DNA of 64,000 nt from Nymphaea colorata. Lineage: Eukaryota > Streptophyta > Magnoliopsida > Nymphaeales > Nymphaeaceae. How positions within the stretch are numbered: the stretch's first letter is position 1; every line of letters starts with the position of its first letter. The notes below the pieces were generated by a model. That model searched no databases and was not told the origin of the DNA. It saw nothing but the letters and a program-made list of their open reading frames with translations. Positions 1 through 64,000 of this stretch are shown piece by piece. Location: contig NC_045139.1 in the NCBI RefSeq assembly GCF_008831285.2, positions 5,182,704 to 5,246,703 on the forward strand, written 5' to 3'. The position numbers were made by a program, and so were the translations under genes.

Positions 1-430
1 CTCTAGTTGTAGAGATGTTGATAGATCAGATTCGACTCGAACATACCTTTAATTGTATGTGCTTGTTCAGATATTCACATATTCAGATTCAAATATGAAC
101 AAAGAAAAGTTATATCCAAATATGATCCTAATCTGATTTTGCATTCATGTCTGAATCCAAATTTTGAACCGAGACTAGCTGATTTCAAAATATAAAAGCA
201 TTGAATACGTGATATTTACTTAAAACTAAATCATGTTCAAATCTAAATCCAAATTCAAATCCAATCGGGTATTTATATATCCAAATCTAAATTTGAATAC
301 AATCGGATGTCATTTCTTAGGTCCTAATTTGATCCAACTTCTTAATCGGATATTAATTTTTTTTCTACATCTTATTTTTTTGAGAACATTTTGTTATGAT
401 ATCCAATCTAGATCGGATATAATTACATTG
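1..430 (+). repeat. Dispersed AT-rich repeat, family R1, copy 1
   Basis: The stretch is built from variants of phrases such as AATCCAAAT and TCGGATAT, with a characteristic run 'taaaactaaatcatgttc'. Similar sequence in the same order recurs near 10205-10400, 23360-23665, 33880-34110 and 58180-58430. It has no credible reading frame beyond a short chance ORF. I infer an old, diverged interspersed repeat; its class is unknown. Confidence 0.6.
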
Positions 431-1139
431 GTATCTAGTTGACCGGTGTACCATGAGATCACCCAAATCCCAAAGCTGCACTGTACCTTGCAGCGGAAGA
501 AATAGGGGAGGCATTCGGTCCCTTGTTTGGTTGGCTTCCACTAAAAAGCTTGCAAATTAAGATTTCTCCAATATAATAGAAGCTCCTAGAAAAAAAAAGG
601 TTTTGCTTTCCCCACAACATTTGGTAACATCTCCGCACATTACTCTTCTTCCCTCATGAAGTCGATCATCTCTCCTCTTTTTTATCTTTCACTTGGTTTC
701 TGTCCGTAAAATTAATTATTAGATCAGATGTATACTGCGTGCTGAGTTATAGCCGTTGGGTTTTTGGAAGGTTTCTGAAATGTTGTGGAACTAATCTTTG
801 CAATCGGTCTCTAAGTTACGCCCATTTGGGCCTTAATATACTGTTTAGCTAATTCTAAAACTTTCCATCATGTTTCTAATGTTTATATAATTACATAAGA
901 TTCACTAACAAAAAACTTCTACATAATCTCATATAGAAGCATGTATATATATATATATATTCGACGATGATTCTTGATTTAGAAGACATGAAGCCTGAAC
1001 TTCTTTAGTTTATTTTTAATGGAAGAAAGGCATGTTTTATGTCATGTTCTTAATAAAAAGGAATGAATCATGTTGCTTCTTGCGTTGCCGCTCATTTAAC
1101 ATACTAATACGGTTACTATTATTTAATTCAGGTGAATCA
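431..1139. other. Intergenic, no gene recognised
   Basis: AT-rich sequence with a short TA run near 943-960. I see no coding frame, RNA gene or defined repeat. Confidence 0.6.
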
Positions 1140-3259
<2,120 letters not shown>

Positions 3260-4652
3260 ATCTTCAGCCTCTTCTCTATCTCTATGTAGCTTCTGTTTAA
3301 ACCGGGCATGGCTGGTCAGTAACTAGATATATGACTATAATAACTACCATTTTCACATATGATCACTAACAGTATTGAAATGCCATCTACAAATTATAAG
3401 CTCGTTGCTAAAAGATTCTTGAAGTGATCAAGGCCTGATCAACTCCTAGGAAGCTTGATCACTAGTTGTTTTTACTTTCTGCAAAAGAAGGCAAATGCAA
3501 AGTTGATTTACTGATGAAATGCGTAAGAATTGTCCAAGAATCAACCAAGTAAATGGCGTCTTTTAATTGACCCGGTAAATTCAGTCAATTAAAATTTATA
3601 TTAATTCTTTTAAAACAATATGTTAAAAAATATTTAACCACAAGGTGAGGTATATCGGTCACGTGGTTGTTGTGAGATATTTTAATTGTGCAATATTCGG
3701 TCTTGGTGAACAACACGTAACAATAAAAATAACAGAAAACACACCTCACGTCTTGATATTATTAAAACCATACACAAAAATTTTGGATTTGTCAATCGGA
3801 AACAACGTTTTTGTCAAGCAGTACTGTTGTTCGACTAGGAATCGGCTCATATTGCCCTATTTTTGGATTTTATGAGTTTTACAAATAAATTAATGTATTT
3901 TAATATTGATTTTAAGGCCAAGGTTATTGTTAAAATTAGTTGGGTTGATGGAAAATTTGATTAAAATAACATTTATATCAACAAATTGTATGTTGACTGA
4001 TTTTTATTGGCCTCTTTAATTATACAATGTAGGATTACTAATTCTTTTTTAACTATTCAAATTAGTTATTTTTATTAATATTAAAATTAGTTAGGTAACT
4101 ACATAAGCAATTTTTATGTTCTATATTTCTAGGTTAGGGATAAAAACCAGACTGCTTAAATGCAATGATTAGAGTACTTTTCCTTTTTTCCGATCTAAAC
4201 TTACTTATTCCTATGGTCTCAAGAATAAATTGATGAGAAACATACATTAAATTGATTATTTTTTGAATTTAATCATGTATTGATAAAACATAAAATTGAA
4301 TGGCTAATATAACATCCAAATTTTAACCATGGAAAAATCTTCATTGTTTGTAAAAACAGCTAAAAATAAAACATGTTTTATATCAAATTAGTTTTTATAA
4401 ACATATTATGATTGTTTCATTTTAGCAAAAAATTAGAGGGTACGATTTTTATCCATAACCTAACGGCCTGTAATCTACCAATTTTCCCATGTTTTATATT
4501 GGATCTATAAATTTATGAAAGAACCTTTTAGGTGCATTTAGAATGTAGATATGTTAATTTTTCATGCTCCTTTTAAATTATGAATAAGTTGTAATTTTTG
4601 ACTATCTTCTCAGTCGATTTAACAAAAAAAAAAATCTAAGGATTATATTTAT
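3260..4652. other. Intergenic AT-rich stretch
   Basis: No coding signal, RNA gene or structured repeat recognised. Short ORFs here have no family resemblance. Confidence 0.6.
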
Positions 4653-5311
4653 ATGGGACTTCCCAAGACGGTAAAAGGAGGCCTGGTGGAAAGGATCAAC
4701 AAGGACGTGTTTGTGGGTCATGTGGTGATGAGCCCGATGGCAACGGCCCTGGTGCAATTGGGCTCCACCGATGGCCTCAAGGTCCTCAATAGTTTGATCC
4801 TTGCCATTAAAAGCCCCTTTGTCGATGAGATCCACCAAAGCAGGAAGCTCCCCAAGTTCATAAAGGCCTTGGATTCGGAAGGCCAGGGGTTGAAATCGAC
4901 TGCTTTGGATTGTATTCTGGAGATTGGGTACTTTGGCAGAAAGGAGGCAATCAAGGCCATGATGGAGGAGGATTTGGCGAGGAAGCTAGTGCTCTTGCAG
5001 AAGTCGAAATCTCGTGGTCATGGTGAAGAGTAAAAGCTGGGCAATGCAAGTGGTGAAGAAATGCAGGATTTCTCCACTCCTTGTGAAGATGGTGGCGATG
5101 GAGGGTCCCCTTCTATGAAGGAGGAAGAGGAGGTGGAGGAGGAGGGGGGTTGGAGCAACATCCATTTGATGGGTGCATGGCCAAGTTTGCTATCCAGTTG
5201 GAGGAGAGAGCCTTCAAGCTGGAGGTGTTGAAGAGGGTGAGAGAGGCGGTGGACTCTGATGCCAAAGCTGCTACCATTATTGCTGAGGTCTTGTGGGGAG
5301 CCTGGCCATGA
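4653..5311 (+). pseudogene. ARM-repeat superfamily protein, broken C-terminal part
   Basis: An intronless open frame from 4653 to 5033 (126 codons) contains [36 protein letters not shown] and [20 protein letters not shown], resembling the C-terminal half of a plant armadillo-repeat protein family of unsettled function. After the stop at 5031-5033 the family's final segment resumes in a different frame at about 5159-5311: HPFDGCMAKFAIQLEERAF then LKRVREAVDSDAKAATII and EVLWGAWP before a TGA at 5309-5311. The usual N-terminal ARM repeats are missing; the first ATG is probably fortuitous. GC content is much higher than in the flanks, as expected for former coding sequence. I infer a truncated, frameshifted copy. 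Family assignment rests on remembered motif similarity. Confidence 0.68.
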
Positions 5312-6093
5312 ACCTTGGTGGTAGTGGTGGTGGAGAAGGAGGTGTCCGGTCGCCGGCGGCCAGTGGGTGGTTCAGATCATTTTTTTTTTCTGCACATATG
5401 CTAAAGGGAGAGTGTTGTGTAATTGTAGGTTCGGAATTGTCTAGATCTGTAAAATGATTTTAATTATTAGAGGATTTGCCATCTGCATTTATTTTTTCTC
5501 ATTGAATTGCATCTTCGACATGTGTAGCGGTGAAGGGGTCGTCTCTCCTCTTACTTTTTGCACCTGTCAGGTTCTTCTGGAGAGACTCTTTTTTGTTTTC
5601 TTTGGACATGAATTATGAAAGTTAGTGCTTGGGGATCCAGAAGGTCTCTTGCAAAAGATGATTAGAAACAACGTGTTGCACTCTTTAACATTTCATACCC
5701 TTTTCGTACAAAATATAGACATGAAATCAATACAATAGAAATCCACCTAAAGTGGCTTTACGATGCATAAATAAGATCTTAACAGTCAATAACATCATTT
5801 TAAGCTTATAAAACTCACTTTCGTGTTGATTTCCATAGTGTAAAACATAAAGATCAATAAAGTTTGGGTTAAAATAATAAGTGGTCGTTATGTATATATA
5901 TGCTTTGTTAAATTTTTTAGCCTTTCATATTGATACAGACCTAGACCCATTTGTACAAGATATGTATTTTTACTTAGTTTTTGGTTCAAGATACCAAACA
6001 AGGACACCATTCATCTACATCCAAACAATTCTAATGATAGTAAAGGTGAGATTGGAAGCATGTACGCAGACAAATTATGACTGTATGCATACA
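5312..6093. other. Intergenic, no gene recognised
   Basis: AT-rich sequence with no supported reading frame or repeat. Confidence 0.55.
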
Positions 6094-6169
6094 TGTGTGT
6101 GTATGTGTGTGTGAGAGAGAGAGAGAGAGTGAGAGAGAGAGAGAGAGAGAGAAAGAGAAAGAGAGAGAG
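6094..6169. repeat. Compound (GT)n(GA)n microsatellite
   Basis: A GT-rich run passes into GA repeats with minor interruptions. It lies just beyond the 3' end of the terpene synthase exon relic. Confidence 0.9.
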
Positions 6170-6295
6170 TGTATTGAATTTAATGTATTACTCATTTTAT
6201 TACATGAGGAACATAGCGTCATAAGTAGGATTCGGTTAATGGGCGCCAACATGGTTGAAAGTGGGAAACAGCGACTGGTGGTTTGCTTAGGCAGT

Positions 6296-6550
6296 CTAGA
6301 TGGGCTTGACAATGAGAGAGCAGACATCCATGAACTCATGCTCCAAGACACCAATACCATCTTCATAGTCGTACATGCACTAGGAGACCCTCACAATATT
6401 GAGAGCCACGTTCATGAAGGAACGAGAGAAAGCGTTCTGTTGCTGCTGCTAATGTGCCAAGAGCTGCTCCGTGTTCATCCTCCTCCATGTATACTTCAGC
6501 AAGTCCCTTATACATTGTTGTGCTTGCTCATCCGCTACTCTTGTCTCGTA
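6296..6550 (-). pseudogene. Terpene synthase, isolated last exon with two stops
   Basis: On the minus strand a splice acceptor (TTAACAG, ending at 6551) is followed by a frame beginning YETRVADEQAQQCIRDLL, then KYTWRRMNTEQL, FSRSFMNVALNIVRVS, a stop, and CMYDYEDGIGVLEHEF ending in SLIVKPI and a normal stop at 6296-6298. This matches the order of the terminal exon of plant terpene synthases (the helices behind the metal-binding site, with the R-x-x-Q-C-x-Y-x-x-G-D-G motif and the PI C-terminus), closest in feel to the TPS-b group. The glutamine before CMYDY is a TAG and a second TAG lies after LLAH, both in frame. No upstream exons with the DDxxD motif were found, so this is a lone exon relic. 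About 85 codons. Confidence 0.85.
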
Positions 6551-6551
6551 C

Positions 6552-6868
6552 TGTTAACAATAAGATTGAAAGATAACCGTTTTAGAGAGACTTAAAGAAA
6601 GAATCCATATAAGATCAATCAAAATTAATGATAAAAGAAAAAGAAAATCTTTTTACAAAAATTAGATTTAGTTTCCAATTTAATTTCTCATGTTTATCGT
6701 CACCAAGATTATAGTGTTAATGATAATGTTGAAAGGCAACCGTTCTAGAGAAATATAAGGAAAAAATCCCAGCAAGGTCAATCAAAATTAATGATAAATA
6801 AAAAAAAATCTTTCCACAAAAATTAGATTTAGTTTCCCATGTTTATCGTTACCAAGATTATAGGAACT
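6552..6868. repeat. Tandem duplication, two units of about 160 bp
   Basis: Unit 1 (about 6552-6713) and unit 2 (about 6714-6868) share 'tcaatcaaaattaatgata', 'acaaaaattagatttagttt' and 'accaagattatag' in the same order and spacing. Unit 2 has a small deletion. The first unit abuts the splice acceptor of the terpene synthase exon relic, so the repeat may be duplicated intron sequence. Confidence 0.85.
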
Positions 6869-7008
6869 TCAACTATTTAAGCTTGTTCTATGCATTGTGT
6901 AACCAAAGGTCATGGTGGCCTTCCATGGTAAAAAACCATGCACGTTTAATGAAAAAAAAATTTCATTGTTGGTTTTTATTTGTTTTGCTTCTTCTTTATT
7001 TTTTAACT

Positions 7009-7020
7009 TGGTATCAGAGC
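7009..7020 (+). other. Retrotransposon primer-binding-site-like sequence
   Basis: TGGTATCAGAGC is complementary to the 3' end of initiator methionine tRNA and is the usual minus-strand primer site of plant LTR retrotransposons. It is preceded by a pyrimidine-rich stretch ending ACT, as after many left LTRs. It points along the + strand, opposite to the adjacent gag-protease relic, so it probably marks a second, mostly deleted element. Confidence 0.6.
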
Positions 7021-7198
7021 AGGATGTTTGATGAATAAGAATGAAGCCAATAAGTGGCATGCAGACGACTAAATATGTCGTTGCCTTCTTCACCAAAGCG
7101 AAGACTCGATCCTATGAAGAAAATCTTGAGCATATTGACAAACTTCACACACATGTAAATCAAAAGTTTCATGAGGAAAAATTAACGACAAAATTCTA

Positions 7199-8593
7199 CT
7201 AAACTTTAATGCCATAAGTAAGAGTCCTTAATTCTTTATCAAAAAAACTTGCTTTTCCAACTCCAACAACTTTATTGGAGGTGCCATCAACTATAGTCAC
7301 AGTTTTATTTTCACTTTTATTTTCTACATCATTCAAGTTATTGTGAAAACATGACATATGTTCAGATGCACCTGAATCCACGATCCAAGAGTAATTTCTA
7401 GTAAGAGATGGGTTTGAGTTCATACCTAACTGATTTTTAGGTGAAGTGAATGCAGATGGGGCAGTTACCGTTTTGGTGTTTTTCTGGCCATTCAAATTTT
7501 TAATCATCTTTGCAATAGTAGCAAGAGTAACCTCACCTTCGTCAGATTGAACCAACTGTGTCTACGGTTTACACTACTGCTTTAAAGAATCTCCCTTGTT
7601 GGTAGGTCTGCTATGTAAATTCGAGCATTTTTCTCAAACATGCCCTTCTTTTCTACAGCATGTGCACACTGGTCATTCGCCTCTATTTCTGAACAACGAC
7701 TGAACCTCCATTTTTTCTTCATGTTTTTTGCTGATCGAGGCATTAAATGCAACTTTTTCAATGTTTTCACTACTAGTTTTAGTATCAATAGTGTCACTGG
7801 TCTTCATAATCGTCCTCCTTTTTTCTTCTCGTAAGAGGGTGTTACACACCACATCCAAAGATGGCAGATCAGACGTCTTTAACATTTGACCTCTTGCTTG
7901 TTCGTAATCTTCACCTAAACCAGCCAATAGTTTGAAGGTTCTTTTTTTATCTCGCTGCCTCTTAATACAAGCAAGGTCGGCTGAAAGCAGACAATGAGAG
8001 TCCGTCTCATTACGCTTCCCTTTAAGCGTAGCAATGTAGTCGCTCAAGGTCATATGACCTTTTTTCAACTCATAAATCTCATGTGTGAGTTGATACATGT
8101 CCGTCGTACTATATTTTTCACTATATAACTCTTTAGTAGCATTACATATTTCCTTTGCAGTTTCAAAATAATAAAAACTCTCAGTGATTTTAGCGTCCAT
8201 AAAATTCTGTAACCAAGACATTACCATAGGATTACTGGACTCCCACTCATCATAGTTAGGGTCGTCAATGGCTGGTTTAAATTTTTTCCCATTAACAAAC
8301 CCAAGTTTACATTTTTCACTTAAGAGCAAAGTAGCAGCTTTAGACCATGACATATGATTTAAGTCATTCAATGGAACATTTGTAATTTTGAGAATGGTGG
8401 TACCTGTCTCCATGACAATATGTTTTTGTGTTGATGATCCACTAATAGAGTTGAGTATATGAGAATCACTGGTTCCTTCGTTGGCATCTATTGACTTGTG
8501 GCACTTGTAAATTTCGTATCTCTTCACAGGATTGTCCAAAAAATCTGAAAGTTGAACTAAAAATACTAGACACGTGTCTGAGTCCAATGCCAC
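7199..8593 (-). mobile_element. Ty1/copia retrotransposon relic, gag and start of protease
   Basis: The frame from 8593 to 7673 (306 codons) has the copia-type gag order: MSWSKAATLLLSEKCKLG, MVMSWLQNFMD, YSEKYSTTDMYQLTHEIYEL, KKGHMTLSDYIATLKG, LAGLGEDYEQARGQML, LPSLDVVCNTLLREEKRR. The zinc-knuckle region (about 7800-7600) is frame-shifted and lacks a clean CCHC box. A second frame, 7555-7199, contains the aspartic protease signature WIVDSGASEHMS. The sequence then stops; integrase, reverse transcriptase and RNase H are absent. Upstream, around 8640-8990, the sequence resembles copia LTR or leader sequence, but no primer site in matching orientation was found. A truncated, non-autonomous relic. 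Confidence 0.88.
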
Positions 8594-8599
8594 CTTGCT

Positions 8600-9669
8600 C
8601 GATGTCTAAATCGCCTCCAGTCAAAAACGCGACCCAGAAAAGTCACGTCTAGAATGCCCTGTCTGCGAGTGTTGCCTCCCGTGACAGCAGCTGCGACACT
8701 TGTAAAATGCCGGTTTATCCCCAGCTCCTTACCACCACAGATTTACTTGGTTCGGATTTTTCAATCCTACATCCACGATAAGAGCATCACGCAGCCTCAT
8801 TCTATTTTCTCATTATACTTCTTTACAGATTACAATGAGTATATATGGCATTGGAGGAAGACGAACAAGGAAGGCATCAACGATGCTAAGACGGCTATAC
8901 AAATGGCTATAAGAGAAATATATGGCTACAAGAGCAAATACTAACAAGGTAAGAAATTGTTGGCAAATTCGTCTGCGTGATGCTGAAACGTCGACTTCTC
9001 ATAAGAGAAAAAGAGGAACACTTGTCACTATCACTCATTATGAGTGACTTATACTGCTATGAAGGGCGTTAACATGCCCATTCTGTTTATTAACCTTGTA
9101 GGATGTGTTGCTGCTTCGCAGACAAGAAGGCCAGAGTATAATCCCTCCCTCTATGCACTTCAAAATTGTTCCACAAGTGATCACCATATTCATCATCATT
9201 ATATAGCACACACATAACAAGGTTGCAGAGACTTGATCCAAAGTCTGTCGCTTCATACTCTTCAGATAAATTTTTCCTTTCTTTAGTAACAACATGGAAA
9301 ATATACAGCTATATTTCATAGGGGAAGGTAAAATATAACCGTACATTTTTCTTATAGCTGAATATTTTATAGATCAAATATATACTAAACGATAAATTTT
9401 TTAGCACTTCAAAATGATTGGTTGAGGTGTGGGGTTGGGAAGCTGTGGACCAGCAGATACTGTTGTTTTGTATTACCAGTCAAAGATGGCTATTTTCTTA
9501 CTGTGTGGAGGCCTATTGGCGCTATGTGAGAGTCTGTGTAGATTGTTTTTTTGTAATGCTTTTCCTTTCTTTTTTTCAATATTCTTTGTATGTCTTAGTG
9601 GTGAGACGAGTATGAAGTATGAACTATACAAGCTTCCAGCATTTTATATATATATATATATATATGATA
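8600..9669. other. Possible copia LTR/leader remnant and intergenic sequence
   Basis: The piece around 8735-8850 ('ttggttcggatttttcaatc', 'cctacatccacga', 'tacaatgagtatatat') has the flavour of plant copia LTR sequence, and it borders the gag relic. No terminal TG..CA or paired LTR was found, so the assignment is tentative. The rest up to 9670 shows no gene; there is a short TA run at 9641-9664. Confidence 0.35.
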
Positions 9670-10012
9670 GTATGGAAAATGCGTTTTTTTTGAAAAAAAA
9701 AATATGAAAAAAATGTGATAAGTTAACTAGCTGTTTTAAACTTTAAAAAAATGTGTTTTTGAAAAAAATGTTAAAAATGAAAAAAAACATGTTTTTATTT
9801 TTAATGTTTTTTTTAACTTTTTTTAATGTCAAACAGTTTTTTCTCATTTTCTAATTTTTATTTGTTGCAAACTATTTATTTTTTAATGTTTGTGTTATTA
9901 ATTTCTCATTTATTTTATTTTTATTCAATTTTTAGTTTTTTGTAACTTTTAAAAATTTACCGTATTTTTCTTGTTTTTTCCAAGCTTGTCGTATTATATA
10001 TGAGAAAAACCT
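9670..10012 (+). repeat. Dispersed T-rich repeat, family R2, copy 1
   Basis: A low-complexity T/A-rich segment with the diagnostic string 'gtgttattaatttctcattt' and an end resembling 'gtattatatatgagaaaaa'. It recurs at 59090-59425 in the same orientation and at 33455-33745 inverted. Confidence 0.65.
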
Positions 10013-10204
10013 AGAATGCTTTTTGTAATTCTTTTCCTTTCTTTTTTTCAATATTCTTTGTGTTTTTCAATTCGTCCTAATGGAAAGCGTTTGATTCATC
10101 GAAAAAAAGAAAATGATCTTTTATTAGGGGCGTGATTTGTGTCGGAGCTAACATCCTAGAGAATTGAGAATATGGACTTAAAAGATTAGCCTCTCTCCCT
10201 CTGA

Positions 10205-10400
10205 TTTTAAGTCCCACCCTTTTCAGAGAGGGTATTACCATTTGAATCCGAATTCGAAAACTGATTTCACAATCTAAATCCGATCCAAAAAATGATTTCA
10301 CGATCTAAATCTGATCCAAATCTGATTTTATTTTGAACCAAGTCCAACAATAAGAGCATTGGATACAAGGTGTTTATTTAAAATTAAATCAAATAATATG
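10205..10400 (+). repeat. Dispersed repeat, family R1, copy 2
   Basis: Shares 'atctaaatctgatccaaat' type phrases and the segment 'agcattggatacaaggtgt' followed by 'ttaaaattaaatca' with the copy at the window start. Confidence 0.55.
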
Positions 10401-10815
10401 TCTTTGAGTGGACTCGCTCTGTTTAGGCGTCGAGAAATTTCTCGAACGTTCCCCATGGAGCAATTTCTCTAGAATGCAGACGACATATATGCTGCACTCC
10501 AATTGACAAGTGTCTCCCTTCCTATCAAAGACCTGAAACAACCCTGAAACCTAGAAGTGGGGGCAAGATGAGTAATTTCGAGTTCTCGACAAATCGACAA
10601 ATCTTTCTTGAATTATATTTCTAATTTGATAAAAATTTCCTATGAGCTTGGGCTTGAGTTAGCTCATCACAGAAAAGAATCAAACTGAGCTCATTAACAC
10701 TCTTTCCAGACACAACTAAAATTTGAAGTGATAAATAATAGACTCATCATCCAGAAGAAAAACATCGTTATTTTGGTTGATTGGTATTGATTTCCAGGCA
10801 GTATTCGTTTTGGCA

Positions 10816-11766
10816 AGCTCCAACAGCTAGATCTGCAGGTGCATAAAGCAGGAAGTTCAAGAGAAAAAGAAGACTTTATGATTAGAAATCTTTCCTTTGA
10901 AAAATTCTTCTTTCAATACACAAGATTTTCCCATCATTTCCTGCCCCATGTACCTAACTAATCCTACTGAAACTCAATTTTTCATGAACAAAACAACAAT
11001 TTTCGACTCAAGAAGAACATGTAACAAATTTAGAATTCAAGTTTCCCTTCAGCGATTGCATTCACCATGTGTCAGTCGCATGCGTTCTAGGATCAGGTGC
11101 CAAGTCCCCCTCCAAACTTGCACAAAATCAACCACGGACAAAAGGCCGAGAAATTATACAAGAACGTCATCGTCCCAAGGGGAATCGACAAAGCTCGCTC
11201 AGAAGCTGTGCTCCTCATCTTCCGCAAGGGCGATGGCGGTGGTTACCAAAGGTTATGGTGGTGGTGGCGGCCCTGGCAGCTACGGAAGTTCTGCCGCCAC
11301 CACCACCATAACCTTTGGTAACCACCGCCATCGCCCTTACGGAAGATGAGGAGCACAGCTTCTGAGCGAGCTTTGTCGATTCCCCTTGGGACGATGGAGT
11401 CGACGTTCTTGTATAATTTCTCGGCCTTTTCTCCGTGGTTGATTTTGTGCAAGTTTGGAGGGGGACTTGGCACCTGATCCTAGAACGCATGCGACTGACA
11501 CATGGTGAATGCAATCGCTGAAGGGAAACTTGAATTCTAAATTTGTTACATGTTCTTCTTGAGTCGAAAATTGTTGTTTTGTTCATGAGAAACTGAGTTT
11601 CACTAGAGTTAGTTAGGTACTGGTAATTTCTCATGAGGCAGGAAATGATGGGAAAATCTTGTGTATTGAAAGAAGAATTTTTCAAAGGAAAGATTTCTAA
11701 TCATAAAGTCTTCTTTTTCTCTTGAACTTCCTGCTTTATGCATCTGCAGATCTAGCTGTTGGAGCT
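10816..11766. repeat. Long near-perfect inverted repeat (hairpin locus)
   Basis: The left arm (10816-11270, 455 bp) and the right arm (11294-11766, 473 bp) are reverse complements, separated by a 23-bp spacer. By eye they differ by only a handful of substitutions plus 12-bp and 6-bp insertions in the right arm (near 11620 and 11397). The outer ends are AGCTCCAACAGC and GCTGTTGGAGCT; the inner ends are GGTGGTGGTGGCGG and its complement. Flanks outside the arms are unrelated and no target-site duplication is obvious. The arms contain mirrored open frames of up to about 150 codons that match nothing I know; because both strands of each arm are partly open I do not call a protein. A transcript through it would fold into a long double-stranded RNA, as at plant inverted-repeat siRNA loci. 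That role is inference. Confidence 0.95.
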
Positions 11767-16247
<4,481 letters not shown>

Positions 16248-16642
16248 TTGGTAGAAACCAAACCAGTCAGGGACAAAAATCAAATCATTTAAATGTGATG
16301 TTTAAAGTGTGTTTCTTTTTTTTCTTTTTTTTTTGGCAATCTTATGATCTTAAAAATAGGCTGATGCAAAACATATAAGTCTATCATTTTTTGGACTTTA
16401 ATAATGTTTTCATAACAAGAAAAAATGAACGGTTTCCACAACATCAACATTTTGATAATACAAAGACCCATATTTTTTGTAAAAAAAAAAAAAACTTGAA
16501 TCGAAGCCATTTTTAATAATAAATAATTTTTATAAATATGTTAGGATGCTTAAAATTCATTTAAAATGTTTTTTTAGCACAAATGTAAGGAGTCTGGTTT
16601 TTGTCTCTATCTCTACCAATTTCTCTCTCTCTCTAGAGTCTA

Positions 16643-16645
<3 letters not shown>

Positions 16646-16708
<63 letters not shown>
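16646..16708. repeat. Compound (TA)n(GA)n microsatellite
   Basis: The same TA-then-GA arrangement as at 16146, preceded at 16622 by a short CT run. Confidence 0.95.
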
Positions 16709-18516
16709 CTGAAATCTAAATTTCTATTACATTGGGCTGAAGCATCCGGAAATAGACGCACACACAAAATCCAAATCTGGTATTAATTTAGCTGCTGTAT
16801 GTAAATTGGATTTAGCATCCAGATCGATGTTTTAGATCGGATCTAGATTGAACCCCAAGAGAGATCCGGTTGCGAGGGGATTCATGCAACAACAGTTTAT
16901 GTCAAATATCTCAACCTGCAAGTGCCGGTAACCCAAACCTCAGCTGTTCCACCTTTTCCTTTTCATGTATGAAAGCTCTCTGTGAATAAATTTTGACCCT
17001 TTCTCCTCTTCCGCACATCATTACAGTCTCCACCACCTTCTTGAAAAGAGGATTCTTCAGTTGTGGTCGGAAAAGTGCAGAAATGGGTGCTCGTTTCAGG
17101 CCAAAGCATGGCAGTAAATCTTGATGCAGTTCTTGTACTGCTTTGGACTGAAGGGAGCTCCTAATTCTTCATTTTTCCTTGGTAAATCTTTTCCTGCTTC
17201 CGTTTGGCTGCCATCTTATAGGGTTCGAAGTTTGGCAGATTGCAAGGATTTGGCGTTCAAGGTGAGCTCTGGAGCTCAATACTCTGCTTAATCTGTTTTT
17301 CTTGGTGCATAAGAGAAAGACTGACAACTACGTGGACATGGAAGATGAGTTTCTTTGTGTTTGTGCTGCCGTTATTCTTTCTGTTATAGTTTTGGAGAAT
17401 TGGCATCTGTATTCAAGCACAGAGAGAGAGAGAGAGAATGTGTGTTTAGATACATATCTGGTCTTTTGATTCGTGAGATCGTTCAGGTTCACTCTAGGGT
17501 TCTTTGCATGTTCATAATCAAAAGTTGTCTCTGGTCCAAATATTCAAGCAATGAACTAGAGCAGTAGGATTCTGTTTGCAATTTTTTAGTAAGAGATTAA
17601 TAGAAAAGCACATGTCTGGATCCTTCTCATCCTTGCATCTTTTATGTTTTTTCTTTAGTGTTTTTTTCTCATTAACAGATTTGATGTTTCAACGAAGTAC
17701 AGTTAGTAGCAGATCATTCGTCGTTCTTGGTTTCCTGATCATCTTCCCCAGGACTTGACTGTGTAGATCAAAAATTACTTCATTCTTGATTGTTGTTTTC
17801 CAACCAGAGGATGCTTATTCTTTTGATCAAAATGAGCAGCAAATACTTTTTGATGGACAGAGAGAGAGGGAGACCAGACTCAAATTCATGGCCATCATGA
17901 ACTCGATCTACGCACTTTAAGTCCATTAGATCGAACCGTTATAAATCTTGCAGCTGCTTTGCAGGTAAAACCCAAGGTGCAGAAGATGCAACTATTGGAG
18001 TCAAAGGCACAAATCTGAGTCGGAGTTCGAAGAACTTGTGATTTTATTACAAGATGTTGATAATACCGAAGGTGAGAAGTTTAAAAAAAAATTAAAAGCA
18101 GAGAAATTCCGAATTAATATTCTGCAATCTATGTGTCATTGTGACAACATGAAAATTTAGTTTACTTTAAATTAATAAGAAGATTAATTTCCTCTATCTT
18201 ACATTTTTTTGACAATTATTTAGTTGCAAAGATCTTTAAATATCTGAGATCAACATCTGTGCCTATGCGTTAAAAATCATTAGGTTTTCCAAAATATTTT
18301 GCTTCAAAGTAACTTTTTTTTTTTTTTGCTTCACTAACTTAAAAGGTTGTTGTTCATCTTTCTTCTTCTCCTTTACAATCTTTTACTTGCATGATACCTT
18401 CATAGATTCGCCAAAATGCCAATAATATCGTGAGATGTTGTATCACCCGCCACATGATTTTATGTTATGCATTATGTCTGTTGTCCTTCTGTTTGGCATT
18501 AAAAACAACGTATGAG
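16709..18516. other. Unassigned sequence, possible transcript leader
   Basis: Moderately GC-balanced sequence at about 16900-17300 resembles untranslated leader or exon-like sequence (pyrimidine-rich tracts, potential donor after 'ggcgttcaag' near 17260), but no frame of useful length or recognised protein is present. A GA run lies at about 17420-17437. Confidence 0.3.
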
Positions 18517-18560
18517 TGTTTCATGAATCTACCTCAAAATTGGGGTAGATTCATGAGACA
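18517..18560. repeat. Short inverted repeat, 20-bp arms
   Basis: The left arm (18517-18536) and the right arm (18541-18560) are complementary with two mismatches around a 4-base loop (AAAT). The arm phrase 'tttcatgaatctacc' resembles sequences near 44714 and 53020, so this may be the collapsed ends of a small element. Confidence 0.75.
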
Positions 18561-19542
18561 TTTACTTCCCTCCTTCATTTTTTGCATTGTATGTTAATTT
18601 TTTACATTATTGGTTGAGGAAATTAACTTCATTCTTTTGTGTAATATATTCCACATAAAGAGAGACATATAGAGAGAGAGAGAGAGAGAGAGAGATTTTG
18701 CCAAATAAGAAAAAAGTATAGAACAGTGCAATTCAGAATAGCTATGCAATCATGGCTTGTGAGTCCACAGTATTCCTCCATTGTGCAAAAAGCATTAATG
18801 TCATGCTAATGGGCCCTCTCCCCCTCAATCTTGACATGGAAATCATGCAACCACAGGGTCATGTCCACTTCCTTCCTTCCTTTTACTACTTTTCTCAAAA
18901 GTTTCTGCCCATTGCTCTTGCCCACACATGACTTAAGGGTCTCAACTTAGAAACAAATATCAGAATCTTTTACTACGGATTGCTTTTCTTTTGTGTTCAA
19001 TTGCATTGCTGGATATCAACTTCACACCTAACAAATATAAGAAAAAGGTGGAAAATTTTCCATTTCAGGGACAATCTTTTGACCATGACATTGAATACAG
19101 GCCTCCCTTTTTCTGATTTTCCCGATATAGGTCTAACACTTGCTGATAACATTTCATTAAGGCCGCCTAACTTTACAATTCTCTCACAACTCTGCATAAA
19201 ATGTCAGTGAAGATAGAGGGACCGTGAGGCCCATAAGAGGAAAAAAAAAAATTGACGCTCCTCTTTTGGGTTTATAGTAGAAGGAGGGCCCTAGACTGCA
19301 GTTTCAAAGAAAAGCGTAACATAAATAACATAGCTCTTATTATATACTCAGTGTACAAGCTATCATGCATATGAAATATTTCCTGACTTAAGCGGATTTT
19401 AATTTTTTAACGTTTACTTAGGGAACCGCTTTTCGGCTTAAAACCCTAATACTTTCTAAATTAAGGCTTGCTTAGGGCCTCGTTGAACATAGGGTACATC
19501 CTTTAAATCAAGTAGTGCACTTGTTAATGTTTGTAGGATAGA
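18561..19542. other. Intergenic with GA microsatellite
   Basis: Contains a GA run at about 18670-18696. No gene or RNA recognised. Confidence 0.55.
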
Positions 19543-20155
19543 TAAGGGTGAACAACAAGTCGAGGTACTCGAGCTCGAGTTGTTAAAACTCGCTCATAAA
19601 CGAGTTCGAGCCGAGTCATTTGCTTAACTAGTCGGACTCGAGTTCATGAGTCGGCTCATTCAAATAATCAAGTTGAGTTCGAGCTCAACACGTAACTGCC
19701 AAGTCAAGATCGAACCTTAATCGAGTTTGTCGAGCCTTAATCAAGTCGATATATTCAAACAAGTTTGGGAGTTTGTCGAGTCTTAATCGAGTCGAATTTG
19801 AACTCAATATATAATGGTGAATATCAATTCTATTCAAATGAGTTTGTTGAGCCTTAATCGAGTCAAGCTCGAGTTCAACACGATGAATATCAATTCTATT
19901 CAAACGAGTTTGTCTAGCCTTAATCAAGTTGAACTCAAGCTCAACATGTAACTATGAATATCAATTCTATTCGAAGGAATTTGTCGAATCTTAATAGAGT
20001 CGAGGTCGAGCTCAACACATAACTGTTGAGTCAAGCTCGAGCTGCTTCCATCAAGCTATTCTCGAGCTCGAGCCGAGTCGAGCTCGAGGTTTCATTAGTC
20101 GAACCTAGCTCGAGCTGAATGAACTTGAGCTCGACTTGTCTCGTGTTCACCCTTA
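19543..20155. mobile_element. hAT-like short element, CGAG-rich family H1, copy 1
   Basis: The ends are perfect inverted repeats: TAAGGGTGAACA at 19543 and TGTTCACCCTTA ending at 20155. Flanking 8-mers aggataga and tgtataga agree at six of eight positions, consistent with an 8-bp target duplication typical of hAT transposons. The interior consists of diverged subrepeats of about 70-80 bp built from 'gaatatcaattctattcaaa', 'gagtttgtcgagcc' and 'ttaatcgagt', with many CTCGAG/GAGCTC palindromes. No transposase is encoded. Copies occur at 32585 and 52235. Confidence 0.8.
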
Positions 20156-20352
20156 TGTATAGAGGAGTAACACACTTGAACATGATAAAGACCATGGGTT
20201 TCAAACATTAGATCCCTTGGGTGTGAACCGCCTTGTTGCACAGTTGCACTTGCTCTCTTTTAACACCGATAAATGATTTAAAAATTTCTTAAATTTTTTA
20301 ATATAAAACTATATGTTCTCAAGTGCTTCGTCATGTCTTTGGAGGGCAATTG

Positions 20353-20354
<2 letters not shown>

Positions 20355-20393
<39 letters not shown>
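20355..20393 (+). repeat. Poly-A tract, about 39 bp
   Basis: An uninterrupted A run. A retroposon tail is possible, but no retroposed body was identified upstream. Confidence 0.95.
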
Positions 20394-20394
<1 letters not shown>

Positions 20395-21210
20395 ATTATA
20401 TTCTTAGAACACATGCTCTTATGGCATTACGTGTTCCAAAAACATCATTTGATGGTTACTTGCTTCCGTGTTGCATGTTGTTATTCTTTGATTGTCTGGG
20501 CAATAAAAGTGGTAAGGCCGATCTCCCGGCAGCATTGCATCGAAAATCATTATTTGATTGTTAAATTTAGAAACAATATTTGGGATCAAGTCATAATTTC
20601 GAGAATAAAAACAGTGTTAGAGACACAATATTCTTCTTATCAAACACCTTCTTAGTGTACTGCTAGCCGCTCGCCATGGACCATTCGAAAAGTCAAAGAC
20701 CAGTAAAGCTGATGGGAAATATGCTCTGACTAGTAAAGTTTCAATTGCAGAGAAAAACTGAATGGACATAAATAAAGATGTTCAAAGTTGAAGAAGATGA
20801 TGACTTCAACGCTTCCGGTAAGCATTTGCTTACACCAGCTTATGTCCAAAAGAAAAAAGCAAGCACCAACTTTCTTTATGTTTCTTCAAACTATGGAAAT
20901 AGAATTTCCAACATAAATTCATCAACAACTAATACTTTGCCCACTGCCAAGCAAAAACAGAGAAAACTCGAATTTTGTTGTATTTGTTAGAAGGATGCTG
21001 GATTTCACCGACCTTTATGGCAAGAGATCACTTTCGGCTATTTGTTTTTCTGGATTTTTTTAACAAAAAAACTATATTTTTATTTTTTGGGGTTTTTGTC
21101 CAAACAACATAAGTCTAAATCCTGCTTTTCTTACTCCAAATCCACATTTTTTCAAGAAATTAATGTTAATTAAAAAGTCTTCAGCTTACAAAGCTATGCA
21201 CTAAGTGTAA
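20394..21210. other. Intergenic, no gene recognised
   Basis: Short frames only, without recognisable domains. Confidence 0.5.
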
Positions 21211-21362
21211 CACCTCAAAAATTAATGTTAATTATTTGTCATGGTTATTAGTCTTTTTGAATTGAAACTGAAGTTGCTATAAGACAAGTTGGTATTTTCC
21301 AATCCAGGGGGCAGAGTTTAATGTGGGAGTCAGTCAGGTCGTCACAGTGGTATCAGAGTCGG
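21211..21362 (+). mobile_element. Possible LTR end with primer binding site
   Basis: The segment starts 'taacacctcaaaa' and ends 'tcgtcacagtggtatcagag'. The last part (21351-21362, TGGTATCAGAGT) is one base from the usual initiator-Met primer site of plant LTR elements, and the start resembles the TGTAACACC beginning of many gypsy-type LTRs. A related, more diverged segment follows at about 21417-21610 ('gtaataccgtaaa' to 'gttgttacacta'). No gag or pol follows. Tentative solo or decayed LTR. Confidence 0.4.
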
Positions 21363-21619
21363 TTCAACACTCATACATATATGCATTGATGCATATACTT
21401 TAAGGACGTATGGATTGTAATACCGTAAAAGTTTAGTCTTGTATTAAAAATTGTGATACATACTCAAGAACTTATAAGAGGATTACTTAGAAGATTGGTT
21501 GTCTTAGTTAATAACCTTTATAAGTTGAAACAGAAGTTACTATAAAGCGAGTTGGACTCCGTTAGACTCAGAGCCCAAGCCCAATGTGGAGTGGGCAGTG
21601 TTGTTACACTAAGTGAGAC

Positions 21620-23202
21620 CACAAGGATCATGCCCCATGGAAACCCCACCTGCCTTCGCCTCTGTCCACAGTCTTATATAAAGGATATGGCGATCCCATC
21701 CTGCGGTTTGGATCTGTGACGAAGAAGAACTTTTTCTGGTTTATAAACACAACATGTTCGTATTTTTAGAAACATATGAATTTATGCCTCCCTTTTGTGG
21801 AATTTACAGGTGCAATGTTACCGGTTAGAGTTGGGATTTGGCTGTCTTCTGATTTCTAAGTTGGGATTTGGCTGTATAATTTCAAAAACTTAACAGGAGT
21901 TAAAATATAATTTTTCAAAGTACTTATGTAGGATCGGTGTTTTTTCACTTTTTCTGTCATACCAATCCTTATATTTCATTGTAATGTTTCAATTATTTGG
22001 TAATTGATTTCACGGGTCATGTATAATTCTCCTTGTAATAACTTTTTGTAGCAAATTCTGAGAGTGTTTTATCCTCCTCTGTTCAAAAGATGTTCCTTAT
22101 GTTTCGTTAAACTGTGCATATAACGTGACAAAACACCCACACGAAATTAGCGTCGTTGTTTCTCTTGAGGGATTAGTTTCACGAGTGAACAGATCACCAA
22201 TTAGTTCACGTGTTTCGATGTCGACTCCCATCCCTTACGTAGAGAAATATGTGGTCATGCAAAATAGTATGAAGCACATGCAAGCCATTCTTTTTGGTCC
22301 TTGTTATTTCGATTGTCGATTTTTACTTTTGACGTTATTTTTGTGGATATTATATATTTGGCATTTTTTGTCATGATACTTAGGCGTCATTAGACATAGC
22401 TATAATACAAATTATTTTCCATCAAATGTATATAACAACCTTGGTACGGGGTCTACTTGGAAAGTTCATTTATTCTAAATGAGCGATTATAAGAACAGGG
22501 CTTGGATTCATGAGAGTGAGTTATAGTAATTTTTTTTTTAAATGTTCATATAGATTAAACTGCTTTCAGCAAAAAAACCACACCCAGAAGAAAGAAGAGT
22601 AATATACTGAAACATGACAGTGACCACAAGATTTGAATCTTGAAACCCTTGAGTGTAAGCCGCCTTTGGCATCCAATTGTGCTAAGCAGTTGAGGTAATG
22701 CAGGCCTAAGTTACTCTTTATCTTTTAGGTACCAAAGAATCAATTTTTTGAAACAAGTCAAGAATTAGACTTGTTTTGAAGCTAGGTTGGGACTTAGGGT
22801 CCATTAAGATGTGGATGCTGTGTCTGGTCCAACCGGTTTAGGCATATGGTCGATATGGGAAAGTGTCGGAAAATATATATATTTTTTTTTGCTTGTCTAC
22901 TTTTACCTAGGGGTTGTTTGATGGGCAGGAACAATTTTCCAGACAAGGCGACCGAAAATTTTCAAAAAAAAAAGACCCGAACAATTCCATCATTGAGGAA
23001 GCCAGGTGGGTTCGGGCTCGAGCTTGGGTCTTGATATTGAGCTTGCCTTCAAATTGAGCTAAAGTAGTGGCAAAGCCAGAAATTTTAGTTGGAGGGGCAT
23101 CAATATATATAAATAGTCAAATATTCAAAGACAACAAAATAATAATAAAAGCCAGGCTGACCCGATGCATGAAAGAAGCCTCCATCATCCAGTAGAGTAG
23201 AT
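21620..23202. other. Intergenic, no gene recognised
   Basis: No coding signal with family resemblance. A TATATAAAGG-like string near 21674 could be a core promoter remnant but has no gene attached. Confidence 0.45.
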
Positions 23203-23208
23203 TATATA

Positions 23209-23270
<62 letters not shown>
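23203..23270. repeat. Compound (TA)n(GA)n microsatellite
   Basis: TA repeat, with one interruption, passing into GA; the third compound of this arrangement in the window. Confidence 0.95.
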
Positions 23271-23359
23271 TCATCATTTGTTAAATGTGGAGGAGACCAT
23301 CGGACACACCATATCACCGCCCTCACATTTCAACCCCTTGGATATATGATATGAGGAGA

Positions 23360-23665
23360 ATCATACATGTCCTTAGATTTAGAACAGCATCCAAATCCGA
23401 TTTTAAAACGATACACAACGGAACTGAAGTGCACATTACGCTCTATTAAGAACTAACTTTCAAGATATACGGATCTTGGATATAGAATAGTCGTTTAAAA
23501 TTGAATTCAAATCTAAATGTGATTGGATATTTATTTAAAACCGAATCAGATCACATTTCATTTTTTAAATCTGAATCCAATTTTACTTCTTACTTGGATG
23601 TCAGTTTTTTTTTTCCATATCTATTTTTTTTCATAAACTATTTGGTCGGATATCTAATCTAAATC
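23360..23665 (+). repeat. Dispersed repeat, family R1, copy 3
   Basis: Contains 'gattggatatttatttaaaa', 'ttttttaaatctgaatccaa' and 'ggtcggatatctaatct', matching the order in the copy at 1-430. Confidence 0.6.
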
Positions 23666-24247
23666 CGATCCATTCAAGGGCAGAGGGAGGCGGGCCTGCC
23701 TTGGCCATGGCCCTACTCTAGTTAATTGAAAAAAAAATTACATTAAAAATTTAAAATTTTTTAGTTGTGTAATGTATTTTTTGGATTCGGTTTTAGTTTG
23801 GCTCTACTCGGATAAGTTTGTTGGACCGTTTGACCTGCTCGCTTCACTCTATAGATCTATTGATTTCCTTAATAATATCCTTCTTTGACGGCAATTATGC
23901 ACATGCATCACGTAAATATAAGTTTATGAAATATATAAAGCAAGTGAATACCTTTAATTTTGGAAAAATAGCTTAGTTTACATGTATCGCATCGTGAACC
24001 AATACTGAACAAATTAATAAGTGACTTATAATTGATATATAGATTTCATATCTACTTAGTTCATTAATACACACAATAAATTCCAATTTCATCCTCTTAA
24101 GATTCCCCTAGCTCCATTGTACGGCATCTTCCCCAAATCAAATTCCCTTTACCTTTTCTTATTTTAAGGATCAGGTTTTAACTTTTTCTACAACTTGGGG
24201 ATTTGTAAAAATAATCTGCATCATAATGAGAATAATCTTAAAATTGG

Positions 24248-24496
24248 AAATAAGCCCATTTAAAATTATAAAATAATTTTTTTAATTATAAAATAAATTT
24301 TTTAAATATAAAATAGATTTATGAATAATAAATATATATTATTAAAACAAAAAAAATTAAAAAATAATTTTTAAATTTAAGCGGGCTAAATGGACCGGGC
24401 CGAGCTGACCCTAGCCGGCCTATCAGGCCCGGGCCAGGTTTTTCCCGGCCCAAGCCCGGGTCCAATCGGGCCGGGCCGGCCCAACGCCTACCTTAC
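24248..24496 (+). mobile_element. GC-end/AT-core element family H2, left-truncated copy
   Basis: An AT core of 'ttataaaataatttttt' type units is followed by a GGCCCGGG-rich arm ending 'ggcccaacgcctacctta'. The right end matches other H2 copies, but the left GC-rich end is not seen, so the copy is probably truncated. Confidence 0.55.
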
Positions 24497-24875
24497 TCTT
24501 GATCATTCTCTGATAATTCTTTGATAAGAACCTTGAAATTCTTGTACGTTTTAATGAATATATATTAAAAACTAGAGTTTAAAAATCATGCTTTGGCAAG
24601 CCAACCTTACAAAGGTTGAGAAGGAGGAAAGACACCCGAATACATTTGAATTTTGTGATGTTAAGAAGGTGCCGCAAATTGTACATTCCACAATAACAAA
24701 CCATTGGGCATGGTTTCTAATCACAGAATGCACCATTTGCAATAGTTTTAGCATTATAAAAAAGATAAGCAATAAACATTGGCAGATTGATATATATATA
24801 TATCATCATCCAAGTCAAAAAAAATTCTTCACTTCTCTCAAGAAAAATTTTACCTGGGGAGGGTGAGCCAATATT

Positions 24876-24944
24876 GAGATTTTCAATGCCACTAGTTCAT
24901 ATATATATATATATATATATATATGAGATTTTCAATGCCACTAG

Positions 24945-25007
<63 letters not shown>

Positions 25008-25008
25008 G
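24876..25008. repeat. Tandem duplication carrying (TA)n runs
   Basis: The 25-base segment starting 'gagattttcaatgccacta' is present twice (24876 and 24925), each time followed by a TA run, the second much longer. The TA microsatellite was part of the duplicated unit. Confidence 0.92.
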
Positions 25009-25774
25009 AGAGATTTTGAAGGAGAGAAAAGAAAGAGATTCGGCCAACTCAACTTTTGATATATATAGTTACAATAGACCACTTAAAGTTTGAAGGATTT
25101 GAAATAATTGCCTAAGTTTATAATAGTATGAAAGACACTCATTTCATGAATGGAAACCTGTAAAATATATTTTAAAGGACCGTTTTATCCCCAATAAAAG
25201 AAAATATTTTTAAATGACCATTTTATCCTCAATAAAAGAAAAATATATTTTAAAGGACTATTTTATCCCCAATACAAGAAAAAATAAATAAATAAAAAGT
25301 TTTAATAATTGACATATTTTTTCAAGTCAATTTCTTTTACGGTTTCACCTTTTCTTTGAAGTGCGATATTTATGAAGACAAATGGGGAGTGAGCGAGTTT
25401 GTGTGTCTGAGATGTAGAACTGTAGAGAAATCAACTTAAATAAAAAGTAATTGGTGAAGTTGTCAAGAAATTAACTTTTCACTAGAGGTAAAATAGCTTT
25501 TCGAGGTATATTTTAACATTTTTAATTGATAGTGAATTTATTTGTTTAAGACAGATTGTTGTAACTTCTCAAACTTTAAGTAGTTATACGTAAGGGCATT
25601 AAAAGTTGAAGTTGATGTTTGAGAGGAACAGGGACAAGCATGTTCTCTCCTACTCAATTCCTGCTCTTAAGAAAGTCAAAGTTTTTGAATTTTTTATGGG
25701 TCATTGGTAAAACGACCAGTTCATATTAAATTTGTATCACCTTCTATTAACCATAGTTAAGTCAAATAAATTAG

Positions 25775-26066
25775 GTCTAGGCGTCGGCCGGGCCTGACCC
25801 GATAGGCTGGCCCGGGTCAACTCGGCCCGGCCCGATTCGGCTCGTTATGATTGAAAAATAGTTTTTTTTTAAATTTTGTTTTAATAATATATATTTTTTA
25901 TTAACAAATATATTTTATATTTTAAAAAATTTATTTTATAATTAAAAAATATTTTTTATTTTTAAACGGGCCCGACCCGGCCCGGGCCGAGACCCGGGCT
26001 ATCGGGCCAGGCCCGGGCCGGACCTTACCAAGGTGGGCCGGCCTGGCCTGGCCCAATACCCACCCT
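25775..26066 (+). mobile_element. GC-end/AT-core element family H2, copy
   Basis: The left end is TAGGCGTCGGCCGGGCC and the right end is GGCCCAATACCCACCCTTA. The ends are GC-rich and mutually complementary (GGCCCG units), and a pure AT core of about 120 bp lies between them. A target duplication is not clear. No coding capacity. Confidence 0.7.
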
Positions 26067-26086
26067 TAGAATAAATGCGTTGAAAG

Positions 26087-26428
26087 TAGGTCTGACCGGC
26101 CTGGCTCAGCCTGGCTTGATAAAAGATGGGTCTGGATCGGCCCAATGTCCAAAACCTGAACTTAGGCCTAGGCCCAAATCGGGTTCAAGCCAGCTTGGCC
26201 TGGTTACAATAAAAAAATGTCTTTAAAATATAAAATAATTTTTTAAAATAAAATATATTTTTAATAATAAAATATATATTATTAATTAAAAAATAATATT
26301 TAAAATCTATCGAGCCAAACCAGGCACCTATCGGGCTGGCCCAATACATTATCGGATCAGCTCCAACACGATTAGGCCGAGCCGAGTACCGGGTACTTAT
26401 TGGGTACTCGGCCCGATGCTCACCTCTA
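26087..26428 (+). mobile_element. GC-end/AT-core element family H2, copy with target duplication
   Basis: The left end is TAGGTCTGACCGGCC and the right end is GGCCCGATGCTCACCTCTA. Flanking 8-mers gttgaaag (26079-26086) and gttgaaaa (26429-26436) match at seven of eight positions. This supports a non-autonomous hAT-like element of about 342 bp with an AT-rich core. It lies about 20 bp from the preceding copy, in the same orientation. Confidence 0.8.
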
Positions 26429-26710
26429 GTTGAAAAGGTAAAACAGTTTTTCTCTACTCCATATAAATAAAAATTTATTCCCAATGATAAAAGCTCAATA
26501 AGTAATATTTACCTTCCACGATTCACACAGTAAATTAATTTCACTTCCCAACTTCACATTAACAAACTTTTGACAATATTCTTCATACTAAAGTAAATAT
26601 TCCCTGCAACCCAAGTTAATAGGAAAGTAAATGCAAATTAAAGCTAAATAAATTATATTTAAATACCAATTTTACTTTTTGTGACCACCAAAAAAACTGT
26701 CCTTTATTTA

Positions 26711-27025
26711 TGGTGGGCGTCGGGCCGGGTCGGCCCATCGGGCCTGAAGCCCGGGCTCGATAGCCCGGGTCTTGGCCTGGCCCATTTGAAAATAAAAAAA
26801 ATATTTTTAAATTATAAAATAATTTTTAATAATATAAAATATATTTTTAATAATAAAATACACATTATTAAATTTTAAAAAATTATTAAAAAATTATTTT
26901 TTAAAATTATCTGGTTGGATCGAGCCTTCGGGCCCAAGCCCGGTTTTTTCGGCCTGGACCCAGGCCCAAGCGGGTCGGTCGGGTACCAAGTATCGGATGG
27001 GTACTCGGCCGGTGGCCCAGGCCTA
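26711..27025 (+). mobile_element. GC-end/AT-core element family H2, copy
   Basis: The left end is TGGTGGGCGTCGGGCC and the right end is GGCCGGTGGCCCAGGCCTA. Flanks are similar T-rich strings (tttattta and cttttatt), so a target duplication is plausible but weak. AT core at about 26790-26910. Confidence 0.7.
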
Positions 27026-27655
27026 CTTTTATTTTACTATTTTGGGTGATGGTAGAGAAAAAGAGAGAGTTGATAAAATGAGAATTGATAACAAAATTTG
27101 AGAACAAAAAGTTTCCTATATACAAGAGAAAGAGATAGTTTTTTATTGAAAAAAGGTAGTGTCTTGAATAATATTTTAAAAAGTTCTAGTCTTGTTGTAA
27201 TTAGGTTTTTCTACCAGTTTTCATTGTCATTCAAAGAAATGCCTCAAAGTGTTCACTAAGAAAATGGGGAGCAAAATTAGGATTATAAGACTTGTGTTTG
27301 AGAATTATGACAAACATATTTGGATTTTTTGTAAAATTAAAAAGAAATACATATACAGTTAAGAGAGAGAGAGAGATGCCCTAGGATAATGGGATTGAAT
27401 GGTGAACATGATGTTGGTGACTGTGGAAAGCAAAGTGCTTAGGCCTCAGACTTTGACAGAAATGATTGCAATTAAAGGATCCAAGAGAGAATGCAGCGGC
27501 AGTTTCAATGGCACACTCATGAAATTGTATGTACTTCCACTATCATATACTACTCTTTATTTAAAGTGGTTACATAGTTATAAAAGAAATATACATTCTC
27601 TTCCCACCCCCATCTTTTTTTTTCTTAAATATCAAATCATATAATATGGTATATG

Positions 27656-27995
27656 TAGGGCTGGCGATTGGTTTGACAATAAGAAGTCGGGATAGAGTAA
27701 GTCTGAGCATCGGACCAGCCCGACACTCAAAACTCGGGCCCAGACTGAGTACCTGCCATGGCCTGGCCTAAAGGCTTGAGGCAAGTCATAGCCTTTGATG
27801 CAACTTGGGCTCATGCCACTGTTCGAAACCTGGACTCGAGTCTAGCCCATATTGATTAAAATAAAATATATTTAATATAATTTAATATACAAATATACCT
27901 AATTATAATAGAATATGTAATTATATATATATTTAAACAAAACAATATTAAAAAATAAGTTGCAAGCTGACAAAAGATAGGCCGGTTCTGTCCTA
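27656..27995 (+). mobile_element. H2-like element, diverged copy
   Basis: Begins TAGGGCTGGCGATTGG, continues with 'cggaccagcccgacactc' and a GGCCTGGCC-containing arm, then an AT core (27855-27960) and a weak second arm with 'aggccggttctgtcctagcc'. The right end is uncertain. Confidence 0.5.
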
Positions 27996-27999
27996 GCCT

Positions 28000-28932
28000 T
28001 ATTGCCAATTGTACCAATTTTTCACCTCAGTATAGTTTCGAAGAAATATTTTTTTTTTCACGTGTTTTGATTTTTCAGTTATTTTTATTTATTTTAAATT
28101 AAAAAGAGAGAAATAAGAGGAGCATATGTTGCAGGTATCGATACGGTGGCGAACAACGCCGGTTCGAATCGAAGCGATGACGGATGGTCTTCAACAACCC
28201 CTTGGGCGGCGTGGAACGTCGTTTCAAGGTAGACGATATAAATAAATGAAGGCCGGCGAGAGTGGACGTCAAAACCAGAGAGAAACGTTCGCTTTTATAC
28301 TTCATTAGATCTTACACGTTTAGCAATTATGCCCACACCACACATCTTGACCGGCCAAGTTACCAAGTGAAATGACGGAAACGTCCCTAATGAGCAGTGC
28401 CTTAATGAGATGCTTGTTGACATTGGAAGACTTGATGCTACCAACTTTGGGTTAGCTGCACCCTTTGCTTTGCCTCCATGCTCAAGCATATATACCATTT
28501 ATTAAAAATAATAAGGCTCTTGTGCTTTAATATTCTCCCTCTCTATTAGATCTCGAAGTTTTTTTTTTTATTTTGTATTGTTTCAATAACAGATAAATTT
28601 ATATTGATATACCAATATTCAAGCGATCCCCACGATAAGAGAAAGAGAGAGAGTTGATAAAATGAGAAAGAGAGAGAGTTGATAAAATGAGAATGGATAA
28701 CAAAAATTTTTTTTTTAAAAGGCTTGAGAAAGAGAGAGAGTTGCCTCCATGCTCAAGCATATATACCATTTATTTTTTTTATTTTGTATTGTTTCAATGT
28801 TGATAAGAAGTATTCAAGCATCCCCACGATCCGACTCCGTGCTGCGGATCATGAAATGTTGGTAAAATTCCATAGTGTTGGCTGATATGAGCTGATGCAC
28901 ATTGCATCTTGCTGGAAAATAGGAAATTGATC
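28000..28932. other. Intergenic with small duplications
   Basis: No gene recognised. 'gagaaagagagagagttg' repeats at about 28638, 28664 and 28725, and a short segment around 'ctcaagcatatataccattt' occurs at both 28482 and 28752, so local duplication has occurred. Confidence 0.6.
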
Positions 28933-29111
28933 CAGAGGCGAAGTTATAAATTTTTCATGAGGGGGGTAGAATTAAAGTTTTTAAATTTTAACAGGCGGCC
29001 GAAATATCATATTTCAAAATTTTTATATAAGACATGTGAAATTTTCTAAAATTTAGATGTAATTTTTTAAGAGAAAGGGTGGGGGCCATTGGGCCCTGGC
29101 TCCGGCCCTAT
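28933..29111. mobile_element. hAT-like MITE family H3 (CAGAGGCG ends)
   Basis: The left end CAGAGGCGAAGTTATAA pairs imperfectly with the right end TGGCTCCGGCCCTA. Flanking 8-mers aattgatc (28925-28932) and tatggatc (29112-29119) agree at six of eight. The internal AT stretch bounded by G-rich and C-rich tracts is typical of small hAT MITEs with CAGGGGCGGAGCC-type ends. Related pieces lie at 23680-23850 and 57540-57738. Confidence 0.68.
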
Positions 29112-29984
29112 TATGGATCCGTTTGGGCTCTTATATAAGTTACTATATGACCAATTCATATTGATGATTGGCTTTTCATTAGATGATAGTGTAATATAAA
29201 AAATGTTTTTTTAATTACAAAAATGCTCAATGTATTGGCCGCTATAAAGTATCGTTTAGGATGTGTTTGATAGTATCAGATCTTTTATCGAAAGCTGATA
29301 TCTATTTATACCTTATGAAATGTGTATCTATGTCAAGTAGAAAAAACATCGGATTTGAGGTCTGATTGGGGGAAGATAGATCTGGGTGATTCAAGGTAAA
29401 CAAATATAGTTTTAAGCTTCTGGGATGAGATGAAAATTGCTACAAGACTAGTGCTCATCACTTTATTTATATTTTATAGAAGTATTTTTTTTGCTGTATT
29501 TTTTTTGTTAATTTATGTCTCTTAACAAGTAACTTCTTTTTTCTGAAAAAATACAAGTGTAAGGAGTGTTGCCCATGGAAATTGAACTTAAGCCTTTTCC
29601 TTGCTGCACCAAACTTTAGAGGTCTACCCTTAGTTGTTTACTTAATAGAGGGGGCCCCACTTTGGGCGCGCGCCTAACACACAGTGTCATATTCTGTTTT
29701 TCTGGAGGGGCAGTTTTGGTATTTAATAAATATATGTTTAGTCATTTATGAAAAAATATTTTTTTTACCACCAAGGGTATTTTTGTCATTTTGAGGCCCG
29801 AAGTTAGTAATTCACATGAGATAAGTGATAGTTTTTAATTTGAAAGAGGTTAAGTCCCTTTCTTCTGTTCATTTTTTGTTTGGTAAGATAGAAATACATG
29901 TATTTTGAGTTTATCAAGAATTTTAAACTTTTGATTCGAAAATCTAGAGTTTGATAAAACCACAGATTTATGAGACATTTGACG

Positions 29985-30375
29985 GCCTTGAATTTTGATT
30001 CTAGAATTAAAATCTTAGAAACAAATTTCCACCTCAAACTACTGGAATTGTAATGAAAATTTTTAGTTATCGTTTTTCTTTGTATTTGGTAGTTTCGAAT
30101 TTTGATTCTAGAATTGAAAATGATGTGTTTGACAAAACATGAACTAAAATTTTAGAATTAATGAATTAAAACTTATCATGACATGTGCCTTAAAAGAGAA
30201 ATGAAAAATTTTAAAAATCCTAAAATCATAATTCGACCTCTTAGAATCACAATTCTAGAAGTTTGATTCAAGAATGAGCTTATACTTCCAGAATCAAATT
30301 TTTTTATTTGATGGCACAATTCCCATTTCACCAAAAATGAAAAAAATTTCTCAAGGTTTGCTTCTTTGGCTTTGA
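29985..30375 (+). repeat. Dispersed repeat, family R3, copy 1
   Basis: Shares 'tttgattctagaattgaaa', 'gaatcacaattctagaa' and the order of the intervening segments with 56060-56425. The phrase TTCTAGAA/AATTCTAGAA recurs and gives local palindromes. Confidence 0.72.
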
Positions 30376-30479
30376 TTCCTTTCCTTTGGATGGTGAGATG
30401 AAGAGGAGACTTTATTGGTGCTCCCAACTACTTGCTATTTGCATTAAAGGGCCTTGCACATGGTTTGGTTACCTGCCAT

Positions 30480-31280
30480 AATTTTTAAGTTAGAAAGGAG
30501 CAAAAAAAATTAATATTTTAATTTGGAACCCAATTTTTGTTTTGAATGGAGAATTGGGTAATTTCATTTCCAAGAAAAAAGAGGAAAAAAAAAGCGTGGT
30601 TTCTTCTTTACCTTGGAGAATCTTACACTAATGACATATACCATTAAAGGGGTTTGATAGCTTTGGATTTAAGAACAAAAAATTAGAAAGGAGCAAAAAA
30701 ATTAATATAATTTTAATTTGGAAACCAATTTTTGTTTTGTATGGAGAATTGGGTAATTTCCTTTTCAAGAGAAAATAGAGAGAGAAAAAAAAAACTTGGT
30801 TTCTTGTTTACCTTGGAGAATCTTACACTAATGAATCTACCATTAAAGGGTTTTGATAGCTTCTGATTTAATATCAAAAAATTAAAAAGGGGCAAAAAAA
30901 ATTAATACTTTAATTTGGAACCCAATTTTTGTTTTGTATGGAGAATTGGGTAATTTCATTTCCAAGAGAAAATAGAGAGGAAAAAAAACTTGGTTTCTTC
31001 TTTACCTTAGAGAATCTTACACTAATGACATCTACCATAAAGAGGTTTGATAGCTTCCGATTTAAGATCAAAAAAATTAGAAAGGAGCAAAAAAAAATTA
31101 ATATTAGGTTTGATAGCTTCGGATTTAAGATAAAAAAAATTAGAAAGGAGCAAAAAAGTTAATATTTTAATTTGGAACCCAATTTTTATTCTGTATGGAG
31201 AATTGGGTAATTTCATTTCCAAGAAAAGAGAGAAAAAAAAGATTGATTTCTTCTTTACCTTGGAGAATCTTACACTTAAG
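30480..31280 (+). repeat. Tandem array with period near 195 bp
   Basis: The anchor GGAGCAAAAAA (GGGGCAAAAAA in one unit) occurs at about 30496, 30689, 30889, 31083 and 31146. Between anchors the order is constant: 'ttaatttggaacccaattt', 'tatggagaattgggtaattt', 'accttggagaatcttacact', 'ggtttgatagcttc'. The fourth unit is cut to about 63 bp. The array begins about 100 bp after the R3 repeat. Frames of 60-87 codons inside it are by-products of the repeat. Confidence 0.93.
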
Positions 31281-32584
31281 ATCAAAAGCGATTTTAGGTC
31301 TTTACTTAGAGAGATCTACTCTTTAAACAAAAAGGAGATTTTGTGCGCATGGTTTTCAAATTCATTTTACATAAAAAAAAAAACTAGGTCTGAACTAAGA
31401 TCCAAGTGATCAAATGAGGCATAATGTATCAAACTAGAGGAATTTCCTGCCTTACTTTTTTTTTTTTTAATTAACAGAGAAATCCAAATTCTTTGTCACT
31501 CATAAGCAATCTATTGTAGGACCAAAATCTTCTTTTTTTTTAGACATTATTTATGAACTGATGGGATTGAGGGATGTCCCACAATATGCTTTTTTGATGA
31601 GTTGGTCTTTAGAAATGCTTCAAGAAATTTGGTCTGAACCAGTCTGTTTTGAATGAGACAGTTTAAAGAAAAGGGCGAAAGAAACAATGTAAATTATTTA
31701 AAATCATACGTATCGAAAACTTTTTGGGACACCAAAAAGCAAATAATACAAAAGCAAAATCAGTTGTCTGGAATTTTTAATTTTTATGAGAAAAGCAATT
31801 CAGCAAAATCGGCTTCTTTGGAAAGCTGGGTTTCATTCCTTGTAAAATTGGTAAGTTTTTGACGGCGATATGTTATTTACAAATAATTGCACATGCAATC
31901 TAGATGAGATATCACATCTAAGTTGTCTAAATTCAATCTAATGGCTTAGATTTACATACGTCCAATATTACCAAAATCTTCTGAATGATTCCATTTGTGA
32001 TTTTTTTTTACCAAAAGCTAGATTTTCTTTCTTTCTTTCTTTCTTTTTTTTTGTTGCCTTTCAAATTTGGCACTTTTTTAGTCAATTTCTCAAATCACTG
32101 AAAAGAGCTCAACATACACGTCCAGTTTTAGTCAATATATAATAATCTGGCTTGGCTTGGACGATTTGAATAGAATCATTTACAAACCAAACTGATTCAG
32201 TGGCATGTTCAACAGTATCATGCGCTAGTCAAATTTTTATTTTTTTTTCATGCTTTTATGAGTTGTATATTTTCATAATAGTACTTAAAAGTTAAAACTT
32301 TTTCTCTTCAAATAAAAAATTTCACAATATTAATTTATAAATGTTTTTAACTAAACCAACCGTGAGAATAAGTAAATGCTATATGTGAAAATTATGTTGC
32401 CAGTACAATCAATTTGGGTGAGCAAAAGCTTCTCTAAGAAGGGCCAAAGCCCTCTCTTCTTTCCTCCACCCTTGAAGTCTAAGATTTTTTTGAGATTGAA
32501 TAGACCCATAGTATACCCATCCATAGTATACCCATCAATTAGAGTGTCACATTACCACCGTTTGCAGTCTACAAGAATAGTGTC
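31281..32584. other. Intergenic, no gene recognised
   Basis: AT-rich, with a TTTC run near 32028-32048. No coding similarity. Confidence 0.55.
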
Positions 32585-33004
32585 TAGAGGTGAACAATGA
32601 TGAGTCGAGCTACTCAAGCTCGGTTCATGGACGAGTTCAAGCCGAGTCATTTGCTTAACGAGTCGAGCTCGAGTTCATGAGTTGACTCGTTCAAATAATC
32701 TAGTTGAGTTCAAGCTCAATACGTAACTGCCGAGTCGAGCTGAAAGCTTAATCGAGTTTTTCGAGACTTAATCAAGTCGATATAGTAAAACGAGTTTAGA
32801 GTTTGTCAAGCCTTAATCGAGTTGACCTTGAGCTCAACAAGTAACCATGAATATCAATTTTATTCAAACGAGTTTGTCGAGTCTTAATCGAATCGAGCTC
32901 GAACCCAACATGTAACGATGAATTATCAATTCTATTCAAATGAGTTTGTCGAGCCGAGCTCAAGTTGGCTAAACTTGGGCTCGACTCGGCTCGTGTTTAC
33001 TCTA
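32585..33004. mobile_element. hAT-like short element, family H1, copy 2
   Basis: The ends are TAGAGGTGAACA and TGTTTACTCTA, inverted with small mismatches. Flanking 8-mers atagtgtc (32577-32584) and gtagtgcc (33005-33012) agree at six of eight. The interior repeats the H1 units ('gaatatcaatt', 'gagtttgtcgag', 'ttaatcgagt'). Shorter than copy 1 because it has fewer subrepeats. Confidence 0.78.
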
Positions 33005-33454
33005 GTAGTGCCCACATGAATCAAATTGACAACCAAGTTGTCACCAGTCTGTCAGTCTCACTCACTGACTACACGATGCCCGCATTATAAGTACAATTAA
33101 TTGTAGTTTACTTCCTAAAAACATTAATTTGAGGCAAAATCGATTCAAATGGAGAAATTGAGCCTGATTTTGATCAATTCAGACACGGGTAAAGATCTCA
33201 GTTGTGATGCTCCATCAGAATGGATTGTGTTTAGAATATTGCATGGGCATCTTTGTGCCTTGAAATGGGCCTGTGCCCATATCCAAATTGCTAGATTTTG
33301 AAGCCAAGTTAAGTTGCGGTTCTCATACTATCCAAGACAAGAAGGCCCTGAGAAAGAAATCTCATCAACATAACTGTCTACCGATTCATAGACATGGTTG
33401 ATTTTAGCTATTCATCAATGCATAGATGTCAATAAATCAAATCATAGTCACCAA

Positions 33455-33745
33455 TAAAATTTTGGAGTTTTAAATGGCTAGGTTTTTCTAAGGTATAATA
33501 TGGTGAGCTTGAAAAAAACGAAAAAAATATGGTTAATTTTAAAAAATTTAAAAAAACTAAAAATAAAAAAAATAAAATAAGTGAGAAACTAATAACACAA
33601 ACATCAAAAGATAAGTAAATTTGCAACAAATAAAAAATAAAAGAAATTGGCATTTAAAAAATAAGTTAAAAATACATTTTTTTGTTTTTTAACATTATTT
33701 TAAAGTTTGAAATGGCAATTTAATTTATCGTGTTTTTTTGTGATA
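33455..33745 (-). repeat. Dispersed repeat, family R2, inverted copy
   Basis: The reverse complement of the pattern at 9670 and 59090: 'gagaaactaataacacaaac' and 'ggagttttaaatgg' are the complements of diagnostic strings in those copies. Confidence 0.65.
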
Positions 33746-33879
33746 CTGATCAGATCATATCCAATTTATCAGTTACTCACTTGTTCCTAATGCAAATGAA
33801 GACAATACTTACATCATATTGAAATTCAATTCTTTTCGATTTTGACTTTTATTTTCATATCTGAATCTCAATCAAATCG

Positions 33880-34110
33880 CTTTGTTATATATTCTAACAA
33901 ACGACTTGTAAATGTTTGAATATTTTGGGTATAATGTATTTAATTGATACTGTATCTAAGTTTAAACAAGAACATGATATGATATTTATGTAAAACCCAA
34001 TCCAAATTTATAAACAATTGAATATCATTTTTTAAATCCGCACTCAAACTGATTTCTTAGTCAGATGTTCAATTTCTTTTCTATATCAATTAGAATTCGA
34101 TCTATTAACA
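33880..34110 (+). repeat. Dispersed repeat, family R1, copy 4
   Basis: Contains 'caattgaatatcattttttaa' type phrases, 'aatccgcactcaaactgatt' and 'cttagtcagatgttcaattt' in family order; diverged. Confidence 0.5.
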
Positions 34111-34479
34111 TGCCTACTTAATGTCAGAAAACTTTTTTTTTTTAATTTGCGGATTTTAGTATTAATGGTTGTATCGAATCAGGTTTCAATAAAAATATAA
34201 ATTTTTTCATCCTGAACATAAATGATATATTCCAATACATGCTATTGATAATGCATAAAATTAATGCTTTAGATTGATCATGAAACATTATAATTTTATG
34301 AATATAAAATGTTTTGGAAAGTTGGTGGTGGTTCAACGGAAGCTGTCTGGGAACCAACAACGTCCATACTCCGGGGCCCATGGGGTTGTCCGAGGGATGA
34401 TTATGTCATTTGGCAGAAAGCAAAGACCATAAATGTCATTTTCTAAGGGAATTGTTTCCTTCCTTTTTTCCGTTTCAGA

Positions 34480-34647
34480 CAACCATTTTTCTAGAGAGAG
34501 AAAGAGACTGACTTGGGAAAAGAAAGTTTCGGAGAGAGTGAGAGAGAGAGGGAGAGGCCCTTAAAGAAGAAGGAGAGGAGAAGGCGGAACGATTGCAACG
34601 GCGCAGGGGAAGGAGGAGGAGAGAAGAGGGGTCCGGATCGAACGGAA
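34480..34647 (+). promoter_or_regulatory. GA-rich 5' leader of the PICALM1-type gene
   Basis: The sequence between the C/T-rich stretch at about 34455-34475 and the start codon at 34648 is strongly purine-rich, with several GAGAGAGA blocks and no upstream ATG-initiated frame of note other than the one at 34513 that overlaps the coding start in another frame. GA-rich leaders are common in plant housekeeping genes. No clear TATA box was seen. The transcription start was not determined. Confidence 0.5.
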
Positions 34648-37600
34648 ATGGGCAGTTTACAGACATGGCGGAAGGCCTATGGGGCGCTGAAGGACTCCAC
34701 TAAAGTTGGTCTCGCTAAGGTCAACAGTGACTTCAAGGTGCTCCGCTGTTTCTCACTCTCTTTCTGGAAGTTCGGGAAGCCCCGTTCGGAATTCAATCTT
34801 TTGACTTGATGGGTTGGCTCTGATCTCTCGGATTTGTTGTTCTTAGGAAGTGGATGTTGCAATCGTCAAGGCCACCAATCATGTCGAGTGCCCACCAAAG
34901 GAGAGACACCTCAGGAGTAACGCTTCTGACTCGTGTTTTTCTTTTCGTTTCTTTTTTCTCTTCGATTCTTCGATTTGGTTCGTTTCTTTCTTGGTGGTTT
35001 ATTTTTTGATTGAGAATCCTTGCGTTTTCGTGGTGGGTGTTGCAGAAATCTTACACGCTACATCGACTCTGCGTCCCCGGGCAGACGTTGCCTACTGCAT
35101 ACACGCTCTTGCTAGAAGATTGGCGAAGACTCATAATTGGACGGTACTGTTTCCTTTCTTCTTCTTGATCTAAATTATAGTCTAGATGCTGGTGATCTCC
35201 GATTAGGCATCCGATTCGATATTTATGTTTAGGATTTGGTACATGATGTTGTCTAAACGTGTATTATTTATGAATCCCTGTGTTGTTATGCTGTGTGGCT
35301 ATTTCCGTAAAATTTAAGACTTTAGTTTATATGCTGGAGTTTTCCAGTTATTCGCTTGTCTTATTTTGTGATTTTGGCATTCTTGTGCAACTCCGCTGAA
35401 TTTCATTCTTAATGGCAGTCTGATTAACAAGTAGAATTTAGCATACTACTTTGTTTTTGTTGAAATTTTGTTTTTTTTTTTTCCCTCATTAATATGTATC
35501 AGGCCAAGTGGTTATGTGGATCGCCTAGTTTTTTACATTATTTAATGTTTCTTTATGTGTGCTAGACCTAGGATTTGCTGCAACCGTTCTAAAATTCTAT
35601 TTGCTTGTTTTAGATGTAGGAAATTGCGATGGTTGTAGAATATTACTTGCTTGTTGCAGTGTCTTCTGTTACTTCTCTTTCCTCGCAAACTTTAGGGCTG
35701 CTGCAGTTCCATGCCTTTTGAAGTCTTCGTGCAGTGTCTTCATTGTATGTGCGTTTCTGTATACACACACACAGAGAGAGGACTTATGGTTGCACTCTGA
35801 GTCCGTTCATTTGGAGTTCTGTGCCTATTTTGCTGGACTAATTTGCAAGAATAAGGCTTTTACATGTGCAGCCAGACTTCATCTATGAACGGACTTAAGA
35901 TTTGCATATCTGGAGTTCTTTCATGCTTGCATACTGATCCAACTACAAATCTTTTGCCGGCTAGTGGCAAGTGGTTTGGTTGAACATATAGTGTATCTAT
36001 GTGCAGTTTACTTTTTAAAGGTCTTGATTTGTCAGTCTAAGAGAGGATTGTGGTTTAAAGTTGAGAGTTTTGAGGTTTCCTTTCAGTAGCCAACTTTTTT
36101 TTCCTTGGCTACTGGAGAATTGGCTAACTTTGAGCTGATATTTGTTGTCACTGTGCTTTTAATGTCGAACTAGCTGTTGGCAAGAAACATACTTTTGAAA
36201 TGCTTAAAATTTTGGTGCCATTTTGCAGGTTGCTTTAAAAACATTAATAGTTATTCATAGGTTGCTAAGAGATGGTGATCCAAGTTTCAGGGAAGAGCTG
36301 GTTAATTTTTCCCAAAAGGCGCATATCCTCCAGTTGTCTAATTTCAAGGATGACTCAAGCCCTATTGGTTAGTGACATAGTATTTTCCTGGCTGTTCTAC
36401 TTTGATAGGCATATGCTGTAAAACTTATGTATTTTCAACTCTTGTGCCCCTTTTCCAGCTTGGGACTGTTCTGCATGGGTTCGCACCTATGCTTTGTATC
36501 TTGAGGAAAGACTAGAGTGCTTTAGAATATTGAAGTATGATGTGGAGGCGGAGCGTTTGACAAGGCCTGGGCAAGGTCATGAGAAGGTATGCGTATTATG
36601 AATTACAATTTCTTGTTCAACTGGTGTTATTGCATACCTGGATAATAATTCTCGCTGGTTTCAGGGGCACAGCAGAATAAGAGATGTTGGTGATGAGGAG
36701 TTGTTGGAACAACTGCCTGCCTTGCAACAATTGCTTTATCGTCTTGTTGGTTGCCGGGTAGTTATTCCCTTTTACATTTGATAATTTACTTTATCCACTT
36801 TAAATATACTTCTTTAGTGCTCCTTGTGGCTTGTAGTCATATTTTTACTGTCTCATAATGCTTTGCCATGCTCTTTCCAGCCAGAAGGTGCAGCTGTTGG
36901 GAATTATGTGATCCAATATGCCTTATCTCTGGTAAGCAATACCGATATCTTCAACTGTTCCAGAAATTGGTCAATATTTGTCTTTTGGGCTTAGAGTTGC
37001 ATAATCTAGAGTTGCATAATCTATATCTTCATACTTGATATCATTGATCAATTGGTATGCTTGCAAATGCTATTATGCTTCTTTTTTCTCATTCTCAAGT
37101 TTGTAGCGTATAATGAAATATTGAAATTTAACAATGCAATGCATTGGTTACTGAACAATATTATGAATCCTCATGTATACTTTATTACACTTTAGAAATC
37201 TAAGAAACTTCAACTAAGCCTGAAAATGGAAACTGGATACAAGATGATATTGTTGAATAATAAAAATATGCTAGCAGTATAAAGTTTTTACTGTAGAGCA
37301 TTCTTTTTCTGCTTCCTGGGAATTAGGCGTGTTTGTTTTGTGTATCCTAAACAGTTTCAGAAAATATCGTTAAAAGGTTCCCAGACTCCCAGTACTCAAC
37401 ATTTGGAGCATTTACAAGATTTGCTTGATTTGAAATCCTATCTCAGTTACATGAAGTGGACTGCGAGTTTGATTAGGGTAACTGCAATTAGCAATCCTAT
37501 GATCCTATCTCAGTTACATGCATATGCATTACATGACATGGTAAGTGATCCAACAACTATTCTTTTAAAAAAGGATCATGGATTATATGCTTCTTCATTA

Positions 37601-40600
37601 CATGGACACATATGGATGAACCGTAGTTGACCTCAAAGGCTTAAACTTGATATTTCTGTAAGTGGACTGAGGCCAGATGTTTAAAGAAGTACATAAAAGA
37701 GATCACAACAAATTGACCAAGCTCCATATATGTAATTCCTAGCTAATTGGTGATGTGAACATATGCACCCTTTCATAATCTATTAATGTAGATTTTCTTA
37801 ATCACAAAAAGATTTCTCATCATGCCTTATCTCTGAATGGTTGCAAATATTCGGTGTGGAAGTTATATTTCATAGCTGTGGAAAGCATAATGTGATATAA
37901 TGTGCTACATAAAAGAATACAAAACCATCAGTAGTATTTTTTGTTTATAAATCTTGGGTGATCCCCTGTGCAGGTAGTTTCCCTGATATCAATCAATACC
38001 TGGTTTTGGTTTGTTCTCAATGTTTTTACACCTTTGTAACTAACTATTCAAAATTTTTAATTGGACAAACACCTTTGGGTCTTTAATCTCGGTACAAGAA
38101 AATAGAGGGTTTGCAAAATTCTCCTTTTTGACAAGATGGTAGTTTATTGGTTTATCATATTATGGTTGTCACTTGCAATCATGAAAGTCATTTAAAGTGT
38201 AAGAACAGAAAAATATATATATAATCTGGGAAATTCAAAAATTAAAACGAATATTTGAAAAATAATAGAAAAGGTGATGAAATCATGATATTTTACTAAT
38301 TTTGTTACAAGGATATTGATAAAGCTTCAATACAGTTTTATAACATGGTCATCAGCTTTGTCACATAGGCACAGTGCATGTGTGGAGCAATATCAAAAAA
38401 CTTGTGTATGGAGACATGGTTGTACACACACATGTACGTAGCACACAATAAGATCTTAAACGAACAACACAATACTTTTACATTTTAAACAAATAAAAGA
38501 ACACATTCGCTAGAGGAAGTCGCTGCCTTGCTGGAAGCAGCCACTCACCCGAGAAGGTGTTTGGACACTGAAATCGAAGACTACTTGAATGTTGGAGGTA
38601 AGAGGCAGCAGGACTAGAGTTTTCTACTTTGGTAGAAGGCTCTTTACTGTATATTTACATGGTGAAGTAAAAAAAGCCTTAAATTTTGGGTGATCATGGA
38701 CTCAGTGAAAACTGATTGAGTCCAAAAATTGATAGATTCGAATTGGGTACGTTTACCACATCTGACATGGTCAGAGCTGCACCTGAGGTGTGTCCAGAGT
38801 CACATTCGTGTGGGGTTATGTTGACACTGGTATGTGCCCTTTACAAGTGTGCATGTTACATAGGTTATGTGTATTGTTCAAGCTAGATTTCTTCCTAGAG
38901 CTTTTGTCATGAGGAAAATTTTCTCCATAAAAAAATTGCAAAATCTCAGAAGCGCTAAAACTTAGAAAATACAAGAACAAATGCAAAATTTATGAGGTTA
39001 TAAATTCTCTAATATCTTTATTGAGAAAATATGAAGAAACAAGTATGAAGACTCTTCAGAAACATAAAAGAAAACAAATAAAATGACCATGATTAAAAAT
39101 TTTAAAAAGGAGCTCTATGAAGGACTTCAAGAAGTATTCGGATATGTGAGGATCATATCATTACATTTTCATTTATTGTGATATTTCGAGATCTGGGATA
39201 ATATCATAGATAATTGTGGCAATGATATATATATATATTATTTATAAATGGTGTTTGATTGATCTTGTGAGTACGGTATACACTTTAGTTTTATGACTCG
39301 CTTGTTCATAAACCTTCCTACCTTGTACCTGAGAGTTTGCCATTATCAGCATTCCACCCTTGTGAATGCCAGCAACAGTTTTGGACGACCAGGTTTCATC
39401 TAAATGTCGGACAACTGATGTAGTTGGTATGATGATAAGACTGGCTTAATGAAGATTAGTAATCATATTATATATTTATATGCATAAACAAGTCTCATGT
39501 TACCTTTTTCCATCTCTCTTGCATATTGAATGTGCCATTATTTACTGGTTGTGTGTTCCTTATAAGCTAACTAGCAGGCTGCATTTCCTTTTTAGAATTG
39601 TTTCATCAAGCTTTTTGTTGTTTGCTATGCTGTATATTTTTTTAATTTAAAGTAAACTTTATTTTTCTTATTTAATTTCAGGTTCTGAAAGAAAGCTTTA
39701 AGATTTATTGTGCTATAAATGATGGTATAATCAATCTTGTTGATAAGGTACACAAATCTTGACAACAATTTAGTTGATTTGTGAAGCCGCTTTTCCTTCT
39801 CTGGTCTTAACGTTTGCCACCTACATTCCTACAGTTTTTTGAGATGCCTAGACATGAGGCTATGAAAGCACTTGAAATATATAAAAGAGCAGGCCAGCAG
39901 GTAGCATTTTTCCTTCCTTTATTGCACACAGGCAAAAGTATTATATATGCTTCCCCTTTTTCCCTCTCAAATGTTATATTAGATGATAGTATACTCTACA
40001 AAATCACCATTATATTTTGTCAGAGTATTTAACAAGAGGTCTTTGATTGTTTGGTTTCAGGCTGACAGCCTTTCTGAATTCTACGACTTATGCAGAGGGC
40101 TGGAACTTGCTCGAAATTTTCAGTATCCGACCTTGAGACAGGTATTGATATATGATGATATGGTCAAGAAGTCAATTTTTTTATTAATTTATTTGTGCTT
40201 GGCATATTATCTTTGCATTTCAATGTCATGCTTGCTTCTGCTTTTGCAGCCACCACAAACTTTCCTTGCAACTATGGAAGAATATGTAAGGGAAGCACCA
40301 AGGGTGGTTTCTGTGCCAAGAGAACAACTAGTAAGTGTCGTCGATGAACTGAAGTTATTCTATGTATTTTTCCGCTGCTCTGATGAGTGTTCATGACTGT
40401 GTTTTATCCTACTTTTGAAACAAATATGGTGACAGAAATGTAAAAGAGATGGTGTAATCTAAGGTAAAATCTTGGTAATGCAACATCATATTAAACAAAT
40501 ATCACCAAGTCAAACAAAGATAAACATGTTAGCATTTTCTATTATTTAGCAGTTGGAAAACTGAAATATATTGCATTTACTTATCAAAGCAAACTAACAT

Positions 40601-41554
40601 CATATATTTATTCATTGAGTACTGATTTTTTTTGTACTTCACAAATAATATGGGTTTGATTCAAGCCATGGAAATTTAACCTGCTGTTGTTGCATACTTA
40701 CGATTGTCTGTACCCTGTGAAGGATTTTTCTTCTCGTTTTGCTCTCCTATTTCATGGCAAATTTGTCAATGCAGGAATTTCAGGAGAGGCTTCTTCTTAC
40801 TTATAAACCAGATGTTGATTCTTCACCTCGTGACAATAAAGAAGAATCTGCGGAAGAACCACATCCAGAACCACAACCTCAACCACAAGAAGCACCACCA
40901 TCTTCTAATGGCAATGTTGCTACTCCTGATTTTGATTCGAACAATGTGGATCTGCTTGTAAGTAATCCATTCACAATTTTATTTTGGGTTACAAATGGCT
41001 GTTAATAGTACATTAATTTACATCTTTTTGTCTCTCTTTAAGGGATTAAACGTTGGTATAAGTGCTGATGCATCCACAATCGAGGAAAGTAATGCATTAG
41101 CCCTAGCAATAGTTCCAGCTGGTGAGTATTACTGCTGCATTTTGAATGTCCACAGTTAAATCTTTTTGTTTCCTCCTCCTCCTCCTCCTCTCCCTCCCTC
41201 TCCCGGTCTCTCTCTCGTATAGAAACACTCCTTTTTTTTGTACAGGTAATTCATCTCATGATGCTGCTGGATTGCAAACAAATGCACATGATCCTACAGG
41301 ATGGGAGCTTGCACTAGTTACCAGTACCACTGCAGGCAACAGCAGCTCTACAACTGTTGAGAGCAAACTGGTAATGTTCGCTTCCTTTGGTTTGGAGTAA
41401 CGGAGTCACTTGAGCAAAGGTTAAAAACCCAGTCACTCGGGACTTGCGTTAGAATCAACTGACTCATGGCTCGACGGGCCAATTTGGTGACTTGGCTGGA
41501 TTGACTTGGTCACTTGCCTGGTTTTGACTTCAATTTTTTTAATCAAACTATATA

Positions 41555-41590
<36 letters not shown>

Positions 41591-41619
41591 TACAGCACTT
41601 TGATATATTATATATAATG

Positions 41620-41660
<41 letters not shown>

Positions 41661-42948
41661 ATACAAAGTTATTAATATATGTACTAGACTTATTTTATTA
41701 ATGCATTTTCATGTATCATTCGTGTGTATTATAGTGAGAATTTGACATAGTGTGCACACACAATTTAATAATATTTACATAACATGTTTACAAACGTATC
41801 AATATATACATGAATGACTAGTTAAAACCAACCTGTGATTCTGTGACTCAGCTGACTTGTCATGTCCCATGGCTTTGGACAACTCTTTTCGGCCCTTGGT
41901 ATTTCCATTTTCTTGACCAAGTTGAGCACCAAGTCATTGAGTCAACTTGGTTGACTAGAATGAGTTTTTGAGCACTGGCTTGGGCTGCTTCTATCACAAA
42001 AATGTGTAGAAGACAGCTGTCTTGTCAACCTGGGCAATTGGTTGCCCTACTTGGTAGCCAGCTGTTAGTTCATGGCTACCACCTTGCATGTAGCCAGTAA
42101 GTGAATGGACCATGAATTACTCCAGTAGGCTGACTAGTCACTAATGGGTTAATTTTTTAAAGTTCTCCCTTTTTGTTTGGAAGATAAATATCCTTCTTAT
42201 ATATATACATACATAAATAAATCTGTATATAGGTTTCTTTTCGAACTCAGACCTGCTAAACCCAATTAGCCTTGTTGGGCCTTGACCAACTCAATTCTGT
42301 CGGACTTCATTTTTTAATAAATTAGGGAGATTGTTGAGGGACAAGTCTAATTGCCTATTGCTTGTTTAGAAACAAGGTTTTAAAACCCAGTGATTTGGGA
42401 ATCGGGTCAAAGTCCTAGAGGCAATTGCTTGTTCAGATACCAATACCATCATCTGATGATGTGGTGCTATATGTTTGTCCTAGAAATGTGAAGATAGAAA
42501 TTTCCTTTAACAAATTAACAGCAACTTTAGGAGTTCTACTGAGGACAGTATTTCTTGATGGGCTAAACGTCTTACTGCTTAAATAAATGATGTATGGCAG
42601 GCTGGTGGGTTTGACAAGCTTACACTTGATAGCTTGTATGAGGAGGCAACGTATAGACAACAGCAGCCTACATATGGAGTGGCTACTGTGGCTTCAAATC
42701 CATTCCAGTCGCATGATCCGTTTTCTTCCTCCGCTGGAATAGCACCGCCTTCTGGAGTCCAAATGGCAGCCATGGCTCAGCAACAGCATATGATGGCACT
42801 ACCGCCGCCTAATCCCTTTCTTTACTTTAATCAGCAGCAGCAGCAGGTGGGTGCAAATCCATTCGGCGATGCTACATTTGGACCCTTCCCTAACAATTCT
42901 GCACAACACCACCAAAACAACCCATTTGCAAACACTGGCTTGCTATAG
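34648..42948 (+). CDS. PICALM1: ANTH-domain clathrin assembly protein (PICALM1-type AP180/CALM)
   Basis: Fifteen exons with GT-AG introns join in frame to 565 residues: 34648-34737, 34847-34916, 35046-35143, 36229-36367, 36459-36586, 36665-36757, 36881-36931, 39682-39747, 39835-39900, 40061-40141, 40250-40330, 40775-40957, 41043-41121, 41246-41370, 42601-42948. The N-terminus [18 protein letters not shown] leads into an ANTH domain with the phosphoinositide-binding series [14 protein letters not shown] (residues 38-51). The following helices ([36 protein letters not shown]) complete the folded region. The tail is disordered, with a DLL motif (VDLLGL), [11 protein letters not shown], one DPF and four NPF motifs, ending [10 protein letters not shown]. 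Family role, from known homologues: binds PI(4,5)P2 at the plasma membrane and recruits clathrin and EH/adaptor proteins; Arabidopsis PICALM1 proteins help retrieve VAMP72 SNAREs. Intron 7 (2.75 kb) and intron 14 (1.23 kb) are expanded. Tail motifs fit PICALM1 better than other plant ANTH groups. No damage seen. Confidence 0.95.
36932..39681 (+). other. Intron 7 of the PICALM1-type gene (2.75 kb)
   Basis: The largest intron of the gene, bounded by GTAAGC and an ATTTCAG acceptor. It contains AT-rich sequence, a short TA run at about 39226-39238, and no recognisable nested gene. A slightly GC-richer patch at about 38515-38625 has no supported frame. Confidence 0.85.
41550..41657. repeat. (TA)n(TATG)n microsatellite cluster in intron 14
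   Basis: A TA run, then TATG repeats (about 41561-41591), then a second TA run (about 41625-41657), all inside intron 14. The surrounding 41400-42420 has phrases such as 'ttggtgacttggctggattg' and 'gactcatggctcgac' that look like a decayed repeat. Confidence 0.9.
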
Positions 42949-45644
42949 GTGTACCAAAATATTTGATCTTTGTTATATAGGTGACACTACCTCTGGAAGC
43001 CTAAGCCTATCTGGTTTTTCTGTATGCGACAGAAACGTGTATAATCTTCCCACTTTTTTTGTTCTCGGTTTTACAGCATAATGAATTCCCTATTCTTGTA
43101 TTCTTTGGTGCATGTCACGCCCTTTTCTCGTCTCCATGAGCATTTTTGACTAAGGTTTCTGTTGATAAGAGCTGTGATAAATCACCTTTTACAGTTGAAT
43201 GATTTTCCAGAAGGAAGTTCCCTTCTCTCTGAAACCAATTTAAATGAAAGTCTTATTGATATTTTGGAAAATATTTCATATGACCATTTCTTAGTATATG
43301 TTTTAAATTGGTAGTGGAAAGAAAGGGTTGGAATAACCGTCATCACACTACGATAAGAGATGCACTCTGTCTGTTGAAGTCTTGACCTTCCTTTTAGATT
43401 TAAGCCTCCCATCCGAACAGAAAGCAAGATCTGTTTGTCTGGGCTTGGGAATGACGGCTCGAGGTTGGCATATTTACATATTCAAGATTTGGTGAATGAC
43501 CAAGCTTACCATTTTTAAGCCTAAATGTGTCCAATTAATGAAAACATGTTGCCAAGAACAGCTCCATTATATTGTAACATATTTTTTAAAAATTTAACCT
43601 TGTACGTGTGTGCATGAACGCGCGAAAAGTGCATTGTATTTTCTAGTAGTATTTGCATAATTTTTCAAAAGTTTAAACACAGATGGATGCAGAGGGTTAA
43701 AAAATTACAGGAAACCAGAAAAACATTAAAAAACACGTCTAAATAAGATTTAATAGCGAATTCAACCTATGGATTTTAAACTTAAAATCCTTGCTATAAA
43801 ATTATAAATTGTCGGAGATTTTTTTTAAGAAAAACAGTTTTAGCTACTGGTGTAGAACTTGGAGACCAAGAAGATGTTGGAGTCACTCCAAAAGCGAAAT
43901 CAACCTGGAAGATTTAACACACTGCAAGGTTGAATTTGCATGAATCGACCCAAAACAAGAAAAATATCACAATAAGATGCTCAAAGGATGATCCAATAAC
44001 AAAGGAATGTTCATCTTTTAGAGGACATCAAATGGGTCCCCAACTTATTTTTCAAAAAATTCTCAAGAAAATGAACTACAAATTTGCATTTTCTATTTTT
44101 TAAAAACGGAAAATAAATTGACAAAAGGCTTCAATTCTCTTTGTCACCTCAGCAAAGTCGCCCCTCACTGCCGTTGTGAGGGTTCACAATCGACCTTTCT
44201 GGATGGCGGCAACGTTCGTCTTAAATAAAAAGACTAACTTTTAAAAGAAAAAAGGACGGAGCTATTGACTTTCGCCGGCTGCTATCGCTCCTCAGGTCGC
44301 TTTGCTGTCCAGCAAGGGGCGGCGGCTTCCGTTGACGTTTGCTCGACAACGATCGACAATGGCCGGTTAGATATTAATTATTATCCTCTTATTCATTGGG
44401 GGCTATTTGTTTACTTCAGATCTAAAATTCGATGTGACAAGCTTTTATTGACACAGCGAACAACAAGACCTACATTTAAAATGTTTGTTTTATTTATTGT
44501 CTTTAAATTTGGGAGGACCTTCAGCATGTGATAGTGACTTTTTAAAAAAAAAAATTCTTTATTTTACCTATGACTATATACATATATAGAAAAATTGAAT
44601 CATGATTCTGGTTTTCACGACGGTTCCATGTAACATGACAGACATTTAATTAAAAAAAAAAGAAAAAAATGTAACATTTTGAATTGGGGGGCTAGCATAT
44701 TTATGTAACATTTCTTCATGAATCTACCCTATTTTTCAAAACACATACATGAAACACTTGGTATTCTTAGTACCAAACTGCCCAAAATGTGAGCAAAGTT
44801 TTGGACCTATTTGAGTTGCATCACCAATGAAACAGTGTGCAAGTCCTACTAAGGAGGGCCAGGTTTGGAAGTGGATCAGGATCAAATCATAATTGAGATC
44901 CACTAGATCCTACTACTAATAAAACCACTAATTAATCATAAGCTTTGGGTGAGTAAGAAAAGTATTTCATTCTACCGCATAGAGAAAAACTAAACCTCAT
45001 TCTTTTAAGATACGTTGCTTACTTTTGGTGCTTCGAAAAGCTCCCATCCAACACCTCATTCCTTTAAGATACATGACTTACTTTCGGTGCCTTAGGGGAA
45101 GCTGCCTCTACAACACTTCATCTTGCATGCTCCTTTTATAACACTTTAACTTGCATGTAAGTGGTCTCTTTTTTGCATCACAAAAAGTTGACGTCATGAA
45201 ATTCAAAACAAGAATCGGCCATCTACCAACCCCCACCACGTCCGTTGTACCAATCCCCTATCAAGAGAAAAGTAATGGCTCTTTCCACCAATTGGTCCAT
45301 GACAAGATCCATCTCATTTAGCTAATTAAGCCAATAAACCATACCTTAATAGCAGCTCATACTCAACAATCAGAGCTCAAAATGAAGGTTCAATGTGATC
45401 CAACTCTCTTTTGATTTTTCTTCGACATTCTTCAATGAAATTACAACACAATAACATCAACTACCTACAAGACTTAATCCACAAATAGATACAGAATGGT
45501 AGTAAATATGGAATCCCTCCCTTATTAATAATGCAAAAAGAATAACTTGGAATATTAATAATTCGAATCCCATGAGTACATCAATGAATAGGAAGAAGGA
45601 ACAACATGAGAAAGGTGAAGAACGGGAGGAACTGAGCAAAGTCT
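42949..45644. other. Intergenic between PICALM1-type gene and CYP74 gene A
   Basis: Holds the 3' untranslated region of the adaptor gene at its start. No further gene recognised. 'ttcatgaatctacc' and 'catgaaacact' near 44714-44758 resemble the inverted repeat at 18517. Confidence 0.55.
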
Positions 45645-47199
45645 CTACATCTTAGGCGTCAGCGATGTGATGACCACTTTTGATTCAGTTGGGGACCTCA
45701 CAGTTAAGGTGTCAAACTTGGAGAAGAGAACTGCTAACACCATCCTTCCAGTTAGCACCACTATGTCCTTCCCTGGGCACTGCTTGTTATGGGGCGTCGC
45801 CGCCTCTGTTTCCGGCCCATTCGACCACCAAACCCGCTCAAGAAGTTTCTCGCCTTCCTCGCCGACGAACCGGTCCGGCACGAACTCGGTCGGCCGGTCA
45901 AACAGTTTTGGATCTCTCATAGCAAATGGCTGGTACCCACACATGAGCTCCCCCTTCTTCACCAAGAACCTTGCTTCATGGGACTCTACGATCAAGTCTT
46001 TCCTTGCCCTTGCATACTGCCGCGGCACCGGCGGTTGGATCCGCAGCGCCTCGTAGGCAACCGATTTGATCAGTGGCATGGCATTGAGGGCTTCAAAGTT
46101 CAGATCGCCCTTCTCCTTTATTGCATTCCTTGCTTCTTCTGCCAATCTGTAGTGCAACTTGCTTCCCTGGTTTGCAACATATCTTAGCATGGTGGGTAGG
46201 TACAAACTAAAGCCTGCTACAGCATTAAGCCCAAACATGAATATCAAATTGTGAATCGCTTCTTCTTTTGGGACTCCATATTCATCCTCTGCAATGTCCA
46301 GTGCCTTTCCCCCATAAGTCTTAAAGAAGTCATAAAGCTTCTGGTGGTTCCTGTTGCATTTTCATGAAATTTTAGCATTAGTACAACTCAAATAATATCA
46401 AATATGCATAGGATTGTAATGAAAACGATAATGAAAGAAAAGTAGAAGTGACTGCATTTTGGTGTCTTTAGGCTTACTTCTTCACAGTCCAGTAAGGCCA
46501 AGGGAAGGTATGGAACACCAACTCCTCCAATGGATGTGGAAGCCCAAGGTTTACTCCAGGAGCAAGTTGTGGTGCAAGCCATTTCAAGCAAAGGCTCGCA
46601 CCCTCTTCACCAACACTGGCCGGACCTGGCTCCAGAGGATCTCGCCCGAGCAATGTTCGCGACAAGAAATTGAAAACACAACTACCAAACGCATCGTTCG
46701 CCTTCGCTTCCGGCAGTTGACCTTGGAGCTTATCCCATGTTTCCTCGACGGCTCGCCGGATCTCCGGCAACCACCGGCGAGCATTGAGCATGAAGAGGTG
46801 CTGGACATAGGACTTGAGCCTGGTGTGCTGGTCCTCAGCCGTGTCCAAGTAGGACAGGACCCTGAACCCACCTGTGAAGTCAGTGCTCACCATGTAATGC
46901 CCACCAAGCACATTGCTAGTATCCACAAGTGAATTGTCAAACAAGGTCCTGAAACTCTTGGAGTCCAGGAGGATGACAACCCTTGGATCACCGGGGAACC
47001 CCGGCGGCGTCGGCGGCATGTTGGTCCGGAAGACAGTGCTGTTATATTTCCGCGCCCGGTCTGCGAAATACTTGTCCGGGCCGTCGAACCAGAAGTAATG
47101 AAGCCTATCTATCAAGGCACCAAAATATGAAATTTTGGTTATCCCTGGCATCTCTCTCAAAGGGAGCTGCTCTTCTTTCTTCTCTGTAATTTCAGCCAT
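45645..47199 (-). CDS. CYP74-family P450 (hydroperoxide lyase-like), gene A
   Basis: Two exons (47199-46478 and 46350-45645) join in frame to 475 residues across a GTAAGC...CAG intron splitting codon 241 after its second base. CYP74 enzymes rearrange fatty-acid hydroperoxides without O2 or reductase, giving aldehydes (lyase), allene oxides or divinyl ethers. Seen: PLREMPG near the N-terminus, FRTNMPPT (57-64), FTGGFRVLSYLD (108-119), NFLSRTL, I-helix FGLNAVAGF (280-288), ExxR as E341/R344, QYARARKD, VKKGELMCGYQP, and heme loop NKQCPGKD with Cys432. PPT, FLSRTL, EEAIHNL and QYARARKD favour CYP74B (13-hydroperoxide lyase). The position matching Arabidopsis AOS Phe137 is Leu98 and the Ser155 match is Ser116. 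No evident plastid transit peptide. The start MAEITEKK was chosen because gene B shares it and the TATA-like box sits 70 bp upstream. An earlier ATG at 47259 lies too close to that box. Exact product class is uncertain. Confidence 0.92.
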
Positions 47200-47268
47200 T
47201 GCTAAACAGTAATGCTCGACTGCTCCAATATTGCAGGAACTATGGGAATGAGGTGCCATGGCATGGCC

Positions 47269-47275
47269 TTATAAA
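47269..47275 (-). promoter_or_regulatory. TATA-like box of CYP74 gene A
   Basis: TTTATAAGG on the minus strand, about 70 bp upstream of the chosen ATG at 47199. It would place the transcription start near 47240. Confidence 0.6.
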
Positions 47276-50181
47276 GCAGTGGTCATGGTTGACCCAGCTA
47301 TTGTGTCTTAGTCAAGGATCCCTGTTCTTCTATCGTTTCTATTTTCAATGAACTGTATTTGATCTTTCACATTGTGAAAATTCTTCAGAAAATATTGGGA
47401 AGTTTATAAGAAGCAACTGAGGATGGAATTCATGGACCTTGTTGCTCCCATCGAACTGGTTTTGGCTGCTTGTGCTCATGGAGAAGCTTCAGAGATCAGA
47501 AACCGTGGTCGGTCCTCGATTTTTTGGATCCAATCTAGATTTTCCGATCAGCGTGCCTGTCAAAGAACACGGTTTGACGACGGCGGCCATCGGAATGGAA
47601 ACTGTACCACGGGCTTTTTCAAATAGGGCAGCTCCTTTCGACCTGCAACTGCTGGGTCTGGTCGAAGGTTTGACCAGCGCTCCTGGATCTGGACCTGGAT
47701 CTATGATCTTCGGATCATGGGATGGCTTCCAGGCCACATCTTTAGCTGTCTCTGGATGTCGAACGGCTGGATTTGGGTCGGATCCTGGCCTTCTGTATTT
47801 CAACTAGATTGAATTTTGGGATATTCACATGTAAAAGGTGGATCTTAATCGTTTTTTTAATCGAATTATGACATAAAATGCAAAACTATGTACTGAAATC
47901 GGAATCCTATTTTTTACCAGGGACATGAATATGGGAGCTGGGCAAAAATTCTGGCTAAAGGGCATTGGGAGTAAACTTTTAAATTTTTTAGGGTAATCAA
48001 TATGTAAATGAAAAAAAATACTCAAAAATAATAATATAAAAATAATAAGTCTTTTTGGGGTTCATATGGTTAATTGTCCACACCTGCTTCTTCTCCTCTA
48101 CTCATCAATCAATCCCTTTCTCTTTTTTTCTTTATATATATATATTATATAAAGGTGGACAAAAAAAATGTCCTACATCATCTTTTTATTTTCTTTCATT
48201 TTCAATTTTGTATTTACAAAAAGTTTCGAAAAAAATAAAAGTATTTTAATCAATGGCACAAAAAAAATAATGCTTGCCCATTAAATGGGAAGCGAGGTTG
48301 AACTAAAAATTGGGTGATAAGAGAATTGGTTCCGTGCCTTTCTGCGTTGCAAGTTTGACAGATATTGGCTGAACTTTCTTTGGTCTTCTTTGGCAGGCGT
48401 TCGTGGGGAAAGTCGCTGTGCATTATCGCGGCGAAAGAGGAAGCAAAAAAGAAGCGGAAAAGTTGGAAGAAGTTAGCCGTCTAATGGCTGCTTCTGCAAC
48501 TTGCTTCCCAATATCGCCGGAGCAGCAGCTTCCCATTTGAGAATTTTCTTGGCAAGGCTTAGACCTTTCTCATCATGAAAGACAACTTTTCTTCAACTAG
48601 CCTTTTTCTATAAAAACAAAGAAAAAGAAAAAGAAAGTCTTGAGTAAAGAAGTCGGCAAGGACAAGAAACCAGCTGACGTCGGCCAGAAAATTCGGGCTC
48701 CGCCGCTATTCCGTTCGGGCATGAAAACAATTTTTAGGTTCCAATACAACCCAAAATTTCTTCAACTTCTCGGCATTCTTTTTTTTCTTTTCCGATGGCA
48801 GAAAAACCAAAACTCATCATCATGTCCCTCTGCATCGTTAGGTTCTAGAAAAATAGATCTGAGCTATGTTGCATGCACGCACTCTCCATATTTTCATTGG
48901 CCGATCTTTACTTGTGGTCAGTGGTCACCGACAGTTGAAGAGACACATGTGGGCATGTGTAGGCAGTGGCACACACAGTGAATAAAAAATTTACATTTAT
49001 ATATTGGTTGATCTTAAATTTTCGTATATTTGTATATGAAATACCTTTCTCTATGTGGTGAGTTCCCTTAAGCCAAATATGTTTGGCTCCGATATGATGG
49101 TCTGGGTTAGTGTTGGCTCAGCTCGGCTCGAACAGTACTCGTGAACAGACTCATACTTCTTTATATTTCTTGAGTCAGCATTACCTTTTCTCAAAAAACT
49201 GAATGTTTACATTACGTTTTCTTTAATCTTTGACAATCTTTGCCTATTCATTTATTGTGAAAGATTCTGTACAGATTTACCGTGGTAGATATTAGACAAT
49301 GAAAGATTTATACTATAGAGAGAAACCGGAGTTTTAAGATCCAACAAGATTGATGCGTTTTATGTGTTTAGTTTTTAAGACCTTATGTTTTTCGTGATAA
49401 GCAGCTTGTTCTCGATAATGAAATTTTAACAGTGGATGTTGCGAGGTAGGCTCCAAATAAGAATAAATGAGAACATTCACATGGACAAAAAATTGGATGC
49501 TCAACACTACCAGAGAGTTTACAAGCCATGTCAAGTGGATATATATATACATATATAGTCACTCAATTATATAACTAGGGCCGTCTATCTGAAACAGATT
49601 GCTAGTTAAAAAAAAAAAGGAGAAAAATGCATGTATTAATAATATATGATAAATCATCTCATTTTTTACTTATTTTTTCTTAACCATCTATCGTGATGGA
49701 TTGGACAACCTTGCTTAGATAGTTAGGTGACCTTACACACACACATGCGCGCACACACACACATAGCTTGAGGAAGGACTACTCCACTTTGTGCCCATTT
49801 AATCTATTTCAAGCATGGCGTCTCTTTGGCACATTAGTTTGTTTTTACACTTCTTAGGATGCCAAGAACTGAACACGAACTAAAAAAGTAAACACTCTTA
49901 ATATCTAAATTTTGCGAAGCAGATCAAGTCAAGATTCTATTTTATAAGTTCAGATCTTGGTGCAATTTCAACACAAACATGACAATCGATCGTATATCAC
50001 AATTCATGATCATACACACAATAGGTACAATAAGTTTACAAATTGATTTTTTGAAATAAATACATGAAACAACTGAAACTGATGAAAGTAAAAAACAAAA
50101 AAAAATCCCACAATTTTAAGCTGCAAAATCAGAAGAAACAGAGATGATCAAGGAGAGACAAGAGCAAAGGCAGCATGATCT
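47276..50181. other. Intergenic between the two CYP74 genes
   Basis: About 2.9 kb between the promoter of gene A and the 3' end of gene B. A GC-richer patch at 47420-47810 is open on both strands (up to 122 codons) but shows no domain I recognise. A short CA run lies at about 49736-49763 and a short TA run near 49539-49556. Near 49110-49150 there is a short H1-like phrase (GCTCAGCTCGGCTCG). Confidence 0.5.
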
Positions 50182-51835
50182 TCAAGATTTAGGCGTCAAT
50201 GAGGTGATGATCACTTTTGATTCAGAGGGGGCCTTCACAGTAAGAGTATCAAACTTGGAGAAGAGAACTGCTACCACCAACCTCCCAGTTAGAACAACTA
50301 TGTCCTTCCCCGGGCACTGCTTGTTGTGGGGGGTTGGTTCCTCTGTTTCAGGCCCATTGGACCACCACACTCTCCCAATCAATTTCTCTCCTTCCTCGCC
50401 GACGAACCGGTCCGGCAAGAACTCCGTCGGCCGGTCGAACAGTTTTGGATCCTTCATCGCAAATGGTTGGTAGCCACACATGAGCTCTCCCTTCTTCACC
50501 AAGAACCTTGCCTCATGTGACTCTACGATCAAGTCTTTCCTTGCTCTTGCGTACTGCCTCGGCACCGGCGGCTGGATCCGCAGGGCCTCGTAGACGACGG
50601 ATTTGAGCAGTGGCATTGCGTTGATGGCTTCGAAGTTCAGATCACCCTTCTCCTTAATTGCATTCCTCACTTCTTCAGCTAACCTTTTGTGCAACTCGAT
50701 TCCTTGGTCTGCTATATGCTTTATCAAGGCAGGTAAGAACAGGCTGAAGCCTGCTACTGCGTTAAGGCCAAACATGAAGATCAAATTGTGGATTGCTTCT
50801 TCTTTTGTGATTCCGAATTCATTCTCGGCGATCTCCAGTGCCTGGCCGCCGTAAGTCTTGAAGAAAGCATAGAGTTTTTGGTAGACCCTGTCAATTTGTT
50901 TTTAACCACCATCAGAATGAAGGAGAGAACACTTAATCAATCAGATAAAAAATTCAATTTATGAAAACTGGACGCTAGATAAATTCGTGTATAAATTTTC
51001 TGGTTTTCTATTGAATATAACTAGTTGAACATTATTGTAATTTTTTTTTGAACAAAAAAAAATTCAGTTTCTGAAAGTTTTCTTAATTTCTTAACTGTGA
51101 TCTTCAAGCATACCTCTTCACAGTACAGTAAGGCCAAGGAAAAGTGTGGAACACAATTTCCTCCAATGGCTGAGGCAACCCAATGTTGACACCAGGAGCA
51201 AGCTGTGGAGCCAGCCACTTTAAGCAGAGGCTTGCACCTTCTTCACCTACACTGGCCGGACCGGGCTCGAGCGGGTCTCTTCGGAACAAAGTACGTGATA
51301 GAAAATTGAAGATGCAGCTGCCGAACGCGCCGTTCGCCTTTGCTTCCGGCAACTGACTTTGGAGTTTATCCCAGGTTTCCTCCACAGCACGCCGGATCTC
51401 CGGCAGCCATCTGTGAGCATTGAGCATGAAAAGGCGCTGGACATAGGACTTGAGCCTAGTGTGCTGGTCCTCAGCTGTGTCCAAGTAGGAAAGGACCCTG
51501 AACCCGCCTGTGAACTCAGTGCTCATCATGTAATGACCACCAAGAACATTGCTGGTATCAACAAGCGAGTTGTCAAAGAGAGTCCTGAAGCTCTTTGAGT
51601 CCAGGAGGATGACAACCCTTGGGTCGCCGGCGAAGCCCGGCGGCGTGGGCGGCATGTTGGTCCGGAAGACCGTGCTGTTGTACTTGCTCATCCGGTCGGC
51701 GAAGTACTTGTCCGGCCCATCGAACCAGAAGTAATGGAGCCTATCTATGAATGCTCCAAAGTATGAAATTCCAGTAACCCCAGGTACCTCTCTCAAAGGG
51801 AGTTGGTCTCCTTTCTTCTCCACAACCTCAGCCAT
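50182..51835 (-). CDS. CYP74-family P450 (hydroperoxide lyase-like), gene B
   Basis: A tandem paralogue of gene A: two exons (51835-51114 and 50887-50182), the same exon lengths (722 and 706 nt), the same intron phase (GTATGC donor, GACAG acceptor), 475 residues. Most residues match gene A, including FRTNMPPT, NVLGG, FRVLSYLD, FMFGLNAVAGF, the ExxR pair, QYARARKD and NKQCPGKD. Differences cluster in surface-type segments, for example LFLPALIKHIADQGIELHKR against LYLPTMLRYVANQGSKLHYR, and GRVWWSNGPETEEPTP near the heme loop. The intron is longer (about 226 bp against 127 bp). The start MAEVVEKK was chosen because a TATA-like box lies 72 bp upstream; an open extension to 51958 would begin upstream of that box. 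The gene appears intact. Likely oxylipin metabolism; lyase versus other CYP74 activity is not settled by sequence alone. Confidence 0.92.
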
Positions 51836-51906
51836 TGATCTTGCAATATCCCTCAATTGCTTCAATGGAGAAAAATATGTGATGAGATGACTCTTGGTAT
51901 TGGCTC

Positions 51907-51913
51907 TTATAAG
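51907..51913 (-). promoter_or_regulatory. TATA-like box of CYP74 gene B
   Basis: CTTATAA on the minus strand, within TTCTTATAAGAGCC, about 72 bp upstream of the ATG at 51835. The spacing mirrors gene A, so the core promoter was probably duplicated with the gene. Confidence 0.55.
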
Positions 51914-52098
51914 AATCCTCTGGATGTCTTGGTCGACTTGACTACAAATGTTTGTCATTTTCCATTGCTAACTTTTGGATTTTCCCGATATCTTCGTTTG
52001 GACTCAAACTGTTCAAAAAAGGAGTGCTGCTCCACTTGTTGTAGCATCCCCAAGGAAATAATTGTCCACATTATTTGGTCTCCAATCCATATCTTCTA

Positions 52099-52100
<2 letters not shown>

Positions 52101-52132
<32 letters not shown>
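52101..52132. repeat. (TA)16 microsatellite
   Basis: A pure TA run in the upstream region of CYP74 gene B, about 190 bp beyond its TATA-like box. Confidence 0.95.
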
Positions 52133-52135
<3 letters not shown>

Positions 52136-52234
52136 CCACTGACATGTGAGGCAAGCAAGATGAAGTATTCCATCTTGGTGGAATTCTGGGAGGTAGAACT
52201 TTAATTTGCCTTAGATTGGATCCTCAACTAGAAA

Positions 52235-52506
52235 TGGGCCACACATTGAGTCGAGCCAACTAGAGCTTGACTTGTTTATAAATGAGTCAAGTTTGAGTTC
52301 AAAGGTATGCCCAAAATATTAACGAGTCAAGCCTACTCAAGTTTGATCCAACTTCGAGCTCGAGTTCCTTTAGTTGAGTTGAACTTGAGGGAGTTGAGCA
52401 AGCCAAGCTCGTGCTCGATGTTGTGTTGTCGAGTCAAGCTCAAACCTGTTCCATGGAGCTTGACTCAGTCGACCTCGAGCTGGCCCTCAGCTTGTGTGCA
52501 GCCCTA
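52235..52506. mobile_element. hAT-like short element, family H1, copy 3 with perfect target duplication
   Basis: Flanked by perfect 8-bp direct repeats ACTAGAAA (52227-52234 and 52507-52514). The ends TGGGCCACACA and TGTGCAGCCCTA are imperfect inverted repeats. The interior shows the family's GAGTCAAG/CTCGAG phrases but fewer of the long subrepeats. It sits about 400 bp upstream of the CYP74 gene B start, within its likely promoter region. Confidence 0.82.
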
Positions 52507-52514
52507 ACTAGAAA

Positions 52515-54394
52515 CACGAGTAATCTCCTAAGCTGTAATATTACAAGCGACGTATAGGAACGGGATGAACTGCTGATATTTAGCCTTTGAAGGTGTGTTT
52601 CATTCACACACTTTCTTATCAAAATATCTTCCTCTTAGAAGAAAAAGGACAAGTTTGGTGGCCAGAATTTTTGTGGGTCATGTCATTTTCATGGAATGGT
52701 TCAATCCCACCTCCCCACGCAAGATTGTTCTTTGACATCAAAATTAACCGGGCAAGATGTTCTTTCCAGTTAACTGGAATCAATACAAATTCAATGGAGC
52801 CTTATCAATTCTGTTGTGGGGCTTATCATCTTATGCTTGAATTTGATATGAGTTTATTGATTATGGAATAAGAAACAAGTGATATTTAAGGGGCCGTTTG
52901 TTAACAAGGACAGACATTGTGGAAGTGTCTTAAAATCTGCTTAAAAAATTAGAGCATGTTCATGGGACACTAAATATGTTTCAATTTTTGGAGCAAACCA
53001 ATTTTTGGAGCAGATTCATGAAACACTCTCATAATGTCGGTGATGTCAAACACCTTCTAAAGATTTCAAAGTCATTAGAAAGAAGAAAAGAAAAAATAAA
53101 AATTGAACATGAAAGCCTGGTTCACTGGAACAATAAGCCAACTCATCCATTGCCTGCCATTTAAGCGTTCTTCTTCATAAACTTAGCCCTGAACATGAAC
53201 CAGTTCAAAATTGAACACAAAATGCAGGATTTGACCTAAAGTCTTCAAATTCTGCTCATAATTATGCCTCCCTCTTATCATTTACTCAACTTTGGATTCA
53301 GGGTCGTCCACTTGACAACATTTACTATATTCTCTAACTACTTGTTCAACTATGTCACATGAGTATGGGGTGCAAGTAAAGATGGGGATGCCGATGCTGC
53401 GCATGCCAAAAAAATTTGGATGCAGGGTTAAAGCTATATATATTTATCATATATAAATATATGTATTTATATTATACTTATAATTCTATGGTTGTTTCTT
53501 AACTTAATTTGTCCTTTTTTTTTTTTTAACTTGTATGCTGCCCCTTTTTTAAAGAATCAATGGAACATAGTTGTTCAAGTATGATAAAAAAAGTTACTCC
53601 ATCAATTGCATGAGCTAGAGTGTATTGTGCTCGAGAATACAGTGTTAGTTCTATACTTGATACGTAGTTCGACGACGGCCGAATTTGGCCCGGAGATTAC
53701 TGTCAACGGTTCTTCTCAAAGATGTACAATTTTGACTAGAATTGAAGATTAAGTGTATTTTCAACTTTGATTAGATGGTTCGGTTAAATACTTCCATCAC
53801 CAAAGACACCTTCAATCTACGCAAACATGGTCATCAAATTGAAGAACAGATAGAACAAAACAGATAGTTCATAATAACTTGAGATCTTTTAGAGCAAAAG
53901 CGAACAGTAACTGTTGTGAAAGGAAAAGTTAATGATAGGAAATAAAATTTTCTCCAAGAAAGAAAACAATAATTTTGGAAGCTGCTTTTTCTTATACTAT
54001 AGTATCACATTATATGAAATGAGTACCATATTATGAACTACGGTCTCTCTCTCTCTATAACATGTAGATTCATGTGTACCAATGTCGACTTTGCTAAATG
54101 GTTTGGCGTGAGAGAGGAATATACCGGTCAGCGGCGCGGTGGCTGCCGCTGAGGCTGCGCGGTCGCCGCCACCTCCAAGAGGAGCTTGTGGTCTAACCTA
54201 GAGAAGTCATTTTCTTTTGAAACTGACAATGCATGGCTTGCGGAAGCATGTTGCTCTCTCCCTCTTATGCATGTCCCATGTTGACCAGCGGAAAGCAGGG
54301 GCGATAAGTCAAAGGAAACTTGATAGGCGTGTACGTTTTGATTTAGAATTTGAAAAAAGGTTAGTTTTGCAGTTTAAGTATGGCAGCGGCGGAG
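52515..54394. other. Intergenic with possible small elements
   Basis: No gene recognised. At about 52940-53037 the phrases 'gagcatgttcatgggacact' and 'gcagattcatgaaacactc' could be ends of a small element. About 54120-54180 is GC-rich without a supported frame. Confidence 0.5.
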
Positions 54395-54698
54395 CTACCG
54401 CTGACTGCCCAGCCCGACTAGGCCCGAGCCCTGGCCCAAAAAAAATGAGACCTGGCTCAACTTGTTATCGGGCTAGCCTGAATGGACCCGATAAACTCGA
54501 ATCGGGCCTGATAATTAGTTTTTAAATTTTTTATTAATTTATATATTTATAATATTTTATTACAATTAATTATTTATATTAAAAATAAACTTTTAGTGTA
54601 ATCAAGCTGGGCCTATGGAGGGTTCAAGATTGGGTTTTCTAGTCGGTTCAGACCGGGCCAAAGTTTTAAATGTCGGATCAGCCCCATGCCAGACTTAG
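54395..54698 (+). mobile_element. H2-like element, diverged copy
   Basis: A GGCCCGAGCCCTGGCCC-containing arm, an AT core (54515-54590), and a right arm ending GATCAGCCCCATGCCAGACTTA. The right end matches the left end of the copy at 26087 in inverted form (TAGGTCTGAC). The left boundary is unclear. Confidence 0.58.
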
Positions 54699-55417
54699 TT
54701 CTATTAACAAAAGCCACACACTTCATAAAGACTATCTAATAAGGACTTGAATTAAGTAAACTCTTGTTAAAAACAAGAAAATTCCAGCAAAAAATTGGAA
54801 ATATAACTTACGGTTAGATCGAATATTACTGAAGTTCTTTTGTTTCGCTTGTTAACGGAAGTTTCACTTCAAGCCGATGCTTGATATTTTTAATGATATG
54901 TATGATCCTTTTTATCAACAAAAATGTAGGCCTGGAAATGACAATTTTGTAAAACTTAACAAGATTAATTAATTGTTATAGTTATGTTTAGGAATTGTAA
55001 ACTAAAGAGAGCACCGACTGCAAAAATCGGGAACGAAACAGGCGACGTTGTTAAAGGCTGATCACGGAGGTTGATATGTATCGGCCAATATGACGTATCG
55101 TTTAGGATTCCGATACGAGATGAACTCAACTTTCACAGTATTAATTGCTTTACAAGGAGGTCAGTCATTTTCCCTTTCCTAGCTCGCGACCATGATCGAG
55201 TTTGCGTTCAAGAGTGGGTTTCGAAGCTTGAACCTGCAGAAATGGTAGAACTTGACAATGAAATCAGACTTGCACCAAAATGGAGATCATAGACCAGTTA
55301 ATAGAGAGAGAGAGAGAGAGAGGTGTTTTAAGAACAATCCATGTTGGTTGAAGAACACAGTTCACTCTCTTAACTTGGTTTCCATCAATTGCTTGACAAT
55401 TATAACAAAATAAAAGC

Positions 55418-55660
55418 TAGGTATCGAGCCGGGTACCCGACGGGCTTTTGGTTCCTGGTCAGACACGAGGCAGCCCGATAAATTTTGGGTTGGGCCCAAC
55501 TCGGCCTAATAATATTTATGGTATATAATTTTATTATATTTTTACACATATTCTCATTATAAATGTTTATATAATATATATATATATATGTATTAAATTT
55601 ATATATTTTGTGTATTTTTATTAAAATCGGGTTAGGTCAGCCAGGTTCATGTCTGAGTAA
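55418..55660 (+). mobile_element. H2-like element, diverged copy
   Basis: Begins TAGGTATCGAGCCGGGTACC and contains 'gttgggcccaactcggcc', an AT core with a TA run (55576-55590), and 'cgggttaggtcagccagg' at the right. The right terminus is not well defined. Confidence 0.52.
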
Positions 55661-56059
55661 TAATGTCAATGGATCATATTCAAATAGCATATACCTTGAC
55701 TATATCATGAAAATATGACAGGAAATTAACTCCTACATGACTTAAATCATTGAGCTTTAACTTGTCACTCAAAAGGCCAAAAGCTGGAAAAGTGCATGCC
55801 AATTCCGTGGGCATTCAAACTGGTAGGAATCTGTCTAATCTCATTCCTGCTTATGAAGATAGATAATCAGGGCAAGCTTAGTTAGTTTAAATTGGTATTT
55901 TTTGAAGGGGTTCCAAATATTTGCAGGATAGTGAGATTGTGGTATGCCAGAAATATGAAATTGAATATTCAAATCAAGCAAGAAAAAGATTTATGATGAG
56001 CGAGTATCCTCATGTTTCTCTTACTGCATCTTCTTGGAAAGCAGTGTCTTACATAATTT

Positions 56060-56425
56060 TTATCCTGTAATTAAAACTTTAGACAAAAGTTCCAGCTCAA
56101 ACTTGAATTGGAACGAAAATTCCAATGTTAGTTTCCTTTTGTGTTTGATAGTCTAAAATTTTCATTCCAGAATTGAAATTGACATGTTTGATAAAACATA
56201 AATAATTTTGGAATTGATGAATTAAAACCATGGTGACATGTATTTAAAGAGAGATAAAAGAATTCCAAAATCAAAATTTCGACCCCTAGAATCACAATTC
56301 TAGAATTCTGATTCAAGAGTGAACCTATAATTCCAGAATTAAAATTTTTTATTTGATAATACAATTTCTATTTCATCAAAAATAAAAATTTTGGTTCTCA
56401 AAATCCACAATCCTGGTCTCATCAA
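56060..56425 (+). repeat. Dispersed repeat, family R3, copy 2
   Basis: Matches 29985-30375 in order and orientation: 'ttccagaattgaaatt', 'aattgatgaattaaaacc', 'agaatcacaattctagaa', 'tttatttgataatacaattt'. Confidence 0.72.
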
Positions 56426-57189
56426 ACATCCTTAAGTATTCATTCTTTGTGACCACACGTTCATCGCAGGGATTGTTCTTTAACTTGATTCAAGAAATGA
56501 TCTAATGACTGCGACCAAGACGACAGAGTGGAGGAGGACGACGCAACCACGTTCTTGCAGGCGATGCGCTCACCGAGATCCTGCTCTGGTAGGGGACAAA
56601 AAAATGGGGGCAAAGGAGAAGAGAAGAAAGGCAGGGGAGATGGAGGCGGAGGTGGAGGAGAAGGAGATGGGGGCGGGAGATAATTCTTGTCCTGTCTGTT
56701 TCGAGGGTTAGCTCGGAACAGAACTGGACAAAAAAATTATTTATACTTTGTCTCAGTCGTCCGTTTTGTCCAACCTGTTTTATGTCCAATGTTTGATGAA
56801 AAAATTCACTAAACAAAACACGCGTGTTTTGTGGTAATCAAACGACCTCTAATAATATTTAGACTTGAAGCCCACAAAAGGGTTAGGATGTACGTTCAAA
56901 CTGCAAAAGCTAATTTTTAATGACTTAATGTTTCAATCAATATGCTTTTCAGGTGATGTTTCACTCTACCCAATCGTCCGGCTGAATTAAAAAATTTTGA
57001 CTAAGAAGTATTCATTCTAAAATTTTTTAATTTTAATGGGCACCAATATGAAATGAGAAAAATGGGCACCAAAAATTCTTTTCCTGATTTATTACTTTGG
57101 ATCTATTATATGCGAGAGAGAGAGAGAGAGAGATGGGAGCTGTGGGGGTGGGGAGTATGGAAATGACATCAAAAAAAAAAAAAAAAAAA
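56426..57189. other. Intergenic with a short GC-rich patch
   Basis: A purine-rich patch at 56505-56680 is open in several frames without recognisable domains. The text near 56830-56850 ('gtaatcaaacgacctc') looks like the end of a small transposon, but no matching partner was found. A GA run lies at about 57113-57133 and a poly-A run at about 57172-57189. Confidence 0.45.
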
Positions 57190-57323
57190 TCAAGTTGACA
57201 AGATGTTGAAATGTTATTAGGTAGTTAAATATTAATAATCAATGATCAAAAAATAAAAAAAAAATCAAGTTGACAAGATGTTGAAAATGTTGTTAGGTAG
57301 TTAAATATTAATAATCAATGATT
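57190..57323. repeat. Tandem duplication, units of about 60 bp
   Basis: 'tcaagttgacaagatgttga' through 'attaataatcaatgat' occurs at 57190-57246 and again at 57264-57321, joined by an A-rich spacer. The copies differ by one or two bases, so the duplication is recent. Confidence 0.93.
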
Positions 57324-57539
57324 AATAAAACGACCGAGAAACTTTTTGTACCTACTATTTATGTGTAGGGGCTTTTACCAAGATTTCCAACCTTTAAATC
57401 CGAATGGGGTCAAATTGAACCCGAATCTAAATAATACATTCCGCAACTAAAAATTTTTAATTTTTTTAATATAATTTTTTTTTTCAATTCATTAGGATAG
57501 AACCATGGCCCAGGCTGACTCTCCTTCCCTCCGCCCCTG

Positions 57540-57738
57540 GAGGGCGGAGGGAGGGGGGGGGGCCGCCTAGGCCATGGCCCCACCCCAACCAAATTAAAAA
57601 AAAAAAATCTAGTGTAAAAATTGAAAAAAAATTTTGGTGTCAATGTATTTTTTGAATATAAGTTCAGTTTGGCCCTACCCAAATCCAATCCACAAAACCT
57701 AATCCCCATTTGGCCCGCCCTTGCGAAAAATCCTAGCT
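57540..57738. mobile_element. hAT-like MITE family H3, probable copy
   Basis: The right end TAGCTCTGCCTCTG complements CAGAGGCAGAGCTA, the typical terminus of this MITE type. The left part is a G-rich run after 'ggagggcggagggaggg', followed by 'ggccatggccccacccc' and an AT stretch. 'ggccatggccc' and 'aatgtattttttg' also occur at 23700-23790, indicating a second, partial copy there. The left boundary is uncertain because of an adjacent palindrome (about 57525-57552). Confidence 0.55.
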
Positions 57739-58179
57739 CTGCCTCTGCTTATGTCGCAAGGCTTTAGTGACAACTTTGGCTTATACATATAATCGTCACA
57801 TGAGCATTACTGACGGTTAAGCCATTTATAGTGCCATCAGCAACAAAATTCTAATCTGCAGCTATTCAACCATTTAGTAGAAAGGTGTTAAATCTGATAA
57901 TGTAACTTCGGCTGTCAAGTGACTGATTGGCCACTTCAGCCTCCAACTTTAATAGACAGTTGGAGCATTGAATTCTGAATCCTCATAAAACCAGATCCGC
58001 AAATCGTCTATTCTTTTAACCATGTAGTTGTTTGGATATGTAATTCAAATAAATAAATACAGTAATCTCCAAAACGCAGCTATATATGTATATATACAGA
58101 CGCTATTTGCAGAAGACGAACAAAAACGTTGTTATAATAATTTGTACCATCATAAAGTGATAAAAGTATTATATGTTTA
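57739..58179. other. Intergenic, no gene recognised
   Basis: Nothing recognisable apart from short chance frames. Confidence 0.5.
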
Positions 58180-58425
58180 TGCACATGGATGCCAACCGAT
58201 TGAATTCGAAATCAAAAATACCTTTAATTATATCTGTTTTTTTTTATATTCACATATTTGAATTTAAATACGAAAAAAAAGTCATATTTAAATCCAAATC
58301 AAAAATCCGATTGCACAATCCAAATCTGATTTTTACATTCAAATTTGGCCTATTTTCAACCTATTTTCAGAATTTAAGGGAATTGGATATATGAGAATTG
58401 TTTGAAAGTAAATTAGATCTGAATC

Positions 58426-58430
<5 letters not shown>
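58180..58430 (+). repeat. Dispersed repeat, family R1, copy 5
   Basis: 'tacctttaattatat', 'tattcacatatttgaattta' and 'aatccaaatctgattttta' follow the order found at about 45-170 of the window. Confidence 0.65.
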
Positions 58431-58456
<26 letters not shown>

Positions 58457-59089
58457 TTTTTTGAAAGCACAGGTGGACGGGACGATGGACAGCCTCATGT
58501 GAGCTGGGGTGAGTGGGGCGCGCATGGCATGAAGGCTCTCGAATCTCTGTCTCGGGGATTTGGTTTCGTGCTTTCTACGTCCATGAGGCGGGACAGGACT
58601 TGGTTCGCCCGTACAGCAGGGACACTTGAATGACTTTTGCTTTTCCTCGTTTGTTTTTTTGTTCCGCCCCGCTCTGTCCTTTCCCTCCCGAGTGGACAAA
58701 CGAAGGACGCTGCTTTCTTTCTCTTCTGGCCGCCTCGCCGTCGACCCACAACTTCCTTTCGGTTGTATGCTCGCGTTAATTGGCCGCGTCCGAAACGTGA
58801 CAGGTTCATGGAATTTAGGCCCGAACCCACCGAACCAGGCCGCCTTACATCGGCTGATCTCAATGAAGGGCGCCAAAGGTTGAAACCATGGCTCTCTTAT
58901 TGTAGTCCTGATTTCATGATAATCTCACTTTGATCGCGTACCCGGTTCTAGATCTTCTGCATGCGAAATAAATTAAACATTTAACATGTGAACTTTGCTG
59001 CTGGATTGCATTCAACGTTACTGCTTACTATTTTCATGTATTATATTTCAGCCATCTGTCCATTATTTAGGATTATAATTACAGAAAAC
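58431..59089. other. GC-richer intergenic island, no gene assigned
   Basis: About 58460-58930 is noticeably GC-richer than its surroundings and open on both strands (up to about 150 codons), but no frame resembles a protein I know and no splice-consistent model emerged. It could be a gene remnant or unannotated exon. Confidence 0.35.
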
Positions 59090-59425
59090 ATGTTTTTTTA
59101 AAAATGTGATATATTAAATAGTTGTTTAAAATTTAAAAAACAACATTTTTTGAAAAAACGTTAAAAACTAAGAACATGCGTTTTAAACTCGTTTTTTTTT
59201 TAGTTTTTTCAGTTTTTTAAATCCTAAACAATTTTTTTTCATTTTTTATTTTGATTTGTTGTAAATCTACTTATCTTTTGATGTTGGTGTTATTAGTTTC
59301 TTACTTATTTTATTTTTTCCTTTATTTTTAGCTTTTTAAAAATTTTAAAAATTTATTGTATTTTTTTTTCAAGTTCACCGTATTATACTCTTGAAAAATC
59401 TCCCCATTTAAAACTCCATAGCATG
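59090..59425 (+). repeat. Dispersed repeat, family R2, copy 3
   Basis: 'gttggtgttattagtttctt', 'taaaaatttattgtattttt' and 'gtattatactcttgaaaaat' follow the order of the copy at 9670-10012. Confidence 0.65.
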
Positions 59426-62400
59426 TGTTCTCATTATGTGATGTCTAAATCATTCTACACCATATCACAGGTTTGGACCTCATACTTGTTCCATCAACTT
59501 CCCCGTTTAAAACTCCAAGACGTTATTGATGCATTGGGTATGTGTGCGTGCGCAGTGGATTAGTTTGAGCGATACTGTTTTGGATTTAGATTATTGGCAA
59601 CAGAGGAACAGAATGTTTTGAATGAATGCCAACATTAGATTGTCGGTCACAGTCGTAGCCCATGTCCAGTAGAGAACAAGTTCTAATTCATTTTGCAAAT
59701 CAGCACATGGAGAGATCTAATGTTAATAAACTGATCACCACAGCGATCATCGGAGGTGGCCGGCGGCCGGCGGCCGACGTGCGTTGCGGGTTTCAGTTAA
59801 CATGTCGATGAATGGAGAGAGTGTTAAATTTGAACCACCAAAGCACGTGGAGTCGTGGAGGCGGTAAGTTGTGCGAATGGCACGACTATAGAGCCGTTGG
59901 AAGTCAAATGGAGCCATTCACCAATTTGATCATATGTACCTACGGTATCTCTCTCTCTTCCCCCCCAGTGTGTGCAGAAGGGATGTCATTTGGGAATGAC
60001 AAGAGTATGTGCAGAGGCTAATGGTGGCCGCCGCCGCTGGCAGTTTCATCCGGTAGCGAGGATCGGAAGGAGCGGGACGATAATCTCGCGGACATAGGGG
60101 CGTCGGGTGTCTCCAGTGTCTCATGGCTCATACGCAGATACCAGCAGGGCTTCAACCCCATCGTTGCTTCTATTACTTTGTTCACCATTTTGGTGGGCTT
60201 CAATCTTAGCGAGCTTCAATCTTAGCGATTTGCAGGAGACAAGGTGGGTCATCTCTTGCTCTCTTATCCATATGGCAGTGTTGTGTTCTTTGTAGATATT
60301 TTGTTGTGTTATTCATTATCTCATGGGAGAATTGAGGGATCCTGAGTCAGATTTCTTTCTTGGTGTTTCTAGATGTATTTCATGGGAGATATACCAGCAG
60401 AGCGTTGTCTTCGATTCTCTTATACTTGGTTCAGCTTGCTCGTGGGTCGACTACAATGAAAGATAGCTTCTGCCACGATCATTCCCATGGAAAGGTCTGT
60501 GGTTGATAAAATGGTAAAAGTCGTAACTCTTCTAATATTTGTATAAGATAATAAGAGAGGGCAAATATTTTCAAGGGGGAGAGAGAGAGAGGGATCCGCA
60601 TCTGTGATGCCGTGAATGTGCATCGCCTTTCCGTGCTTCCCTCATTCTGCAGCCTTTCAACATGACGAGGTTCTTGTCAATGAGCAGAAGTACAAGAGAG
60701 CCAGGACTCCTTTCCTCCACTTGATTCCCTCATCTGTCGATGCGGAGAGCAAATAGAGGCGCCTCCTCTGCCCACTCGAACGCGATCTCATCCTAGATCA
60801 CGAGATCGGAAGCAATGTCGTTTTCTCGCTTGTAGAGTTCTTCTCAGCCAGCCTCAAGGCATCTAGCCATTACAGACAGCCATCAAGAATGCCAGTGGAT
60901 TTGTTCATGGGGCAAACATTAAGGAAAGGTTAAAGAGAGAGACTTCCTCCACTTGACGACTTATGCTGGATAGACAGAAGCAGAAAAAGGGTCAGTGTTG
61001 CCGATGGGGGAGCACGGAGGTATGAGGATCAATCCTCTCTCTCTCTTGTTCAGAAAACCCTAGCTTCCTTCATTGCTGTGGCTTTGGGCTTTAAGCCGAG
61101 GAATGCGACAGATCTCTTTTGTGTTTTGTGCATTGTTTCTCATTGCGTCGCTTAAACCTTGTTGTTCGTTGCTTCATGAGGTTATTGATACCTACTGAAT
61201 TTGTTAGATATGTCGTGCATGAGTATGAAGTATGTGGCTGCCTTGGTGCAATTTTTAACTCACCAAAGCAAGAAGCTTCCTACTGAAGTAATGGACTATG
61301 ATTAAGTACATGAATGGAGCCCGAAGTAACTTGGGAAGATCACCAGAACATCAATAGATTCAATGGGCTCAATAATTGGTTTGATGAGCTTGTGCATGAG
61401 ATGAAAGCCGCCACTGTGTCATTTTTTTTCCTTTCCTTTTCGACTTTGTAGTTTGTACTTTCTCTTTACTGTTAGATTTTTGTCCTCGTGTTTTTTTAGA
61501 AATTAGAAAATATGATAGTTGTTCTTTGTATCTACTTCTGGATTCCAGTTCTTGGCAGGTAAATCGAAAATATCCATGTTGTCCTGCATATGTTCTTTAT
61601 TGAAGCTCCTGATGTTGTTGGTGGTAGTGGACATGAATCATGTTAAGCATGAAAGTGTATGCATTTAGGATAGAGATCATTGTATTTGAGCTTTTTCAAA
61701 GGACGTTCGCACAGTGATCAGATAGCACAAAATGTTCTTACCCTGCACATAAAGAATGATTGCATCAAATGTCAATTTGCAAATACAAATGCGATAGATG
61801 TATACAAAGGTCATACAGTCAAGTGTCTACAATTTGTTTTTAACAGCTGAAAAGCCAGAAATGCAGTTGTCACACTATCATATCAACCATAAATTCTGTC
61901 TATCAAGAAAAGATGAAGAACTAAAAAGTTCAACAACTGAAAAGAAGAGTTATTTTCTGTGGAAGGAAAAAAAATTGATAAGCAAAAAAGTTCACAGGCA
62001 TATAGTTGTTAGCATTCCCTGTGGCCCATCTGCGTTGGCTGTCAAGGAATCAGCATCGGGACTTGCTTGTTATGCTGCAATTTTTCAAGTACCTCCAAGT
62101 CTTGGCATTTTAATGCTTGCAGCTTATTAGTTCAGAGTTTTTCAACATTAGACAAGCTAGAAATGAAGGGATAATTTTGTCACCAAAAGATGGGTGACCA
62201 TTTCATATCTGCTTGTTATAGGCCATGAAAAATGAAGTACGGTGGTAGACACATCTCTGATTTGTAGAATGGCTAATGGTCTAAAGTACTGAACTCTTTT
62301 ATTGGATCCATTTGCCATTTATGCTGTGGGGAAGCAAGGTGAAGTTTTTTAACCTGTTTGCACTTTGCAGCCTCTCACGGTGCTTTGCTCTATGAGTTTC

Positions 62401-64000
62401 ATTATCTTTTGTAGAGAGTTGCTGCTAAACATTTGCTAGTGTTAAAAATCATATGATTTTGACAAGTTACATAAACTAAAATATAGATCATATAATTTAT
62501 TTAAGAATGATGAGGCTCCTCTGTTTTCTTCTTGCTTTATCTGTTGCGTTTGTGCTGATATGATTAATGTTAGAGTGCATTCAACTCGCAAATCAGGAGC
62601 ATGGTTGATTTTATGCCTTTAGTTATATAAAAAAGGAATGGATATTAAAGACTTTGCTTTGTGCATCAGTTGACTGTATCTAATTTCTTTTGTCTTCAAC
62701 ATCAAATATGAAAAGTAAATGTTCCTTCGGTTCTATCTGAATAGTCCTTGAAATAAGGCTCAATCAGAAGCTTAATGAGGACCAAGAAAGGCTCATCACA
62801 GCATTTTTGTGATGCTCATGTATCTAGCTTAGGTGCCATACATGATGGCCCAAAAAAAACATATACCATTGTTGCCACTAGCGATGGCTGTACATCCCTA
62901 AACCTTAACAACAAATATTCCTTGGAGACTTTCCAGTAAGCAAATTGTCATTCTTTTGTGGAGGTTTGTGTGATGGTTCCTTCTCTATCCATCTTTAGCA
63001 GCCTTAAGGCCTTAACTTGAACATCTGGTCCTTGTCTCATAATGAATTACAATAGCTTGCCACATGCTAAATTTTTTTTATCATCTCAGGGGCAAGCCTA
63101 TAAGGTGAAAATTTATTTTCTCCAGAAGTTTACGTCTAATCATCTGCAAGAGGCAGTTTCAGCTATCTTACCATTCATGAAAAGGTCTTCTAACTCATTG
63201 TGTACAAGTTTGTACATGCCACTGTAAGCATGAAAGAATATAGAAATTTGATGTTACATACTGTTATCCACCACTAACCTTGATGAGCCCTTACAAGAGG
63301 AAAACCCAAGCTCCATGCACACAATCATCCCTAATCTCCAGTTTAGGGTTTCTCCTCCCAGAGGAACACCCAATAATTTCTGCGATACCCTAATTACAGC
63401 TACCCAACCCTTATTTATACTTGTTCCGGGGTCAGTCTAATGGCCCTGACCTGCGATCCAGGACCTGGTCCCTAACACAGACATAGTGTAGCTTGTTCGT
63501 TTGGTTCAAGAAAGACATGTTTAAATTCTTAATACATCGATGCAGTTCATAGTCTTTTAACTCTACTAATGTATTTGGCCATATAGGAGTATTATGAAAT
63601 TTCAGGAGCATAAAGATAAAAGGTAAATCAAAGTTTTTGCAAGCAAGGTTTAACTTCTTTCAAATAGAAGGATATGCTCTGTTATATTGTGCTTTAAAAC
63701 TATTGATTTAGAGCCTAAGCTGCACTCTACTTTTACACACTTAAAGAAATTGTTATGCAATTGGTCTAGAATCCGGAGTTGTTACAATTCTTACTCCAAA
63801 TCTAATAATTTCAGGTAAATATATCATATTACACTGACATCATGTTCACCTAATCTTTTATCCAGCATGACCAATCAACTTCTATTTGAAAATCTACTAT
63901 CTATCAAGGTTATGTTAGTGCCGAAATATATTTTGTATGTGACTATGCATCAAATATGTTGCTGTTTAGCAACGGGTTGTGGTCTATTCTTGAATTGAAG
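59426..64000. other. Unassigned 3' flank, some exon-like segments
   Basis: No gene could be named. About 59740-60210 is GC-rich (GGCCGGCGGCCGGCGG near 59758) and contains a 12-base direct repeat 'cttcaatcttag' at about 60197-60228. A segment beginning after an acceptor-like CTGCAG at 60645-60650 reads AFQHDEVLVNEQKYKRARTP, then LHLIPSSVDAESK, one TAG, and LLCPLERDLILDHEIG with VVFSLVEFF, ending about 60930. It looks protein-like but matches no family I recognise. The block 61800-62130 has an open frame of 110 codons, also unrecognised. This could be a decayed gene or a non-coding transcript. Confidence 0.35.

Follow-up and report, generated by a model that had tools for sequence, protein, structure and literature searches.

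Positions 10816..11766 of the 64-kb stretch of DNA analysed here (the window) form a long, nearly perfect inverted repeat, which is best read as a putative young hairpin locus of the known endogenous inverted repeat or proto-MIRNA kind. The repeat itself is confirmed as real and far beyond chance: its longest exact inverted match within 1500 bp covers 157 bp, compared with 13-16 bp in 10/10 windows shuffled under a second-order Markov model. Alignment and shuffles thus bear out the structure that the initial annotation had reported at this place, whereas the sizes given there, arms of 455 and 473 bp and a spacer of 23 bp, are off by 1-2 bp and are replaced by the following measurements:

10816..11271, + strand, left arm, 456 bp, defined by the repeat alignment
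11272..11292, no strand assigned, spacer or hairpin loop between the arms, 21 bp, sequence CCTGGCAGCTACGGAAGTTCT
11293..11766, - strand, right arm, 474 bp, the reverse complement of the left one, with 447/456 aligned columns identical and an additional 12 bp and 6 bp

GGTGG-type repeats, likewise pointed out at the outset, are present at the inner end of each arm. The spacer and the right arm (11338-11345) have the word TACGGAAG in common; this word occurs twice in the window, and at least two occurrences were found in 15/100 shuffles.

With its long near-perfect repeat and short loop, the locus has the structural feature expected of an endogenous inverted repeat (hpRNA). The predicted fold of its 951-nt RNA is a single rod with an energy of -850.6 kcal/mol, compared with a mean of -251.5 kcal/mol for 20 shuffles (z -71.3); the long double-stranded fold anticipated for a read-through transcript is indeed what folding of the segment returns.

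The two arms differ by nine substitutions in 456 aligned columns, located at left-arm positions 10839, 10946, 10962, 10963, 10967, 10977, 10981, 11139 and 11225, and the right arm is longer than the left by 12 bases (11621-11632) in one place and by 6 bases (11397-11402) in another. Exact matches of 23, 106, 157, 28, 57 and 46 bp account for 417/456 aligned columns. This divergence is patchy: a 36-bp patch holds 6/9 substitutions together with the 12-bp gap, and elsewhere there are three substituted positions and the 6-bp gap. Some 36-bp stretch with at least six substitutions appeared in 62/100000 random placements, a figure that has to be read with the patch having been picked after seeing the data. 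The initial annotation had called the arms young or maintained, which is fair given so few differences but passes over their clustering; outside the patch, the arms appear either young or kept alike by conversion. At a substitution rate of 7e-9 per site and year, their age would be ~1.4 My (9/456 differences) or ~0.5 My (3/420 outside the patch). We give these estimates no weight, because gene conversion between the arms would make the figures too young.

At the divergent patch, the right arm contains a smaller inverted repeat of its own:

11583..11636, + strand, inner inverted repeat of 10 bp (TCATGAGAAA/TTTCTCATGA), right arm only, spanning the 12-bp insertion and most of the clustered substitutions

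The left-arm stretch matching 11583..11636 has no inner inverted repeat of at least 7 bp. Local template switching has been put forward as a way in which RNA hairpins arise (PMC8794818), and the inner 10-bp hairpin would fit such an event; we offer this as a suggestion drawn from two arms and no outgroup, and six bases of the 12-bp insertion are left unexplained by it.

What might the arms have been before they became a hairpin? On moderate evidence they look like a gene fragment with an exon-intron-exon arrangement, which we would delimit as follows:

10798..10838, + strand, putative exon-like piece A, 41 bp, reading xSIRFGKLQQLDLQ (SIRFGKLQQLDLQ), called from splice-like signals
10839..11096, + strand, putative intron-like stretch, 258 bp, GT...AG, 35.3% GC
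11097..11271, + strand, putative exon-like piece B, 53.7% GC, reading VPSPPPNLHKINHG... in frame with piece A, end uncertain

Piece A is preceded by TTTCCAG, which lies outside the left arm, and followed by a GT; this GT (10839) corresponds to AT in the right-arm copy (11743), a difference that is not polarised. The intron-like stretch, called from splice-like signals and composition alone, is found in the right arm as well, there with the 12-bp insertion. Pieces A and B join into a single open frame (SIRFGKLQQLDLQ-VPSPPPNLHKINHG...) at boundaries that were placed by eye from the splice-like signals, and a join with boundaries a few bases off gave no such open frame. On the right-arm copy, the exon-like frame has a codon score of 7.1, the top of six frames (next 1.9), which sits between the 95th (4.8) and 99th (9.9) percentiles of the window null; codon usage was trained on 949 codons from four ORFs of the window's P450 region, two of them without a Pfam match. 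The 6-bp gap between the arms preserves the frame, and the substitutions in piece B comprise one that changes Q/E (11139) and one that is silent in this frame (11225, CGC/CGT). In both arms the reading enters the GGTGG stretch, read as WWWW, which is why the end of the exon is uncertain. A frameshift that would link the LHKI reading to a glycine-rich AVVTKGYGGGGGPGSYGSS reading was rejected, being indistinguishable from chance without the parent. Because the exon-like reading passes the outer end of the left arm into the flank, the direct copy may be the one on the left, with the right arm as its inverted and truncated counterpart.

The earlier view of the arms as protein-like, GC-richer gene-fragment sequence is moderately supported by their exon-intron-exon look, by the GC contrast between piece B and the intron-like stretch and by the single open frame. 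No parent gene was found in the window. By DNA, the repeat matches the 64-kb window, besides itself, only over 20 bp (6899-6918, E 0.22), and four translated readings match it, besides the arms, only at E 0.74 or worse. Pfam returned no match for the exon-like peptide, in searches with two peptides of arm/flank readings and a further one; four other arm/flank readings gave chance-level matches in two cases (E 0.086 and 0.12) and no match in two. In PDB, the exon-like peptide had chance-level matches only (best E 0.079, or 0.51 with a longer peptide), and a search of viral contigs with it produced 15 pattern matches and no relative. Rfam at gathering scores has no match at the inverted repeat, its sole match in the window being MIR319 (17078-17169).

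From an abstract perspective, the history of the locus may be partitioned into its making and its possible use. Its making is, to our mind, best read as a segmental inverted duplication of a gene fragment. In such a scenario, a gene segment consisting of part of an exon, one intron and part of the next exon would have been copied at the DNA level and set head to head with a second copy of itself across a 21-bp spacer, with fold-back or template-switch replication as the probable route. The kept intron-like stretch, if indeed an intron, would argue against a retrocopy and favour an inverted duplication at the DNA level.

How might such a locus act? If a promoter in either flank were to read through it, the RNA would fold back into a rod of ~456 bp. 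Processing of this rod into 21-24-nt siRNAs would fall to Dicer-like enzymes, going by precedent chiefly DCL2, DCL3 and DCL4 and, to a lesser degree, DCL1. The siRNAs might act on their own locus via DNA methylation and, if it survives with enough identity, on the parent gene. A scan for bacterial promoter sites, which is uninformative on plant promoters, found 7 compared with 9.8 expected. We tentatively favour this account, an inverted gene-fragment duplication at the DNA level whose read-through RNA would be a hairpin diced to siRNAs, with a confidence somewhat short of even, and its steps of transcription, dicing and silencing are argued by precedent only.

Alternatively, the same inverted gene-fragment duplication may be inert, either shut down completely or never read through, and subject to neutral decay. 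An inert duplication comes close to a working hairpin in likelihood, and we regard it as a serious, if lesser, possibility. An accident at the DNA level requires no function, and the differences between the arms include a GT found in one copy only and two gaps. Moreover, the observed/expected ratio of CpG in the arms (0.67 and 0.69) is about that of the window (0.65), which points to no extra decay from siRNA-directed methylation. Nothing speaks directly against inertness, low divergence saying only that the arms are young or kept alike.

A working hairpin would find its counterparts among known small-RNA loci. Established MIRNA genes have stems far shorter and less perfect than that of the repeat, which in this respect departs from the proto-MIRNA model. 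What it would share with that model is a hairpin arising from inverted duplication, a route by which most miRNA genes related to TEs or pseudogenes are reported to have arisen in rice and Arabidopsis (PMC3237417). Arabidopsis IR71, like the present locus a long near-perfect intramolecular duplex, is reported to be processed by DCL2 and DCL3 and secondarily by DCL4, with small RNAs dropping in a dcl1 mutant; its dsRNA, however, measures ~3 kb and comes with proven 21-, 22- and 24-nt siRNAs (PMC12825306), whereas the duplex predicted here is ~0.46 kb. In Arabidopsis Cvi-0, the VIM4-VIM2 inverted repeat similarly brings inverted gene sequences near enough for a read-through hairpin, and its siRNAs are described as reducing VIM expression in cis and trans (PMC13213937), but two genes and shown silencing there stand against a putative gene fragment here. 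A hairpin of maize/teosinte is reported to yield 22-nt siRNAs targeting a pollen lipase gene; for this Teosinte Pollen Drive hairpin (Tpd1), both the 22-nt siRNAs and the target cleavage sites were shown (PMC11390486). Like Tpd1 and further hp-siRNA loci of maize, the repeat would be a non-coding hairpin locus, one that could target a gene elsewhere. New small-RNA regulators can come from hairpin loci of such a kind, and a few proven cases in the sources cited extend from natural gene silencing even to selfish drive (PMC13213937, PMC11390486). Should the present locus be transcribed and its parent gene still exist, it would provide one more natural test case, for which it is now a well-formed candidate.

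A different origin would make the repeat a fold-back or Mutator-type transposon (or a Pack-MULE), with long terminal inverted repeats that amount to nearly the whole element and with captured gene sequence, a reading that we consider improbable. Such capture would account for the exon-intron content, and fold-back elements are known with long arms and a tiny spacer. However, exact words reveal no target-site duplication at the repeat ends, although a decayed or displaced one is possible: the bases just outside differ (...TTTTGGCA on the left, GTAAATAT... on the right), and the 60-bp flanks share no exact word longer than a 6-mer, whose two occurrences lie at unmatched distances. Neither is there a second copy of the repeat in the 64-kb window, and the continuation of the exon-like reading past the outer end of the left arm also speaks against an element. 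Six frames around the repeat, read with X at stops (1-12602 in its three + frames, 8999-19500 in its three - frames), contain no Pfam domain at E 0.01, in a mode without positive control. With a single copy in the window and no target-site duplication by exact words, a transposon origin is without support here.

Within the favoured reading as an inverted gene-fragment duplication, a more specific version would have a very young, active hairpin silence its parent in trans at a pre-MIRNA stage, its arms reshaped by local template switching; this strikes us as more doubtful still. Fold-back reads are a known sequencing artefact, but an assembly or library fold-back chimera is very unlikely here, because the arms differ by nine substitutions (6/9 of them within 36 bp) and two gaps, differences unexpected from a copied read, and their outer flanks are unrelated to each other.

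Judging by its contents, the window is plant DNA: it holds an miR319 sequence and a MIR319 match, a P450 ORF, a copia-type gag ORF and a GT47 exostosin-domain ORF (Pfam/Rfam/PDB). The copia gag ORF (7673-8593) and MIR319 lie on either side of the inverted repeat, which is 5.3 kb upstream of the MIR319 precursor match:

17078-17169, + strand, MIR319 precursor match (Rfam), with the mature sequence at 17143-17161

The latter positions carry an exact TTGGACTGAAGGGAGCTCC, which we take to be miR319. A dispersed repeat has copies at 9759-10014, 33463-33704 and 59213-59418 that are pairwise 75-81% identical, the first of them ending ~0.8 kb left of the inverted repeat, and a 42-bp direct repeat (9548-9589 / 10020-10061) is 98% identical over copies 472 bp apart. 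An array of related units, with aligned stretches 87-92% identical, occupies 30487-31276. Two tandem P450-like copies on the - strand (45645-47259 and 50182-51958) are ~84% identical in DNA; in each of them the downstream ORF has a match to Pfam p450, and the upstream ORFs are without a Pfam match at E 1. For the P450 ORF at 50182-50784, the closest PDB entries are CYP74A allene oxide synthases, with three matches at E 1e-10, all of them CYP74A. Finally, a second, less perfect fold-back lies at 57407-57675, self-inverse at 69% identity, which at a guess is MITE-like or a decayed hairpin; the segment 57400-57682 folds at -108.4 kcal/mol (z -7.0).
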